Below are positions 1-64,000 of a DNA stretch of 64,000 nucleotides, one piece after another (the first letter of the stretch is position 1; each line of letters starts with the position of its first letter). The stretch is from Candidatus Harrysmithiimonas galli (lineage in GTDB: Bacteria > Bacillota > Bacilli > CAJFEE01): NCBI GenBank assembly GCA_904373265.1, contig CAJFEE010000013.1, forward strand, positions 1 to 64,000, given 5' to 3'. The position numbers and the translations under genes are program-made. The notes below the pieces were generated by a model. The model did not search any database. It had not been told where the DNA came from and worked only from the letters and a program-made list of their open reading frames with translations.

Positions 1-98
1 ACCTTATCTGTGGTACGGAAGGTATGTAACCGAAAGCCGTAAAAATGCGGATTTTCAGCGTTTTTCAGGATATGGAACATTTCCGTTGCTTCTGTAGG
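1..98 (-). pseudogene. 5'-truncated mobile-element gene fragment, left copy
   Basis: Read on the minus strand from 98 down to the window edge, this stretch encodes an open fragment beginning PTEATEMF and continuing through FYGFRLHTF. It is clearly related to the fragment at 5021-5389, which has PTEATEMF followed by VFGFKVHSF at the same spacing. The codon before PTEATEMF is TGA and no start codon with a ribosome binding site fits, so its 5' part is missing. The break lies within 50 bases of the end of gajB. I do not recognise the family; the surroundings suggest an integrative or mobile element. The rest of the gene lies outside the window, so its 3' end cannot be judged. Confidence 0.5.
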
Positions 99-99
99 T
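73..99. repeat. 27-bp direct repeat, left copy
   Basis: These 27 bases (starting tggaacatttccg and ending ctgtaggt) are repeated without mismatch and in the same orientation at 5220-5246. Both copies lie in the same codons of two related gene fragments. Together they bracket the whole abiE-gajAB module. Confidence 0.85.
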
Positions 100-146
100 C
101 AAAACTCCTTTCAAATAGCACACTTCATATTATTTAATCTAAACAT

Positions 147-1655
147 CTATTTTTGAACAAGTACATCATTTATGCTAACGCCACTTTTAGCAAATATTTT
201 TGTCAAATTAGTTTGGAAACAATTTGCATTATAGTTGCTTAGTTTCACAATAATCAGTTTACTTTTTGCTCGCGTGACAGCAACATAATGATTACATAAG
301 CTTGAAATATCTGACAGACGATAATCTTCTGCAAAAATAATCACTTGTTCAAATTCCAATCCTTTTGAAGAGTGAAAAGTAATAGCGATATGCTGATATT
401 TTTCTGGCTCAAAAGCAACATGATACTTTTCATCTGTTATTGTTTCAAACAATTTTTTCAAGTGTTCACCTTTTGTTGCGTATCCCAAATATGTTGCCAA
501 AGCATTAGTCGACGAATAAAAACTATCTTCATCATCTATCGATTGTTCAATTTTTTTAAGCATTCTCTTAATAGCGGATACTAATTTGCGAGTTTCATTT
601 CCTTCAACAGGAATCTCAGAAATTAAATCATAGGCAGAATATTTTTCAATTATTAAATATTTTGCTATCGCAGAGTATAGCCATGCTGTATCTGTCGTAA
701 TTTCATCAATAGGCGTTTGAGGAATATAGGTATAATTTACGCCGTTTAACGATAATTCTCCCGCCCCTAACCTTGCGTTATCATTACTGAAACGTAATAG
801 TGCAGACTTTTTATTAGGGTCTATATATTTCAAAACCTCTGTCGGCCATGATGTTGTTGTAGTAGATAACCAAAGAATGTTATTTAATTCTTTTATTGGG
901 GAATACAATTTGCGTGTTTCCTCATATAACAAATTAGAATAGTTCTGTATCTGTTTGCACGACCGAAAATTGTCTCCCATAAATTTGGTGGTAAAATTGT
1001 TCTTATTCCAAATACTTACAAACGCTTCTGGATATGCTCCACGCCAAATGTAAATGGATTGTTTTTCATCACCGACCACAAATGTTTCAATTTTCAATGT
1101 GTCACATAGATACATAAACAATTTGTGCATTGATTTATCGCAATCTTGGTATTCATCAATATATATTTTGAAATATTTTGCTTGAAGAAACAATCTGCAA
1201 GCAACAGATTTTTCGACTATTTCTTGAGCCAACTCAAAGATAAAGTTCTTCTTATTATCAATATATGAGCAAAGTATTCCTTCTGTTTTTATTTTCTCAA
1301 TAGCGGCTTGGAATGTGTCTACTTTTGCTTCCTTTGAATAGTCAGTACTCATGTCCAAGTCATAATCAGAACCATACACATCCTTCATAAAAGGTTTTAT
1401 AATTTCTTCAATCGCAAAGCTATTGTTTGTACCTATAAAATGCCGAGTAACATCAACCGATAATCTGTCTTTAATTTCTTGTGCTGCCTTAATTGTAAAT
1501 GTAATGGCGGCAATTACTTTGTGAGTGCGGTTTTCATTTATTTCTTTTGCAATCTTGCTTACCATTGTATGTGTTTTGCCTGTACCCGCACTTGCTCTGA
1601 CAATTAAATTGCCAGAGGTATTTACGATTTCTTCTTGAACGGGAGATAATTTCAT
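147..1655 (-). CDS. gajB: Gabija helicase GajB (UvrD-like superfamily 1)
   Basis: A 502-residue UvrD/Rep-type superfamily 1 DNA helicase. Walker A is ASAGTGKT at about residue 21. Walker B is IYIDEYQDCD. Later motifs are VGDEKQSIYIWRGA, the FRSC segment, FHSSKGLEF and YVAVTRAKSKL near the C-terminus. The length fits GajB (about 500 residues), shorter than housekeeping UvrD/PcrA (over 700). It directly follows an OLD-type ATPase-TOPRIM nuclease, with the ATGA 4-base overlap typical of coupled translation. In Gabija, GajA and GajB assemble into one anti-phage complex that attacks DNA when nucleotide levels fall. The pairing and lengths make the assignment firm; activity is inferred. It is the last gene of a four-gene operon. 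Confidence 0.85.
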   Translation of the reverse strand: MKLSPVQEEIVNTSGNLIVRASAGTGKTHTMVSKIAKEINENRTHKVIAAITFTIKAAQEIKDRLSVDVTRHFIGTNNSFAIEEIIKPFMKDVYGSDYDLDMSTDYSKEAKVDTFQAAIEKIKTEGILCSYIDNKKNFIFELAQEIVEKSVACRLFLQAKYFKIYIDEYQDCDKSMHKLFMYLCDTLKIETFVVGDEKQSIYIWRGAYPEAFVSIWNKNNFTTKFMGDNFRSCKQIQNYSNLLYEETRKLYSPIKELNNILWLSTTTTSWPTEVLKYIDPNKKSALLRFSNDNARLGAGELSLNGVNYTYIPQTPIDEITTDTAWLYSAIAKYLIIEKYSAYDLISEIPVEGNETRKLVSAIKRMLKKIEQSIDDEDSFYSSTNALATYLGYATKGEHLKKLFETITDEKYHVAFEPEKYQHIAITFHSSKGLEFEQVIIFAEDYRLSDISSLCNHYVAVTRAKSKLIIVKLSNYNANCFQTNLTKIFAKSGVSINDVLVQK

Positions 1656-3331
1656 TCAGCAACCTCCTTCAAACACGCAAAGTTATAATGGTTATATATT
1701 GTTCTGCAATCTGTGTCAGTAAGTTTTTCAATTAATTCTACCATATGGTAATGTTTTGAATCCTGCAAATAATCAACAGGTGAGGATTCTCCTAATAAAG
1801 TAGATAGCCTATCATGCATTACTTCATCTAAATCGTTTTCTAAATCCACTTTGGATAAGAAAATACTATATTCACTGCGTATTTTATCAAGAGTTTTTAT
1901 ATTTGCGTTATATAATGCCCGCTTTGCCGATACAGACTTTTCTTGGATTTGCTCAATAGGCAGCAATTCCTTTCCAATATAATTATTACAGCGTGAAAAA
2001 CCTAATACACTGTATGTACCTTTGCCCTTTACAGCTCTCAAATCATTGTCAGTTTTAATAACATTAAATATTTCAAGTTTATTTAATATAGAAAAATACA
2101 TACTAAATCCCACACCATCAACAGGCAGGATATAAATCCCATCCGCTTCATAAAACGGGTGTACTACTGACAGAACTTTACTGAACAGCATATGCTCAGA
2201 TGGACCTTCTACCAAGAGAACTTTGTTGGCGAAAATCGCTTCAGATAAACAGCGATTAAGCAGTTTTCTTGCTTTTTCATAATTCTCTGGAACTTTGTAG
2301 AAAGTGCTGATGCCATTGATTTTTCTGTCACTGTATATCCGAACTAAATTCACATCATCCATTTCATAAAGGATAAATGGAGAATGCGTTGTAACAAACA
2401 GATATGTGTATTTATTGTTTGTAAAAAGAATTTGTGACAACGCAATCTGCATAGATTTGTGCAAATGATTTTCTGGCTCTTCAATTAAAAAGAGTGTTAT
2501 TTTTTTCTCCGCATTTTCATCTGCCAAAATATCAAAAATCGAGTAGGCTAACAGCTTTTTCCGTCCTTCCCCAGCGGTTGGATATAAGTTTTCATCATCG
2601 TCTTGCTTGATATACGGGATAATATTTGAATATAGACCTTTAACAGCAATCTCAGATTTGATTGATACCGAGATTCCTTCATCACGGAACTTTTGATATT
2701 CTGGCGTAAGTTTTTCCTCAAATTCCTTAATCCCCGATAAGGAAGATATATGGGTATTTAACTCATCAACAGCTTTTTGAATATTCGTCAAAACTACCTT
2801 ATCATCATCATTTTCATTTTTTATTAGTTGACTTACATTCTTTTTGAATAACGAATACAAATCCACATATGAATCGATATAAATTACATTGAATACATAG
2901 TCAATTTCGTAAAGATACCCTCGTTGCTTCATTTCCTGAAGATTGTCTAAATCTCCGCCCCAATATAGTATTGGTAACGCAAGCAACTCGCTTTTATTGT
3001 ATTCGGCAAGTAATTTTATATAGACATTATTATGTTTGCTTTGTAAAGCCCCTTTGAGTTGAGCACGAAGTTTTTGACAGTCGCTATTAGCAGTGTCGCT
3101 TATGTCTAAGGTCACAATAATCTCAATTGGCTTTTCAATCTGCTTGTTATGAAAGTCAGAGTCTGCAAAATTTAGCCTCCGTATATCTTTATCAAACACA
3201 TAACGCAGTGCATATAAAAAATTTGTTTTTCCAACATCGTTTAGCCCAAAGAAAATATTCTTGTTTGATAAATTCAACTCAATATCTTCAAAGTTTCTAA
3301 AATTCTTTATTGTAATAGATTCAAACTTCAT
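1652..3331 (-). CDS. gajA: Gabija nuclease GajA (OLD-family ATPase with TOPRIM domain)
   Basis: A 559-residue protein with an N-terminal SMC/RecF-like ATPase (Walker A GLNDVGKTN near residue 33; Walker B LIEEPENHLH; then VTTHSPF) and a C-terminal TOPRIM nuclease domain (VLLVEGPSEHMLF, then PVDGVG and IKTDNDL). This is the architecture of GajA, the sequence-specific nickase/nuclease of Gabija, and the length fits. An ATG four codons further upstream is possible, but the internal ATG at 3331 has GGAGG at the right distance and overlaps the abiEii stop as ATGA, so I use it. An OLD nuclease of another system is possible, but the adjacent UvrD-like gene argues for Gabija. Confidence 0.85.
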   Translation of the reverse strand: MKFESITIKNFRNFEDIELNLSNKNIFFGLNDVGKTNFLYALRYVFDKDIRRLNFADSDFHNKQIEKPIEIIVTLDISDTANSDCQKLRAQLKGALQSKHNNVYIKLLAEYNKSELLALPILYWGGDLDNLQEMKQRGYLYEIDYVFNVIYIDSYVDLYSLFKKNVSQLIKNENDDDKVVLTNIQKAVDELNTHISSLSGIKEFEEKLTPEYQKFRDEGISVSIKSEIAVKGLYSNIIPYIKQDDDENLYPTAGEGRKKLLAYSIFDILADENAEKKITLFLIEEPENHLHKSMQIALSQILFTNNKYTYLFVTTHSPFILYEMDDVNLVRIYSDRKINGISTFYKVPENYEKARKLLNRCLSEAIFANKVLLVEGPSEHMLFSKVLSVVHPFYEADGIYILPVDGVGFSMYFSILNKLEIFNVIKTDNDLRAVKGKGTYSVLGFSRCNNYIGKELLPIEQIQEKSVSAKRALYNANIKTLDKIRSEYSIFLSKVDLENDLDEVMHDRLSTLLGESSPVDYLQDSKHYHMVELIEKLTDTDCRTIYNHYNFACLKEVAE

Positions 3332-4227
3332 AATGACCTCCATCCACTAATTGTAGTCCACTGTTTTTGCCATTCATCCTCATTCACAATCGAATCGAAT
3401 ACAGGCTCAAGGAAAGTCTGAATTGCCTGAATGACTACTGAAAACGCAAGCGTATCGTCTTTTATTGTTTTCAAAAAGTTTTTCCACCGCTTTTGCATAT
3501 CCTCGTCTTCGGCAAGTGAAACAAGCCGCTTAAAGCTATCTTTATTGTAGGGAGTACCACGACGCTTCAATGTTTTAAAGATAGCAGATTGTAGTTTTGC
3601 TCCCTCAAAATCGAATGTCCTCGAAAGATAATAAATGTCATAAAAATCTTTCATTCTGCTTGTCAGTTCAAACCGTTGCAGTATGGCATCAAACTTTTCG
3701 GCTATGGTGCTTTCAAGGGAATAGGTTTTGATGATAGGAGCCTCAAAGTCTGGAAGTTGCGTATTGATTTTTCGGTGTTCTGGCGTTGGTACAACAACAT
3801 CGCCTACGCCTATGTCAATATTAAATGGTACACGAACATTTTTGATTTGTGCGATAATCTGTGTGCTGATACCGTGGTACTTCCTCTGCGGGGAAATTTC
3901 CTCAAAGCACTGTGCCGTCATCGTAATGTAGTCATTGCCTGTAGGTGTATCTATAATTTTGCAAATCAAATCCTTAACTGTATCTAATGAGTTTTCATAC
4001 CCAATAAGTAGAAAGTCAACATCAATCGTCGCTCGGCTTTCAAAGTTTGTCAAAGTATAGATGAACAAACCGCCTTTCAATATCAGAAAATCATCATAGC
4101 CAGACTTGGAAAGCTTGCGCAGAAATTCTTCCTGTACAAAAAGCTGTAGGCACTGCTGATAGGTGATACCAGAAGCCTTTGCCTTATTTTTCAGCTTTGC
4201 CAGAACAGAAGCTGCTATATCCGCCAT
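3328..4227 (-). CDS. abiEii: AbiEii nucleotidyltransferase toxin
   Basis: A 299-residue nucleotidyltransferase of the AbiEii/AbiGii toxin family (DUF1814). Near residue 50 it has the KGG segment (LILKGGLFIYTL), followed by the metal-binding DVDF (ATIDVDFLL). Later it has SLESTIAEKFDAI, the usual conserved lysine region, and MKDFYDIYYL. AbiEii enzymes are growth-arresting toxins; characterised relatives add nucleotides to tRNA 3' ends. The start chosen is the ATG whose A is the last base of the abiEi stop (TAATG), preceded by GGAGTG. The overlap with abiEi upstream and gajA downstream implies one polycistronic message. The toxin role is inferred from the family. Confidence 0.85.
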   Translation of the reverse strand: MADIAASVLAKLKNKAKASGITYQQCLQLFVQEEFLRKLSKSGYDDFLILKGGLFIYTLTNFESRATIDVDFLLIGYENSLDTVKDLICKIIDTPTGNDYITMTAQCFEEISPQRKYHGISTQIIAQIKNVRVPFNIDIGVGDVVVPTPEHRKINTQLPDFEAPIIKTYSLESTIAEKFDAILQRFELTSRMKDFYDIYYLSRTFDFEGAKLQSAIFKTLKRRGTPYNKDSFKRLVSLAEDEDMQKRWKNFLKTIKDDTLAFSVVIQAIQTFLEPVFDSIVNEDEWQKQWTTISGWRSL

Positions 4228-4835
4228 TATAACCACACTCCTATCAAATCGTTTACTTTCTTTTGCACTCTCAATGCTTTTGCATATTCCATAAGGTTAG
4301 GGATATTTTTTTGAGGGTCTTTTACATAGTTCTGAATTGCCTTATTGAAAATTTCCTTATCTATTTTACTCATATTTCGTAGGACATCGCAAACAGTACG
4401 GTCACGGTCATATATGCGAACTTTTGTAAACTCGATAATACCGTCCGTCTCGCCAAGAGAGAGCAACGCTGGCTCTACTCGGTATGCCTTGACAAAAGGA
4501 TAATCAATATTCGTTCGCTGTCGGGAAGTATTTTTATCAACAGTAATATTCCATTCCGCAGGGTTTCTGTCGCTGTACTTATAATAAAACAGAGCCGTTT
4601 CCATACAAAATACTGCATCGGGAAAAAGGCTATTGATTATAGCAACCTCACTTGTACCGTAATCTTCAATCCAATGATAATAACCTCGCTTGACCTTTTC
4701 AATCAAACCTTCGTCCAACATTCGCTGAATATCTCTATAGTACAGCTTTTCCTTATTCAGTTGGGCTGTTGTCATCGTAAAATTATAATTCAAGAAGATT
4801 TTACCGAGAAATGTTTTATCTTGTTCACTAAGCAT
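4227..4835 (-). CDS. abiEi: AbiEi antitoxin and likely autorepressor
   Basis: A 202-residue AbiEi-family antitoxin, first gene of the operon. The N-terminal about 60 residues look like the winged-helix AbiEi domain (TTAQLNKEKLYYRDIQRML, then IEKVKRGYYHW). The C-terminal part has the usual antitoxin features (IINSLFPDAVFCMETALFYY, RIYDRDRTVCDVLR). Known AbiEi proteins repress their own promoter and neutralise AbiEii. The start has GAGGTG seven bases upstream. A promoter at 4894-4922 and two near-identical 12-base repeats around it fit autorepression. Genomes often carry abiEi-abiEii as an isolated pair; here the pair leads directly into gajAB. Confidence 0.85.
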   Translation of the reverse strand: MLSEQDKTFLGKIFLNYNFTMTTAQLNKEKLYYRDIQRMLDEGLIEKVKRGYYHWIEDYGTSEVAIINSLFPDAVFCMETALFYYKYSDRNPAEWNITVDKNTSRQRTNIDYPFVKAYRVEPALLSLGETDGIIEFTKVRIYDRDRTVCDVLRNMSKIDKEIFNKAIQNYVKDPQKNIPNLMEYAKALRVQKKVNDLIGVWL

Positions 4836-4872
4836 AGGCGCACCTCTACATTAAATCAATTGTATTTTTTTC

Positions 4873-4884
4873 TTCGGTGGTGTG
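4873..4884. promoter_or_regulatory. Possible AbiEi operator half, downstream copy
   Basis: The 12 bases TTCGGTGGTGTG match 11 of 12 with the copy at 4950-4961 in the same orientation. They lie just downstream of the -10 box of the abiE-gaj promoter. Repeats around an antitoxin promoter are typical binding sites of the autorepressor. Binding is an inference. Confidence 0.4.
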
Positions 4885-4893
4885 TTTTAATAC

Positions 4894-4922
4894 ATTATAC
4901 CCGATTTTAAGTGTTGAATCAA
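4894..4922 (-). promoter_or_regulatory. Sigma-A-type promoter of the abiEi-abiEii-gajA-gajB operon
   Basis: On the minus strand, -35 TTGATT (4917-4922) and -10 TATAAT (4894-4899) are separated by exactly 17 bases. The expected start of transcription is about 50 bases before the abiEi ATG. It is the only clear promoter upstream of the four genes. Confidence 0.75.
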
Positions 4923-4949
4923 GTGCGGTAAAACATATCGAAATATTTT

Positions 4950-4961
4950 TTCGGTTGTGTG
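4950..4961. promoter_or_regulatory. Possible AbiEi operator half, upstream copy
   Basis: The 12 bases TTCGGTTGTGTG repeat the 4873-4884 element with one mismatch, 77 bases away, upstream of the -35 box. The two copies bracket the promoter. Confidence 0.4.
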
Positions 4962-4970
4962 GTTTAGTGT

Positions 4971-5012
4971 AAAAATCAGACCCGCTTGTCCATAAAAAGG
5001 CAAACGGGTCTG
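4971..5012 (-). terminator. Rho-independent terminator of the mobile-element gene remnant
   Basis: A GC-rich hairpin has arms cagacccgcttg (4977-4988) and caaacgggtctg (5001-5012), with one mismatch. On the minus strand it is followed by a run of T. It ends transcripts coming from the remnant at 5021-5389 and insulates the abiE promoter just downstream. Confidence 0.8.
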
Positions 5013-5020
5013 GTATTAAT

Positions 5021-5389
5021 TTAGACAGCAATTTGAAATTTTGTAGAAGCGATAGCATACAGATTTATTGTTCGTTTTGTCCTGCCAACCTCGATAGAAT
5101 AAGGCTTTTCGGCACTTTCCGCATTATCAGTTTCATCATATTTTTTGATTTTCTCAAAGGTCGAAAAGCTATGTACCTTAAAACCAAAAACCTCACGCTT
5201 GTCCTCATATTTGATAGATTGGAACATTTCCGTTGCTTCTGTAGGTAGAGAAGATGTCACAACCAACTTGTGCCATCTTTTTCATTGGTTTTTCCCTATA
5301 AAAATGATGGCGTTCTTGTGTTTACAGTCCTGAGATTCTTCAAGCAAAAACAGCATCTTCATAAATGGTGTGTTATCTCCAAACAGATT
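5021..5389 (-). pseudogene. Mobile-element gene remnant, right copy, interrupted by a stop codon
   Basis: The minus strand holds an intact 81-residue stretch (5021-5266, possible TTG start) containing PTEATEMF, VFGFKVHSF and EVGRTKRTINLYAI. Translation in the same frame continues upstream as KRWHKLVV, then meets an in-frame TGA (5282-5284). Beyond that stop it continues as FMKMLFLLEESQDCKHKNAI and FIGKNQ back to about 5389. Further upstream a second frame reads IAIEDEGKLTGYSE, suggesting a frameshift. This looks like a decayed longer gene. I do not recognise the family. It resembles the fragment at 1-98, so the element may have carried tandem paralogues. An alternative is that only the 81-residue part is a real small gene. 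Confidence 0.5.
5220..5246. repeat. 27-bp direct repeat, right copy
   Basis: Identical over 27 bases to 73-99, in the same orientation. The match ends at both edges (a versus t on one side, c versus a on the other). The repeat falls on the PTEATEMF codons of both related fragments. Confidence 0.85.
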
Positions 5390-5576
5390 TCACTGTAACC
5401 AGTCAACTTTCCCTCATCTTCTATTGCAATTATCCTACCAAATCATAGGATAGTTTTCAGCTCTTCTTTCCTAATATATTTATCATACATCGAAAAAAAT
5501 TCAGTACCCACTTTTTCTGCAATCATTCATACTGTATCCACTATGAAAAAAATCATTAAACCCTATCGCCCCAGGC

Positions 5577-6519
5577 ATTTCAATACATCTTATGTTACGG
5601 TTCAACATCATTCGCTACAATGTCAATTGTTACATTTCAATACATCTTATGTTGCGGTTCAACATAAACAAGGATATTGATTCCACAAGAACCAATTTGA
5701 ATTTCAATACATCTTATGTTGCGGTTCAACACCAACCCAATAGCTTCCATCAATTCCATAAAAGTATTTCAATACATCTTATGTTGCGGTTCAACCGCAT
5801 TTAGCTTACCTATTTGTACCCAAAACAAATAATTTCAATACATCTTATGTTGCGGTTCAACCACAAAGACAAATTCCGCACCGACAGCAACGATTGTATT
5901 TCAATACATCTTATGTTGCGGTTCAACATCAATCAGCTCATTCGGACTGCTTTTCGATTAAGGAATTTCAATACATCTTATGTTGCGGTTCAACGTCATT
6001 GCTTCTATGCTTAAAACTTTGTTTGATGGATTTCAATACATCTTATGTTGCGGTTCAACTCGATTCCGCCAATAATATCTTGTGCTGTTACTAGATTTCA
6101 ATACATCTTATGTTGCGGTTCAACAGGAGCACATCCGTCAGAAATAATCACCTACGTAAAATTTCAATACATCTTATGTTGCGGTTCAACACTGATTATT
6201 TAATTTTGGATTGTTTAAATGCGTATATTTCAATACATCTTATGTTGCGGTTCAACATTGGTAAAAAATCGCTATACAATCTGATTTTTGAATTTCAATA
6301 CATCTTATGTTGCGGTTCAACGTACAACTTACTTACAAAACTCATCGCTGTATTCAGATTTCAATACATCTTATGTTGCGGTTCAACTTGGCGGGGTTAA
6401 TTAAGTACGCTGTAGAAAAATTTATTTCAATACATCTTATGTTGCGGTTCAACAAAGTGTACATTCAGATATCGGAGAAGGTACACATGATTTCAATACA
6501 TCTTATGTTGCGGTTCAAC
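5577..6519 (-). CRISPR. CRISPR array, 15 repeats and 14 spacers, no adjacent cas genes
   Basis: The 30-base repeat reads ATTTCAATACATCTT then ATGTTGCGGTTCAAC on the plus strand. Copies start at 5577, 5634, 5701, 5766, 5832, 5898, 5965, 6030, 6095, 6161, 6227, 6292, 6358, 6424 and 6490. Spacers are 35-37 bases except the first (5607-5633), which is 27. The leftmost repeat has one substitution (GTTACGG for GTTGCGG), marking the old, trailer end. On the minus strand the repeat begins GTTGAAC and ends ATTGAAAT, as in many type I-B arrays, whose crRNA 5' handle is the last eight repeat bases. This orientation and the promoter at 6547-6575 put the leader on the right. No cas gene lies within the window on either side, so Cas proteins must come from elsewhere, if present. 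Confidence 0.97.
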
Positions 6520-6720
6520 TTTGTGGTTATACATTTTACTTTTTTCATCATATCAAAAAAGCACTGAAGTTACAATATTTTCCATTATTTTTTCCAATGA
6601 TAAGCGCTGTTTGGGCAAAAATAAAAAAATAACATGGAAAGACCTGAAATACCAAGTTTTTCTCTTTGTTCTTCTATTTTTCAATTGGAAAAATTTTTCC
6701 ATATGCTCTCTTTAATTTTA
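6520..6720 (-). promoter_or_regulatory. CRISPR leader with promoter
   Basis: This AT-rich stretch borders the perfect, young end of the array. On the minus strand it carries -35 TTGTAA (6570-6575) and -10 TATGAT (6547-6552), 17 bases apart. That would start pre-crRNA about 20 bases before the first repeat. The leader's outer limit is a guess. Confidence 0.6.
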
Positions 6721-7886
6721 ACAAAAACAATCACTTTCTTTATTTATCATAAATGTTGTTTTTTCCATTTTGTAAATGGCTCTTGTATGTAATCAAGTAA
6801 GCAGTTACCTCGTAAATCACTAGCTTCTTATGCCATCATGCATATTATTCAATGTAGGGCAATTCAATGATTGAATACAATATCTTGATTCTTCAAATTT
6901 TCCGATTTCAGATTATGCAAATTCAAACGAGGTAGGGTATAGTACCTTGTTATATTTTGAATATGCTGTTATATCCAGCAGACACAAAATATGGGTTTGT
7001 AAATGACATTGTAAGTATCCAAACCCTATGATTTTCCAATATCAAATCGTATATTCACCTATTTCTATGCTTTGTATCAGTTGGTTGCAAGTCATACAAG
7101 ATTATTATGCTTATAGTAAATCCATTTCCATTGTTTTCATAGATTCATTGTATACTCTATTTGATTCTCTCATTAAAACCTTTATTTGGCTTTTCACATC
7201 AATCCAAGTCATCTTGTCATGTAGATCTCTATTCTTTTAAAAATTATCCAATAAATATGGCTTAATTTTTACTTTTAAGTTTTCAGATTTTGTTTTCAAA
7301 CCGTTTATTACACTCTCTTATAAGCATGTTCCTGTTTTTTTCTATCTTGTACATTGAGAAATAAAAACATTTTAATTTCAGTGGACTTTCTATTTTTCTT
7401 CTTTCTTGATTGACCTTTGGTTTCAATTTTTTAAAAGAAATTCATATAACTTTTTGCTATATCTATTTCAAACACTCCTAATTTAACGACTTTCTATAGT
7501 CTCTAACTTTTCACCATGAATACTATCATGTTCTGATCACTTTTTACCCTTCACTCGTATACCTTTTACACAAATCCAGTGAATATCCATTGTTTGGCAT
7601 TTAAAACACAGCCTATCTCGTTAAAAGAGGTAATCTTTCTTTCCTATCTCTGCCACATTCACACCATAAATTTCGAACAATATTGGACTTTACTTTGTTT
7701 AAAAGTTCATTGATCCTACAAATGTCTTATTCATATAGTTTCTATGGATCAGAATGATTGATATCCTTCTTACTTCAAACTTTGCCTTATAATGAGGATA
7801 TCCTTAACTTCTTTTCATGATTTGTATATCCAAATCTATAATAGATTTTGACTGTTAAATTATTCCTTATCCAAAACAAAGAAAAG
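6721..7886. other. Gene-free AT-rich stretch
   Basis: No reading frame here looks like a real protein, and I see no tRNA or cas remnant. It lies between the CRISPR leader and the spoVT terminator, at one edge of the block that appears relocated relative to Bacillus. The short open frames are broken and unlike any family I know. It may be decayed DNA. Confidence 0.5.
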
Positions 7887-7926
7887 AAAAAACCTTCTTC
7901 ATATAACAAATGAAAGAAGGTTTTTT
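7887..7926 (-). terminator. Rho-independent terminator after spoVT
   Basis: A perfect hairpin with arms aaaaaaccttctt (7887-7899) and aagaaggtttttt (7914-7926), ending in T on the minus strand six bases beyond the spoVT stop. Confidence 0.85.
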
Positions 7927-7931
7927 CATTT

Positions 7932-8468
7932 TTATTGCTCCATTTGTCTGGCAAAAAAACTCGCTGCAATCTCAACCGCTTTCTTTTCCGTTTCAGTCAA
8001 TTTATTATCTTTAGACAGCAATATAACTGCACCAATCGGATCTCCACCTGCAACAATTGGACCAATTGCAAATGAGGTGTTACTTTCCTCTATTCCTTCA
8101 ACAAAAGCCGTTGTATCCTCTCCAGTTTGTAGCACAGATGTTCTACCTTCCATAACATTTTCTATGTACGGGCTAATATTTTTTTGATAATAATCTTTTT
8201 TTGAATGACCGATTGCAGCAATATAAGAATCTCGATCACAAATCAAAACCAAATGTCTAAAACTGTCATATAAAGCCTCTGCATATTCCTTAGCAAAATC
8301 ACTTAATTCCCGAATAGGAGAATATTTTTTTAAAATAACTTCTCCTTCTCGATCAACAAAAATTTCCAGTGGGTCACCTTCACGAATACGTAAAGTTCTG
8401 CGAATTTCTTTTGGAACAACTACACGTCCCAAATCATCAATACGTCTCACAATTCCTGTTGCCTTCAT
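7932..8468 (-). CDS. spoVT: Stage V sporulation transcription factor SpoVT
   Basis: A 178-residue AbrB-family regulator. Residues 1-50 form the swapped-hairpin DNA-binding domain (MKATGIVRRIDDLGRVVVPK, then EIRRTLRIREGDPLEIF). The rest is the GAF-like domain typical of SpoVT (CDRDSYIAAIGHSKKDYY, IGPIVAGGDPIGAVILLS). SpoVT acts in the forespore, tuning sigma-G-dependent genes and spore germination. As in Bacillus it follows mfd, but 314 bases separate them, so it probably has its own promoter. I could not identify a sigma-G promoter there. The length matches the family (178 in B. subtilis). Confidence 0.95.
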   Translation of the reverse strand: MKATGIVRRIDDLGRVVVPKEIRRTLRIREGDPLEIFVDREGEVILKKYSPIRELSDFAKEYAEALYDSFRHLVLICDRDSYIAAIGHSKKDYYQKNISPYIENVMEGRTSVLQTGEDTTAFVEGIEESNTSFAIGPIVAGGDPIGAVILLSKDNKLTETEKKAVEIAASFFARQMEQ

Positions 8469-8782
8469 CTAAGTTGCCTCTCTTTCCATAATACAGCTTA
8501 TCTGGGGTGGACCTAGGACAAAAATGTTTTTTGTCAAAGTAAAATCCGGTTAAAACCCATTTTTTCTAAAAATTCTTGATTTAAGAGCCTTCCGCGGAAG
8601 AAATATGTCAAACAAGACCAGCTTTTGTGGTTAATTTGCGTCTCATCCTAGGAAAACAAGCCAAATACGAAGAAACCATTTTTGTTTTTTGTCCCTGCCC
8701 CTTAACCTCATATTTAGTATCTTTCTTCAGAGATAATATATACTTAAAACTTTATCCATAGATTTTGTATAGGTACAAACTT
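8469..8782. other. spoVT-mfd intergenic region
   Basis: These 314 bases presumably contain the spoVT promoter. I see a TTGACA-like hexamer on the minus strand but no -10 box at a fitting distance. No gene is visible. Confidence 0.4.
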
Positions 8783-11700
8783 TTACTGCATTTGAAATAA
8801 CAACATAAAATTCTTGATCTTTTCCAGCCACTGTTCTCTCGGAATTTTTTCCATACTTAGCTCCACTTCCAAAGCATCTTGAACCGGCATAAATTTATAT
8901 TTTTTTCCATAAACTTTATACATTTCTTTATATAAAGTACCCATATCCATTTCTTTTGTAATATTATCTGAAAAACGAAAAACCAAAATATTTTTTCTTT
9001 TTTTAATGGACAACAATCCCAATTGGTAGCCATAAACTTTAATTTCAGCAATTTGTAGCAAATCTCCTACTGGCTTAGGGTACGTTCCAAAACGATCCAT
9101 CAATTCATCTTGAACATCAAATAATTCATCTTTTATTTGAATGGACTGAATTTTTTTGTACATTTCAATTTTTTGTTCATAATCTGGGATATAAACATCA
9201 GGAATATAAGCATCCAATTCTAAATCAATTTGAATCTCTTGTTTTGGCTTCGATTGGTTTGTGACAAGCTTTGCATCAATGGATTCTTTAATCATTTGTG
9301 AAAACAATTCAAATCCAACCGATTCGATAAAACCGTGCTGCTGTGCACCAAGCAATGTGCCAGTTCCACGGATCGCTAAATCCCGCATGGCAATTTTAAA
9401 TCCAGAGCCAAGCTCAGTAAATTCCTTAATGGATTGCAATCGACGCTCAGAGACTTCTGTTAACACTTTGTCCTTTTTATACGTAAAATAAGCATAAGCT
9501 ACTCGATTGGAACGACCAACTCTACCGCGCAACTGATAAAGCTGACTTAGACCCATGCGGTCAGAATCAAATACAATCAATGTGTTTACATTTGGAATAT
9601 CGATGCCTGTCTCAATAATGGTCGTACAAACCAACACATCATACTGTCGATCTAAAAAATCCAGTATCACTGCCTCCAGCTCAGTTTCACTCATTCTTCC
9701 ATGTGCAATACCAACTCTGGCATCCGATACAAGCATTGAAATTTCTTCTGCTTTCAATTCAATATCTTCCACGCGATTATATAAAAAATATACTTGCCCG
9801 TCTCTGGCGATCTCTCTTTCAATGGCTTCACGAATTATTTCACCCTCATACTCAATCACATAAGTTTGAATTGGATATCGATTGGCTGGTGGTGTTTCCA
9901 GTATAGACAAATCACGTATACCAAGCATCGACATATGAAGGGTGCGCGGAATCGGAGTCGCAGAAAGAGTCAGCACGTCAATTATATTTTTCATCTGCTT
10001 AATTTTCTCTTTATGGCGCACACCAAAACGCTGTTCTTCATCAATAATTAACAAGCCTAGATCTTTAAAAACAACATCTTTAGCCAAAATTTTATGTGTG
10101 CCTACCAACATATCCACTGTTCCCTCTTTTAAACCTTTTTTAATCTCTTTAACTTTTTTTGCTGTAACAAAACGATTCAACAATGCAATATTTATCGGAA
10201 ATTCCTGAAAACGTTCAATAATATTTTGATAATGCTGTTGTGCCAAAATTGTTGTTGGAACAAGCATGGCAACCTGCTTTCCATCCATAATCGCTTTAAA
10301 GGCTGCCCGCAGTGCTACTTCTGTTTTCCCATATCCGACATCCCCACAAAGCAGACGATCCATGGGTTGCTCCTTTTCCATATCTGTTTTAATTTCTTCA
10401 ACAGAACGAAGCTGATCATCCGTTTCCTCATATGGAAACAAAGCTTCAAAAGCACGCTGTTGCTCTCCATCTGGTGAAAAGGCATGACCCTTAGCAACTT
10501 GACGGGCTGCATACAACTGAATCAAATCCGCTGCAATATCGGCTGCTTGTGAATAAGCTTTCTTCTTGACTTTTTCCCATGAATTGCCGCCAAGCTTGTA
10601 AATTTTTGGTTCTTTTCCTTCTGTTCCTGTATATTTTTGAACCTGGTCAAACTGATCAATGGGCACATACAACACATCATCCCCCTGATAGGCAATGTGC
10701 AGGTAATCTTTATGAATCCCATCCATTTCAAGTGTACGGATACCTAAAAATTTTCCAACACCATGATTGATATGGACAACATAATCACCAACTTTTAAAT
10801 CCTGATAACTTTGAATCCGTTCTGCATTGGAAATCTTTTGTCGTTTCATTCTTGGTTTTGAATTAAATTTCTTAAATAAATCGGCTTCAGACATCACAAC
10901 AAGCCGCATAGACGGAACTTCAAATCCGTTTTGCAGCTCTCCGATTGCCATATTGATTTTACCCAATACACCTGTTTCATCATCAGATAGAAAATAATAA
11001 TCGATGGAAAAATCTTCTAAAACCGAAGCAACCTTTTGCAATCGATCCTTAGATTTTACAAATAAATAGACAAAGTATTTCCCCTTATTATATCGACTCA
11101 TTTCAGACTTTAACCGATGTAACTGTCCATGATAATCCTGAACTGTTCGACTTGCTATAGAAACCAGATTTTGTGGAGATGTAAGTGCAACACGGGAAAC
11201 AAATGTAGATAAATAAATCATTTGAAAGCGACGAGCACGAACAAGATCTGAAAAAGCATGCCCTAGCATACCTCCATAAAAATATGTACCTTGTTCAATT
11301 TTGGCAACTGTATACTCTTCTGCTTCTCGCTCAAGCCGTAACCCTTGTTCCATCACACGCGGCAACTCATCGGCAAATACAATGACATCTGCTGGCATAT
11401 AATCTAGCAAACTTGCTGGCTTTTCATACAATAAAGCAGCAAATTTAAAAAAATGCGGGATCTCCATATGATTTTCAAAACGATGGATCATTTCATTCAA
11501 AAATAAAATAACCTTTTCTTGCGACTCCTGATTTTTTATTTTTTGTTTATTGATATCAATAAATGACTTTAAGCGCTTTGCTGCATATCGATCAATCTCT
11601 TTTCCACGAAGCCATTCTGTTGCTGGCATAATCATAACTTTATCCAAAGATTGGATGGAGCGCTGAGTCTCTGTATCAAAACTGCGAATGGAATCAATTT

Positions 11701-12298
11701 CTGTATCAAAAAGCTCAATGCGAACAGGATTTTCTTCTGTCAAAGGATAAATATCAATAATTCCTCCACGCATGCAATAGGTACCAGGACTGCTAACAAC
11801 CTCTTCCTTTTCATAACCCATATCTTGTAATCTTTGCAAAAATTGTTGCCAATCCAAATCCATACCAACTTGAATGGGAATATGAAAGTCTTTCCACACT
11901 TCTTTTGGAGGAAGTATTTGAAACAATCCACTGACAGGAACAATCAATACTTTCACATTTTCTTCTATCAATTGCCCGAGTATTTCTATCCTTGCTGCCT
12001 TTAATTCTGGCGATGCAGCCTCTACATCTATCATGCCGATTTCTTCTGCTGGATATAACCACACGCTTTTTTCATCTATCCAATGGATATAATCCTGATA
12101 CAATTTTTGTGCAGACAACAAATTAGCAGTTACAACACATTGTGTACGATTCAGTTTCTCTTGAATACTTGAGAACAAAACTGTTCGACTGCTGCCAACC
12201 AATCCACTGATCAGTTGTTCCTTTAAACCACTTTGCAAGCCTTGTATTACATCCTGCACCTCTTTATTTTTCTCATAGAATGTGAATAGTTGTTTCAA
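8783..12298 (-). CDS. mfd: Transcription-repair coupling factor Mfd
   Basis: A 1171-residue ATP-driven DNA translocase that displaces RNA polymerase stalled at lesions and recruits UvrA. The N-terminal third is the UvrB-like module ([18 protein letters not shown]). Around residues 500-575 lies the CarD-like RNA polymerase-binding domain ([16 protein letters not shown]). The helicase core has Walker [17 protein letters not shown] and the DEEQ box ([12 protein letters not shown]). The C-terminal TRCF domain is complete. The length matches the family (1177 in B. subtilis). It follows pth with a 139-base gap. The fin gene that separates pth and mfd in B. subtilis is absent. Confidence 0.97.
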
Positions 12299-12437
12299 AA
12301 ATATGCCCCCCTTTTTAAAAAAGCATGATACAGCGAAAAAAGCCTTGACTCAAACGGTCAAAGCAAAATCATTCATGATTATTTATTTTTTATGGTATAT
12401 ATTCGATACAAAATGATCGTTTCCCTTCCTCATATTT

Positions 12438-13007
12438 TTATGCCCGTTTCTGATTATAAATATTCATCACATCTGAAAAAGTTTTTTTCTCCAGATCTTC
12501 AATGGCTTGGACACAACGATCAATCACCTGACCTACATCAGCCTTTTCTTTTAAATCAAATGGGGAAAGTACATAATCCACAATCGTTCCAACAGTAGGT
12601 CTGCCAATCCCAATGCGAATTCGGCAAAAATCTTGATTGCCAATATGCAAAATAACAGATTTGATTCCATTGTGCCCGCCAGAGCTTCCAGTCTCCCGCA
12701 ATCTCAATCGCCCCAATGGGGTATCCAAATCATCATAAAGAACTAGGATTTCATCTTTTTGGATTTTAAAATAATCCATAAACGGACGAATACATTCCCC
12801 TGATAAATTCATATAGGTTTGTGGCTTTAACAAATAAACTTTTTCTTGATCGCATACATATGTAGCATATTCTCCATTAAATTTTTTTTGAAAGGAGGAA
12901 ATGCCTTTTGCTTTTGCCAATGCATCAACTGCCATAAACCCAACATTATGTCTTGTTTCTACATATTTGTCTCCAGGGTTACCTAGCCCAATAATTAACT
13001 TAATCAA
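12438..13007 (-). CDS. pth: Peptidyl-tRNA hydrolase
   Basis: A 189-residue enzyme that cleaves peptidyl-tRNA released by stalled ribosomes so the tRNA can be recycled. The N-terminus IIGLGNPGDKYVETRHNVGF carries the catalytic histidine (residue 20). Conserved YDDLDTPLGRLRLR and SSGGHNGIKSV segments are present. The length matches the bacterial family. It lies downstream of prs, from which a strong hairpin separates it. Confidence 0.97.
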   Translation of the reverse strand: MIKLIIGLGNPGDKYVETRHNVGFMAVDALAKAKGISSFQKKFNGEYATYVCDQEKVYLLKPQTYMNLSGECIRPFMDYFKIQKDEILVLYDDLDTPLGRLRLRETGSSGGHNGIKSVILHIGNQDFCRIRIGIGRPTVGTIVDYVLSPFDLKEKADVGQVIDRCVQAIEDLEKKTFSDVMNIYNQKRA

Positions 13008-13040
13008 CTCAAAACCACACCCCCATAAAATTCTATCTCA

Positions 13041-13077
13041 TTGTAAAAGCGCAGCTTTGTAAACTGCGCTTTTACAA
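13041..13077 (-). terminator. Strong hairpin between prs and pth
   Basis: A perfect 14-base inverted repeat (ttgtaaaagcgcag, 9-base loop, ctgcgcttttacaa). It fits a terminator or attenuator after prs, although no long T run follows the stem. Confidence 0.65.
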
Positions 13078-13089
13078 TACATGTCTCAA

Positions 13090-14043
13090 TCAATTAAACA
13101 GGCTGCTTACCGAGCGGTCTTCATATACACATACAATCGCCTCACCAATTAAAGGTGCAACAGAAAGTTCTACAATTTTATCAATTTTTTTCTCTTCTGG
13201 CAATGCGATTGTATTTGTTACAACAAGCTGCTCAATTTCAGATTTTTGAATTCTTTCAATTGCTGGACCAGATAAAACAGGATGTGTACAGCAAGCAAAC
13301 ACACGCTTTGCCCCATAATCTTTCAACGCTTTGGCAGCCAATGTAATCGTACCTGCCGTATCGATAATGTCATCAATCAAAATACAAGTTTTTCCCTCTA
13401 CATTGCCGACAATATTCATCACTTCAGCAACATTTGGACGTGGTCGACGCTTATCAATAATCGCAATTGGTGCTTTTAAGCGATCTGCCATTTTACGTGC
13501 TCTTGTAACTCCACCGTGATCTGGTGAAACCACAACAATATCCTTAAAATCTTTAGATTGAAAAAACTGTGTCAAAATGGGCACTGCTACCAAATGGTCA
13601 ATCGGAATATCAAAAAATCCTTGAATTTGTGGTGCATGCAAATCCAGTGCTATAATCCGTGTCGCTCCAGCCGTAACCAATAAATTCGCAACAAGTTTGG
13701 ATGTAATCGGCTCACGTGAACGTGCCTTTCGATCCTGACGTGCATAACCATAATATGGAATAACAATATTAATATTTCTTGCTGATGCCCGTTTTAATGC
13801 ATCAATCATAATCAACAATTCCATTAGATGCTCATTAACTGGTGCACTTGTTGATTGAATCAAAAATACTTCACATCCACGAATACTTTCTTCGATATTG
13901 ATTTGAATTTCCCCATCACTAAACTGTGCAACTGTACATCTCCCCAATTCAACACCTACACTTTGTGCAACAGCCTCTGCCAATTTTTTGTTCGAATTCA
14001 GTGAGAAAATTTTTAAATTTGACCCCGCATAATTGTGACCCAT
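13090..14043 (-). CDS. prs: Ribose-phosphate pyrophosphokinase
   Basis: A 317-residue PRPP synthetase that transfers pyrophosphate from ATP to ribose 5-phosphate, supplying purine, pyrimidine, histidine and NAD synthesis. It shows the flexible-loop signature [20 protein letters not shown] and the PRPP-binding [14 protein letters not shown]. Of two candidate starts I choose the ATG giving MGHNY, which has GGAGG seven bases upstream and fits the usual length. It follows glmU closely, as in Bacillus. Confidence 0.97.
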
Positions 14044-14079
14044 AATTGCCTCCACTTTCTGTCTTTATATTTTATATTT

Positions 14080-15432
14080 TTATTTCATATAACCTGGCTT
14101 GTCTACTTGTGGTATACGTGCAATTGTCAATGATTTTTCTGGCACATCACTTGTAACTGTTGTACCTGCTGCAACAAATGCTCCCTCTCCAATGGTCACC
14201 GGTGCAATCAAATTTGAATTGCAACCGATAAAAACATTATCTTGAACCACGGTTTTAAATTTATTTTTGCCATCATAGTTTACTGTAATAGAACCGCAAC
14301 CGATATTCACATTTTTGCCAATTTCGCTATCACCAATATAGCTTAAATGGGATACCTTGCTTCCATATTCTAAAGAAGATGCCTTAATCTCAACGAAATT
14401 CCCAATTTTAATTGTATCAGCCAATATACTTTTTGGACGAAGATGTGCAAACGGACCAATTTGCACCTGTTCTCCTACTTTGCTGTCATAACATGCCGAA
14501 TGTTTAATAACACTGTAGCTCCCAATTTTACAATCAACAATTTCAGTATTCGGACCAATAACACAATCCTTACCAATTTCAGTTTGTCCAGTTAGTACAC
14601 AACCTGGTTGAATCACTGTATCTTCTCCAATTGAAACATCCGCACCAATTACAGTTTGTTGCGGATTTATAATGGTTACACCGTTATGCATATGTCTATG
14701 TAAAATACGCGCTTGCATAATTTGTTCGGCTTTTGACAAAGCTATACGGTCATTTACACCTAATGTCTCATAAAAATCCTCAGCGATATATGCAGCAATC
14801 GGCAATTGATCAGCTTTCATCAATTCAATAACATCTGGTAAATAATATTCTCCTTGTGTATTTTCATTTTTTACACTTTTTAAATATTTGAATAATAATT
14901 GATTATCAAAACAATATATACCTGTATTGATTTCCCGAATTGCTCTTTCTTCTGAATTGGCATCTTTATGTTCTACAATTTTTTTAACCAAACCTTCTTG
15001 AGTTCGAATCACTCTACCGTAGCCTGTCGGATCTTTTGCTATGGCGGTTAAAACTGTTGCCTTTGCTTGATTTCTAATATGGAGATCTCTAAGCTTGCTC
15101 ATAGTTTCACTTGTAATCAACGGTGTATCTCCGCATACCACAAATGTAATTCCTTCCAAACATCCGAGTACTTCTTCTGCCTGTAGCACAGCATGCGCCG
15201 TACCGAGTTGATTCTCTTGTAACACAAATAAGGAACGTGTACCTAAGGCATCTTTAACTTGTTCTGCTCCACAGCCAACAATGGTTACAATCGGGTGTGC
15301 CTGCAATGCTTCTGTTTGTTCCAAAACATGTTTTACCATCGGCTTTCCGCATACTGGATGTAATACTTTATACAGTTTCGATTTCATTCGTGTACCCTGT
15401 CCTGCAGCCAATATGATTGCATAGGTTTGCAT
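14080..15432 (-). CDS. glmU: Bifunctional UDP-GlcNAc synthesis enzyme GlmU
   Basis: A 450-residue enzyme making UDP-N-acetylglucosamine for peptidoglycan. The N-terminal uridyltransferase begins [20 protein letters not shown]. The C-terminal left-handed beta-helix acetyltransferase shows hexapeptide repeats ([37 protein letters not shown]). An upstream extension is open, but the ATG at 15432 has AGGAGG six bases before it and matches homologues. It lies upstream of prs, the conserved gcaD-prs order. Confidence 0.97.
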
Positions 15433-15474
15433 GCTTTGCCTCCTGATCATAAAAATAAAAAATTTTTTATTCAC

Positions 15475-15720
15475 TCATTAAAAATATATATGAAAAGCCT
15501 CGAATATTCAAGTTTCCTTTTATATTTCTTTTTGCTTTTAACAAGAAAAAAAAATATAATCAAAATATTACTTCTAAACATTTTAATATGTTAATTTATT
15601 TTATATGAAAATATTTTTATAACAAAGTATATTTTGATATATTGTTTTTTGTGATGGAGAGAAAAATCAACAATTGATTATAGCATAAAGATAGACGCTT
15701 CTTATTGTCCATACAACAGA
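15475..15720. other. glmU-spoVG intergenic region
   Basis: Very AT-rich and without a gene. It should hold the glmU promoter; I see no clear pair of boxes. Confidence 0.4.
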
Positions 15721-15760
15721 AAAAAGCACAGAGAAATACTCTATAATACTCTGCGCTTTC
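15721..15760 (-). terminator. Terminator after spoVG
   Basis: A hairpin with arms aaagcacagag and ctctgcgcttt, one mismatch (an A-C opposition), followed by T residues on the minus strand, 43 bases past the spoVG stop. Confidence 0.75.
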
Positions 15761-15802
15761 ACAATCAACCTTTTCATATTATGGACTTTCATCCATTTTG
15801 AA

Positions 15803-16093
15803 TTAAGAAACACCTACTTCTTCCAGTTTCTCTTCTCCTTCTTCCATACCGTTGTACTCGTCCAAAACAGCTTTTTGAATTTTTGCTCGTGTCAATGAGT
15901 TAATCGGGTGAGCAATATCACGGAACTCCCCATCCGGTGTTCTTTTACTAGGCATAGCCACAAACAGCCCTGTATTCCCATCAATTACACGAATATCATG
16001 AATAACAAATTCATGATCAAAAGTAATAGACGCAATTGCGCGCATACGCCCTTCTGTACTTACACGTCGTAGTCTTACATCTGTCACTTCCAT
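15803..16093 (-). CDS. spoVG: SpoVG, RNA-binding regulator of sporulation and septation
   Basis: A 96-residue SpoVG protein: [11 protein letters not shown], then [19 protein letters not shown] and [20 protein letters not shown]. Family members bind RNA and affect asymmetric septation, cortex formation and many virulence or metabolic genes. The reading frame stays open 20 codons further upstream, but the chosen ATG has AAGGTGGTG before it and gives the family length (97 in B. subtilis). It keeps its place between purR and glmU; yabJ, which lies there in B. subtilis, is missing. Confidence 0.96.
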
Positions 16094-16227
16094 TTTGTTC
16101 ACCACCTTAAAATTATAACCTACATCATTTAATATACGATAAATTTTTTCCAATTCCTTCCTTATTTTGCAAAAAATTTTGTTTTGATGAGAAAAGTTTC
16201 TATTTTTACTGACAGGCTTTCTAGATT

Positions 16228-17046
16228 TTAATTTTTTACGTATTTTCCTATATTCCCATATGATAAAATGGGTTTCTTGCCCTCTCTTACTTTTTCATTA
16301 TATTTAAGTAGGGAAACATAGTCCTCTTGAATTCTCGGATGACCAGAGGACTCAATAAATACACCGATTCCAGCAAGCGTCGCTTCAAACTCTTGAACCA
16401 TTTGAACCATTCCACGAATTGTTCCGCCTACCTTTAATAAATCGTCAATAACAAGTACACGCTGCCCTTTTTTTAGTGCCTGCCTAGAAAGCCCCATCGA
16501 GTACAAGGTATTTTTTGAACCAGACTCATAATGGATTGTCACCATGGAACCTTCTGTGATTTCCAATGACTGCCGGACACAAATCACAGGAACATTGATA
16601 AATGAAGCAATGGAATATGCAATGGGAATTCCCTTTGTTGCAATGGTCATAATGACATCAATTTGTTCATCCTGAAATGCACTTGCCAAAGCACTGCCAA
16701 TGGTTCGAACATGATGTGGTGAACCTATAATATCAGAAATATATAGATATCCACCTGGTAACAGACGATCTTTTGCATGAATCTCTGCAATTAATTGATC
16801 TAAATTTTTTTCAATCATTTGCTTGGAATCTCGTGGTATAAATACAACACCACCGGTTACACCTGATATTGTAATTAATTGTCCAATATTTTCCTGCTCA
16901 TAATATTTCTTTAAAATGGCTAAATCTTCACTGATTGATGATTTTGCTGCCTTAAATCTTTCTGAAAAATAAGTAAGAGAGGTACGTACATTGGGATGAT
17001 TATTAAAATAAATGGTTAAATCAATAAGTCTAGACGAACGCTTCAT
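16228..17046 (-). CDS. purR: Purine operon repressor PurR
   Basis: A 272-residue repressor that senses PRPP and controls purine genes in Firmicutes. The first about 70 residues form the winged-helix DNA-binding domain ([18 protein letters not shown]). The rest is a phosphoribosyltransferase-type effector domain with the PRPP motif [13 protein letters not shown]. Length and motifs match the B. subtilis protein (285). I saw no clear PurR box near purA or guaB. Confidence 0.96.
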
Positions 17047-17245
17047 ATCTTTTCCCCTTCCTGCTTCAATTCGTCTTAATGGTAATCCAGTCTTTCAAAA
17101 AATCAACGGAATCTTAACATCATACATGACCCAGACATTTTTTATAAGCATGTCCACATATATAGAATCCAACGCTTCATCAAAATCATATATGTTCCCA
17201 AATCGTAACCATAAAAATTTTTCCAAATTAAATCCATAAAATTTT

Positions 17246-18115
17246 TTATTGATTTATACATTGTCCAATACTTCGGACTGCATAAACCGTATGACAAAAT
17301 CCTTTTAAACCATTGTATAGACGATTTAATCTTGAATCATGCTGAACCAATGCAAACACAGTTGGACCAGAACCACTCATTAAAACTGCATCCGCACCAA
17401 ATTGAAGCATACGTTCTTTTAAATGTATAATTTCTGGACATTTTTTTTCTGTTACACTTTCCAGTACATTTCCTAAGCGGCTGCATACACCTTCATAGTT
17501 TCCTTTTTGAATGGCTGCAATCATTCCCTTTACATCCGGATGACAAATCTCATTTAATTTCAAATTTCGATAAACATCTGCTGTAGATATGCCGATTTCT
17601 GGTTTGGCTAAAACAACCCAACAAGATGGGATGGGGGGTAACTTTGTCAAAATCTCGCCACGACCCGTTGCCAAAGCAGTTCCACCCCGAATACAAAATG
17701 GTACATCTGACCCGATTTTTTCACCGATTGCTGCCAGCTCTTTATCCTGCAAATTTAAATTCCATAAACGATTTAGTCCCCGTAAAGTGGCCGCTGCATC
17801 ACTGCTACCACCAGCCAAGCCTGCTGCTACAGGTATCGTCTTTTCAATTTGAATTTGCACCCCTTTTGTAATTCCATATGTATTTTTTAATAAAAGGGCA
17901 GCCTGGTAGGCAAGATTTTTTGAACCATTTGGAACAAAGCGATCTTGAGAAGTAACCCGTATAGATGAATCTGACGTTTCCTCAATGTAAATCCGATCAA
18001 CCAAATCTACCATCGTCATAATCATTTCCACTTCATGATAACCATCCGGACGTTTATAACGTACATCCAAAGCCAAATTAATTTTGGCAGGTGCTTTCTC
18101 TACTAACTTTTTCAT
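17246..18115 (-). CDS. ispE: 4-diphosphocytidyl-2-C-methyl-D-erythritol kinase
   Basis: A 289-residue GHMP kinase of the MEP pathway for isoprenoid precursors. It starts [20 protein letters not shown] and has the ATP-binding glycine-rich loop [20 protein letters not shown] and the C-terminal [13 protein letters not shown]. The length is typical. It is the first recognisable gene of the ispE-to-spoVT block on this arm; upstream is a 2 kb gene-poor stretch. Confidence 0.96.
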
Positions 18116-18214
18116 GATGAAACCCTTTCTTTTCCATTGTTTATTGCTATTATTGTATCATATTGTCCCATATTTGATGAACATCAGATGTTTTTCTGAT
18201 ATAGATAGATAAAA

Positions 18215-18249
18215 AAAGTATAGACGGAAAATTCCCTGCTCTATACTTT
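18215..18249 (-). terminator. Orphan terminator upstream of ispE
   Basis: Arms aaagtataga (18215-18224) and tctatacttt (18240-18249) pair perfectly. The minus strand continues with a run of T. It should end a minus-strand transcript arriving from beyond 18250, yet no recognisable gene lies there. Confidence 0.65.
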
Positions 18250-20196
18250 CGATTGGGATATACATTTCTAAATGAATACAAAATGAAAATGAATCAAAAC
18301 ATCAAGCAAAATAGCTATGCAAAAAACCGTTGATTCTTTTGCCTAGCTGACAAGCTATATGATACGATTTCCATAAGTAGGAAAATCCAGAACAAAAAAG
18401 CTCTTTTTGCAAAAAATTGAATCAAAATAAAACGGGTGGAACATTTCGCAATAAAACTTCCAAAGAAAATAAACCAAATACAAAGAAATCACCCTCAGGT
18501 TTTATTGCAGTTTCTTTTTTACACAAAATAAACTTGCAATAAAGAGCCGCACTGTAGACAAATGATTACAACCCAGAATATGATTAAAATCAGATGAATT
18601 ATAAAGATATCCCACAATCATCCACTTTCCGGAAACAAAGATATGGTTAGTAATAACAAGCTTCGCTAGAAAATGCCTTTGTCTATAGTCTAACACTTCT
18701 AACAACAAATCTACCAGGACATTTAAATTTTTCAACCAATTTCTCTTTTAACTCTATCATTCCAGGTGAATTCACATATTTTATAAAGTTCTTAACCATT
18801 GCTTCAATTACTTTAAATATGGAGTATTCAATAAAGTTTGAATATTTGGCCTGTCAACATTCAATGAATTGTTAATCCACCATAAGCAACTCACTCTTTT
18901 ATTTTTATATCAGTACCCAATCAGGCAATGAGAAATTCCTTATATTCTATTAGCCATGACAAATATTTAAGAACCTCTCTTTATTCCTAATCTTTTTTTC
19001 AAAATTACTAGATATTAACATAATGATTAAAAATACAATTAAATCTTATTTTCCCATATATTTCTATTTCAAAAAACTATTTAAAATAAAAATTCTGTAT
19101 TTGGAGAATAATAAATAATTATGTTATCACCTAAAAACTTAAGTTAGATGAAATGAAGAAAATTTCATATAGATTCCTTCAAAATTAAATTGAATTGTAT
19201 CTTTATTCTATCTATCATTCCAATAGCTGAGGGTATCTTTATCATACCATTACAAAATAAAATATATCTAGATAAGATTTATTTTCATATAGAATATATA
19301 CACCAAAATCCATAATGTTTAATTAAATATTTAAAAATATATATTATATTAAAAGGAAAATATAATGAATGAGTAGGTAACCCAAAAGACCAAACATCTA
19401 CTAAAATAATCGTCTGTATACAACTGGTATAATTGCGTCACGAAAAACATTTGTTTCGTAAAATTTGTATGCAAAAGTACATATACAAATTATAATTATG
19501 CAATTCATATTGCATAAAATCGTTATACGTAATTATTATCTAATTTCATTCAGTAAATATTAAAATTATAAATATTTTTATCCTAAAACACATCGGCTTT
19601 GCTTGAATTTTTCAATCTCTTTGTGTTTTTCAGATGAAACTCCATTCTAAGATGATTGCATTCCTCCAACTTTCACACCATTTTTATTCAATCACCTGGT
19701 TCATTAAGAAATCTATAATTTAACACTCTGTATCGGTATTTCATTACTTAAAATCCTCCAGAATCCTTTTTACCAGCCATGACCCTTACATTTATCCAAC
19801 TCTTGACAATTTGAACCATCTCTATATCAAATATCTTTTTATAGAACAATCGGCATACTGAAACCCTCTGCCACTATAAAAGGTAAGCTGTGTATCAAAA
19901 GATTCTTATAAGACTAGAAGATATACTTTTCTATTTTCTCACTTGGCATAACTTAAAAAAAGATCTAAAAAAATGTTTGTAACATACTTATGCTGGTATA
20001 TGACATATACATACCGCCTATCTATATGCATAGAAGCAAGAGTCTTCTTGTCTTACTATTAAGAAATAAAAAGATAGTGAAAGGCTACGAAAAAATAACC
20101 ATTTACCTTTAACAAAAAAAGATCAGCAGTCCAATGAAAAACACATGAACTTGCTAATCTTCAAATCAGGTTAGAACGTTTTTTATCAAACAAACT
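18250..20196. other. About 2 kb gene-poor junction region
   Basis: I see no convincing coding frame, tRNA or other RNA gene. A 77-residue minus-strand frame at 18502-18735 resembles nothing I know and is probably chance. The stretch 19600-19950 has a more even base composition than its surroundings and could be decayed coding sequence. It marks the border between ispE and the purA/deacetylase side, which are not neighbours in Bacillus. Confidence 0.5.
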
Positions 20197-20832
20197 TTAT
20201 TTTGATAAATTGACCAACAATGCATTGATTTGCTCACCAAAATTATTAAATGTGCAGATGGAACGATTAAAAACCTCTCTCTTTTTTTCAATTTGATCAA
20301 TGATGTTATTTATATCTACCAAAGAAATTTCCGTTTCTTCCAGCATATGATACAACCCTTCTTGCAACTTTAAAATTTCTTGATATTGTTTATATATGCG
20401 ATCAAAACATGTCCATCTTTCTTTTTCTAAATTAACGAGCTGAACGGCCCACTCTTTTTTTTCTGGTTCTTTTATTTGATTTGAGAACCTTTTTAACTTG
20501 GGATACAATGCTTGAATTTCCTGATTATATTGATCTAATTGTTGATACATTTCCTTGGTTTTTGTTATATTATATAAAACCTGTTGAAGCATATCAGATA
20601 CATCTTCACTTTTTTCACCACTTGTTTTTATGGTATAAAATAATTCATTTTCTTCACGAAACAGTATGTAAATTTCCTCCATATGTAAAGAAACAGATTG
20701 TTCAATTTTCAACACATCGCTTACACTCTGAAAAAAACGTGTATCCTGATTGGAATAAATTATATAAAACAATAACAATAGTCCCAATATGAGAAGTAAG
20801 ATTAGTATAACTGTTATTTTTTTTAATTTCAA
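20197..20832 (-). CDS. Membrane-anchored helical protein, YkyA-like
   Basis: A 211-residue protein with one N-terminal membrane segment (about residues 8-26, VILILLLILGLLLLFYIIY) and an otherwise charged, all-helical outside part with coiled-coil character. The order of helices, with KEWAVQLVNLEKERWTCFDR, IYKQYQEILKLQEGLYHML and a following EETEISLVDINNIIDQIEKK, resembles the YkyA family of putative cell-wall-binding lipoproteins. There is no lipobox cysteine here. The similarity is judged by eye and is modest. It lies 26 bases downstream of a polysaccharide deacetylase and is probably co-transcribed, which suggests an envelope role. Confidence 0.6.
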   Translation of the reverse strand: MKLKKITVILILLLILGLLLLFYIIYSNQDTRFFQSVSDVLKIEQSVSLHMEEIYILFREENELFYTIKTSGEKSEDVSDMLQQVLYNITKTKEMYQQLDQYNQEIQALYPKLKRFSNQIKEPEKKEWAVQLVNLEKERWTCFDRIYKQYQEILKLQEGLYHMLEETEISLVDINNIIDQIEKKREVFNRSICTFNNFGEQINALLVNLSK

Positions 20833-20858
20833 TGTGAATATACCCTTCTAAATATGAT

Positions 20859-21665
20859 CTAAAGTCTTTCATCATTCCAAAAATTTAGCGGAAAATGATC
20901 TTGCTCATTGTATGATTTAAAAACATACCCTTGGCTTCTTAAAAATTGAATAATTTTTGGTAATACTTCAGCTGTGGTTTTTCGATCATGCAATAAGATT
21001 ACTTCTATATCCTTTTTGGTCTGCTCCTTTATGTTTGCAAGAATCTTTTCTGGTTCTCCCATCAAACTCCAATCTAATGAATCAATTGTCCAATCCCAAA
21101 TTTTTAACTGATTTTTTACAGCATCATCTCGCATTTCCTTTATTAAACCCGGATAACTTCCATAAGGGGAACGAACCAATGTGCTTTCTACTCCGGTAAC
21201 ATCCTGAATTATCTTTTGTACTTTCAACATTTCATGTACATAGGTTTTATTTTTATAAAGAAGTTGATAATTATGTGTCATAGAATGTGAACCTAGATAA
21301 TGTCCTTCTTCTACAATACGCTTTAAAATGTTTTCATTTTTTTCATTAACCATGGAACCTACAATAAAAAAAGTCGAAGAAACTCTTTCTTTTTTTAATA
21401 TATCAAGAATTTGGTTTGTACTTTCATTTGGTCCATCATCAAATGTTAAATAAACAACTTTGGATACTTGCCCTTTAAATTTTTCAATTGGAATTTTTTC
21501 TTGCAATGCCACATCGACTAATTTGATTTCCATTTGTGAAACATCTATATTCTTTTTGGCATTGGTTTGCATAATAAATATTGTAAAACAAAGAATAAAT
21601 ACACTGATTACAGATGTAAACAAAAGCAAACGAAATATAAACAAAAACCATCTTTTTCTTTTCAT
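20859..21665 (-). CDS. Membrane-anchored polysaccharide deacetylase
   Basis: A 268-residue protein with an N-terminal membrane anchor (LFIFRLLLFTSVISVFILCF) and a NodB-type deacetylase domain. Motif 1 is YLTFDDGPNES, motif 2 GSHSMTHNYQ (metal-binding histidines), motif 3 VRSPYGSYPG, motif 4 WTIDSLDW and motif 5 VILLHDR; all catalytic residues appear intact. It should remove acetyl groups from cell-wall N-acetylglucosamine or N-acetylmuramic acid, as PgdA-type enzymes do. The start chosen has AGGAG nine bases upstream; an ATG eight codons earlier is possible. The substrate is unknown. It heads a two-gene unit with the helical protein downstream. Confidence 0.88.
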   Translation of the reverse strand: MKRKRWFLFIFRLLLFTSVISVFILCFTIFIMQTNAKKNIDVSQMEIKLVDVALQEKIPIEKFKGQVSKVVYLTFDDGPNESTNQILDILKKERVSSTFFIVGSMVNEKNENILKRIVEEGHYLGSHSMTHNYQLLYKNKTYVHEMLKVQKIIQDVTGVESTLVRSPYGSYPGLIKEMRDDAVKNQLKIWDWTIDSLDWSLMGEPEKILANIKEQTKKDIEVILLHDRKTTAEVLPKIIQFLRSQGYVFKSYNEQDHFPLNFWNDERL

Positions 21666-21689
21666 TTTCTCCATCTCCTGGAAACCCAA

Positions 21690-22261
21690 CTTCCCATAAC
21701 TCTATTAGTTTGTCCCAATTTATAATTTTTACCTTATATTTTTTGTACAAAAACATGAAATGACTTTGTGCTTTTACTATTTAGTCCTTTTTATTTAACA
21801 AAAAGTTTCATTTTTCATGGTAAAAATTTAAATTATTTTTGTGTTGGTACAATGATACTGCGCATAAAAAAAATCTTAAAAAATTTATATTTCTCATTTT
21901 CATTTCAAAGATTACAGACAAAAAATCGAGATGCGATCATACCTTCTGTAAAAGAGCATAAACCATATTTGATGTGTTTTGATCAACTGTTTCAAAACCT
22001 CTAAATACAAAACAATAAACTTGCTATGCAACGAACAGTTGTATCAAGCACAAAATAGAGGTGAATTCGACTTCAAAAGGCATGCTGATTATTACAGACT
22101 ATATTGTCAAAATGTATACTTTTCAAGCTACACGATTTCATTTTTCTATATAGTCAAAAATTCATTTGCATGTCTCATATCGCTATATTCATTTTCCACA
22201 CTCTTATCTATGAGAAAATATAATTTTTTAAGATTATTTTTTTATTCAGAATTTGATTTTT
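21690..22261. other. Deacetylase-purA intergenic region
   Basis: No real gene is seen in this AT-rich stretch downstream of purA. It probably holds the deacetylase promoter. No clear terminator hairpin for purA was found. Confidence 0.4.
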
Positions 22262-23551
22262 TTAAACACCATAAACATTTCTTAATATATTGGTTTGATT
22301 TCTATCTGGACCAACAGAGAAAATGGAAATTTGAATACCAGTTAATTGACTGACACGCTCAATATAATGACGGGCATTTTCTGGTAGATCCTCCAATGTC
22401 TTTGCCTGTGTAATATCTTCTGTCCAACCTGGCAATTCTTCATATATTGGTTCACATTGAGACAATATTTTCAAACTGGCTGGGAATTCTTCAATGATTT
22501 TCCCATTATATTGATAAGCCGTACAAATTTTGATGGTTGAAAGTCCTGTTAAAACATCGATACAATTTAAGGATAGATCTGTAATCCCAGATACACGACC
22601 AGCATGTCTTACAACTACAGAATCAAACCAACCGACTCTTCTTGGTCTTCCTGTTGTTGTACCATATTCCTTTCCCACTTCGCGAATACGATCTCCAACT
22701 TGATCAAACAGCTCAGTTGGAAATGCACCTTCACCAACACGAGATGTGTAAGCTTTTGCAACACCAACAACTCGATGAATTTTAGAAGGCCCAACACCAG
22801 CACCAATTGTAACTCCACCTGCAATTGGGTTAGAAGAAGTGACAAACGGATATGTACCTTGATCAATATCCAACATGCAACCTTGTGCCCCTTCAAATAA
22901 AACACGTTTTCCAGCATCCAATGCATCATTTAATACAATGGATGTATCACAAACATACTGCTTTAGCTTTTGTCCATATGCATAATATGCTTCAAAAATC
23001 TCTTCAAGATTTAATCTCTCTGCACCATATATTTTTTCAAACATATCATTTTTATTCTCTAAATTCATCTTTAATTTTTCATAAAACTCTTCTTTATCCA
23101 ATAAATCTGCCATACGAATACCGATGCGTGCCGCTTTATCCATATACGCTGGTCCAATTCCTTTAATGGTTGTACCAATTTTATTTTCACCTTTTTTCTC
23201 TTCTTCAAGGCGATCTTGTAAAATATGGTAAGGTAAAATAATATGACAACGATTACTAATTTTTAAATTATCTGTATTTATTTTCCGCATTTGCAATTTT
23301 TCTAGTTCTTCTACCAATGCTTTCGGATCAACAACCATTCCATTTCCAATAATCGACTTTTTTTCTGGATAAAAGATACCTGATGGTATTAAATGTAATT
23401 TATACGTTTCATGATTAAATCGAATCGTATGTCCTGCATTGTTTCCACCTTGATACCGTGCAATAACCTCTGCCTCTTTAGACAAAAAATCCGTGATTTT
23501 TCCCTTTCCTTCGTCTCCCCACTGTGAACCCACTACAACAACTGATGACAT
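22262..23551 (-). CDS. purA: Adenylosuccinate synthetase
   Basis: A 429-residue GTP-dependent enzyme converting IMP to adenylosuccinate, the first step towards AMP. It has the N-terminal [20 protein letters not shown], then [40 protein letters not shown] and [13 protein letters not shown]. The start chosen has GGAGG nine bases upstream and gives the family length (430). It lies 55 bases after the replicative helicase gene, the same pairing as in Bacillus. Confidence 0.97.
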
Positions 23552-23606
23552 CTTCTTTCCTCCATATACCATTATCATTTTTCAATCATACCATGAAATA
23601 GGGTTT

Positions 23607-24953
23607 CTAAACCATATCCTGATGATTTCTGTCTATACTTAAAAATTTATTATATTCTTTTCGAAAAGCCAATTCGACTGTTCCCACTGGACCATTTCTT
23701 TGCTTTGCGATAATAATCTCAATGATGTCTTTTTTCTCTGTTTCCTTTTCATAGTAATCATCACGATATAAAAATGCAACAATATCCGCATCCTGCTCAA
23801 TACTCCCAGATTCCCGAATATCAGACATCATTGGACGCTTGTCCTGACGGGCTTCAACACTGCGTGAAAGCTGTGAAAGTGCGATAACTGGCACCTGTAA
23901 TTCCCGGGCAATTTCTTTTAGTGTCCGGGAAATTTCCGATACTTCCTGCTGACGATTTTCTTTTGATTTTCCACCTTGAATCAGTTGGAGATAATCGATA
24001 ACAACCATCCCCAGACCATGCTCTTGGGCTAACCTTCTACACTTTGTTCGAATATCATTTACCCTAATTCCAGGCGTGTCATCAATAAACACTTTAGAAT
24101 TGGACAATGAACCCAATGCCAAAGAAAGCTTCCCCCAATCCTCTGGTGTTAATTTTCCAGTTCGCATCCTTTGTGCATCTAAATTCCCCTCCGCACAAAG
24201 CATACGCATAACAAGCTGCTCTGCCCCCATTTCCAAACTAAAAATGGCAACTGTTTCATCCGTTTTCGTTGCCACACTTTGTGCAATATTTAAGGCAAAT
24301 GCAGTTTTTCCAACTGAAGGGCGGGCAGCAACAATAATTAGATCATTCTTTTGAAACCCAGCAGTCATTCGATCCAAATCTGGAAAACCGCTAGGTATGC
24401 CTGTAATATCATCTTTTTTCTGATACATGGCGACAATATGACTATGGACATCCACCAGCACATCCTGAATACCCTTGAAATTTCCGGTTTTTATATTTTG
24501 TGAAACAGATAAAATATTTTTCTCTGCTTCATTTAGCAGCTCTTCTACATTGCCTTCACGCATATAGCCTTCTGTTACAATTTCAGTCGCTGTACGAATT
24601 AAGTTTCTAAGCACAGATTTTTCTTCAACAATTTCTGCATAAAATAACACATTGGCTGCAGTAGGAACCGACATCGCCAATTCACGAATATATGTGGTTC
24701 CACCAATGTCCTCTACCTGATTTTTCTGTGTCAATGTCTCTACAACCGATACAATATCAATTGGCATATTTTGATTGTACAGGGTAAGCATAGCCTGATA
24801 AATCTTTTGATGTGCAGAACGATAAAAATCCTCTGGAACAAGAATCTCCGAGATTTTGATGATTGCCTTTTCATCAATAAAAAGTGCACCTAAAACAGCT
24901 TGCTCAGCCTCTAAATTATGTGGAGGTACACGATCAATCTGTCCTTTTTTCAT
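23607..24953 (-). CDS. dnaC: Replicative DNA helicase
   Basis: A 448-residue DnaB-family hexameric helicase that unwinds DNA at the fork (called DnaC in Bacillus, DnaB elsewhere). The N-terminal domain starts near PPHNLEAEQAVLGALFIDE. The RecA-like C-terminal domain has Walker A AARPSVGKTAFALNIA and LGMVVIDYLQLIQGG, then REIQQEVS-type linker residues and SDIRESGSIEQDADI. No intein is present. It sits between rplI and purA, as in Bacillus. Confidence 0.97.
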   Translation of the reverse strand: MKKGQIDRVPPHNLEAEQAVLGALFIDEKAIIKISEILVPEDFYRSAHQKIYQAMLTLYNQNMPIDIVSVVETLTQKNQVEDIGGTTYIRELAMSVPTAANVLFYAEIVEEKSVLRNLIRTATEIVTEGYMREGNVEELLNEAEKNILSVSQNIKTGNFKGIQDVLVDVHSHIVAMYQKKDDITGIPSGFPDLDRMTAGFQKNDLIIVAARPSVGKTAFALNIAQSVATKTDETVAIFSLEMGAEQLVMRMLCAEGNLDAQRMRTGKLTPEDWGKLSLALGSLSNSKVFIDDTPGIRVNDIRTKCRRLAQEHGLGMVVIDYLQLIQGGKSKENRQQEVSEISRTLKEIARELQVPVIALSQLSRSVEARQDKRPMMSDIRESGSIEQDADIVAFLYRDDYYEKETEKKDIIEIIIAKQRNGPVGTVELAFRKEYNKFLSIDRNHQDMV

Positions 24954-24970
24954 GCATACTCATCCTTAGT

Positions 24971-25417
24971 TTATTGTTCTTGGACATGTACTTTTAAAAC
25001 AGCCTGCACCTCGGGATGTAACTTAATCTTTACATTTGTATACCCCAGTACTCGAATTCCTTCTGGTAAATCCAATTTTCTTTTATCTAATTTAATTTGA
25101 TGTTGTTTATTCAGTTCATCCACAATTTGCTTGCTTGTAACTGAACCGAAGAGTCGTCCACCTTCACCTGATTTTGTTTTTAATTCAACAGTCAAATCTT
25201 CCAAAGTCTTTTTTAAAATATTGGCTTGGACAAGTTCCTCTTGTGCTTCTTTTTCTTTTTTTCTTTTTTGTCCTTTTAATTCTGCCAAATTTTGCTCATT
25301 GGCTTCTTTGGCCAATCCTTTTTTAATCAAAAAATTTTGTGCATATCCACTCGCAACCTCTTTTACTTCACCTTTTTTTCCACTACCTTTTACATCTTGT
25401 AAAAAAATGACTTTCAT
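24971..25417 (-). CDS. rplI: Ribosomal protein bL9
   Basis: A 148-residue large-subunit protein: [20 protein letters not shown], a long lysine/glutamate-rich connecting helix, and the C-terminal domain with [18 protein letters not shown]. Two adjacent ATG codons are possible starts; the second gives the usual N-terminus. The first overlaps the gdpP stop. Both use the GGAGG at the end of gdpP, so translation is coupled. Confidence 0.97.
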
Positions 25418-27393
25418 CATTCTTCTCCTCCTTCTAAATACAGATCAATTTTTTCTTTCAAAAGCTGCTCTACTTCCTGTACACTTTTATTTTCAATTTG
25501 TGTAGCTGCATTCGTTAAATGTCCGCCACCTTTTAATTGCTCCATAATAATTTGAACATTAATTTTTCCATTGGAGCGCGCACTGATGCTAATTTTTTGA
25601 TCTTCACGCTTTGCGATAACAAATGAGGCAGCAACACCTTCTATAGAAAGCATTGTATCAGCAGCTTTTGCAATCAGCACTTGTTCATAGGTTATATCAC
25701 CATTTGCCACAGCAATGCATATTCCTTGTTTATACATATAGCAGCCTTGTATAATAGCTATTTTTTTTAGATAATCAGCATAACCTTCCTGTAATAGCTG
25801 TTGCGCAAGAATTGTGTCTGCTCCTTGCTGACGTAAATAAGAAGCAGCATTAAATGTTCGTGAACCTGTCCGCATTGTAAAACTTTTCGTATCTACAATA
25901 ATCCCAGCAAGCATTGCTGTTGCTTCAATGGTGCTTAAACTTACAGATTTTTTCTGATACTCCAACAGTTCTGTTACAAGCTCAGCTGTTGAGCTCGCAT
26001 AGGGCTCCATATACACAAGCGTAGCATCCTGTACAAATTCCTCTCCGCGTCGATGGTGATCAATCACAATGGTGTGTGAGATACGATCAACCAACCTCTT
26101 TTCGATGGTCATAGAAGGTTTATGTGTATCTACAATGACAAGCAAAGTTTTCGGCGTGCAAATCTCCAATGCAACCTCTGGAGAAATAAAATGTTCCCAC
26201 AAGTCTGGCCAATTATCTTTAATTTCATAGACTAATCTTAAAGCACCTTGATCAATATTTTCCTGATCCAATACAATAAATCCATTTGTCTGGTTTAACT
26301 GAGCAATTTTATGAATACCAATGGCTGCACCTAAACTATCCATATCCGGAAACTTATGTCCCATAATCATAACCTTATCACTTTCATTAATCAGTTCTTG
26401 CAAGGCACCAGAAATGATACGTGCTCGGACTCTTGTTCGTTTTTCCACCGGATTTGTTTTGCCACCAAAAAATTGAACCTCACCATCAATAGATTTGATT
26501 GAAACTTGATCACCACCACGACCCAAAGTTAAGTCCAAACTGGATTGAGCAAGTGTAGCCAACTCCAAAAGCGTACATGGACCAATTCCAATTCCAATGC
26601 TTAAAGTAATTAAAAAACCTTGTTCCGATGTTTTTTCTCTTACTGCATCTAAAACATGGAATTTCGATTTCTTCACTTTTTTTAAAATTTCATTGTTCAT
26701 AATCATAATAAACTTTTCTGAAGAGATCCTCTTTAATAAAATGCCATACGATTGAGCCCACTCCGTAATAATAGAAGAAACAAGTGCGCTAAGCTGTGCA
26801 TTTTCTTGATCTAAAATACCTTGCGTAACTTCATCATAATTATCCAAAAAGATATATCCAATTACACTTTGCTCTTGATCATGCTTCATTTTTAATGACT
26901 GATACTCAGTTTGATCAAATAAATAAATCACGCGTTCCTCTAGTCTAATATCGATTTTATAAATTCGCTCATGGATTTCGATATATTCATCTTTCATCTC
27001 ATCTTTTGCCGCACCAAAAAGAATCTCATTAATTTCTTTTAAATTTTTGCCGATTAATGCTTCTTTTTCTAAAATTTTTGCCATAAATGGATTTAACCAT
27101 TCAACTTCCAGATCTGCACTATAAATTAAAACACCGATTGGAATTTCATTAAACGCTTGATCCCTGGAACGCTGTAATCGTTTAGACAGCGTAGAAATAT
27201 ATTGTTCATAAAAATATTTAAAATGTTCGAAAGCTTGATAAGTAATAAAAACAAGTAAAACTTGAATAACAACATATATCAATGTATAAACCCATGAGAT
27301 TTGATAACCAATAAAAATAAAAATACAAAGCATAAATATATTCAGCAAAACAACTGGAAAATATATTTCCTTTTTAAATTTTTGTTTAAACAT
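25417..27393 (-). CDS. gdpP: Cyclic-di-AMP phosphodiesterase GdpP
   Basis: A 658-residue membrane enzyme that hydrolyses cyclic-di-AMP. Two N-terminal membrane helices are followed by a PAS-like domain ([20 protein letters not shown]), a degenerate GGDEF domain and the DHH/DHHA1 module. The latter has [22 protein letters not shown] and [12 protein letters not shown], and near the end [11 protein letters not shown]. The length equals the B. subtilis protein (659). The start chosen has AAGGAG seven bases upstream. It heads the gdpP-rplI-dnaC-purA run. Confidence 0.96.
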
Positions 27394-28046
27394 TACAGCA
27401 CTCCTTAACAAAAATTAGATCAAATCATTTTATTTTTCATAAATAACCACACAAAAAAACTTGCCTTAAAAATAAAAGCATAGTCATTATCTTGATCAAG
27501 TTTGTCAAGTAAAATATTTTTGTCAAAGTATCCTCTACATTTTGTTATAAACCTTATTTTTTCTTTAAACGCTCTAAAGTCATTCATTGTTATTATACAT
27601 GATTTTATCCAATCTGTATGCTTTTGATTTTTAAAATAACAGAATTTAACCGTTTTTTATCGTTCTATTTTATATAGAAATTTATAAAATTATTTATATA
27701 AAATATTCAATACATAAATAGGAATTTGATAATACATCTAAAACAGCACACAAAAAAGGAAAACTATACATGTTAATTTTGAAAGAAAAGGGATATATTC
27801 TAATATAGAAGAAAACCATTAAACAATATCTTTGTTAAGGTAATAAAAAGGTATAGTACCATTGAGTAATCTTATGAAGTCTTAAAAATTTGTTTCTACA
27901 AGTGATGCTTACTTTGACCACAACAAATTAAAAAAAGCTTGTCTTAAACATGATAATTTCTTGACACAAAATAAAATCATCCCGAAAAGAAGACCATTCA
28001 CACATAAAATTCAAGCAAAATCCAAACATAACTTATTTCAAAAATA
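27394..28046. other. gdpP upstream region
   Basis: About 650 AT-rich bases between the rpsR terminator and gdpP. No gene or known RNA element is seen. It should include the gdpP promoter. Confidence 0.4.
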
Positions 28047-28084
28047 CAAAATACCTCGATAAGAAAAACTTTCGAGGTATTTTG
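28047..28084 (-). terminator. Terminator of the rpsF-ssb-rpsR operon
   Basis: Arms caaaatacctcga and tcgaggtattttg pair perfectly around a 12-base loop, 59 bases past the rpsR stop. Confidence 0.85.
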
Positions 28085-28142
28085 TCTTCATTTTCTAAAC
28101 ATAGCAACAATGATTTTAAAATTACCATGATTTTATGTGCAT

Positions 28143-28379
28143 TTAGTCTGCTACATATGGTAACAAAGCCATTTGACGTGCACGCTTAATCGCAATGGTC
28201 AATTTTCTTTGATATTTTGCAGAGGTACCTGTTACACGACGTGGTAAAATTTTTCCTCTTTCAGAAATAAAACGTTTTAAAAGATCAGTATCTTTATAAT
28301 CAATATGAGTAATGCCATTTGCCGTAAAATAACAAACCTTACGACGTTTGGCACGACCACCTTTACGTATGCCTGCCAT
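28143..28379 (-). CDS. rpsR: Ribosomal protein bS18
   Basis: A 78-residue small-subunit protein with [33 protein letters not shown] and [20 protein letters not shown]. It pairs with bS6 on the ribosome. The single cysteine in KVCYF is not the zinc-binding CxxC form. It is the last gene of rpsF-ssb-rpsR. Confidence 0.97.
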
Positions 28380-28413
28380 ATTTTTTCCTCCTTATATTGC
28401 ATTTTGAGTTTGT

Positions 28414-28926
28414 TTAAAATGGTAGATCGTCATCAGAAATATCAATTGGTTCGTTTTGTCCCATAAACGAAGAATCGTCTTGTTTTGTTCGAGTACCGTA
28501 ATTTCCTTGTGGTGACGCATAAGCAGGTTGTCCGGAAAAATTCGAAGCTGTTCCAAACTCTTGGGAAGCATCCGGGTAAAAACCTTGTCTTTGTTGTTGA
28601 CCACTGCCTTTTGGTTCTAAAAATTGAACACTATCTGCAATGACTTCTGTTATATACACACGCTTACCTTCCTGATTTTCATAATTTCTCGTTTGGATTC
28701 GACCTTCAATACCCGTTAAACTACCTTTTCTTAAATAGTTTGCCATATTTTCAGCTTGTTTTCTCCAAACTACACAATTAATAAAATCAGCTTCTCTTTC
28801 CCCACTTTGGTTGGCAAAGGTTCGATTCACAGCTAAAGTAAACGTTGCAACTGCGACTCCGTTCGGCGTATACCGCAATTCAGGATCCTTTGTTAAACGG
28901 CCAACTAACACAACACGATTAATCAT
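28414..28926 (-). CDS. ssb: Single-stranded DNA-binding protein
   Basis: A 170-residue SSB. The OB fold spans about residues 1-105 ([38 protein letters not shown]). A glutamine/glycine-rich linker follows, then the acidic tip DISDDDLPF that recruits replication and repair partners. The place between rpsF and rpsR is conserved in Firmicutes. Confidence 0.97.
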
Positions 28927-28953
28927 CGGTATGACTCCCCCTCTAAAAAGAAA

Positions 28954-29241
28954 TTACTGTTCTTCTTTTACTACGATATGACGAATGATATCTTCATTAA
29001 TTTTAGCCAAACGATCAAATTCTTGAACAGCTTGCGGCTCAGAATTTACATTGATTAGCATATAAATTCCATCACGAAAATCGTTAATTTCATAAGCTAA
29101 ACGACGTTTACCCCATTCTTTAACAGACTCGATTTCAGCACCATTAGAAGTTAAAACGGTATTAAAACGCTCAACCAATGATTTTTGTGCTTCTTCTTCA
29201 ATATTCGGACGAATAATATACATGATTTCGTATTTTCTCAT
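28954..29241 (-). CDS. rpsF: Ribosomal protein bS6
   Basis: A 95-residue small-subunit protein: [20 protein letters not shown], then [20 protein letters not shown]. The frame is open upstream, but the ATG at 29241 is preceded by AAAGGAGGTG and gives the family length. The untranslated leader resembles an S6:S18 autoregulatory site. Confidence 0.97.
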
Positions 29242-29260
29242 GTCTGTTTCACCTCCTTTT

Positions 29261-29290
29261 GGTCTTAGCGGCTCATTCATTTGAGCAAGG
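29261..29290 (-). promoter_or_regulatory. Possible S6:S18-binding leader of rpsF
   Basis: In the 5' leader of rpsF the minus strand folds TTGCTCA-AATGAA-TGAGCCG: a five-base stem followed at once by CCG, ahead of the ribosome binding site. A hairpin with an exposed CCG is the hallmark of rpsF leaders bound by the bS6:bS18 complex for feedback control. The fold is visible; regulation is inferred. Confidence 0.5.
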
Positions 29291-29318
29291 AGTAATATAA
29301 AATCACTCACGTTTCACT

Positions 29319-29347
29319 ATTATATCTGATTCACATTTATAAGTCAA
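29319..29347 (-). promoter_or_regulatory. Promoter of the rpsF-ssb-rpsR operon
   Basis: On the minus strand -35 TTGACT (29342-29347) and -10 TATAAT (29319-29324) lie 17 bases apart, immediately beyond the ychF stop codon. Confidence 0.85.
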
Positions 29348-29352
29348 TCAAA

Positions 29353-30453
29353 TTATACATTGAATCGAAAATGCATAACATCTCCATCTTGTACAATATA
29401 TTCTTTTCCTTCTAAACGTACCCGACCAGCTTCTTTTGCAGCATTCATTGATCCATAATGATGCAAGTCGTCAAAAGATACGGTTTCTGCACGAATAAAA
29501 CCACGTTCAAAATCACTGTGAATAATGCCAGCACATTGCGGTGCTTTCATTCCTTTTTTAAATGTCCAAGCACGTACTTCTTGTTCTCCTGCTGTAAAAT
29601 AAGTAGACAGCCCCAATAAATCATACGCCTTACGAATCAGTTGATCCAATCCGGATTCTTGAATGCCCAATTCCTGCAAAAACTCTTTCTTTTCATTTTC
29701 ATCCAACTCTGAAATTTCCTCTTCAATCTTTGCACATACAACGACAACCTCAGCACCATCTTCTTTTGCATATGCTTGAATTTTTTTCAAAAGCGTATTT
29801 TCTTTTAGATTTAATAGTTCTTCCTCATTTACATTGGCAACATATAACATTGGTTTTGCCGTTAAAAGTTGCAATTCTTTTACCTTTTTATACAGTTCCT
29901 CTGGAAACGCTACAGAACGAGCTGGCTTTTCAGATTCTAGCGCCTCCTTAATTTTCATTAAAATTTCCAACTCAATAACTGCCTCTTTATCTTTTTGTTT
30001 CGCGAGCTTCGCCACACGCTCCAGTCTTCGATCTACAGACTCTAAATCTGCCAAAATCAATTCCAAATTAATAATTTCAATATCTGAAATGGGGTCAACT
30101 GTTCCAGAAACATGTGTAATATTTTCATCTTCAAATGCCCGAACTACATGACAAATGGCATCGACTTGTCGGATATGTGATAAAAATTTATTTCCCAATC
30201 CTTCCCCCTTGCTTGCACCTTTTACAATTCCTGCAATATCAGTAAACTCAAAAGTTGTTGGAACCGTTTTTTTCGGTTTTACCAATTGCGTCAATGCTTC
30301 CAAACGACCATCAGGTACTTCAACAACTCCAACATTCGGATCAATGGTACAAAATGGATAATTGGCAGATTCCGCACCTGCCTGTGTAATTGCGTTAAAT
30401 AGTGTCGATTTCCCAACATTTGGTAAACCAACAATTCCAGCTGTTAATGCCAT
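29353..30453 (-). CDS. ychF: Ribosome-associated ATPase YchF/Obg-like
   Basis: A 366-residue member of the Obg-related YchF family, which prefers ATP to GTP. The nucleotide loop is GIVGLPNVGKSTLFNAI. FEFTDIAGIVKGASKGEGLG forms the switch region and YVANVNEEELL replaces the usual NKxD. A TGS domain ends the protein (YIVQDGDVMHFRFNV). Length and order match the family. It follows the DUF951 gene. Confidence 0.97.
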   Translation of the reverse strand: MALTAGIVGLPNVGKSTLFNAITQAGAESANYPFCTIDPNVGVVEVPDGRLEALTQLVKPKKTVPTTFEFTDIAGIVKGASKGEGLGNKFLSHIRQVDAICHVVRAFEDENITHVSGTVDPISDIEIINLELILADLESVDRRLERVAKLAKQKDKEAVIELEILMKIKEALESEKPARSVAFPEELYKKVKELQLLTAKPMLYVANVNEEELLNLKENTLLKKIQAYAKEDGAEVVVVCAKIEEEISELDENEKKEFLQELGIQESGLDQLIRKAYDLLGLSTYFTAGEQEVRAWTFKKGMKAPQCAGIIHSDFERGFIRAETVSFDDLHHYGSMNAAKEAGRVRLEGKEYIVQDGDVMHFRFNV

Positions 30454-30506
30454 TGTTTTTCTCCTTCCATAAGTTCAAACCTACTTTTTATTTTCCTTTA
30501 TTAAAT

Positions 30507-30710
30507 TTACTCTTCCAAGCTCCCCTTTTCAAGCACCTTCTTCATTTTTCTTACAAAATCTTTTCTTGGCATCAGAATAGAATGATTACAACCTATACAT
30601 TTAATTCGTATATCCATACCCATTCGAATCACTTTCCATTTGTTTTCACCACACGGATGCTGCTTTTTCATTTGGACAATATCTCCCAAATCAAATTGCT
30701 TATTTTCCAT
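30507..30710 (-). CDS. DUF951 small protein (YyzM family)
   Basis: A 67-residue protein beginning with FDLGDIVQMKKQHPCG and containing a CIGCNHSILMPR segment. This is the DUF951 family, found next to ychF in Firmicutes; its function is unknown. Three cysteines (one in HPCG, two in CIGC) could bind a metal. It starts three bases after the mscS stop, so it is almost certainly co-transcribed with it. Confidence 0.88.
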   Translation of the reverse strand: MENKQFDLGDIVQMKKQHPCGENKWKVIRMGMDIRIKCIGCNHSILMPRKDFVRKMKKVLEKGSLEE

Positions 30711-30713
30711 TTA

Positions 30714-31604
30714 TTATCCCTCCTGTTCTGTTTCTAATCTTTTCTCATTCTTTTTTTCATAGTAGACCATTCGAGGATATGGAATTTCAATATTATATTT
30801 TTCAAATAAATCCTTTATATCTTTTCGTATTTTTCTTTGTAATTGGAAATGCTTCATTGGCTCAGTCTCACAACTGATTCGATATATAACCTCAGATGGT
30901 CCTAAACTTTGTACACCCAATAATTTTGGTTCACCTATAATTTCTTCATACCGTTTCGGTAAATCTTGCAGCAATTTCTCCAATGTTTTTTCTACTTCTG
31001 TTAAATTTTCCTCATATGCCACACTGATATCAATTAATGCAATGCTGTTTTCAATTGAGAAATTCGTGATTTCTAAAATATTTCCATTTGGAATCATATG
31101 AATTTCACCAGTAATTCCCCGAATTGTTGTTACACGCAACCCGACTTGCAAAACAGTGCCTTCAAAATTATTGATTCGAACATAATCTCCAACTGCCAAT
31201 TGATCCTCAAATATATTAAAAAAACCAGTGATTACATCTTTCACCAAACTTTGTGCACCAAAACCGATGGCAACACCCAAAATTCCCGCACCTGCCAACA
31301 ATCCTTTAACATTAACACCAAAATCATTTAATATTGTCAATCCAATAATAAACCAAACAATATAGTTCAAGATATTTTGCAGAAGCTTTTTTATCGTTTC
31401 ATCTCTGCGTTCATCAAGTAAATGCCCTTTTCTTTTGATAATAAATATTTTATTGATCAGGAGCTTCCCAATACGTAAAACAATCAAGGCAAGACCAATT
31501 AAAATAACTGTGTTGACTGATCCTTCTATTATGCCTTCAAAGTTCAAATCTTTAATTTCTTTTATTTTTGAAAAAAAATCAACCCCTAATATAAACGTGT
31601 TCAT
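30714..31604 (-). CDS. Small-conductance mechanosensitive channel (MscS family)
   Basis: A 296-residue MscS-type channel that releases solutes on hypo-osmotic shock. Two membrane helices (NTVILIGLALIVLRIGKLLI and NYIVWFIIGLTIL) precede the pore-lining helix with GLLAGAGILGVAIGFGAQSL. The beta domain (VGDYVRINNFEGTVLQVGLR) and the C-terminal alpha/beta domain follow. The start chosen has AAAGGAG before it. It corresponds to the mscS-type gene near ychF in Bacillus (ykuT/yyaF neighbourhood). Confidence 0.92.
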   Translation of the reverse strand: MNTFILGVDFFSKIKEIKDLNFEGIIEGSVNTVILIGLALIVLRIGKLLINKIFIIKRKGHLLDERRDETIKKLLQNILNYIVWFIIGLTILNDFGVNVKGLLAGAGILGVAIGFGAQSLVKDVITGFFNIFEDQLAVGDYVRINNFEGTVLQVGLRVTTIRGITGEIHMIPNGNILEITNFSIENSIALIDISVAYEENLTEVEKTLEKLLQDLPKRYEEIIGEPKLLGVQSLGPSEVIYRISCETEPMKHFQLQRKIRKDIKDLFEKYNIEIPYPRMVYYEKKNEKRLETEQEG

Positions 31605-31726
31605 ATTTTCTCCTTTCAATAATAAAGTACTACTTTCTTTATTTTTTCTGACTGATTCAGGTTTAAATACTGCCACATTTAGCCATACTGTTTTTAAAAT
31701 CTTTTCGTAAAAGCAAGGTGAACCAG

Positions 31727-32314
31727 ATGTCTGCTACAAAACATATTTTATCACTTCACTACAATGCGTCAAATTGTGCATATCTACTTTTCAAACAACT
31801 TATTGAATGTTTAAACGGTCAAGAAACACGTCCCATTATTTTACTTTGTATTGGAACAGATCGCTGTATTGGAGATGCTGTTGGACCTTTTACTGGTTCT
31901 TTTTTGATTCGCCACAAACCAAAACATATCCATACTTTTGGAAACCTGGAGTATCCCATTCATGCGTTGAATTTAAAGGAAACGATAGATTTTATTGATA
32001 AAAATTATCATAACCCTTTTATTATTGCTGTGGATGCTTCCTTAGGTCAAGAAACACGTATTGGTTATATCAATATTGTTGAAGGTGCTCTTTCCCCCGG
32101 CTCAGCTTTATTTAAAAAACTGCCTACAGTAGGTCATTACCATATTACTGCAGTTGTCAATCAACTAACAAAAAACCGCATGGAACGGTTACAAAATACA
32201 CGATTATCTTTCATCGTTTCCATTTCACAAATCATTGCCCAAACTTTTATATATTTGGATATACATTTAAGAAAATCAGCATCTACTCCTTCTATTTCTT
32301 TCTCAAATAAATAA
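31727..32314 (+). CDS. yyaC: Sporulation-associated protein YyaC (DUF1256)
   Basis: A 195-residue protein with a fold related to the germination protease GPR and hydrogenase maturation proteases. Conserved segments are ILLCIGTDRCIGDAVGPFTG and IIAVDASLGQETRIGYINI, followed by PTVGHYHITAVVN. It is made during sporulation in Bacillus; its substrate is unknown. It is the only plus-strand gene left of the origin, as in B. subtilis. The start at 31727 has AAGGTGAAC upstream; a GTG three codons earlier is the alternative. Confidence 0.93.
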   Translation: MSATKHILSLHYNASNCAYLLFKQLIECLNGQETRPIILLCIGTDRCIGDAVGPFTGSFLIRHKPKHIHTFGNLEYPIHALNLKETIDFIDKNYHNPFIIAVDASLGQETRIGYINIVEGALSPGSALFKKLPTVGHYHITAVVNQLTKNRMERLQNTRLSFIVSISQIIAQTFIYLDIHLRKSASTPSISFSNK

Positions 32315-32362
32315 CCATCTAGAATCTACATCTCTTTTTTATGTAAATTTAGATGGTTTATT
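32309..32362. terminator. Bidirectional terminator between yyaC and parB
   Basis: A long imperfect hairpin (ataaccatct... to ...agatggttta) lies between two convergent genes. A-rich and T-rich edges let it act on both strands. Confidence 0.75.
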
Positions 32363-32365
32363 CTT

Positions 32366-33223
32366 TTATTTTTTGTCAATAATGGCTAATACACGTTCCA
32401 AATCTTCAGGGGAATAATAATCGATCTCGATTTTCCCCTTTTTTTTCATTTCGTTAATTCTAACCTTCGTTCCAAACAAGTTAGATAATCTTTCTTCTTG
32501 GTCAATAACAAACATAGACTTTTCTATTTTTTTCTTTTTGGATGTTTCACGTGAAACATTTTGTTGCTGTTGTAATTCTTGTATTTTTTTTTCTAATTCT
32601 CTAACGGTTAATCCCTCATCGATCACTTGATGATATAGTATTTTGCAAATCTTTTCATCCTTTACTGCTAAAAGCGCACGTCCATGTCCCATTGAAATTT
32701 CATCCATTACAATAGAAGTAATCATATAATTTGGCAATTCCAAAAGACGAAGTAAATTTGAAATATGTGAGCGACTTTTTCCTACCCTTTTAGCCAGCTC
32801 CTCATGTGTAATTTTTAAATTTTTAATTAATGTTTCATACGCTTTTGCTTCTTCAACTACATTTAAATCCTCTCTCTGTAAATTTTCTAAAAGTGCATGA
32901 AGCATCATCTGATCATCTGTTAATTTACGAACAATCGCCGGGATTTTTTCCAAATTGGCCAGTTGACTTGCACGTAAACGTCTTTCACCTGCAACCAATT
33001 CATATCCTTTAATGCTTTTTCTAACAATGATTGGCTGTAAAATCCCATGCAACATAATAGAAGTTTTCAATTCTTCTATTGCATCATCATTAAAATTTTT
33101 TCTAGGCTGATACGGATTAGGACGAATTTCATCAACAGCAATTTCTTGTACAACTTCTTCATCTTTTATCAAATCTGTTTCAGGAAATAATGCAGCAAAA
33201 CCTTTTCCCAATGCTTTAGCCAT
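32366..33223 (-). CDS. parB: Chromosome partition protein ParB (Spo0J)
   Basis: A 285-residue CTP-dependent DNA clamp that loads at parS, spreads and recruits SMC for origin segregation. The N-terminal CTPase domain has IRPNPYQPRKNF and the GERRLRA box; HALLENLQREDLN follows. The helix-turn-helix (KRVGKSRSHISNLLRLLELP) and C-terminal dimer domain are complete. A perfect parS lies inside the gene, as in B. subtilis. It overlaps parA by eight bases. Confidence 0.97.
   Translation of the reverse strand: MAKALGKGFAALFPETDLIKDEEVVQEIAVDEIRPNPYQPRKNFNDDAIEELKTSIMLHGILQPIIVRKSIKGYELVAGERRLRASQLANLEKIPAIVRKLTDDQMMLHALLENLQREDLNVVEEAKAYETLIKNLKITHEELAKRVGKSRSHISNLLRLLELPNYMITSIVMDEISMGHGRALLAVKDEKICKILYHQVIDEGLTVRELEKKIQELQQQQNVSRETSKKKKIEKSMFVIDQEERLSNLFGTKVRINEMKKKGKIEIDYYSPEDLERVLAIIDKK
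32543..32558. promoter_or_regulatory. parS centromere site inside parB
   Basis: The 16 bases TGTTTCACGTGAAACA match the canonical Firmicutes parS palindrome without a mismatch. ParB loads here. Confidence 0.97.
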
Positions 33224-33977
33224 TCACAATCACTTCCTTTGCAAAATCCAAATAAACTTCACTTCCTTTAGATCTAGGATCATATAATATAACTGGCTTT
33301 CCGTGACTCGGTGCTTCACTTAATCGGACATTCCTTGGAACAATGGTTTTATATACCCTATCCTGAAAATATTTTTTCACTTCTTGAATTACTTGATTCG
33401 CAAGATTGGTTCTTGCATCATACATAGTTAATAAAACACCATCAATCGTCAAATCCGTATTCAAATGTTTTTGAACCAAACGCACAGTATTTAACAATTG
33501 ACTTAATCCCTCCATTGCATAATATTCACACTGGACAGGAATAATAATAGAATCTGAAGCAGTCAATGAATTTAATGTTAAAAGTCCTACAGAAGGAGGA
33601 CAATCGATAATAATATAATCATAGTTTTTTTTAATTGAATCTACAGCCTTTTTTAAACGCAATTCTCTAGATATAGTAGAAACCAATTCAATTTCTGCAC
33701 CAGATAATTGAATGGTTGCAGGTATAATATTTAAATTTTGAATTTCAGTTGGTACAATGGTTTTTTCAATTTCATAATCATCAACAATCACATCATAAAT
33801 ACAATAATTAATTTCTGATTTATCAATACCTACACCACTTGTTGCATTCCCTTGCGGATCAATGTCAATAATTAAAACTTTTTTGTTTAAAGTGGCTAAG
33901 CTTGCACCTAAATTAACTGCTGTTGTCGTCTTCCCGACACCACCTTTTTGATTTGTAATGGAAATTACTCTTCCCAA
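33216..33977 (-). CDS. parA: Chromosome partition ATPase ParA (Soj)
   Basis: A 253-residue deviant-Walker ATPase. The P loop is TNQKGGVGKTTTAVNLGASL with the signature lysine; later motifs are DIDPQGNATSGVG and DCPPSVGLLTLNSL. With ParB it positions origins and regulates DnaA and sporulation. The start codon is TTG (33977), with GGTGG eight bases upstream; no in-frame ATG gives a proper N-terminus. Upstream lies a 1.9 kb gene-free gap. Confidence 0.96.
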   Translation of the reverse strand: MGRVISITNQKGGVGKTTTAVNLGASLATLNKKVLIIDIDPQGNATSGVGIDKSEINYCIYDVIVDDYEIEKTIVPTEIQNLNIIPATIQLSGAEIELVSTISRELRLKKAVDSIKKNYDYIIIDCPPSVGLLTLNSLTASDSIIIPVQCEYYAMEGLSQLLNTVRLVQKHLNTDLTIDGVLLTMYDARTNLANQVIQEVKKYFQDRVYKTIVPRNVRLSEAPSHGKPVILYDPRSKGSEVYLDFAKEVIVNG

Positions 33978-35780
33978 AATCCATCCACCTACTTTTTTCT
34001 TTTTCTTGTTTCAATTAATAGTTTAACATTTTTTTTTAAGAAAGTAACATGTAAATGCAAAAAATAATTCAATGAAATAAGCCGCCCATATTTAAATAGA
34101 CAAATGAAATATGAAAAATATATAAGATCATATAATTATATTACCAGTTTCATTTCCAATAGGCTTAGTTTTTCATATTTCTCATTATATGTCTTATCAA
34201 CTTGCATTATTATATCCAAAAAAATCAGATATTACATTGCTTGTTCTATCTGCAAGATAGCTATCTTTTTGTTAAGCCATCAAATCATTTCTAATACTTT
34301 CCGTTATTATAATACGCAGTAAACTTGATTGTCGCTTGCTCAACCTCTTCTTCATTCCCAAAACTAGATATATCATATATTTTTATTTTAATAATTCTCG
34401 AGAAAGCTCTTTAGCACTCCATAATCCATGTAACAACCTGTCTCTAACATCAAATTTTTCTCCCCTACTTTTTGAAATATTTTTCTTGTTTGTTGTGAGA
34501 TTCTTTATCCATTTAAGAAACAAAAATTACAGCATCTGCATTTCTTTTTAAAACCAAATTATAAGTTCCAAAAACAATCCTCTATTACTTACAATTGCCT
34601 TATATACTAACCACTATCATCTATAAAAATCTAAGATTATACTCAAATATTTTTTCCACTTACTCGTAGATATTTTCAAATTTTGTTACATCAATCCCCC
34701 TTTTTTATTGACTCTAGTATCTACAAATTCTCCATATAAAATATTGTTTACAATTATTTTAGCGTAAAATAACAATCAGATTTACAAATAATTCATAAAC
34801 ATTCAATACGTAATCCGTAATCTGTTGAATGCTTTGTTTATCATCGTTTATTTTAATACGATTAATCTAGCTTGCACATTTTTGTAATATCTTTAAAGAG
34901 TGATTAAATTTTTTCTCGTATACCCCAATTCATAAAAACCATCTTCTTATTTCTCTGTTCATTCACTATCCTTTATTCAAATGCTGTTACTTTACAATAT
35001 TCTATATGGACAAATCTATAATTGTTCATTCATCCGTTTGCATTTCAATTTTTTTCTTACTTGAAATATTCGATGGTAAAATATTTAAGCATTTGTTTTC
35101 TTTTGAATAAAATTGTCTCCTTTCGAATTTCTTTACTTATTAACAACTCTACTATCAGATTTCTTTCTTCAAATTAATATCTCATACATTTATTTTTCCT
35201 CAAGCTTCCTCTATTTCTCTGATCCATTTATAATAATCATACCAATTTCATTTAAATCAATCTCATTAAAGACACAATCCTTTCCATCTAAACCATGAAA
35301 AACATTATGCCTTTCATCATATTTTTATGACCTTTTCCATATTCAAATGCTACACAATAATTTTACTTCTCAATTATTATTTTTCTTCTTACTTCATCAT
35401 CATGAAATCTCTTTTTTTAAAATCATAATTCTTAAATTTCATAGTGCTATTCAATCACAATCCAATGCTGCCAAGTCAAACTTATATAAATAAATTTCAT
35501 ACCAAACCAACAAGTTTAAATAAAATATTCGCCATGTGTGCAAATATTTCTTCTTGACAATTATTTATTTAAGATTTCCAAATAAAACTTATCTCAATAA
35601 AGAAATCAAAGCTTTTGATCCATGATAAACATATGGCGCAATCTAATTCTTCATAATTTATGTATAGATAATTATTCTATACCCTCTCATAAAAATTCTG
35701 ATTTGATTCATATGGTTCTCAACAGCCTTTCATTTTCTACTCAATAAGCCATACATTTAAACTTACATTCCATAAAATAA
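33978..35780. other. Gene-free AT-rich gap between parA and noc
   Basis: About 1.8 kb lacks any frame with protein-like composition on either strand, and I see no tRNA, rRNA or known regulatory RNA. In B. subtilis the corresponding interval is short. It should contain the parA promoter. Whether it is decayed coding DNA or a structural element is unknown. Confidence 0.55.
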
Positions 35781-35828
35781 TCCCTCTAAAGTAGTGACTT
35801 TATATTTAAGCTGTCTACTTTGGAGGGA
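35781..35828 (-). terminator. Terminator after noc
   Basis: A 14-base stem (tccctctaaagtag with ctactttggaggga, one G-T pair) lies 15 bases past the noc stop. No long T run follows. Confidence 0.7.
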
Positions 35829-35843
35829 TGATATTAAAATAAA

Positions 35844-36773
35844 TCATTTATTTACATCTTGTTTTGGTATTTGAATTGTAATTTGATAAAAATCATCTGT
35901 TTCACTTTCTTCTTTTTTATAACTATAACCGAATGTATCCATCGTTTTTAAAGCACGGTTTAATTCATTTACAGCTAAACGAATATTTTTTCCATAATGT
36001 TTCACTTTTCTTTTTTTCCTATTTTTAGGATTTTGAATATCTGATTCTTCTTGTTCATTCACATATAATTTGGCAATCAATTCTTCAGTTTGCTTTACAT
36101 TTAAATGGTATTCCATAATTTCCTGTAGAATTTCCTTACATTTTTCAGGTTCATCTTTTAATCCAAGCAATGCCCGACCATGCCGTTCAGTAATTTGCTT
36201 GCTTAACAGTGCCTCCTGTACTTCATTCGGAAGCTGTAATAATCTCATTTTATTTGCAATCGTTGACTGCCCTTTTCCCAAGCGTTGTGCAAGTGCTTCT
36301 TGTGTTAAGCCAAATAATTCAATTAAACTTTGAAATGCTCTTGCCTCTTCTAACGGATTCAAATTTTCTCTTTGAATGTTTTCAATTAAAGCAACAGATG
36401 CAGATTTTTTATTATCATATGTCCTAATTATACAATCTGCATGGGTCTTCCCAAGCATACATAAAGCCCGATATCTTCTTTCTCCGGAAACAATTTCATA
36501 CCCCCCGGAAACTCTCTCACTTTTTCTCAAAACAATAGGTTGAATCAATCCATGGGTTTGAATAGATTGCGCCAACTCCTTAATTTTTTGTTCTTCAAAT
36601 ACTTCTCGTGGCTGATACGGATTAGGGATAATTTCATCAATAGCAATCGACTCAATTTTCTCAAATTCCTCTTTATCTTCAATTAAATCATCTATGGCTG
36701 CTGTTATCTCTGATATTGAAGATTTTTTTGCTTTATCCCCTAAATGAAAAAAACGACCAAAAGAGCGATTCAT
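35844..36773 (-). CDS. noc: Nucleoid occlusion protein Noc
   Basis: A 309-residue ParB paralogue that binds dispersed sites and blocks division over the nucleoid. The N-terminus MNRSFGRFFHLG is the amphipathic membrane-targeting helix that marks Noc. The CTPase box is GERRYRAL and the helix-turn-helix AQRLGKGQSTIANKMRLLQL. The C-terminal dimer domain includes IRLAVNELNRALKTM. It ends the mnmE-mnmG-rsmG-noc run, as in Bacillus. The membrane helix and position exclude a second Spo0J. Confidence 0.94.
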   Translation of the reverse strand: MNRSFGRFFHLGDKAKKSSISEITAAIDDLIEDKEEFEKIESIAIDEIIPNPYQPREVFEEQKIKELAQSIQTHGLIQPIVLRKSERVSGGYEIVSGERRYRALCMLGKTHADCIIRTYDNKKSASVALIENIQRENLNPLEEARAFQSLIELFGLTQEALAQRLGKGQSTIANKMRLLQLPNEVQEALLSKQITERHGRALLGLKDEPEKCKEILQEIMEYHLNVKQTEELIAKLYVNEQEESDIQNPKNRKKRKVKHYGKNIRLAVNELNRALKTMDTFGYSYKKEESETDDFYQITIQIPKQDVNK

Positions 36774-36806
36774 GATTTCTCATTCTCTCCTTTATTGAAA
36801 AAAATA

Positions 36807-36822
36807 TGTTTCACGTGAAACA
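36807..36822. promoter_or_regulatory. parS centromere site between rsmG and noc
   Basis: A second perfect TGTTTCACGTGAAACA palindrome lies just downstream of the rsmG stop codon. Confidence 0.97.
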
Positions 36823-36827
36823 TAATT

Positions 36828-37538
36828 TTATAACGGATTTTTTGTTACAGTTCCAGCCTTTCTAGGAAATTTTTTAGGTGTAGACTTATTTTTTTTCATT
36901 ACAACAATTTTTCTTGTACTTTTTTCTATTGGAAGTTCTAAAGAATTTATATTTTTTATACTTCCTCCCAATTTTTCTAAAGCATTTTGTGCATCTTTGA
37001 TTTCATTTTCCAACATATTTCCTTTTAAGGCAATAAAAGTACCACCAATTTTTGTTAATGGCAAACAATATTCACTTAAAACAGATAATTTTGCAACCGC
37101 ACGAGCAATTACAATATCAAATTTTTCACGATATTTTAAATTTTGGCCAAAATTTTCAGCGCGATCATGTATAAAATGATAATTGGATAAAGAAAGCTTT
37201 TCAGCCAATAAATTTAAAAAATGGATTCGTTTATTTAAAGAATCTACAATGGTTAATTGTAAATCGGGAAACAATATTTTTAGCGGAATGCTTGGAAAGC
37301 CTGCACCTGCTCCAACATCACAAATTTGTTTATGAGAAAAGTTTAAATAAAAAGCAGGTGTAATTGAATCATAAAAATGTTTTTCAAAAACCTCTTCTTG
37401 TTTTGTAATTGCAGTCAAGTTTATTTTTTGGTTCCATTCAATTAAAAAATGATAATATGTGATAAACGCTTTCAGTTGTTCATTGGTAACTAAAATACCA
37501 TTTTCTTTTAATTTTTCAACAAATTGTTGCTCATTCAT
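36828..37538 (-). CDS. rsmG: 16S rRNA (guanine527-N7)-methyltransferase
   Basis: A 236-residue SAM-dependent methyltransferase acting on the 530 loop of 16S rRNA; loss gives low-level streptomycin resistance. It has [13 protein letters not shown], the SAM-binding [20 protein letters not shown] and [21 protein letters not shown] basic tail ([16 protein letters not shown]) is typical. It overlaps mnmG by eight bases. Confidence 0.97.
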
Positions 37539-39435
37539 ACCCTTTATTCCTTAGCCCATTATTTTTTCCTTGCTCAATATAAACCAAAAGAATAGAAATA
37601 TCTGCTGGGTTAACACCAGAAATTCGTGATGCTTGTCCTACATTTAACGGCTGAATCTGTTTTAATTTTTGTTTCGCTTCATTAGCAATTCCATGAATTT
37701 GATCATAATCCAACCATTTGGGAATCTTTTTTTCATCCATTTTTTTCATACGTTCAACTTGTTGCAATGCTTTTTCAATATACCCCTCATATTTAATTTG
37801 AAGTTCAATCTGATCTTTTATATCTATTGGCAATTGCTTATCTGCATAACCTTTTTCTGCCAAAATATCAAATGTTATTTCTGTACGCTTTAAAAATTGG
37901 TACGCCTTAATTCCATCTTTTATTTGTGCAGCACCAATAGAAGACAGCCAAGCATTGATTTCTTTTGTTGGACGAACTGTAATGGATTTTAATTTTTCTT
38001 TTTCCTGATTAATGGCTTCTTTTTTTTGTAAAAACTGTTGATATCGGCTTTGATCAATTAATCCAACTGCATAGCCTTTTTCTGTTAAACGTAAATCTGC
38101 ATTATCATGTCTTAACAATAATCGATACTCAGCACGAGAAGTTAACAAACGATAAGGTTCATTGGTTCCTTTTGTAACCAAATCATCAATCAAAACTCCA
38201 ATGTAAGCTTCAGAGCGATCCAAAATCAATGGTTCTTTGTTTAATACTGCACGTGCTGCATTGATTCCAGCAATTAACCCTTGTCCCGCTGCTTCTTCAT
38301 ATCCAGATGTTCCATTCATTTGCCCACAACAATATAAACCAAGAATGTTTTTAAATTCCAAAGATGGCCAAAGCTGTGTTGGATCAATACAATTGTATTC
38401 AATTGCATAACCTGCACGCATAAATTTTACATTTTCCAATCCTGGAATAGAATGTACCATTTTCCTTTGTACATCTTCGGGCATACTTGTAGAAAGTCCT
38501 TGAATGTATACTTCATTTGTATTTCGTCCTTCAGGTTCTAAAAATATTTGATGCCTTGATTTATCAGAAAATCTGACAATTTTATCTTCGATTGAAGGAC
38601 AATAGCGTGGTCCTGTTCCTTTGATCACCCCAGAGTACATGGGTGAACGATCTAAATTTTCATGAATTAGACAATGTGTTTTCTCGTTTGTATATGTCAA
38701 CCAACAAGGAATTTGTTCAACCTGTTCTGCACTATAAGTAAAGGAAAAAAATTGCGGATTTTTATCCCCTGGTTGAATTTCAGCTTGACTATAATCAATG
38801 GTTCTCCCATCTACACGCGGAGGTGTACCAGTTTTAAATCTAACCAATCGAATTCCTAATTGTTCCAAAGCATCAGATAACTTTACGGAAGTCTTCTGAT
38901 GATTTGGACCACTCTCATAAGATACAGAGCCGATAATGATTTTGCTTTTTAAATAAGTTCCAGTTGCAATAATCACTTTTTTTGTGTGAAAGATGGCTCC
39001 AGTTTCAGTTTGTACCCCTTTTACTTTACCAGACTCAACAAGAATTTTTTCTACAATGCCTTGTTCAATCGTTAAATTTTCTTGCAGCTCCAATGTTTTT
39101 TTCATTTCCTGTTGATATAAACTTTTATCTGCTTGTGCTCTTAGTGCACGAACAGCCGGACCTTTTCCCACATTTAACATACGCATTTGAATATAAGTTT
39201 TATCAATATTTTTCCCCATTTCACCACCCAATGCATCAATTTCACGAACAACGATTCCTTTTGCTGGACCTCCGATAGATGGATTACAGGGCATAAAAGC
39301 AATCATATCTAAGTTAATGGTAAGAAGCAACGTACTTACACCCATTCTTGCTGAAGCAAGTGCTGCTTCACATCCTGCATGCCCTGCCCCAATCACAATA
39401 ACATCAAAATTTCCTGCATGATATTGCAAAATCAT
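37531..39435 (-). CDS. mnmG: tRNA uridine-34 carboxymethylaminomethyl enzyme MnmG
   Basis: A 634-residue FAD protein that with MnmE modifies the wobble uridine of tRNAs. The FAD-binding start is [20 protein letters not shown]. Conserved features are [43 protein letters not shown] and [20 protein letters not shown]. Length and start (AGAAGGAGAAG before ATG) are as expected. It lies 33 bases after mnmE. Confidence 0.97.
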
Positions 39436-39468
39436 CTTCTCCTTCTAAGTTATAAACTAAGCATATTT

Positions 39469-40851
39469 TTATTTTCCTAAACAAAATTGTGAGAAAAGCT
39501 GATTAATTAAATCATCAGATGCATTTTCTCCAATAATTTCTCCCAAATGAGACCATGCCTCGGTTAAATCAATTTGAATCAGGTCAATGGGCATATCAGC
39601 TTGAATACCAGAGTAAATTTCTTGAATATGATTTAAAGCAAGATTGAGTAACTGAATATGTCTTGCATTGGATAAGTAAACATCATTTCTTTTTCCTATG
39701 TCATCTTGTAAGATAAGCTTCACCATTTGTTTTTCTAAATCTTCCATTCCAATCTGCTTTTGTGCGGAAATATAAACATAAGGAAATGAACCAATTTTTT
39801 CTTGGATCTCTTTTTGTGAAATTTTTTGTGGCAAATCATTTTTATTTAAAACAACAAGAGTCGTTTTATCTTGTATAAAAGGAAGAATCTGCTCATCCAA
39901 AACAGTCAGAGGTTCGGAAATATTGAGCAAAAACAAAATCAAATCCGCTTGTTCAATGGCTTGTTGAGAACGTTCAACACCAATTTTTTCAACGATATCT
40001 TCTGTTTGCCGAATTCCTGCTGTATCAATTAAATGAACCGGAATCCCTTGGATATTGATATATTCTTCAATAATGTCTCTTGTTGTACCTGCAATTTCAG
40101 TAACAATTGCTTTACTTTCTCGGACAAAGGCATTGAGCAAAGAAGATTTTCCAACATTCGGTCTTCCAACAATTGCAACCTTCAAACCTTCACGCATAAT
40201 TTTTCCTGTTTTTGCGTGCGAAAGAATTTCATGGATATTTTTTTCAATTTCTTGAACCCGCGGTAATATTTCTTGCGTTGTCATCTCATGTACATCATCA
40301 TATTCAGGATAATCAATATTGACTTCAATGTGAGCTAGTATATCCAGTATTTTTTGTCTAAGTGCACGCACCTTCTCTGATAATTTCCCTTCAAGTTGAT
40401 TCAAAGCCACTTCAGATGCCGCATCGGTTTTTGAACGGATTAAATCAATTACAGCCTCGGCTTGAGATAGATCGATTCTTCCATTCAAAAAGGCACGCTT
40501 TGTAAATTCTCCAGGTTCTGCAAGTCTTACACCATCTTGCTCCAAAATTAGATTTAATACACTTTGTATGACTCGAATTCCACCATGACAATGAATCTCA
40601 ACAACATCCTCACGGGTAAATGTTTTGGGTGCATGCATAACTGCGATCATTATTTCATCAATAATTTTTCCATTATCTGGACGGACTAAATGTCCGTAAT
40701 GTAACGTATGCGATTTTACTTGAGTCAAGTCTTTCTCTAAAAAAAGACGGTTGGAAATATGGATCGCTTTTTCACCGCTTAAACGAATCATTCCGATGGC
40801 TCCTTCTCCAATCGGTGTCGCAATCGCAACAATTGTATCAAAAGTAAACAT
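39469..40851 (-). CDS. mnmE: tRNA modification GTPase MnmE
   Basis: A 460-residue GTPase partner of MnmG. The N-terminal tetrahydrofolate-binding domain starts DTIVAIATPIGEGAIGMIRL. The inserted G domain has GRPNVGKSSLLNAF, EIAGTTRD, DTAGIRQTED and LNKNDL. The protein ends in FCLGK, the conserved C-terminal cysteine motif. It heads the mnmE-mnmG-rsmG-noc operon. Confidence 0.97.
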   Translation of the reverse strand: MFTFDTIVAIATPIGEGAIGMIRLSGEKAIHISNRLFLEKDLTQVKSHTLHYGHLVRPDNGKIIDEIMIAVMHAPKTFTREDVVEIHCHGGIRVIQSVLNLILEQDGVRLAEPGEFTKRAFLNGRIDLSQAEAVIDLIRSKTDAASEVALNQLEGKLSEKVRALRQKILDILAHIEVNIDYPEYDDVHEMTTQEILPRVQEIEKNIHEILSHAKTGKIMREGLKVAIVGRPNVGKSSLLNAFVRESKAIVTEIAGTTRDIIEEYINIQGIPVHLIDTAGIRQTEDIVEKIGVERSQQAIEQADLILFLLNISEPLTVLDEQILPFIQDKTTLVVLNKNDLPQKISQKEIQEKIGSFPYVYISAQKQIGMEDLEKQMVKLILQDDIGKRNDVYLSNARHIQLLNLALNHIQEIYSGIQADMPIDLIQIDLTEAWSHLGEIIGENASDDLINQLFSQFCLGK

Positions 40852-40901
40852 ATAAAATCCTTCCTAATTTTCCATATTGTTTTCCTCGCTATTTTACTAA
40901 C

Positions 40902-40910
40902 ATTATAACA
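40902..40910 (-). promoter_or_regulatory. Extended -10 promoter of mnmE operon
   Basis: On the minus strand TGTTATAAT (extended -10, TGnTATAAT) lies 51 bases before the mnmE ATG. No convincing -35 hexamer is seen, which an extended -10 can tolerate. Confidence 0.5.
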
Positions 40911-40988
40911 AAGTTTTTTCTTCTTGGTTCAGTATAATCGAACAAAGCCCCTAAGACAAATTACATTTCAAACTTGATGGATAAAAAA

Positions 40989-41030
40989 TGAACCCGTATG
41001 CTGATTTTCTTTATCAACATGTCAGGTTCA
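40989..41030 (-). terminator. Terminator after jag
   Basis: A hairpin with TGAACC and GGTTCA outer arms and further inner pairing is followed by a T run on the minus strand, 13 bases past the jag stop. It ends the rpmH/rnpA-yidC-jag unit. Confidence 0.75.
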
Positions 41031-41042
41031 ATTTCATGCAAA

Positions 41043-41807
41043 TTATTTATTTTTTCTCGGATGAATAACCAAATAACGATTGGATCCCTCACCAACTGAT
41101 TCTGTTTTCACTGCCTTCTTCTCTGCTAAATAAGAATGAATAATTTTGCGTTCAAAGGCTGGCATCGGCTCAAGCTCAACTGATTTTTTCGTTGAGATAA
41201 CCTGATTTGAAAGTTGCTCAGCCAATTTCATTAAAGTTTTCTTTCTCTTTTCACGATAATTTTCTACATCTAAAATAATGGATAGATAATGCTTTTGTTT
41301 TCGGTTGGAGACGAGCTGGCATAAATACTGTAATGCGTTTAGCACTTGTCCTCTTCTTCCAATAATGATCGATGCATCTTTACTTAAAATTTTAAATATA
41401 ACTTCTTTTCCACTTTTTTGAATCTCAATATCAGCCTGAATATCCATTTCAGATAAAACAGATATAAGATATTTCTCAATTTCTTCTACTACTGTTTGAT
41501 TTCTTTTAAATGCAGGTGTATCCTCATTTTTACTATCTGCAGCTATTTCATCTATCTCATTATTGACCGGATTCATATTTTCCAGCTTGAATTCCTTTAT
41601 TTCTGAAAGGAAGCTTAAAGGAGCTTCAACATGCTCTTTTAAAGAAATTCGTACAATTGCAGGCTTTCCCCCAAACATTCCTAGAAAACTTTTTTTTCCA
41701 TAATCAATAATATGGATGTTTACATTCTCTTTTTTCGTCTTCAATTGTAGAAGCCCTTTTTCAACAGCAGCCTCTACCGTTTTTTCAGTAACGGTAACCT
41801 CTCTCAC
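41043..41807 (-). CDS. jag: RNA-binding protein Jag/KhpB
   Basis: A 254-residue protein with an N-terminal Jag domain (about 1-50, [17 protein letters not shown]), a KH domain ([20 protein letters not shown]) and a C-terminal R3H domain ([15 protein letters not shown]). Relatives bind RNA with KhpA and influence cell elongation and division. It overlaps yidC by four bases, a conserved coupling. Confidence 0.95.
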
Positions 41808-42589
41808 TTTTTCCCCCCTCCTGATGATGTTGGAACAACTTCAGGTTTAACAGATGGATGGATAAAAATTGATTGTACAATAGAGAAAATGTTTCCCACA
41901 ACCCAGTATAAGGACAGTGCAGATGGTAATGACACAGCAAATACTAAAATCATAATTGGCATCACATACAGCATAATTTTCATTTGTGGATTATCAGGCT
42001 GTCCACGCATCACAATTTTCTGCTGAACAAACGTACCCAATGCTGCCAACACTGGTAAAATAAAATATGGATCTCTTGCACCTAGATCAAACCATAAAAA
42101 AGTATGCTGACTAATTTCACTTGTACGCATAATGGCATGATAAAATGCAATTAAAATTGGCATTTGAATAAGAATCGGTAAACAACCCGCCATTGGATTG
42201 ATATTATTTTTTTGGAACAACAGCATAGTTTCCTGATTTAACTTCTGCTGTGTTTTTTGATCCTTTGAACTGTATTTTTCTTTTAAAGCTTGTATTTGCG
42301 GTTGAATTTCTTGCATCGCTTTTGTACTCTTCATCTGTTTAATCATAAGTGGAAGTAAAATAATTCGAATTAAAATGGTAACCAAAATAATAGAAACCCC
42401 GTAATTCCATGCAGGAGACTGAATTAGCTCTGCAAACTTAACAATTAACCAAGATAATGGATAAACAAAATAACTGTTCCATATTCCTTCACTTTCTGCT
42501 GTAATCGGCTCATTGATCTCTGTACATCCGGACAATAAAAAAAGAGACACAACCAACAACACAATCCATAAGAACTTTCGATTTTTCAC
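41804..42589 (-). CDS. yidC: Membrane protein insertase YidC (SpoIIIJ)
   Basis: A 261-residue YidC/Oxa1 insertase. It is made as a lipoprotein ([12 protein letters not shown], cysteine at about 22). It has five membrane helices with the hairpin [20 protein letters not shown] and the motif [20 protein letters not shown]. The pore arginine ([15 protein letters not shown]) is present. It closely resembles SpoIIIJ of B. subtilis (261), which also serves sporulation. It overlaps rnpA and jag by four bases each. Confidence 0.96.
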
Positions 42590-42945
42590 GACCCTATCCT
42601 CCTAATAATTTCCGCATTGACCAATAAATGGTAAATGCCCTTCTCAAACTGCTCATGAGAAATATTTATACAACCCTTTCTTGCCATAATAATCATTCGA
42701 ATATTTGCAGGAATCTGTTTTTTATAATTGTTTAAACATGCTCGAATTTTACGTTTAATATGATTTCGAAGAACAGCATGACCCAATTTTTTTCCAACTG
42801 AAATTCCACACAAAAAATGATTTATATCTATTTTTTCTTTTTCAACTATATAATAAACAACAAATTGTCGATTCGCAAAATATTTACCGTTTTTTAAAAT
42901 CACCTGAAATTCTTCATTTTTCTTTATACGCAAAAACTTCTTCAT
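42586..42945 (-). CDS. rnpA: Ribonuclease P protein component
   Basis: A 119-residue basic protein that binds the RNase P RNA and helps mature tRNA 5' ends. The core motif is [40 protein letters not shown] follows. Translation upstream is open, but the ATG at 42945 has AAGGA and gives the family length. It lies just after the rpmH terminator. Confidence 0.96.
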
Positions 42946-43054
42946 AGGACAATCCTTACCTTTATATTCATTTTTTATCCATAGAAACACCTATCATATT
43001 ATACAAAACAAAAGAATTTCCTTCATTCAATTTTTAATAGAACATAGAAAAAAA

Positions 43055-43078
43055 AGACCACTGGTCGTCCAGTGGTCT
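43055..43078 (-). terminator. Terminator overlapping the rpmH stop codon
   Basis: A perfect 10-base stem (agaccactgg, loop tcgt, ccagtggtct) is followed by eight T on the minus strand. Its promoter-proximal arm begins inside the rpmH stop codon, so it would reduce transcription into rnpA. Confidence 0.85.
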
Positions 43079-43211
43079 AAGCAGATAAAACCTTTCTACC
43101 TTTTCTACGACGGGCAGCAAGCACCTTACGACCGTTTTTTGTGCTCATACGTTTTCTAAAACCGTGTACTTTACTATGTTTCCGTTTATTTGGTTGATAT
43201 GTTCTTTTCAA
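43077..43211 (-). CDS. rpmH: Ribosomal protein bL34
   Basis: A 44-residue, very basic protein: [20 protein letters not shown] then [20 protein letters not shown]. It is the standard bL34 length. The start codon is TTG, with AAGGAGG about ten bases upstream; the family N-terminus leaves no alternative. It is the first gene left of the origin and diverges from dnaA. Confidence 0.95.
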
Positions 43212-43258
43212 TGTTTGTACACCTCCTTTTGAGGGATAGCTTAAGACAGTCCTTATTT

Positions 43259-43288
43259 AGTATATAAAAAAAGACTTTTAATTGTCAA
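43259..43288 (-). promoter_or_regulatory. Promoter of rpmH
   Basis: On the minus strand -35 TTGACA (43283-43288) and -10 TATACT (43259-43264) lie 18 bases apart. Confidence 0.8.
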
Positions 43289-43649
43289 CCAGAAATCTTT
43301 CCTTCACCCTCTTTATTTCCTTTCATTCTGTCACCATTTTATCCACATGTTTATAACAAACTGTCAATCCATTTACACTTATCCACAAAATAATCGACAA
43401 AATCCACAAATATGGATAAAAATTATCCCAAAATCTACATATTTTGTGGATAAATATATATTTCATTGCAAGTTTTAAGCTTTTTTGATAAAATTACTCT
43501 ACAGAAAGAGCATTTTGTTGTGGATAATGTAATGAAAATGCACTTTTTTTTTGTCTTATGTGGACAATTTCATGCACATTGTTCATTTTTTATATACAAA
43601 CTGTCAATAATGTGGATATTTTGATAAAAACTTTAAAGGGAGCATAAAA
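43289..43649. other. oriC: oriC, upstream DnaA-box cluster
   Basis: The rpmH-dnaA intergenic region has perfect DnaA boxes (TTATCCACA or complement) at 43339-43347, 43379-43387, 43445-43453 and 43519-43527. One-mismatch boxes lie at 43559-43567 and 43611-43619. The boxes left of about 43400 point right and those beyond point left. This is the upstream half of a bipartite Firmicutes origin and likely also the site of dnaA autoregulation. Confidence 0.9.
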
Positions 43650-44987
43650 ATGAATGATCACAATTTACTCTGGACAAGAGTACTTGAAGAATTAAAATTT
43701 AAAACAAGCAAACCTTCTTATGATACGTGGATGAAAGAAATTCGATTTCATTCATTAGATAGCAATAAACAAGAAATCATTTTAATCGCCCCTCATGATT
43801 TAGCCAAAGAACAACTGCAAACGACACATAAAAAAATTATTACAGACACGGTATATGAAGTATATGGTGAACCTCTGCAGGTTATATTCACCTTGTCAAA
43901 TCCACAAGAAACGTCTTTTTTATCGAAAAAGGAGTTTTCTCAAGGGACAAACTCTCACTTAAATCACAGTATATTAAATAAAAACTATATATTTGAGACT
44001 TTTGTCGTTGGTCCAGCCAATAAATTGCCTCACGCCGCTGCACTTGCTGTAGCCGAAGCACCTTCAAAAGCATACAATCCATTATTTATTTGGGGAGGTG
44101 TTGGTCTTGGCAAAACCCATTTAATGCACGCAATTGGTCATTATGTACTGGAACATAATCCTGAAGCAATTGTTCAATATTTATCATCAGAAAAGTTTAC
44201 CAATGAGTTTATCAATTCAATCCAATATAACAAAACAGAAGAATTTCGAAATAAATATCGGAATGTAGACGTACTGCTCATTGATGACATTCAGTTTCTA
44301 GCAGGAAAAGAACAAACACAAGAGGAATTTTTCCATACGTTTAATACACTTTATGAAGCTTCTCGACAAATTGTAATTGCCAGTGATCGTCCACCAAAAG
44401 AAATTCCTACTTTGGAAGATCGCTTAAGATCACGCTTTGAATGGGGTTTAATCACGGATATTACAGCTCCAGACTTGGAAACACGCATCGCGATTTTAAG
44501 AAAGAAAGCAAAAGCAGAAGGATTAGATATTCCAAATGAAGTAATGAGCCATATTGCTGGTTTAATTAATACAAATATTCGCGAACTCGAAGGTGCTTTA
44601 ACACGTGTAATGGCCGAATCGGCTTTAAAAAATAAAGACATTGATATCCACCTTGCTTCAGAAGCGCTAAAATCTTTTAAAAACCACGCAAGTCCAAAAA
44701 TCATTACAATCGGAGAAATTCAAAAAACAGTTGCCAGTGTATATCAGTTAAGAATTGATGATTTAAAAGCAAAAAAACGAACGAAATCTATTGCTTTTCC
44801 AAGACAAATTGCAATGTATCTTTCAAGAGAACTAACAGATTGTTCCCTTCCTAAAATTGGGAAAGAATTTGGCGGGAGAGATCATACAACTGTAATCCAT
44901 GCATGCGATAAAATTTCTACACTTTTACAGTCTGATACAAATTTACAAGCGCGCATTGATGAAATTAAGCAGTTACTCAAAAATTAA
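43650..44987 (+). CDS. dnaA: Chromosomal replication initiator DnaA
   Basis: A 445-residue AAA+ initiator. Domain I ([20 protein letters not shown]) recruits partners. Domain III has Walker [19 protein letters not shown] and [20 protein letters not shown]. Domain IV ends in the box-recognition motif [15 protein letters not shown]. Start ATG has AAAGGGAG upstream. DnaA boxes flank the gene on both sides. Confidence 0.98.
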
Positions 44988-45139
44988 AATGTGGATAAAC
45001 AAGGAAAATACAATTTTTTTATACACATATTATCCACAGTATAAAATATTCATATTTCAAGGTTTTTCTATACTTATACACAAATTCACAAGTACTATTA
45101 TTATGACTATATTTTTTTATAAATAAAAAGGAGTTTACT
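44988..45139. other. oriC, downstream half with unwinding element
   Basis: The dnaA-dnaN gap has perfect DnaA boxes at 44990-44998 and 45030-45038 and a variant TTATACACA at 45074-45082. Ten bases further lies TACTATTATTATGACTAT (45093-45110), a run of triplets like the DnaA-trio next to the unwinding site in B. subtilis, followed by a T-rich stretch. Strand opening probably begins here. Confidence 0.8.
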
Positions 45140-46288
45140 ATGAAGATCACCATTCAAAGAGAAATACTTGTTCGCTCTGTTCAAGAAGTTATAAAAGCCA
45201 TTTCTTTTAAAACAACCATCCCAATTTTAACTGGAATAAAATTTCATGTAACTGAACAAGGATTGACACTTACTGGCAGTGATGCAGATATATCCATTGA
45301 ATCATTTGTTCCAAAAGAAGCCGATGGAGATGAAAATATAATGATTGAACAAACAGGTAGTTGTGTTTTTCAGGCAAGATATTTTTATGAAATTGTAAAA
45401 AAACTACCTGATACACAAGTTCAAATTACAATCTCCAAACAACAAAATGCTACCATTCAATCTGGAAAAACAGAATTTAATTTAAAAATTTGGGATGCAG
45501 AAGAATATCCAAGACTACCTGAAATTAATGAAAGTTGCTCTTTTTATTTATCAGTTGAATTATTAAAAAATATAATTCGGCAAACAGTTTATGCAGTTTC
45601 TACATCTGAGAATCGTCCAATCTTAACAGGTGTAAACTGGATATTTGATAAAGAAACACTTGTATGTGTTGGAACCAATAGTCACCGGCTTGCACAAAAA
45701 ATTGTTTTGCAATCTGATCCAAATATCCAAATTGAAGTGAATCCATTTAATATTGTTATTCCTGGAAAAAGTTTAAATGAATTGAATAAACTATTAGATG
45801 GAGAAAATGAACAAGTAAAAGTCGTTATTACACCGCAGCAAATTTTATTTCAATTGAAAAATTTGTTATTTTTTTCACGCCTATTGGAAGGAAATTATCC
45901 TGATACAAAGAAACTCATACCTAAAGAAATGAAAACGAAGCTGATCGTAGATGTAAAAGCCTTTCATCGAGCAATTGACCGTGCTTCTCTATTATCAAAA
46001 GACGAAAAAAGCAATATTGTAAAATTGGAAGTAAATGATTCTTGTACCATTTTTATTTCATCCAATGCACCTGAAATTGGAAAAGTCGAAGAAGAACTTT
46101 CTTCAGAGCATTTTGAAGGAGAAGAATTAAAAATTTCTTTCAGTGCAAAGTATATGATGGATGCGCTAAAGGTTATGGATGATGAAAAAGTTGAAATCAG
46201 TTTTACTGGTGCGATGAGACCATTTTTGATAAAAAATATATCAAATGATGAGATCTTAGAACTTGTTTTACCAGTACGAACATATTAG
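45140..46288 (+). CDS. dnaN: DNA polymerase III sliding clamp (beta)
   Basis: A 382-residue clamp of three similar domains. It starts MKITIQREILVRSVQEVIKA and ends with EILELVLPVRTY, the usual C-terminal clamp residues. SENRPILTGVNWIF and GTNSHRLAQK lie in the middle. Length and place after dnaA are standard. Confidence 0.97.
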   Translation: MKITIQREILVRSVQEVIKAISFKTTIPILTGIKFHVTEQGLTLTGSDADISIESFVPKEADGDENIMIEQTGSCVFQARYFYEIVKKLPDTQVQITISKQQNATIQSGKTEFNLKIWDAEEYPRLPEINESCSFYLSVELLKNIIRQTVYAVSTSENRPILTGVNWIFDKETLVCVGTNSHRLAQKIVLQSDPNIQIEVNPFNIVIPGKSLNELNKLLDGENEQVKVVITPQQILFQLKNLLFFSRLLEGNYPDTKKLIPKEMKTKLIVDVKAFHRAIDRASLLSKDEKSNIVKLEVNDSCTIFISSNAPEIGKVEEELSSEHFEGEELKISFSAKYMMDALKVMDDEKVEISFTGAMRPFLIKNISNDEILELVLPVRTY

Positions 46289-46401
46289 AAGTTATGAAAG
46301 AACGGTTACATTTATCAAGTATATTTGGAACACGTTCTTTTCTCATTGAAAAAAAAAGGTTATAATAATAAGATTAAAATATTTTAAAAAGGATGACCTC
46401 C

Positions 46402-46620
46402 ATGGAAAAAATTGCCATTTATACAGAATACATAACGCTTCAGGCAGCATTGAAATTAAACAATGTAATCCATTCTGGTGGTGAAATCAAACATTTTTTA
46501 ATGACTGAAAAAGTATGGGTAAATGATGTATTGGAAACAAGGAGAGGACGAAAGCTTTATCCAGGTGATCAAATTCGAATTGGAAAAGATACATTTCAAA
46601 TTGTAAAAGAAGAAGGTTGA
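46402..46620 (+). CDS. yaaA: S4-domain RNA-binding protein YaaA (RlbA)
   Basis: A 72-residue small protein with an S4 fold (EYITLQAALKLNNVIHSGGE, then VWVNDVLETRRGRKLYPGD). It lies between dnaN and recF as in B. subtilis, where YaaA takes part in late 50S ribosome assembly. Two ATGs are possible; the second (46402) has GGATGACC spaced correctly, the first has its ribosome-binding bases too close. Confidence 0.9.
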   Translation: MEKIAIYTEYITLQAALKLNNVIHSGGEIKHFLMTEKVWVNDVLETRRGRKLYPGDQIRIGKDTFQIVKEEG

Positions 46621-46626
46621 TGTCTT

Positions 46627-47745
46627 TTGTATATTCATGAGTTGGAACTAAATACTTATAGAAATTATGAAAGATGCCATCTTCAATTTTCTGATCGGTT
46701 AAATCTATGTGTAGGAAAAAATGCGCAAGGAAAAACCAATTTAATTGAAGCCATTTATGTATTGGCTTTTGGCAAATCTCATCGTACATCAAAAGATAAA
46801 GAATTAATTTATTGGGATGAAGAATTTGCCAAAATCAAAGGTGAGATTATCCGAAAAAATCGCGATTATACACACGAAATCATTTTGTTTTCAAAAGGAA
46901 AGAAGGCAAAAATTGATGATATTGAACAGGAAAAATTAAGTCAATATATCGGAAACTTTAATGTTGTTATTTTTGCACCAGAAGATTTGAATATTGTAAA
47001 AGGAAACCCACAAACTCGCAGACGATTTCTCGATATGGAATTGGGACAAATTTCTAAAAGCTATTTGTTCCATTTAAGCGATTTTCAAAGACTTCTTCAA
47101 CAGCGGAATGCCTTTTTAAAAGAAAATAGAATGAATCCAGGGCAAGATCTATTATTTTTTCAAATTATTACAGAGCAATTTATTGATAAATGTGTAGAAA
47201 TTACGTATCTTAGGGAGCAATTTATTACACGCCTAAATGTAATTGCTGAAAAGATTCATGCCAAAATGACAGCCGATAAAGAAGGAATCCAATTGAAATA
47301 TACACCGTCTATTCGTGTATCAGAAATAGAAAATAAGTCAAAAATAAAAGAAGATTATACTGAATTTTTTCAAACAATAAAAGAAAAAGAATTAAAACGT
47401 GGTCTCACTTTATTTGGTATCCATAGGGATGATTTTTTGATTTTAATTGACAAAAAAAATGTTCAAGCATTTGGCTCACAAGGCCAACAAAGGACAGCTT
47501 CTCTTTCCATCAAATTAGCAGAGCTTGAATTTATTTTACAAGAAACCGGAGAATATCCTGTTTTATTGTTGGATGATGTTTTATCCGAATTGGATGAAAA
47601 TAGACAGCATGATTTATTACAAATGGTTAAAAACAAAGTCCAAACATTTGTAACAACAACTTCACTAAAAGGAATTCGAAAAGAAATCATTCAAGATGCA
47701 GTTGTGTTTCACATTGAAAAAGCAAAAGTTGAAATAAAGAACTAA
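46627..47745 (+). CDS. recF: DNA repair protein RecF
   Basis: A 372-residue SMC-like ATPase that helps load RecA at gapped DNA. The N-terminus YIHELELNTYRNYERCHLQF leads to Walker A VGKNAQGKTNLIEAIY. Near the C-terminus lie FGSQGQQRTASLSIKLAELE (signature) and LLLDDVLSELDENRQ (Walker B). The start is TTG, six bases after the yaaA stop; no in-frame ATG lies before the conserved region. Confidence 0.96.
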   Translation: MYIHELELNTYRNYERCHLQFSDRLNLCVGKNAQGKTNLIEAIYVLAFGKSHRTSKDKELIYWDEEFAKIKGEIIRKNRDYTHEIILFSKGKKAKIDDIEQEKLSQYIGNFNVVIFAPEDLNIVKGNPQTRRRFLDMELGQISKSYLFHLSDFQRLLQQRNAFLKENRMNPGQDLLFFQIITEQFIDKCVEITYLREQFITRLNVIAEKIHAKMTADKEGIQLKYTPSIRVSEIENKSKIKEDYTEFFQTIKEKELKRGLTLFGIHRDDFLILIDKKNVQAFGSQGQQRTASLSIKLAELEFILQETGEYPVLLLDDVLSELDENRQHDLLQMVKNKVQTFVTTTSLKGIRKEIIQDAVVFHIEKAKVEIKN

Positions 47746-47759
47746 AAATGAATTTTTAA

Positions 47760-49706
<1,947 letters not shown>

Positions 49707-49742
49707 AAAATAGAAAGAAAAAAGAAAAAAGGAGGCTCAAAC

Positions 49743-52205
49743 ATGCCAGAGCAACCAAATTCTCGGATTAAAGTTGTAAACATCAGTAAAGAGATGCGAA
49801 CCTCATTTTTGGATTATTCAATGAGTGTTATCGTTTCACGTGCATTGCCAGATGTTCGAGATGGATTAAAGCCTGTTCATCGTAGAATTTTATATGCTAT
49901 GAATGATCTTGGAATAAATGCTGATAAAGCATACAAAAAATCAGCCCGGATTGTCGGGGAAGTGATTGGTAAGTATCATCCACATGGAGATTCCGCTGTG
50001 TATGAATCAATGGTTCGGATGGCTCAAGATTTCAACTACCGTTACATGTTGGTTGATGGTCATGGAAATTTCGGTTCCATTGATGGAGATTCTGCAGCGG
50101 CTATGCGTTATACAGAAGCTCGTATGTCAAAAATTTCCATGGAATTGTTAAAAGATATCAACAAAAATACAGTTGATTTTAAAAATAATTATGATGAATC
50201 TGAACAAGAACCATCTGTTTTGCCAGCTCGTTTTCCGAATCTATTGGTAAACGGAGGAATGGGAATTGCAGTTGGAATGGCAACCAATATTCCGCCCCAT
50301 AATTTAACAGAGGTGATTGATGGGATTTTGGCATTGCGTAAAAATCCAGAAATTTTGTCAGAAGAGTTGATGACCTACATAAAGGGTCCAGATTTTCCGA
50401 CAGGTGGGATCATTTTAGGAAGATCTGGAATTCGAAAAGCTTATGAAACGGGTCGAGGCAGCATTATGATTCGTGGAAAAGCTGATATTGAAACCAAGTC
50501 TAATGGTCGCGAAACCATTATTATTACAGAGTTACCTTATCAGGTAAACAAAGCAAGATTGATTGAAAAAATTGCTGATCTGGTCCGTGAAAAAAGAATT
50601 GAAGGCATTACGGATTTAAGAGATGAATCTGATCGAAAAGGAATGCGCATTGTGATTGAAGTGCGTAAAGATGCAAACGCAGGTGTCATTATAAATAATC
50701 TGTATAAACAGACTGCGCTGCAAACTTCTTTTGGTATTAACATGCTTGCACTTGTTGATGGTCGCCCAATGATTTTGACATTAAAAGATGTTTTACAGCA
50801 TTATTTAAACCATCAAGTTGAAGTAACTAGAAGACGCACACAATATGATTTGGATCGAGCCAAATCCAGAGCACATATTTTGGAAGGATTAAAAAAAGCT
50901 TTGGATCATATTGATGCCATTATCAATTTGATTCGTTCATCCGAAACAACCGAAATTGCAAAAGAAGGTTTAATACAGCAATTTGCATTAACCGAAAGGC
51001 AGGCACAAGCGATTCTTGAAATGCGCTTACAAAGATTAACCGGTCTAGAGCGTGAAAAAATTGAGGATGAATATCGTTCTTTATTGGTTTTTATTGGAGA
51101 GCTGAGTGATATTTTAGCTGATCCTGAAAAAGTCCTTGAAATTATTTGTAATGAGCTGATTCAAATTAAGGAGAAATATGGTGATGAACGTCGAACTGAG
51201 CTGCTCTTAGGTGGTTTTGATGTTTTAGAGGATGAAGATCTGATTCCAGTTCAAAATGTTGCAATTACCTTAACCAATAAAGGTTATATTAAACGTCAAT
51301 TGACCTCTGTGTATCGCACCCAAAAACGTGGTGGACGTGGTGTTCAAGGAATGGGTACACATGAGGATGATTTTGTTGAACAAATGATTGCGACAACAAC
51401 ACATCATACTCTATTGTTTTTTACAAATTTAGGGAAAGTATACAAAATTAAAGGTTATGAAGTACCTGAATTTTCCCGAACGGCAAAAGGATTGCCAGTT
51501 GTGAATTTGCTTGAGATTGATAAAGAAGAAAAAATCACAGCAATTATTCCAATTGAAAAATTTGAACAGGAAAATTATCTATTTTTTACAACACGTCAAG
51601 GAATTGTAAAACGTGTTTCTTTATCCTATTTCCGGAATATCCGAACCAACGGATTAATTGCAGTCGGTTTACGTGAACAAGACGAGTTGATATCCGTCTG
51701 TTTAACCAATGGGAAAAATGAAATCATTATTGGGACTTCACAAGGATTTTTAATTCATTTTGATGAAAATGACATTCGAGCGATGGGAAGAACAGCAGCC
51801 GGTGTACGTGGAATTCGTTTAAGAGAAGGAGACCATGTTGTCAATGCAGAAATTGTAAAAGAAAGCAGTACACTTTTAACAGTGACAGAAAACGGATATG
51901 GGAAGCGAACACCAATTAGTGAATATAGACCACAGTCTCGAGGTGGTAAAGGAATTATCAACTATAAGGTAACAGAGAAAACCGGTTTTGTTGTTGGACT
52001 CCAGATGGTTGAAGAAAAAGATTTAATGATTGTTACAGACAGTGGTGTGATTATTCGAATTCCAATTGAGCATATTTCAATTTTGAGTAGAAATACACAA
52101 GGTGTAAAATTAATCCGACTGGATGAACATACAAAGGTTTCTACAATTGCAATCGTAGAAACTGAAGAGACCGAAAATGAGGAAACAAAAGAGCCTGAAA
52201 TGTAA
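49743..52205 (+). CDS. gyrA: DNA gyrase subunit A
   Basis: An 820-residue DNA-cleaving subunit. The catalytic tyrosine lies in [12 protein letters not shown]. The quinolone-resistance region reads [15 protein letters not shown], with the wild-type serine and glutamate, so no common target mutation is present. The C-terminal DNA-wrapping domain has the GyrA box [12 protein letters not shown]. It follows gyrB by 36 bases. No rRNA operon follows, unlike B. subtilis. Confidence 0.97.
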
Positions 52206-52237
52206 AAATTATAAGCAGATGGGGTAGGTGGTCAAAA

Positions 52238-53308
52238 ATGAAGATCCACGTTGAGCAATTAAAAAGCCAATGTGTATTGGATGAGGATATTATATTAAAT
52301 ACAGAGATACCACTGATTGAAAAAGATACCGTTTTAGAAGATAAACATATTGATACATTAAAAAAATTTGGAGTTGAATATCTTGAAATCGAGCCGTGGT
52401 TGGCAAATAGCAAACCTTTTTTCCCTCAAGAGCTTTCTGAAGAACAACTGAAACGTTATCAATATTTGGAGATTGAAAATTTGTTTACAATGACTGTACT
52501 AAGCTATAAGGAGGTATTTCTCACGCTACAGTCTAAAGGCATATTGAATGTAAGCGATATATATGAACCGTTAAAAAAATTATTTTTAAACATTGTAAAT
52601 AAAAAGCATCTTCCATTTTTATTACATCGATTATGTAAAATAGATGATTACATTTACAGTTATAATGTGGCAACTGCTGTTTTAGCTGGTTATTTATTTT
52701 ATCGAAATGTTGGATTTATTGAAGATGCTTTAAATATTTGTAAAGCAAGTATGCTTTGCAATATTGGTTTGGCAAAGCTGAACCCGAAGATTCTGCGAAA
52801 AAAAAAGCTTTTTACAAAGAGTGAGGTTGCCCAATGGGAAAAACATGTTCTTTTCAGTTATGAGATTCTTTCCGGTCTTCCTGGTATTGATTTATTTACC
52901 AAAAATATTGTGATTCAACATGAAGAATTTCTTGACGGGACGGGGTTCCCGCTAAAAATAAAGAAGGATAAAATATGTGCAGGTGCAAGATATATATCAA
53001 TTGCTGAAAAATATTATATGTTTTTATGTCCGAATGATTATTTTAAATCTGCTACACCTTTTGAAATTGCTTTGCGCTTTGTGAAACACCAACCGGAAAA
53101 ATTTGATCAGCATATTGTAAAGCTTTTCATTGATGAGATGTTTCCAGCATTTGTCGGCTCAAGTGTTGTATTTCAGGATGGAACAGTTGGATTGATTTCA
53201 TCCTTTGACAAAAAAACAAAAATGGAATTGACTGTCATTTTAGAAAAGGAAGATGAGAAGAGAGTCAATCTATTAGATTCAAAAAATCTTATTCAATTTG
53301 TGTTTTAA
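52238..53308 (+). CDS. Degenerate HD-GYP domain protein
   Basis: A 356-residue protein starting 32 bases after gyrA. Residues about 130-290 follow the HD-GYP layout, but key metal ligands are lost. The first histidine is tyrosine (YIYSYNVATAVL), HDIGK is CNIGLAK, and HHE is QHE (VIQHEEFLDGTGFP). WEKHVLFSYEILSG keeps its histidine. It is therefore probably not an active cyclic-di-GMP phosphodiesterase, but could bind a ligand or partner. HD-GYP-type genes occur after gyrA in other Bacillales. The first 120 residues resemble the N-terminal helper region of such proteins. Function unknown. Confidence 0.8.
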   Translation: MKIHVEQLKSQCVLDEDIILNTEIPLIEKDTVLEDKHIDTLKKFGVEYLEIEPWLANSKPFFPQELSEEQLKRYQYLEIENLFTMTVLSYKEVFLTLQSKGILNVSDIYEPLKKLFLNIVNKKHLPFLLHRLCKIDDYIYSYNVATAVLAGYLFYRNVGFIEDALNICKASMLCNIGLAKLNPKILRKKKLFTKSEVAQWEKHVLFSYEILSGLPGIDLFTKNIVIQHEEFLDGTGFPLKIKKDKICAGARYISIAEKYYMFLCPNDYFKSATPFEIALRFVKHQPEKFDQHIVKLFIDEMFPAFVGSSVVFQDGTVGLISSFDKKTKMELTVILEKEDEKRVNLLDSKNLIQFVF

Positions 53309-53756
53309 TTTCAAACTGCATTTTATCAAGGTTTAATAAGTTAAGAATCCAAATTCTAATGGAAGTTAAAATAAAAAAAAGCCAGCTAAAATGATTTTTA
53401 AAATTTTAAAAAACGTAGGAAGTTGAGTTGTATGAATCATATAAAAAGATCTCAAGTTATTTTGTAAGCGGTTCCTAGTCAAGATTTTTTACCTAATTCA
53501 TAATTTCACAAAACAAATTGTAATTTTCTAAATTTCAATCACAAAGTAATTTTAAGTAGAAGTGATTTGACATGTTGTCGAGTGGTGATGTACTTTGTTT
53601 TGGAATAAAAAAATAACAACTTGGCGGAACAATTTTTTCACAAAGAAATAGATAATTTTTTATTTGTATATTGAAAAAGATTCAGTTATAAAATACATTT
53701 AATACATAAAAGCATGAAAAGGAAATGGTTACTTTTAGGAATGTGATTGAGAGTTC
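53309..53756. other. Gene-free stretch before guaB
   Basis: No gene, tRNA or rRNA fragment is seen between the HD-GYP-like gene and the guaB promoter. In B. subtilis an rRNA operon and yaaC occupy this place. Confidence 0.5.
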
Positions 53757-53785
53757 TTGACAGTTCATTCTACTGTTGTTAATGT
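53757..53785 (+). promoter_or_regulatory. Promoter of guaB
   Basis: -35 TTGACA (53757-53762) and -10 TAATGT (53780-53785) lie 17 bases apart, 46 bases before the ATG. A TACAAT slightly downstream would be too far from the -35. Confidence 0.65.
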
Positions 53786-53792
53786 ACAATAA

Positions 53793-55295
<1,503 letters not shown>

Positions 55296-55312
55296 TTACA
55301 AGAAATAATAAA

Positions 55313-55347
55313 GCAGACAAGGCAAATTTTGTCGGTCTGTTTTTTTC
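55313..55347 (+). terminator. Terminator after guaB
   Basis: A hairpin formed by agacaagg and its partners around ttttgtc/ggtct is followed by seven T. Two alternative pairings are possible. Confidence 0.65.
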
Positions 55348-55561
55348 ATAAAATTTAAAGGATAAGCTAAAGGTTTATAAACTATTATTCATGCATTCAA
55401 ATAAACTTTTTATCTTAAAGATTATATTTTTTGAAATAATGTAACCGTAATTTCATTGGTTTTAGACGGTTGGCAATTTACAAATACAGGATATAAAAAA
55501 ATGAAACAAAAAAAATCCTATGATACAATAATAAGAAAATATGAAAGAGAGGGACACTGGT

Positions 55562-56875
55562 TTGAAAAAAATTTTATTGATTTTTTTTACAATTATGCTT
55601 ATTGTTTCTTGTATTCCAAACCAGCAAAAAGTATGGGCAAATTCAACTGATAATTTAGATATTCAGGCAAGCGCAGCAATTTTAATTGATGCAAGTACAG
55701 GAAAAATTTTATATGAAAAAAATGCAGAGGTTTCTTTGCCAATTGCCAGTATGACCAAAATTATGACAGAATATTTGGTTATGGAAGCGATTGAAACTGA
55801 GAAAATCACATGGGATCAAGAAGTTCAAGTATCTGATTATGCTTATCAGGTTTCACAAAATACTAGTTTATCAAATGTTCCTTTAGAAAATGGTGGAAAA
55901 TATACTGTTCGGGAGTTATATGAAGCGATGGCGATTTATTCTGCAAATGGTGCAACGATTGCATTATCAGAATTGATTGCAGGTTCTGAAACAAATTTTA
56001 TTCAAATGATGAGTGAAAAGGCCGAACAGTTGGGACTTCAAAACTATAAGTTTGTGAATTCAACGGGATTGAATAATTCAGATTTATATGGAAAACATCC
56101 AAAAGGCACCAATGCTGATGATGAAAATACTATGTCAGCTAAGGATACAGCTTTACTTGCTTATACCATGCTAAAGAAATATCCAGAAGTCCTTGAAATA
56201 TCTAGTGTTGAAAAAAAGGTATTTCAAGAGGGGAAAGAATATCCAGTGAATATGGAAAATTGGAATTGGATGCTTCCAGGATTGGTTTACGGATATGAAG
56301 GGGTAGATGGTTTAAAAACGGGAACAACTGATGCTGCTGGCGCTTGTTTTACCGGAACAGCTACTCGAAATGGCAAACGTGTAATTTCAGTCATTATGAA
56401 TGCAAAAACCTACAAGGCAAGATTTGATGAAACAAGAAAATTATTTGATTTTGGATTGAATCAGTTTGCAACACAAGAAATTGTTGCAGCAGGTGCGGAA
56501 ATTGAAGCACAAAAAAGCTTGGGAATTTCAAAAGGAAAAGAAGATCAAGTTTCATTGGAAACAAAAGAAGCGCTATCAACCGTTGTTCAAACTGGACAAA
56601 CTGTTGAATTTGATCAAGAGGTTAAACTGGATCAAGCGCTGCTAACAGAAGAAGGAAAGCTGCTGGCGCCAATTAAAAAAGGTCAAGTTGTTGGAACGGT
56701 AACTTTTATTCCAAAAGATGAGGCAGACTATGGGTATATTGACGGAAAAATTTTAACTGTTGATTTAATTACGACCAATGCGGTGGAAAAAGCTGGATGG
56801 TTTTCTTTAACCATGCAGGCAATTGGCAGTTTCTTTGGAAATTTATGGGATAAAATTATGGGACTATTTTCATAA
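55562..56875 (+). CDS. dacA: D-alanyl-D-alanine carboxypeptidase DacA (PBP5-type)
   Basis: A 437-residue penicillin-binding protein that trims the terminal D-alanine from peptidoglycan stem peptides. A signal peptide (KKILLIFFTIMLIVSC) precedes the S11 peptidase domain. Catalytic motifs are SMTK (PIASMTKIMTEYL), SAN (AIYSANGATIAL) and KTG (GVDGLKTGTTDAAG). A C-terminal beta domain and an amphipathic membrane anchor (MQAIGSFFGNLWDKIMGLFS) follow. The likely start is TTG at 55562 with GAGAGG upstream; an ATG seven codons earlier has no good ribosome binding site. A cysteine at the end of the hydrophobic segment might suggest a lipoprotein, but the lipobox is poor. pdxS/pdxT, next in B. subtilis, are absent. 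Confidence 0.94.
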   Translation: MKKILLIFFTIMLIVSCIPNQQKVWANSTDNLDIQASAAILIDASTGKILYEKNAEVSLPIASMTKIMTEYLVMEAIETEKITWDQEVQVSDYAYQVSQNTSLSNVPLENGGKYTVRELYEAMAIYSANGATIALSELIAGSETNFIQMMSEKAEQLGLQNYKFVNSTGLNNSDLYGKHPKGTNADDENTMSAKDTALLAYTMLKKYPEVLEISSVEKKVFQEGKEYPVNMENWNWMLPGLVYGYEGVDGLKTGTTDAAGACFTGTATRNGKRVISVIMNAKTYKARFDETRKLFDFGLNQFATQEIVAAGAEIEAQKSLGISKGKEDQVSLETKEALSTVVQTGQTVEFDQEVKLDQALLTEEGKLLAPIKKGQVVGTVTFIPKDEADYGYIDGKILTVDLITTNAVEKAGWFSLTMQAIGSFFGNLWDKIMGLFS

Positions 56876-56924
56876 AGCACTGGTAAAAATAATAAAAATA
56901 AGATACAATGAAAAAGCTATAAGT

Positions 56925-57275
56925 GTAAAATCGTTGAAGGGAACCAGTAGTTTTTCTCTTTAAAATTCAGAGAGCTTATGGATGGTGAAAATAAGCAAAA
57001 GATAAAAATGAATCCGTCCCAGAGTGAAATATGAAAGCAACCGATTTGTATAAATATTTCCGGTTTCACAGACCGTTATCGAAGATGTTAAGTGGAGATG
57101 AAAACAGAAAATGATTATCGGTTCAAATTACCGGTTTCATAAAATTCTGGTTAAAACATGGTCTTTAGTGAATAAGAAAGCAATCACAAGTCTTATGTTT
57201 GGTTTTATTCTCAACCGGGGTGGTATCGCGGGTAAATTTATCTCGTCCCTTTTGGGATGAGATTTTTTTTATTTT
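56925..57275 (+). promoter_or_regulatory. T-box leader of serS (serine-tRNA sensing)
   Basis: The leader has the stem I kink-turn region (agagagcttatggatggtgaaaat and onwards, 56977-57000). A probable specifier lies in GAA-AGC-A near 57033, AGC being a serine codon. The T-box core GGTGGTATCGCGGG ends near 57232. A terminator hairpin tctcgtccc/gggatgaga (57241-57262) followed by eight T comes next. Uncharged tRNA-Ser would stabilise the antiterminator and allow serS expression. The specifier choice is my reading and fits the downstream gene. Confidence 0.92.
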
Positions 57276-57315
57276 ATCATAATAGGAACAAGGAAACAGA
57301 AAGGAGATTATTTGA

Positions 57316-58599
57316 ATGCTTGATATTAAGTATTTGCGTGAGAATTTGGAAGAGGTAAAGCAAAGATTACAGCATCGTGGAGAAGATTTGACCGATCTTG
57401 GAAAATTTGAATCATTGGATATTCAACGTCGAACTTTAATTCAAGAAGTTGAAATTTTAAAAACAAAGCGTAATGCTGTTTCTGCAGAAGTTGCAAAATT
57501 AAAAAAAGCTGGAGAAAATGCAGATGATATTATTTTGGAGATGCGTCAGGTTGGTGAGCAAATTAAAGAGATGGACGAAAATCTTCGTCAGATCGAGGAA
57601 GATTTGAATTTGGTTATGTTATCTACGCCGAATCTTCCGCATGAAAGTACACCTATAGGCGATAGTGAAGAGGATAATGTTGTTATTCGTCAGATTGGAG
57701 AAAGACCATCTTTTGCTTTTAAACCAAAGCCACATTGGGAGATTGCTGCAAATTTAGGCATTTTAGATTTTGAACGAGCTTCAAAAGTAACGGGAAGCCG
57801 CTTTGTATTTTATACAGGGCTTGGTGCAAGATTGGAGCGTGCATTGATATCTTTTATGATGGATTTGCATTCTGATATGCATGGGTATGAGGAATTTATT
57901 CCACCATATATGGTCAATCGTACAAGCATGACGGGAACGGGCCAGTTGCCAAAATTTGAAGAAGATGCTTTTCAAGTGAAGGATACAGACTATTTTTTGA
58001 TTCCCACAGCCGAAGTTCCGGTGACAAATTATCATAGTAACGAAATTTTATCTGCAGATGAACTGCCAAAAAAATATGTTGGATACAGTGCTTGTTTTCG
58101 TTCTGAGGCGGGGTCTGCTGGTCGTGATACAAGAGGTTTGATTCGTCAGCATCAATTTAATAAAGTCGAGCTTGTAAAGTTCACAAAGCCAGAAGATTCC
58201 TACGATGAACTGGAAAAACTGACACAAGATGCAGAGAAAGTCCTACAAATTTTGGGTTTGCCTTATCAAGTATTGAGTATGTGTACGGCAGATTTAGGTT
58301 TTACTGCCGCAAAGAAATATGATTTAGAGGTTTGGTTTCCAACACAGGATAAATATCGTGAAATTTCTTCATGTAGCAATTTTGAAGCATTTCAGGCACG
58401 TCGAGCAGGAATTCGTTTTCGTCGGGATCCAAATGCAAAGCCGGAATTTGTGCATACTTTAAACGGTTCTGGTCTGGCAGTTGGTCGAACATTTGCAGCG
58501 ATTTTGGAGAATTATCAGCAAGCAGATGGCTCTGTTCTCATACCAGAATCACTTAGAAAATATATGGGTGGATTGGAAAAAATCACCAAAAATATATAA
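57316..58599 (+). CDS. serS: Seryl-tRNA synthetase
   Basis: A 427-residue class II synthetase. The N-terminal coiled-coil arm (about residues 28-100) grips tRNA-Ser. Motif 2 is [20 protein letters not shown] and motif 3 [18 protein letters not shown]. Also typical is [15 protein letters not shown]. Start ATG has AAAGGAG. It is controlled by the T-box just upstream. Confidence 0.97.
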
Positions 58600-59443
58600 T
58601 CATTTATAATTTTTAGTATGAAATGATACATTTCCAAATCTGTTTTTTTCCTTTAATTTTTGTGAGTAGACATCACAAAAAATAAACGATTTTCTAGGAC
58701 AATGTTTTCTCTACAGCAGAGAATTATAGTTGTCTGCTGTAGAGAAGATAAATGCTTAGATGAAGAAAATACTTGATATATTTCTTTAAAGGATTTGCTT
58801 TTGTCATTATAAAAATATTTAAGGATGATGTATTTTTGATTCTTCTGTCCTAGGTGAATTAAAATTTTACATGTATAGCGATATAAATACTTTGGTTTAT
58901 TCATAGGAAAATTCAAGATCTTTACTGTATGGACTAAGGAAAACAAAAGAACTTTGGACCATAAAAATCATTTATATTGTTCATTAACATAGTGTGATTA
59001 CATCTTGCATTTTTGATAAATGATACATCTGTTCTGTTTGGCTGGTGTAAAATGGTTAATAGATTGTATTTTTGATTCTAAATGATCTGGTGGTACATTT
59101 ATTGTCTGACTGCCAAAAATATTGTCTACACGAAACCATCTACTAGAAAAATATAATGTATTCTCCAACATATGAAGTCTATTTTTTTACACATTTATTT
59201 TTTAAAATGATAAAAATATAAATTACGTAACGATATAGTTAAGATATTTATGAACCTACTTTTTCATAATATCTTTGTTTTTTTATTTCCAATGATAAAT
59301 TTTATACAATTAAAAAAGACAAACAGAAGTAAAGTTTGATATGAGATTTTTCATCATTAGTTTATTTTTCTTTAAAATAAAATTTTCTTGTTCCAATCTT
59401 ATTTTTTCTCAATTTATCATGTTTGCCGATATTTTTCCGATAA
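58600..59443. other. Gene-poor junction between serS and mazG
   Basis: No convincing gene or RNA is seen. It holds a strong inverted repeat at 58707-58746. In B. subtilis many genes, including ispE-spoVT, lie between serS and mazG, so this is a rearrangement junction. Confidence 0.5.
58707..58746. repeat. Perfect 14-base inverted repeat
   Basis: Arms ttctctacagcaga (58707-58720) and tctgctgtagagaa (58733-58746) pair without mismatch around a 12-base loop. No T run follows on either strand, so it is not a standard terminator. Confidence 0.7.
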
Positions 59444-59575
59444 AAAGAGAGAGATCGTTTTTTCTTATCTAAAGAAGGGATTCATCTGCTCAAAAGAGAA
59501 TATCGTTTCTATAAAGAGGTTATTGAAAAGTATCCAGAATTATTTTACGCCTTAATAAAGAATATAAATTTTTAA
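59444..59575 (+). pseudogene. Possible coding remnant without a start
   Basis: After a TAA at 59441-59443 the frame encodes 43 residues with protein-like composition, including IHLLKREYRFYKEVIEKYPE and LFYALIKNINF, before TAA. No start codon or ribosome binding site fits. I do not recognise it. Confidence 0.25.
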
Positions 59576-59689
59576 TTTAAAATAAATTTTATTTTTAAAT
59601 ATTTTATTATATAAAATATTTTTGTTGTTCTGTTTTCCCAATGGTAAAATGGAGGCAATTTATACATTTAAAAGAATTGGAGGAAAACC

Positions 59690-60745
59690 ATGGCTCATAC
59701 CATTCATATTGTCGGATTGGGTGCAGGGAATTTTGAACAGATGTCCATTGGGGCCTGGAGATGCTTGCAATCTGATCGAAAGAAGTTTTTTCGCACAGCA
59801 ATGCATCCAGTTGTTCAGGAACTGGAAGCAAAAGGAGTTGTGTATCAGTCTTTTGACCAAGTTTATGAAAAACATACAAAGTTTTCAGATGTGTATGAAG
59901 AAATTGTTGCCAAGCTGTTAAAAGAGGCAGCATCAGAGGATATTATATATGGTGTGCCAGGACATCCGATGATTGCGGAAGTCACAACACAAAAATTATT
60001 GGAGGCACAACATAATGGACAGATTCAAATCCAAATGTATAGTGCACCCAGTTTTTTAGATGAGATGTTTACTGCTTTAGAAGTTGATCCAGTAGATGGA
60101 TTTCTGTTATTGGATGCAACAAATTTTTCTGTGGCAGATTTACAACTTCATAAACATATGATTTTTACACAAGTATATGATGCATATGTGGCATCTGAGG
60201 TGAAACTAGCTCTTTTAGAAGGGCTACCATTTGATTACCCAGTGACTGTACTATCCGGTGTGGGTACGTCAAATGAAAAGATACAGCAGCGTCAGCTTTG
60301 TGAGCTGGATCATTGTTTATCGGTTGATAACCTACGAAGTGTGTATATTCCACCAGTCGCTTTGGAAGCTTTGCTGCCGCTTTATGACTTCTCAACGCTT
60401 ATTCAAATTATTTCTGTTTTGCGTGGACCGAATGGGTGTCCTTGGGATCAAAAGCAAACCCATGAAAGTTTAAAAAAATATTTACAGGAAGAAACAAAAG
60501 AGCTGTTGGAAGCCATTGATGCACAAGATTCGCTTAGGATGGAAGAAGAGCTTGGCGATGTTTTGCTACAAGTAATTTTACATGCACAAATTGCAGCGGA
60601 AAAAGGTGAATTTTCCATTTTTGATGTCATTCAGACATTAAATGAGAAAATGATTCGTCGCCATCCTCATGTGTTTGGTGATCAAAAAGCAGATACAGTT
60701 GAAGAAGTTATAGAAATTTGGAAGGAAATAAAAGAAAAAGAATGA
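59690..60745 (+). CDS. mazG: Tetrapyrrole methylase-like/MazG fusion, short form (YabN-like)
   Basis: A 351-residue protein. Residues 1-220 resemble a SAM-dependent tetrapyrrole methylase (TIHIVGLGAGNFEQMSIG, YGVPGHPMIAEV). Residues about 235-345 form a MazG nucleotide pyrophosphohydrolase domain (GPNGCPWDQKQTHESLKKYL, EETKELLEAI, MEEELGDVLLQVILHAQIA). The metal-binding EExxE and ExxD residues are present. YabN of B. subtilis has about 489 residues with a second MazG domain; here the protein ends after the first. The stop is followed 28 bases later by rqcP, so the second domain is truly gone. It heads the mazG-rqcP-yabP-yabQ-divIC-yabR cluster. Confidence 0.93.
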   Translation: MAHTIHIVGLGAGNFEQMSIGAWRCLQSDRKKFFRTAMHPVVQELEAKGVVYQSFDQVYEKHTKFSDVYEEIVAKLLKEAASEDIIYGVPGHPMIAEVTTQKLLEAQHNGQIQIQMYSAPSFLDEMFTALEVDPVDGFLLLDATNFSVADLQLHKHMIFTQVYDAYVASEVKLALLEGLPFDYPVTVLSGVGTSNEKIQQRQLCELDHCLSVDNLRSVYIPPVALEALLPLYDFSTLIQIISVLRGPNGCPWDQKQTHESLKKYLQEETKELLEAIDAQDSLRMEEELGDVLLQVILHAQIAAEKGEFSIFDVIQTLNEKMIRRHPHVFGDQKADTVEEVIEIWKEIKEKE

Positions 60746-60773
60746 ATAAAATAATATAAGAGGAGTATAGATT

Positions 60774-61067
60774 ATGCGTTTAGATAAATTTTTAAAGGTA
60801 TCTAGATTGATTAAAAGACGTACTGTTGCAAAAGAAGTGGCAGATCAGGGGAGAATTCTGATCAATGATGTAAAGGCAAAGGCAAGTACAGAAGTAAAGC
60901 CGGGTGATGTGTTGAAAATTCGTTTTGGACAAAAGCTGTTGACGGTGCAAGTGAAATTATTGAAAGAGCATCCGCGAAAAGAGGAAGCATCGGAGTTGTA
61001 TACAGTTCTTGCGGAAGAAAAAATAAAGCAAGAGACAGATTTAAATATAGAAACCTTTGATTTTTAA
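60774..61067 (+). CDS. rqcP: RqcP, S4-domain ribosome quality-control factor (YabO)
   Basis: A 97-residue S4 protein: MRLDKFLKVSRLIKRRTVAK, then GRILINDVKAKASTEVKPGD. In B. subtilis RqcP works with RqcH in adding alanine tails to stalled nascent chains on 50S subunits. It is followed by yabP, as in Bacillus. Confidence 0.93.
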   Translation: MRLDKFLKVSRLIKRRTVAKEVADQGRILINDVKAKASTEVKPGDVLKIRFGQKLLTVQVKLLKEHPRKEEASELYTVLAEEKIKQETDLNIETFDF

Positions 61068-61149
61068 TTTCGATTGAATTCAGTTCTAATTTATTTACAG
61101 TCTCCATACATATGAAAGTAAGGAAAAAAGGACAAGGAGGCTGTGAAAA

Positions 61150-61440
61150 ATGAATGAAAAAGAATCACGTAGTCATTCGGATGAACATAAACTGGTTGTA
61201 CAAAATCGCAAAATAATGGATATAACCGGTGTTAAGGGCATTGGGCATTTTGATGCCATGCAGTTTATTTTGGATACAACTATGGGGTATTTAATGATTC
61301 AAGGACATGAAATGGAAATGAAAGGTTTTGATAAGCAAAAAGGTACAGTTTGCATCCATGGCAATTTTCATGCGTGGGAGTATCGAAATGAAAAGCCAGG
61401 AGAGAAGACAAAGAATTTGCTTGGTAAACTGTTCAAATGA
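61150..61440 (+). CDS. yabP: Sporulation protein YabP
   Basis: A 96-residue YabP family protein (HKLVVQNRKIMDITGVKGIG, then HFDAMQFILDTTMGYLMIQG). It is made in the mother cell under sigma-E and is needed for spore assembly in Bacillus; the exact role is unclear. Start has AAGGAGG upstream. It overlaps yabQ by four bases (ATGA). Confidence 0.93.
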   Translation: MNEKESRSHSDEHKLVVQNRKIMDITGVKGIGHFDAMQFILDTTMGYLMIQGHEMEMKGFDKQKGTVCIHGNFHAWEYRNEKPGEKTKNLLGKLFK

Positions 61441-62060
61441 CTTTATCGGTTCAATTTTATACATTGATTGTGATGATCGGCATGGGTCTTGTTTTAGGTG
61501 CCTGTGTAGATACATACCGTTTCTTGATTCGTATGCGTTTTCGTACAGTTTGGTTGAAATATGGATTTGATATTCTTTTTTGGATTGTATATGCATTTGC
61601 TTTATTTTTGTTACTTTACCAACTGAATGAAGGTACGCTGCGCATTCATGTATTTTTGGCTGTACTTTGTGGCTATGCCATGTATCGAGCTTTATTGGAA
61701 TCCTCATATATCCATGTTATGTATTTCGTTTATCGTATTCTTTCAAGCTTCATTCGATTTTTAAGAAAAATTCTTAAAAACTTGATTGTTTATCCTATAC
61801 GATGGATTATAATGATAATATTATCAATTGCTGTGACTGTATTATCTAGCATTCAAAAAGTTGGTTGCTTTTGTATTCGTTTCTTTTATCAATTGTTGTT
61901 TACTCTTTTTCGTCCCATTTTTCTTTTCATTGGAAAAATGATGCCAAAGCCGATTCAAAAATGGGTACAGAGAGTTTATAATAAAATATATTTGTGGATT
62001 TCAAGGATCAAATGGTTCTTTGCTCAACGAAAAAATGGGAAAAATGATAAAAAGAATTAG
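61437..62060 (+). CDS. yabQ: Sporulation membrane protein YabQ
   Basis: A 207-residue protein with about four N-terminal membrane segments (YTLIVMIGMGLVLGACVDTY, then FDILFWIVYAFALFLLLYQL) and a long basic, amphipathic tail. It follows the YabQ pattern. In B. subtilis it is required for cortex formation. It is coupled to yabP. Confidence 0.9.
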   Translation: MTLSVQFYTLIVMIGMGLVLGACVDTYRFLIRMRFRTVWLKYGFDILFWIVYAFALFLLLYQLNEGTLRIHVFLAVLCGYAMYRALLESSYIHVMYFVYRILSSFIRFLRKILKNLIVYPIRWIIMIILSIAVTVLSSIQKVGCFCIRFFYQLLFTLFRPIFLFIGKMMPKPIQKWVQRVYNKIYLWISRIKWFFAQRKNGKNDKKN

Positions 62061-62072
62061 AGGTAGTAAGGC

Positions 62073-62447
62073 ATGAAAAAGCATAAGACATCAAAATTTA
62101 GAGAAAATCATATGTACTATCAGGCACAGCTTGAGGTGGATATTCAATATCAAAAGAGGAAAAAACGCATAAGAAAAGTTCGTTTTGTGATGACATCTTT
62201 GTTTGGTATGTTTTTATTTTTTTCCCTATTGTTTCCGTATTTAAAACAGAAACAAGAGCTGAAACTGGCAGAAAAAACATATGAAGAAACAGCACAGAAT
62301 TTGAAGAAATTAGAGAAAGAAACCGCATTAAAAGAGGAACAAATTGCAAATTTAAATAACGATGATTATATTGCGGATTTGGCTCGACGTGATTTTTTTA
62401 TGTCAAAAGATGGAGAGATTATTTATTCCACAATAGAGGAAGACTAA
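62073..62447 (+). CDS. divIC: Cell division protein DivIC
   Basis: A 124-residue bitopic protein: a basic cytoplasmic start (QYQKRKKRIRKVRF), one membrane helix (FVMTSLFGMFLFFSLLFPYL), a coiled coil and the conserved DDYIADLARRDFFMSKDGEI. With FtsL and DivIB it forms a divisome subcomplex. It lies between yabQ and the S1-domain gene, the usual place. Confidence 0.94.
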   Translation: MKKHKTSKFRENHMYYQAQLEVDIQYQKRKKRIRKVRFVMTSLFGMFLFFSLLFPYLKQKQELKLAEKTYEETAQNLKKLEKETALKEEQIANLNNDDYIADLARRDFFMSKDGEIIYSTIEED

Positions 62448-62522
62448 AACTTGACAAATTTTTAAAAAATTTTATATAATGGTAGAGAGTGTATTGATTA
62501 GTTTAAGGAGGATTTTTTTTAG

Positions 62523-62936
62523 ATGGCAATTGAGGTAGGCAGCAAGTTACAAGGAAAGGTAACGGGAATTACAAATTTTGGTGCGTTTGTGGAGCTGCCG
62601 GGTGGTCAAACCGGTTTGGTTCATATCAGTGAAGTTTCAGATAGTTATGTCAAAGATGTTCATGAGCATTTAAAGGTTGGAGATGAGGTAGAGGTAAAGG
62701 TTTTACAAATTGAGCCAGATGGTAAAATTGGTTTATCCATTAAAAAGGCAAAGGATCAGCCAGCAAAAACATTTGTAAGAAAACCACGTCCTCAAAAAAG
62801 AGAAGAAACAGTACAAGTAAAAGAAACCTTTGAACAGAAGATGAGTAAGTTTTTAAAAGATAGTGAGGATCGACTCACTTCGTTAAAAAGACATACAGAA
62901 TCAAAGCGTGGCGGACGTGGTGCACGCCGTGGTTAG
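62523..62936 (+). CDS. yabR: S1-domain RNA-binding protein YabR
   Basis: A 137-residue protein. Residues 5-75 are an S1 domain (LQGKVTGITNFGAFVELPGG, HISEVSDSYVKDVHEHLKVG). The rest is a basic, low-complexity tail ending in RGGRGARRG. Close relatives are YabR and general stress protein 13. Exact function unknown. Start has AAGGAGG. Confidence 0.93.
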   Translation: MAIEVGSKLQGKVTGITNFGAFVELPGGQTGLVHISEVSDSYVKDVHEHLKVGDEVEVKVLQIEPDGKIGLSIKKAKDQPAKTFVRKPRPQKREETVQVKETFEQKMSKFLKDSEDRLTSLKRHTESKRGGRGARRG

Positions 62937-63267
62937 CTTGCTGCCTTCCATGGATTTATAAACTTATAGGTAAAAGAAAGCCTTTCGTGGGAAACTGCGA
63001 AAGGCTTTTTGAATTTGGAGAAGATAAGTTGGCTTGTTATAGCTGCGTTGAATGGGGTTTAATGGTATAGAAACTCACATTCTATTCATCTTTTCGAAAA
63101 AAATCATATTTTAATATTAATTAAAAATAAATTCATTGATATCTAAGAACACAAAATTTTTTCATATATTTGCTTGTTTCATTTTTTGAATGACTCTTAA
63201 AGAAATTTATGATACCTTTGTCCTTTTTTAAAAAAAAATTGTACTTAAATAATGAGGGGGTGAGAAA
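62937..63267. other. yabR-DUF1659 intergenic region
   Basis: Apart from the yabR terminator I see no gene. In B. subtilis a tRNA pair and spoIIE follow yabR; neither is here. Confidence 0.45.
62977..63010 (+). terminator. Terminator after yabR
   Basis: Arms aaagcctttcg and cgaaaggcttt pair perfectly, followed by T, 40 bases past the stop. Confidence 0.9.
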
Positions 63268-63486
63268 ATGGCAAATATACATGTGAGTTCCAGTAAGCTT
63301 GCAATTGTTTATTCAGAAGGAACTGGTACAAATGGTGAATTAAAAACAAAAACCAAGCAGCTTGGTTCTGTACAGGAATCGGCAAACCCAGATGCTTTAT
63401 TGCGTACAGCAAAAGCATTTGGCAGTTTGTTTCAACAGCCAGTTGTGCAAATTGAACGTCGTGATGTTCTTGTAATTTCTGAATAA
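63268..63486 (+). CDS. DUF1659 protein
   Basis: A 72-residue protein of the DUF1659 family (SSKLAIVYSEGTGTNGELKT, then KTKQLGSVQESANPDALLRT). Function unknown. Start has GGGGGTGAG. It is followed 36 bases later by a DUF2922 gene, its usual partner in Firmicutes; both are predicted small soluble proteins. Confidence 0.85.
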   Translation: MANIHVSSSKLAIVYSEGTGTNGELKTKTKQLGSVQESANPDALLRTAKAFGSLFQQPVVQIERRDVLVISE

Positions 63487-63522
63487 TGCTATGCAAAATT
63501 CAAAATAAAGGGGGTGAAGTAA

Positions 63523-63741
63523 ATGAGTACAATTTTACAGTTGAAATTTTTGACAGAGGAAGGAAAGACAGCCCAGTTTACTATAGATACACCAGCCGAT
63601 CATTTAACCGATCTTCAGGTGACAGAAGCAATGGACACGATTTTACGTGAGAATGTTATGCTTTCAACAAGCGGTAAACTGCAGAGCAAAAAAGGTGCAC
63701 AATTTGTGACCAAAATGATTCGGGAAGTTTCTTTTGTCTAA
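63523..63741 (+). CDS. DUF2922 protein
   Basis: A 72-residue DUF2922 protein (ILQLKFLTEEGKTAQFTIDT, then VTEAMDTILRENVMLSTSGK). Function unknown. It has GGGGGTGAAG before its start and shares a terminator with the DUF1659 gene. Confidence 0.85.
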   Translation: MSTILQLKFLTEEGKTAQFTIDTPADHLTDLQVTEAMDTILRENVMLSTSGKLQSKKGAQFVTKMIREVSFV

Positions 63742-63804
63742 TTTTATTTACATGTTTTCTGTGACTTGTAGTGAACCATTCTATTATTGCTATAAATAAA
63801 GCAG

Positions 63805-63843
63805 CACGCTTAGAACAATTTTTCATGTTTTAGGCGTGTTTTT
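63805..63843 (+). terminator. Terminator after the DUF1659-DUF2922 pair
   Basis: A 13-base stem (cacgcttagaaca with tgttttaggcgtg, two G-T pairs) is followed by five T. Confidence 0.85.
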
Positions 63844-64000
63844 CCTTTGTCTTAAAAACAAAATTAGGGAATATACGGGACAATTATGAGAGAAATTTAA
63901 CAAATGGTTATGCAAGCGATATTTTCTTTTATACTTATAAAATCGAAGAACCCAATCACTAGAGAATGGAAAAATTTAGAAATTATTTAGTAGAATGGTC

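Follow-up and report, generated by a model that had tools for sequence, protein, structure and literature searches.

A Gabija operon headed by an AbiE toxin–antitoxin pair, a candidate portable leader of exchangeable defence cargo

The window analysed here, a 64,000-nucleotide stretch of Candidatus Harrysmithiimonas galli DNA, carries on its minus strand the gene order abiEi–abiEii–gajA–gajB, running from 4835 to 147 with overlaps of 1, 4 and 4 nt at successive junctions. These overlaps, proposed in the first-pass annotation, were borne out by the gene coordinates and by the junction letters, which are TAATG at abiEi/abiEii and ATGA at both abiEii/gajA and gajA/gajB. Tight gene spacing is frequent in bacterial genomes and alone is no proof of coupling. 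Alternative in-frame starts lie further 5′ (GTG at 4236 for abiEii, ATG at 3343 for gajA); the abiEii and gajA starts chosen in the first-pass annotation are preceded by ribosome-binding sites and are conserved in relatives.

Judged by profile and structure matches, all four proteins are canonical members of AbiE and Gabija, their conserved motifs intact. The gene abiEi (4227–4835, 202 aa) encodes a predicted antitoxin and DNA-binding autorepressor (PADLOC E=1.5e-68; Pfam AbiEi_4 matched only below the cut-off) with a DNA-binding N-terminus, immediately 5′ of the toxin gene. That toxin, AbiEii (3328–4227, 299 aa), is a nucleotidyltransferase of the type IV class (PADLOC E=6.4e-90; Pfam AbiEii E=4.7e-46) with motifs I–IV, and G52/G53, D69/D71, K178 and D194 are invariant among aligned relatives, these motif-region residues having been matched by eye to positions mutated in PMC3985639. 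AlphaFold modelled AbiEii poorly (pLDDT 44), and no conclusion is based on that model. GajA (1652–3331, 559 aa) combines an OLD-family ATPase with a TOPRIM nuclease (PADLOC E=5.6e-243; Pfam AAA_15 and OLD-like_TOPRIM; E=5.8e-151 to GajA of the solved Gabija complex in the PDB), with residues conserved in the alignment, and GajB (147–1655, 502 aa), whose ORF overlaps that of gajA, is a UvrD-like helicase (PADLOC E=1.6e-196; E=1.2e-99 to GajB of the same complex). The locus thus resembles known Gabija in having gajA and gajB present, adjacent and overlapping, with the solved Gabija complex as closest structural relative, but differs in that a toxin–antitoxin pair precedes gajAB, apparently in the same transcript, an arrangement absent from most gajAB loci examined.

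A consensus scan, in which promoter-like sites were no more frequent than in shuffled sequence, placed a putative promoter (TTGATT-17-TATAAT, 4922–4894) before abiEi, where a similar promoter occurs across related AbiE loci. The scan returned no minus-strand promoter-like site in 4363–2527, which covers the region immediately 5′ of gajA, in keeping with the single promoter claimed at first pass, and one weak terminator-like site in the operon, at 2159–2138 within gajA. Better support for the promoter comes from conserved half-sites around it: in the window, candidate operator half-sites lie just 3′ of the −10 element (ATTAAAACACAC, 4880–4891) and 5′ of the −35 element (ACTAAACCACAC, 4957–4968), both on the minus strand. 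Further 5′, a terminator-like hairpin (about 5012–4977, −24.4 kcal/mol, followed by TTTTT) is predicted to insulate the operon from upstream. The cassette is bounded by identical 27-bp direct repeats at 5220–5246 (left) and 73–99 (right), the left one lying within a small minus-strand ‘tail’ ORF (5021–5266) with relatives 5′ of abiE in four other loci (L132, L179, L185 and L187). Such repeats also bound the copy of the cassette at L018, where identity to the window stops at the left repeat and the flanking DNA beyond it differs. Immediately outside the left edge of the window cassette is a CRISPR array (5634–6519, plus strand) with 14 exact 30-nt repeats. At three loci the AbiE cassette has its left edge against the 3′ portion of a cotJC-like sporulation gene (L018, ~3084; L023, ~3126; L179, ~2904).

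Scanning genome contigs with a GajA alignment yielded 76 loci. As in the window, AbiE is directly 5′ of gajA in L018 (UBA1375), L019 (UBA7217), L049 (Anaerostipes hominis) and L023 (a Clostridia MAG), which makes five such loci with the window included. The abiEii–gajA junction is conserved in L018, L019 and L049, with AbiEii identities of 82–99%, and on these comparisons its conservation is beyond chance. Deletions break gajA and gajB in L049, and the junction together with the first part of gajA has been deleted from L023; both loci keep AbiE. About 60 other gajAB loci lack AbiE; scanning the genes upstream of the uncoupled gajA genes uncovered no hidden AbiE, the five gajAB loci examined from plasmid and phage collections, all on plasmids, had none, and viral contigs scanned with GajA contained no relatives. 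Upstream sequence of 500 nt or more was available for 66 gajA loci; in five of these a same-strand gene abuts or overlaps the gajA start, and that gene is AbiE in three and PezT in two. On the gajA tree all five AbiE-coupled genes, including that of the window, form a single clade with 100/100 support, for which the simplest account is one joining event followed by spread. The join proposed from the window alone is thus not confined to this strain, occurring in five loci with the window included, but probably with a single origin. Between the window and L018, gajB (147–1655 and 6677–8185, respectively) is 84% identical and gajA 99%, which suggests recombination within Gabija.

Another toxin–antitoxin pair is joined to Gabija as well. 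PezAT, of the epsilon/zeta type and composed of an HTH protein with a zeta toxin (Pfam E=1e-56 in L078), precedes gajAB in L078, L086 and L075, loci of Granulicatella and Streptococcus, overlapping gajA by 11 nt in L078 and L086 and separated from it by 33 nt in L075. As in the AbiE loci, the pair lies directly 5′ of gajA, but it belongs to a family unrelated to AbiE and is attached to another gajA lineage; because the two arrangements are independent, joining of a toxin–antitoxin pair to Gabija happened at least twice. In L025, a HipA_C-domain protein (2151–2975) lies 58 nt 5′ of gajA, possibly a third toxin–antitoxin family ahead of Gabija. A literature search, based mainly on material short of full text and with subscription papers and preprints outside its scope, returned, among the papers listed, no earlier account of an AbiE pair attached to Gabija or Lamassu.

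Searching the genomes of two orders and one class with AbiEii, plus wider regions, placed the window in an AbiE subclade of about 20 loci in which AbiEii identity is 77% or higher, a small sample of related loci of which several are MAG contigs. A scan of viral contigs with AbiEii added one further locus (L198). Members of this subclade head not only Gabija but also Lamassu, LmuA/MC3/ABC (ABC-3C-type), methylase–GHKL and methylase–HerA operons, through junctions as tight as that of Gabija but different from it. The cargo is Lamassu LmuA–LmuB in L130 and L131 (PADLOC E=1.7e-146 and 8.5e-247 for L130), and the first cargo codons of L186 are the same as in these two loci. L182 carries an LmuA-like protein, MC3 and an ATPase-like protein, its first gene recurring in L178, L187 and L198; L134 retains an LmuA-like fragment, L132 has a C5-methylase with a GHKL ATPase, and L179 a DNA methylase with HerA. 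Every identifiable cargo is a defence-type system. The end of abiEii varies with the cargo and in several classes holds the cargo’s ribosome-binding site; in the window the final abiEii codons (3328–3375, minus strand) contain GGAGG and the ATGA. A cargo is, or formerly was, present within about 25 nt in about 16 of 20 subclade loci, compared with 5–7 of about 25 AbiE loci outside, which are mostly solitary (Fisher p 2e-4 to 1e-3 when the outside group is taken as 24; the counts were made by hand, with judgement needed at broken or truncated loci). In L095 and L140, AbiE pairs of lower similarity (about 50% identity) lie directly 5′ of genes resembling type I restriction–modification by sequence; the genes 3′ of AbiE in L095, a phage-labelled fragment, are closely spaced.

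Comparison of near-identical fronts revealed where the cargos change. L131 and L178 are 95% identical across 2,065 bp, and L132 and L187 94.4% identical across 2,258 bp, before running into unrelated cargo; in both pairs identity is lost in the final 30–60 nt of abiEii. The loci coupled to Gabija fall in separate places on the AbiE tree (a single clade was rejected, AU p 9e-101) but form one clade on the gajA tree, indicating that front and cargo have been reassorted. Serine-recombinase-like sequences adjoin several AbiE loci. Among 400 sampled genomes of the window’s class, this AbiE subclade occurs only in the window genome, consistent with horizontal gain.

Half-sites of the ACTAAACCACAC type recur in 18 loci of the subclade at about −133/−55 and −100/−24, flanking the promoter. 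They number 41 where shuffled sequences would give 1.1, the pattern having been derived from the very sequences in which it was counted, and they are the same whatever the cargo. In Streptococcus agalactiae, AbiEi binds inverted repeats in the abiE promoter and represses it, and AbiE stabilises a plasmid (PMC3985639); for Serratia AbiE, published work indicates tRNA as the target of the toxin (PMC7725324). The window pair shares with the S. agalactiae system its bicistronic abiEi–abiEii order, conserved motifs and repeated candidate half-sites around the promoter, but differs from the bicistronic systems described in heading an operon that extends into variable defence cargo. The first-pass view that the arrangement is more than a neighbourhood effect holds up: the same join is present in further genomes, and a single putative operator–promoter region, itself conserved, appears to serve all four genes, which makes a role for AbiEi as regulator of Gabija plausible.

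The reading that we prefer, with a probability of roughly 0.55, is that AbiE, a portable and autorepressed pair, leads mobile cassettes whose defence cargo can be exchanged, and acts as their addiction module. Each cassette would comprise a conserved front, consisting of the promoter with its AbiEi operator sites, abiEi and abiEii, and a swappable cargo. By repressing its own promoter, AbiEi would set the level of the entire operon, cargo included, and AbiEii, if toxic and addictive, would make loss of the cassette costly and may contribute an abortive response. The cargo, Gabija in the window, would share a transcript with AbiE and probably be translationally coupled to it via the ribosome-binding site and ATGA in the abiEii 3′ end, and recombination with breakpoints in the final 30–60 nt of abiEii would swap one cargo for another. 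Both control of the cargo by AbiEi and stabilisation of the cassette by AbiEii are extrapolated from these genomic patterns together with the earlier AbiE experiments. Counting against a portable leader, L180, L184 and L185 carry AbiE without cargo, so that cargo is not required for AbiE to persist. The closest regulatory parallel is with the BrxR/CapW WYL-domain repressors, which co-localise with many defence systems (PMC9122601); there too one autorepressing regulator family stands before many defence types, but BrxR has no toxin partner, whereas the repressor here doubles as the antitoxin to a toxin, and that pair is joined to the cargo.

A rival account is passive hitch-hiking, in which the abiEii 3′ end is a favoured insertion place in a compact recombining mobile element and cargo uses the abiE promoter accidentally, with no functional interplay. 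The concentration of breakpoints at the abiEii end, the mosaicism of AbiE relative to cargo, the neighbouring recombinase-like sequences, and the persistence of AbiE without cargo or beside the decayed cargo of L049 and L023 all fit this account. We nevertheless consider it unlikely: the identifiable cargos are all of defence type, tight junctions formed separately for different cargos, several with a ribosome-binding site inside abiEii, AbiE beyond the subclade is mainly solitary, and a second toxin–antitoxin pair, PezAT, is likewise joined to gajA.

In a general guarding role, AbiEii would serve as a reserve abortive arm, set free once a phage blocks the operon, whether its expression or its function; silencing of any cargo would then kill or stall the cell. 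Such a role would explain why one pair leads several defence types and why the unrelated PezAT leads Gabija. It has a precedent in CreTA, which is reported to guard CRISPR–Cas (PMC10097628) and, like AbiE here, is a toxin–antitoxin pair tied to a defence system. The CreTA antitoxin, as described there, acts through the CRISPR effector, but we saw no comparable cargo dependence for AbiE: the half-sites are identical whatever the cargo, with no sign of cargo-dependent toxin control, and AbiE survives where the cargo is broken or missing (L049, L023, L180 and L185), which a toxin restrained by its cargo should not, arguing indirectly, from sequence, against silencing of the toxin by the defence system itself. 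A guard of this kind therefore seems quite improbable. A dedicated AbiE–Gabija system, its halves evolved specifically to work together as the first-pass annotation had supposed, could account for a junction kept within one gajA clade across several genomes, but we give it very little credence, and the comparisons favour a portable leader with exchangeable defence cargo over it, as the two were joined only once, nearly all Gabija lack AbiE, the AbiE partners are interchangeable, the same subclade heading other operons, the AbiE of Gabija-coupled loci is not one clade, and Gabija is broken with AbiE kept in two of the five loci.

A broader version of the portable-leader reading, which we hold tentatively and at somewhat less than even odds, is that the AbiE subclade is a general plug-in front end, an autoregulated toxin–antitoxin leader that would set the expression and protect the persistence of whichever defence cargo recombines into the abiEii 3′ end. 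The locus cautions that overlap in a single genome need not mean a dedicated partnership. It also offers a natural comparative set, with a single leader, four or five cargos at the least and near-identical fronts that bear different cargo, in which control, addiction and guarding could be separated. If a plug-in AbiE front end is correct, then together with PezAT–Gabija it would mean that toxin–antitoxin-led defence operons arise repeatedly, and it suggests a route by which compact defence systems moving between genomes may acquire regulation and stability, by splicing behind a ready-made toxin–antitoxin module.
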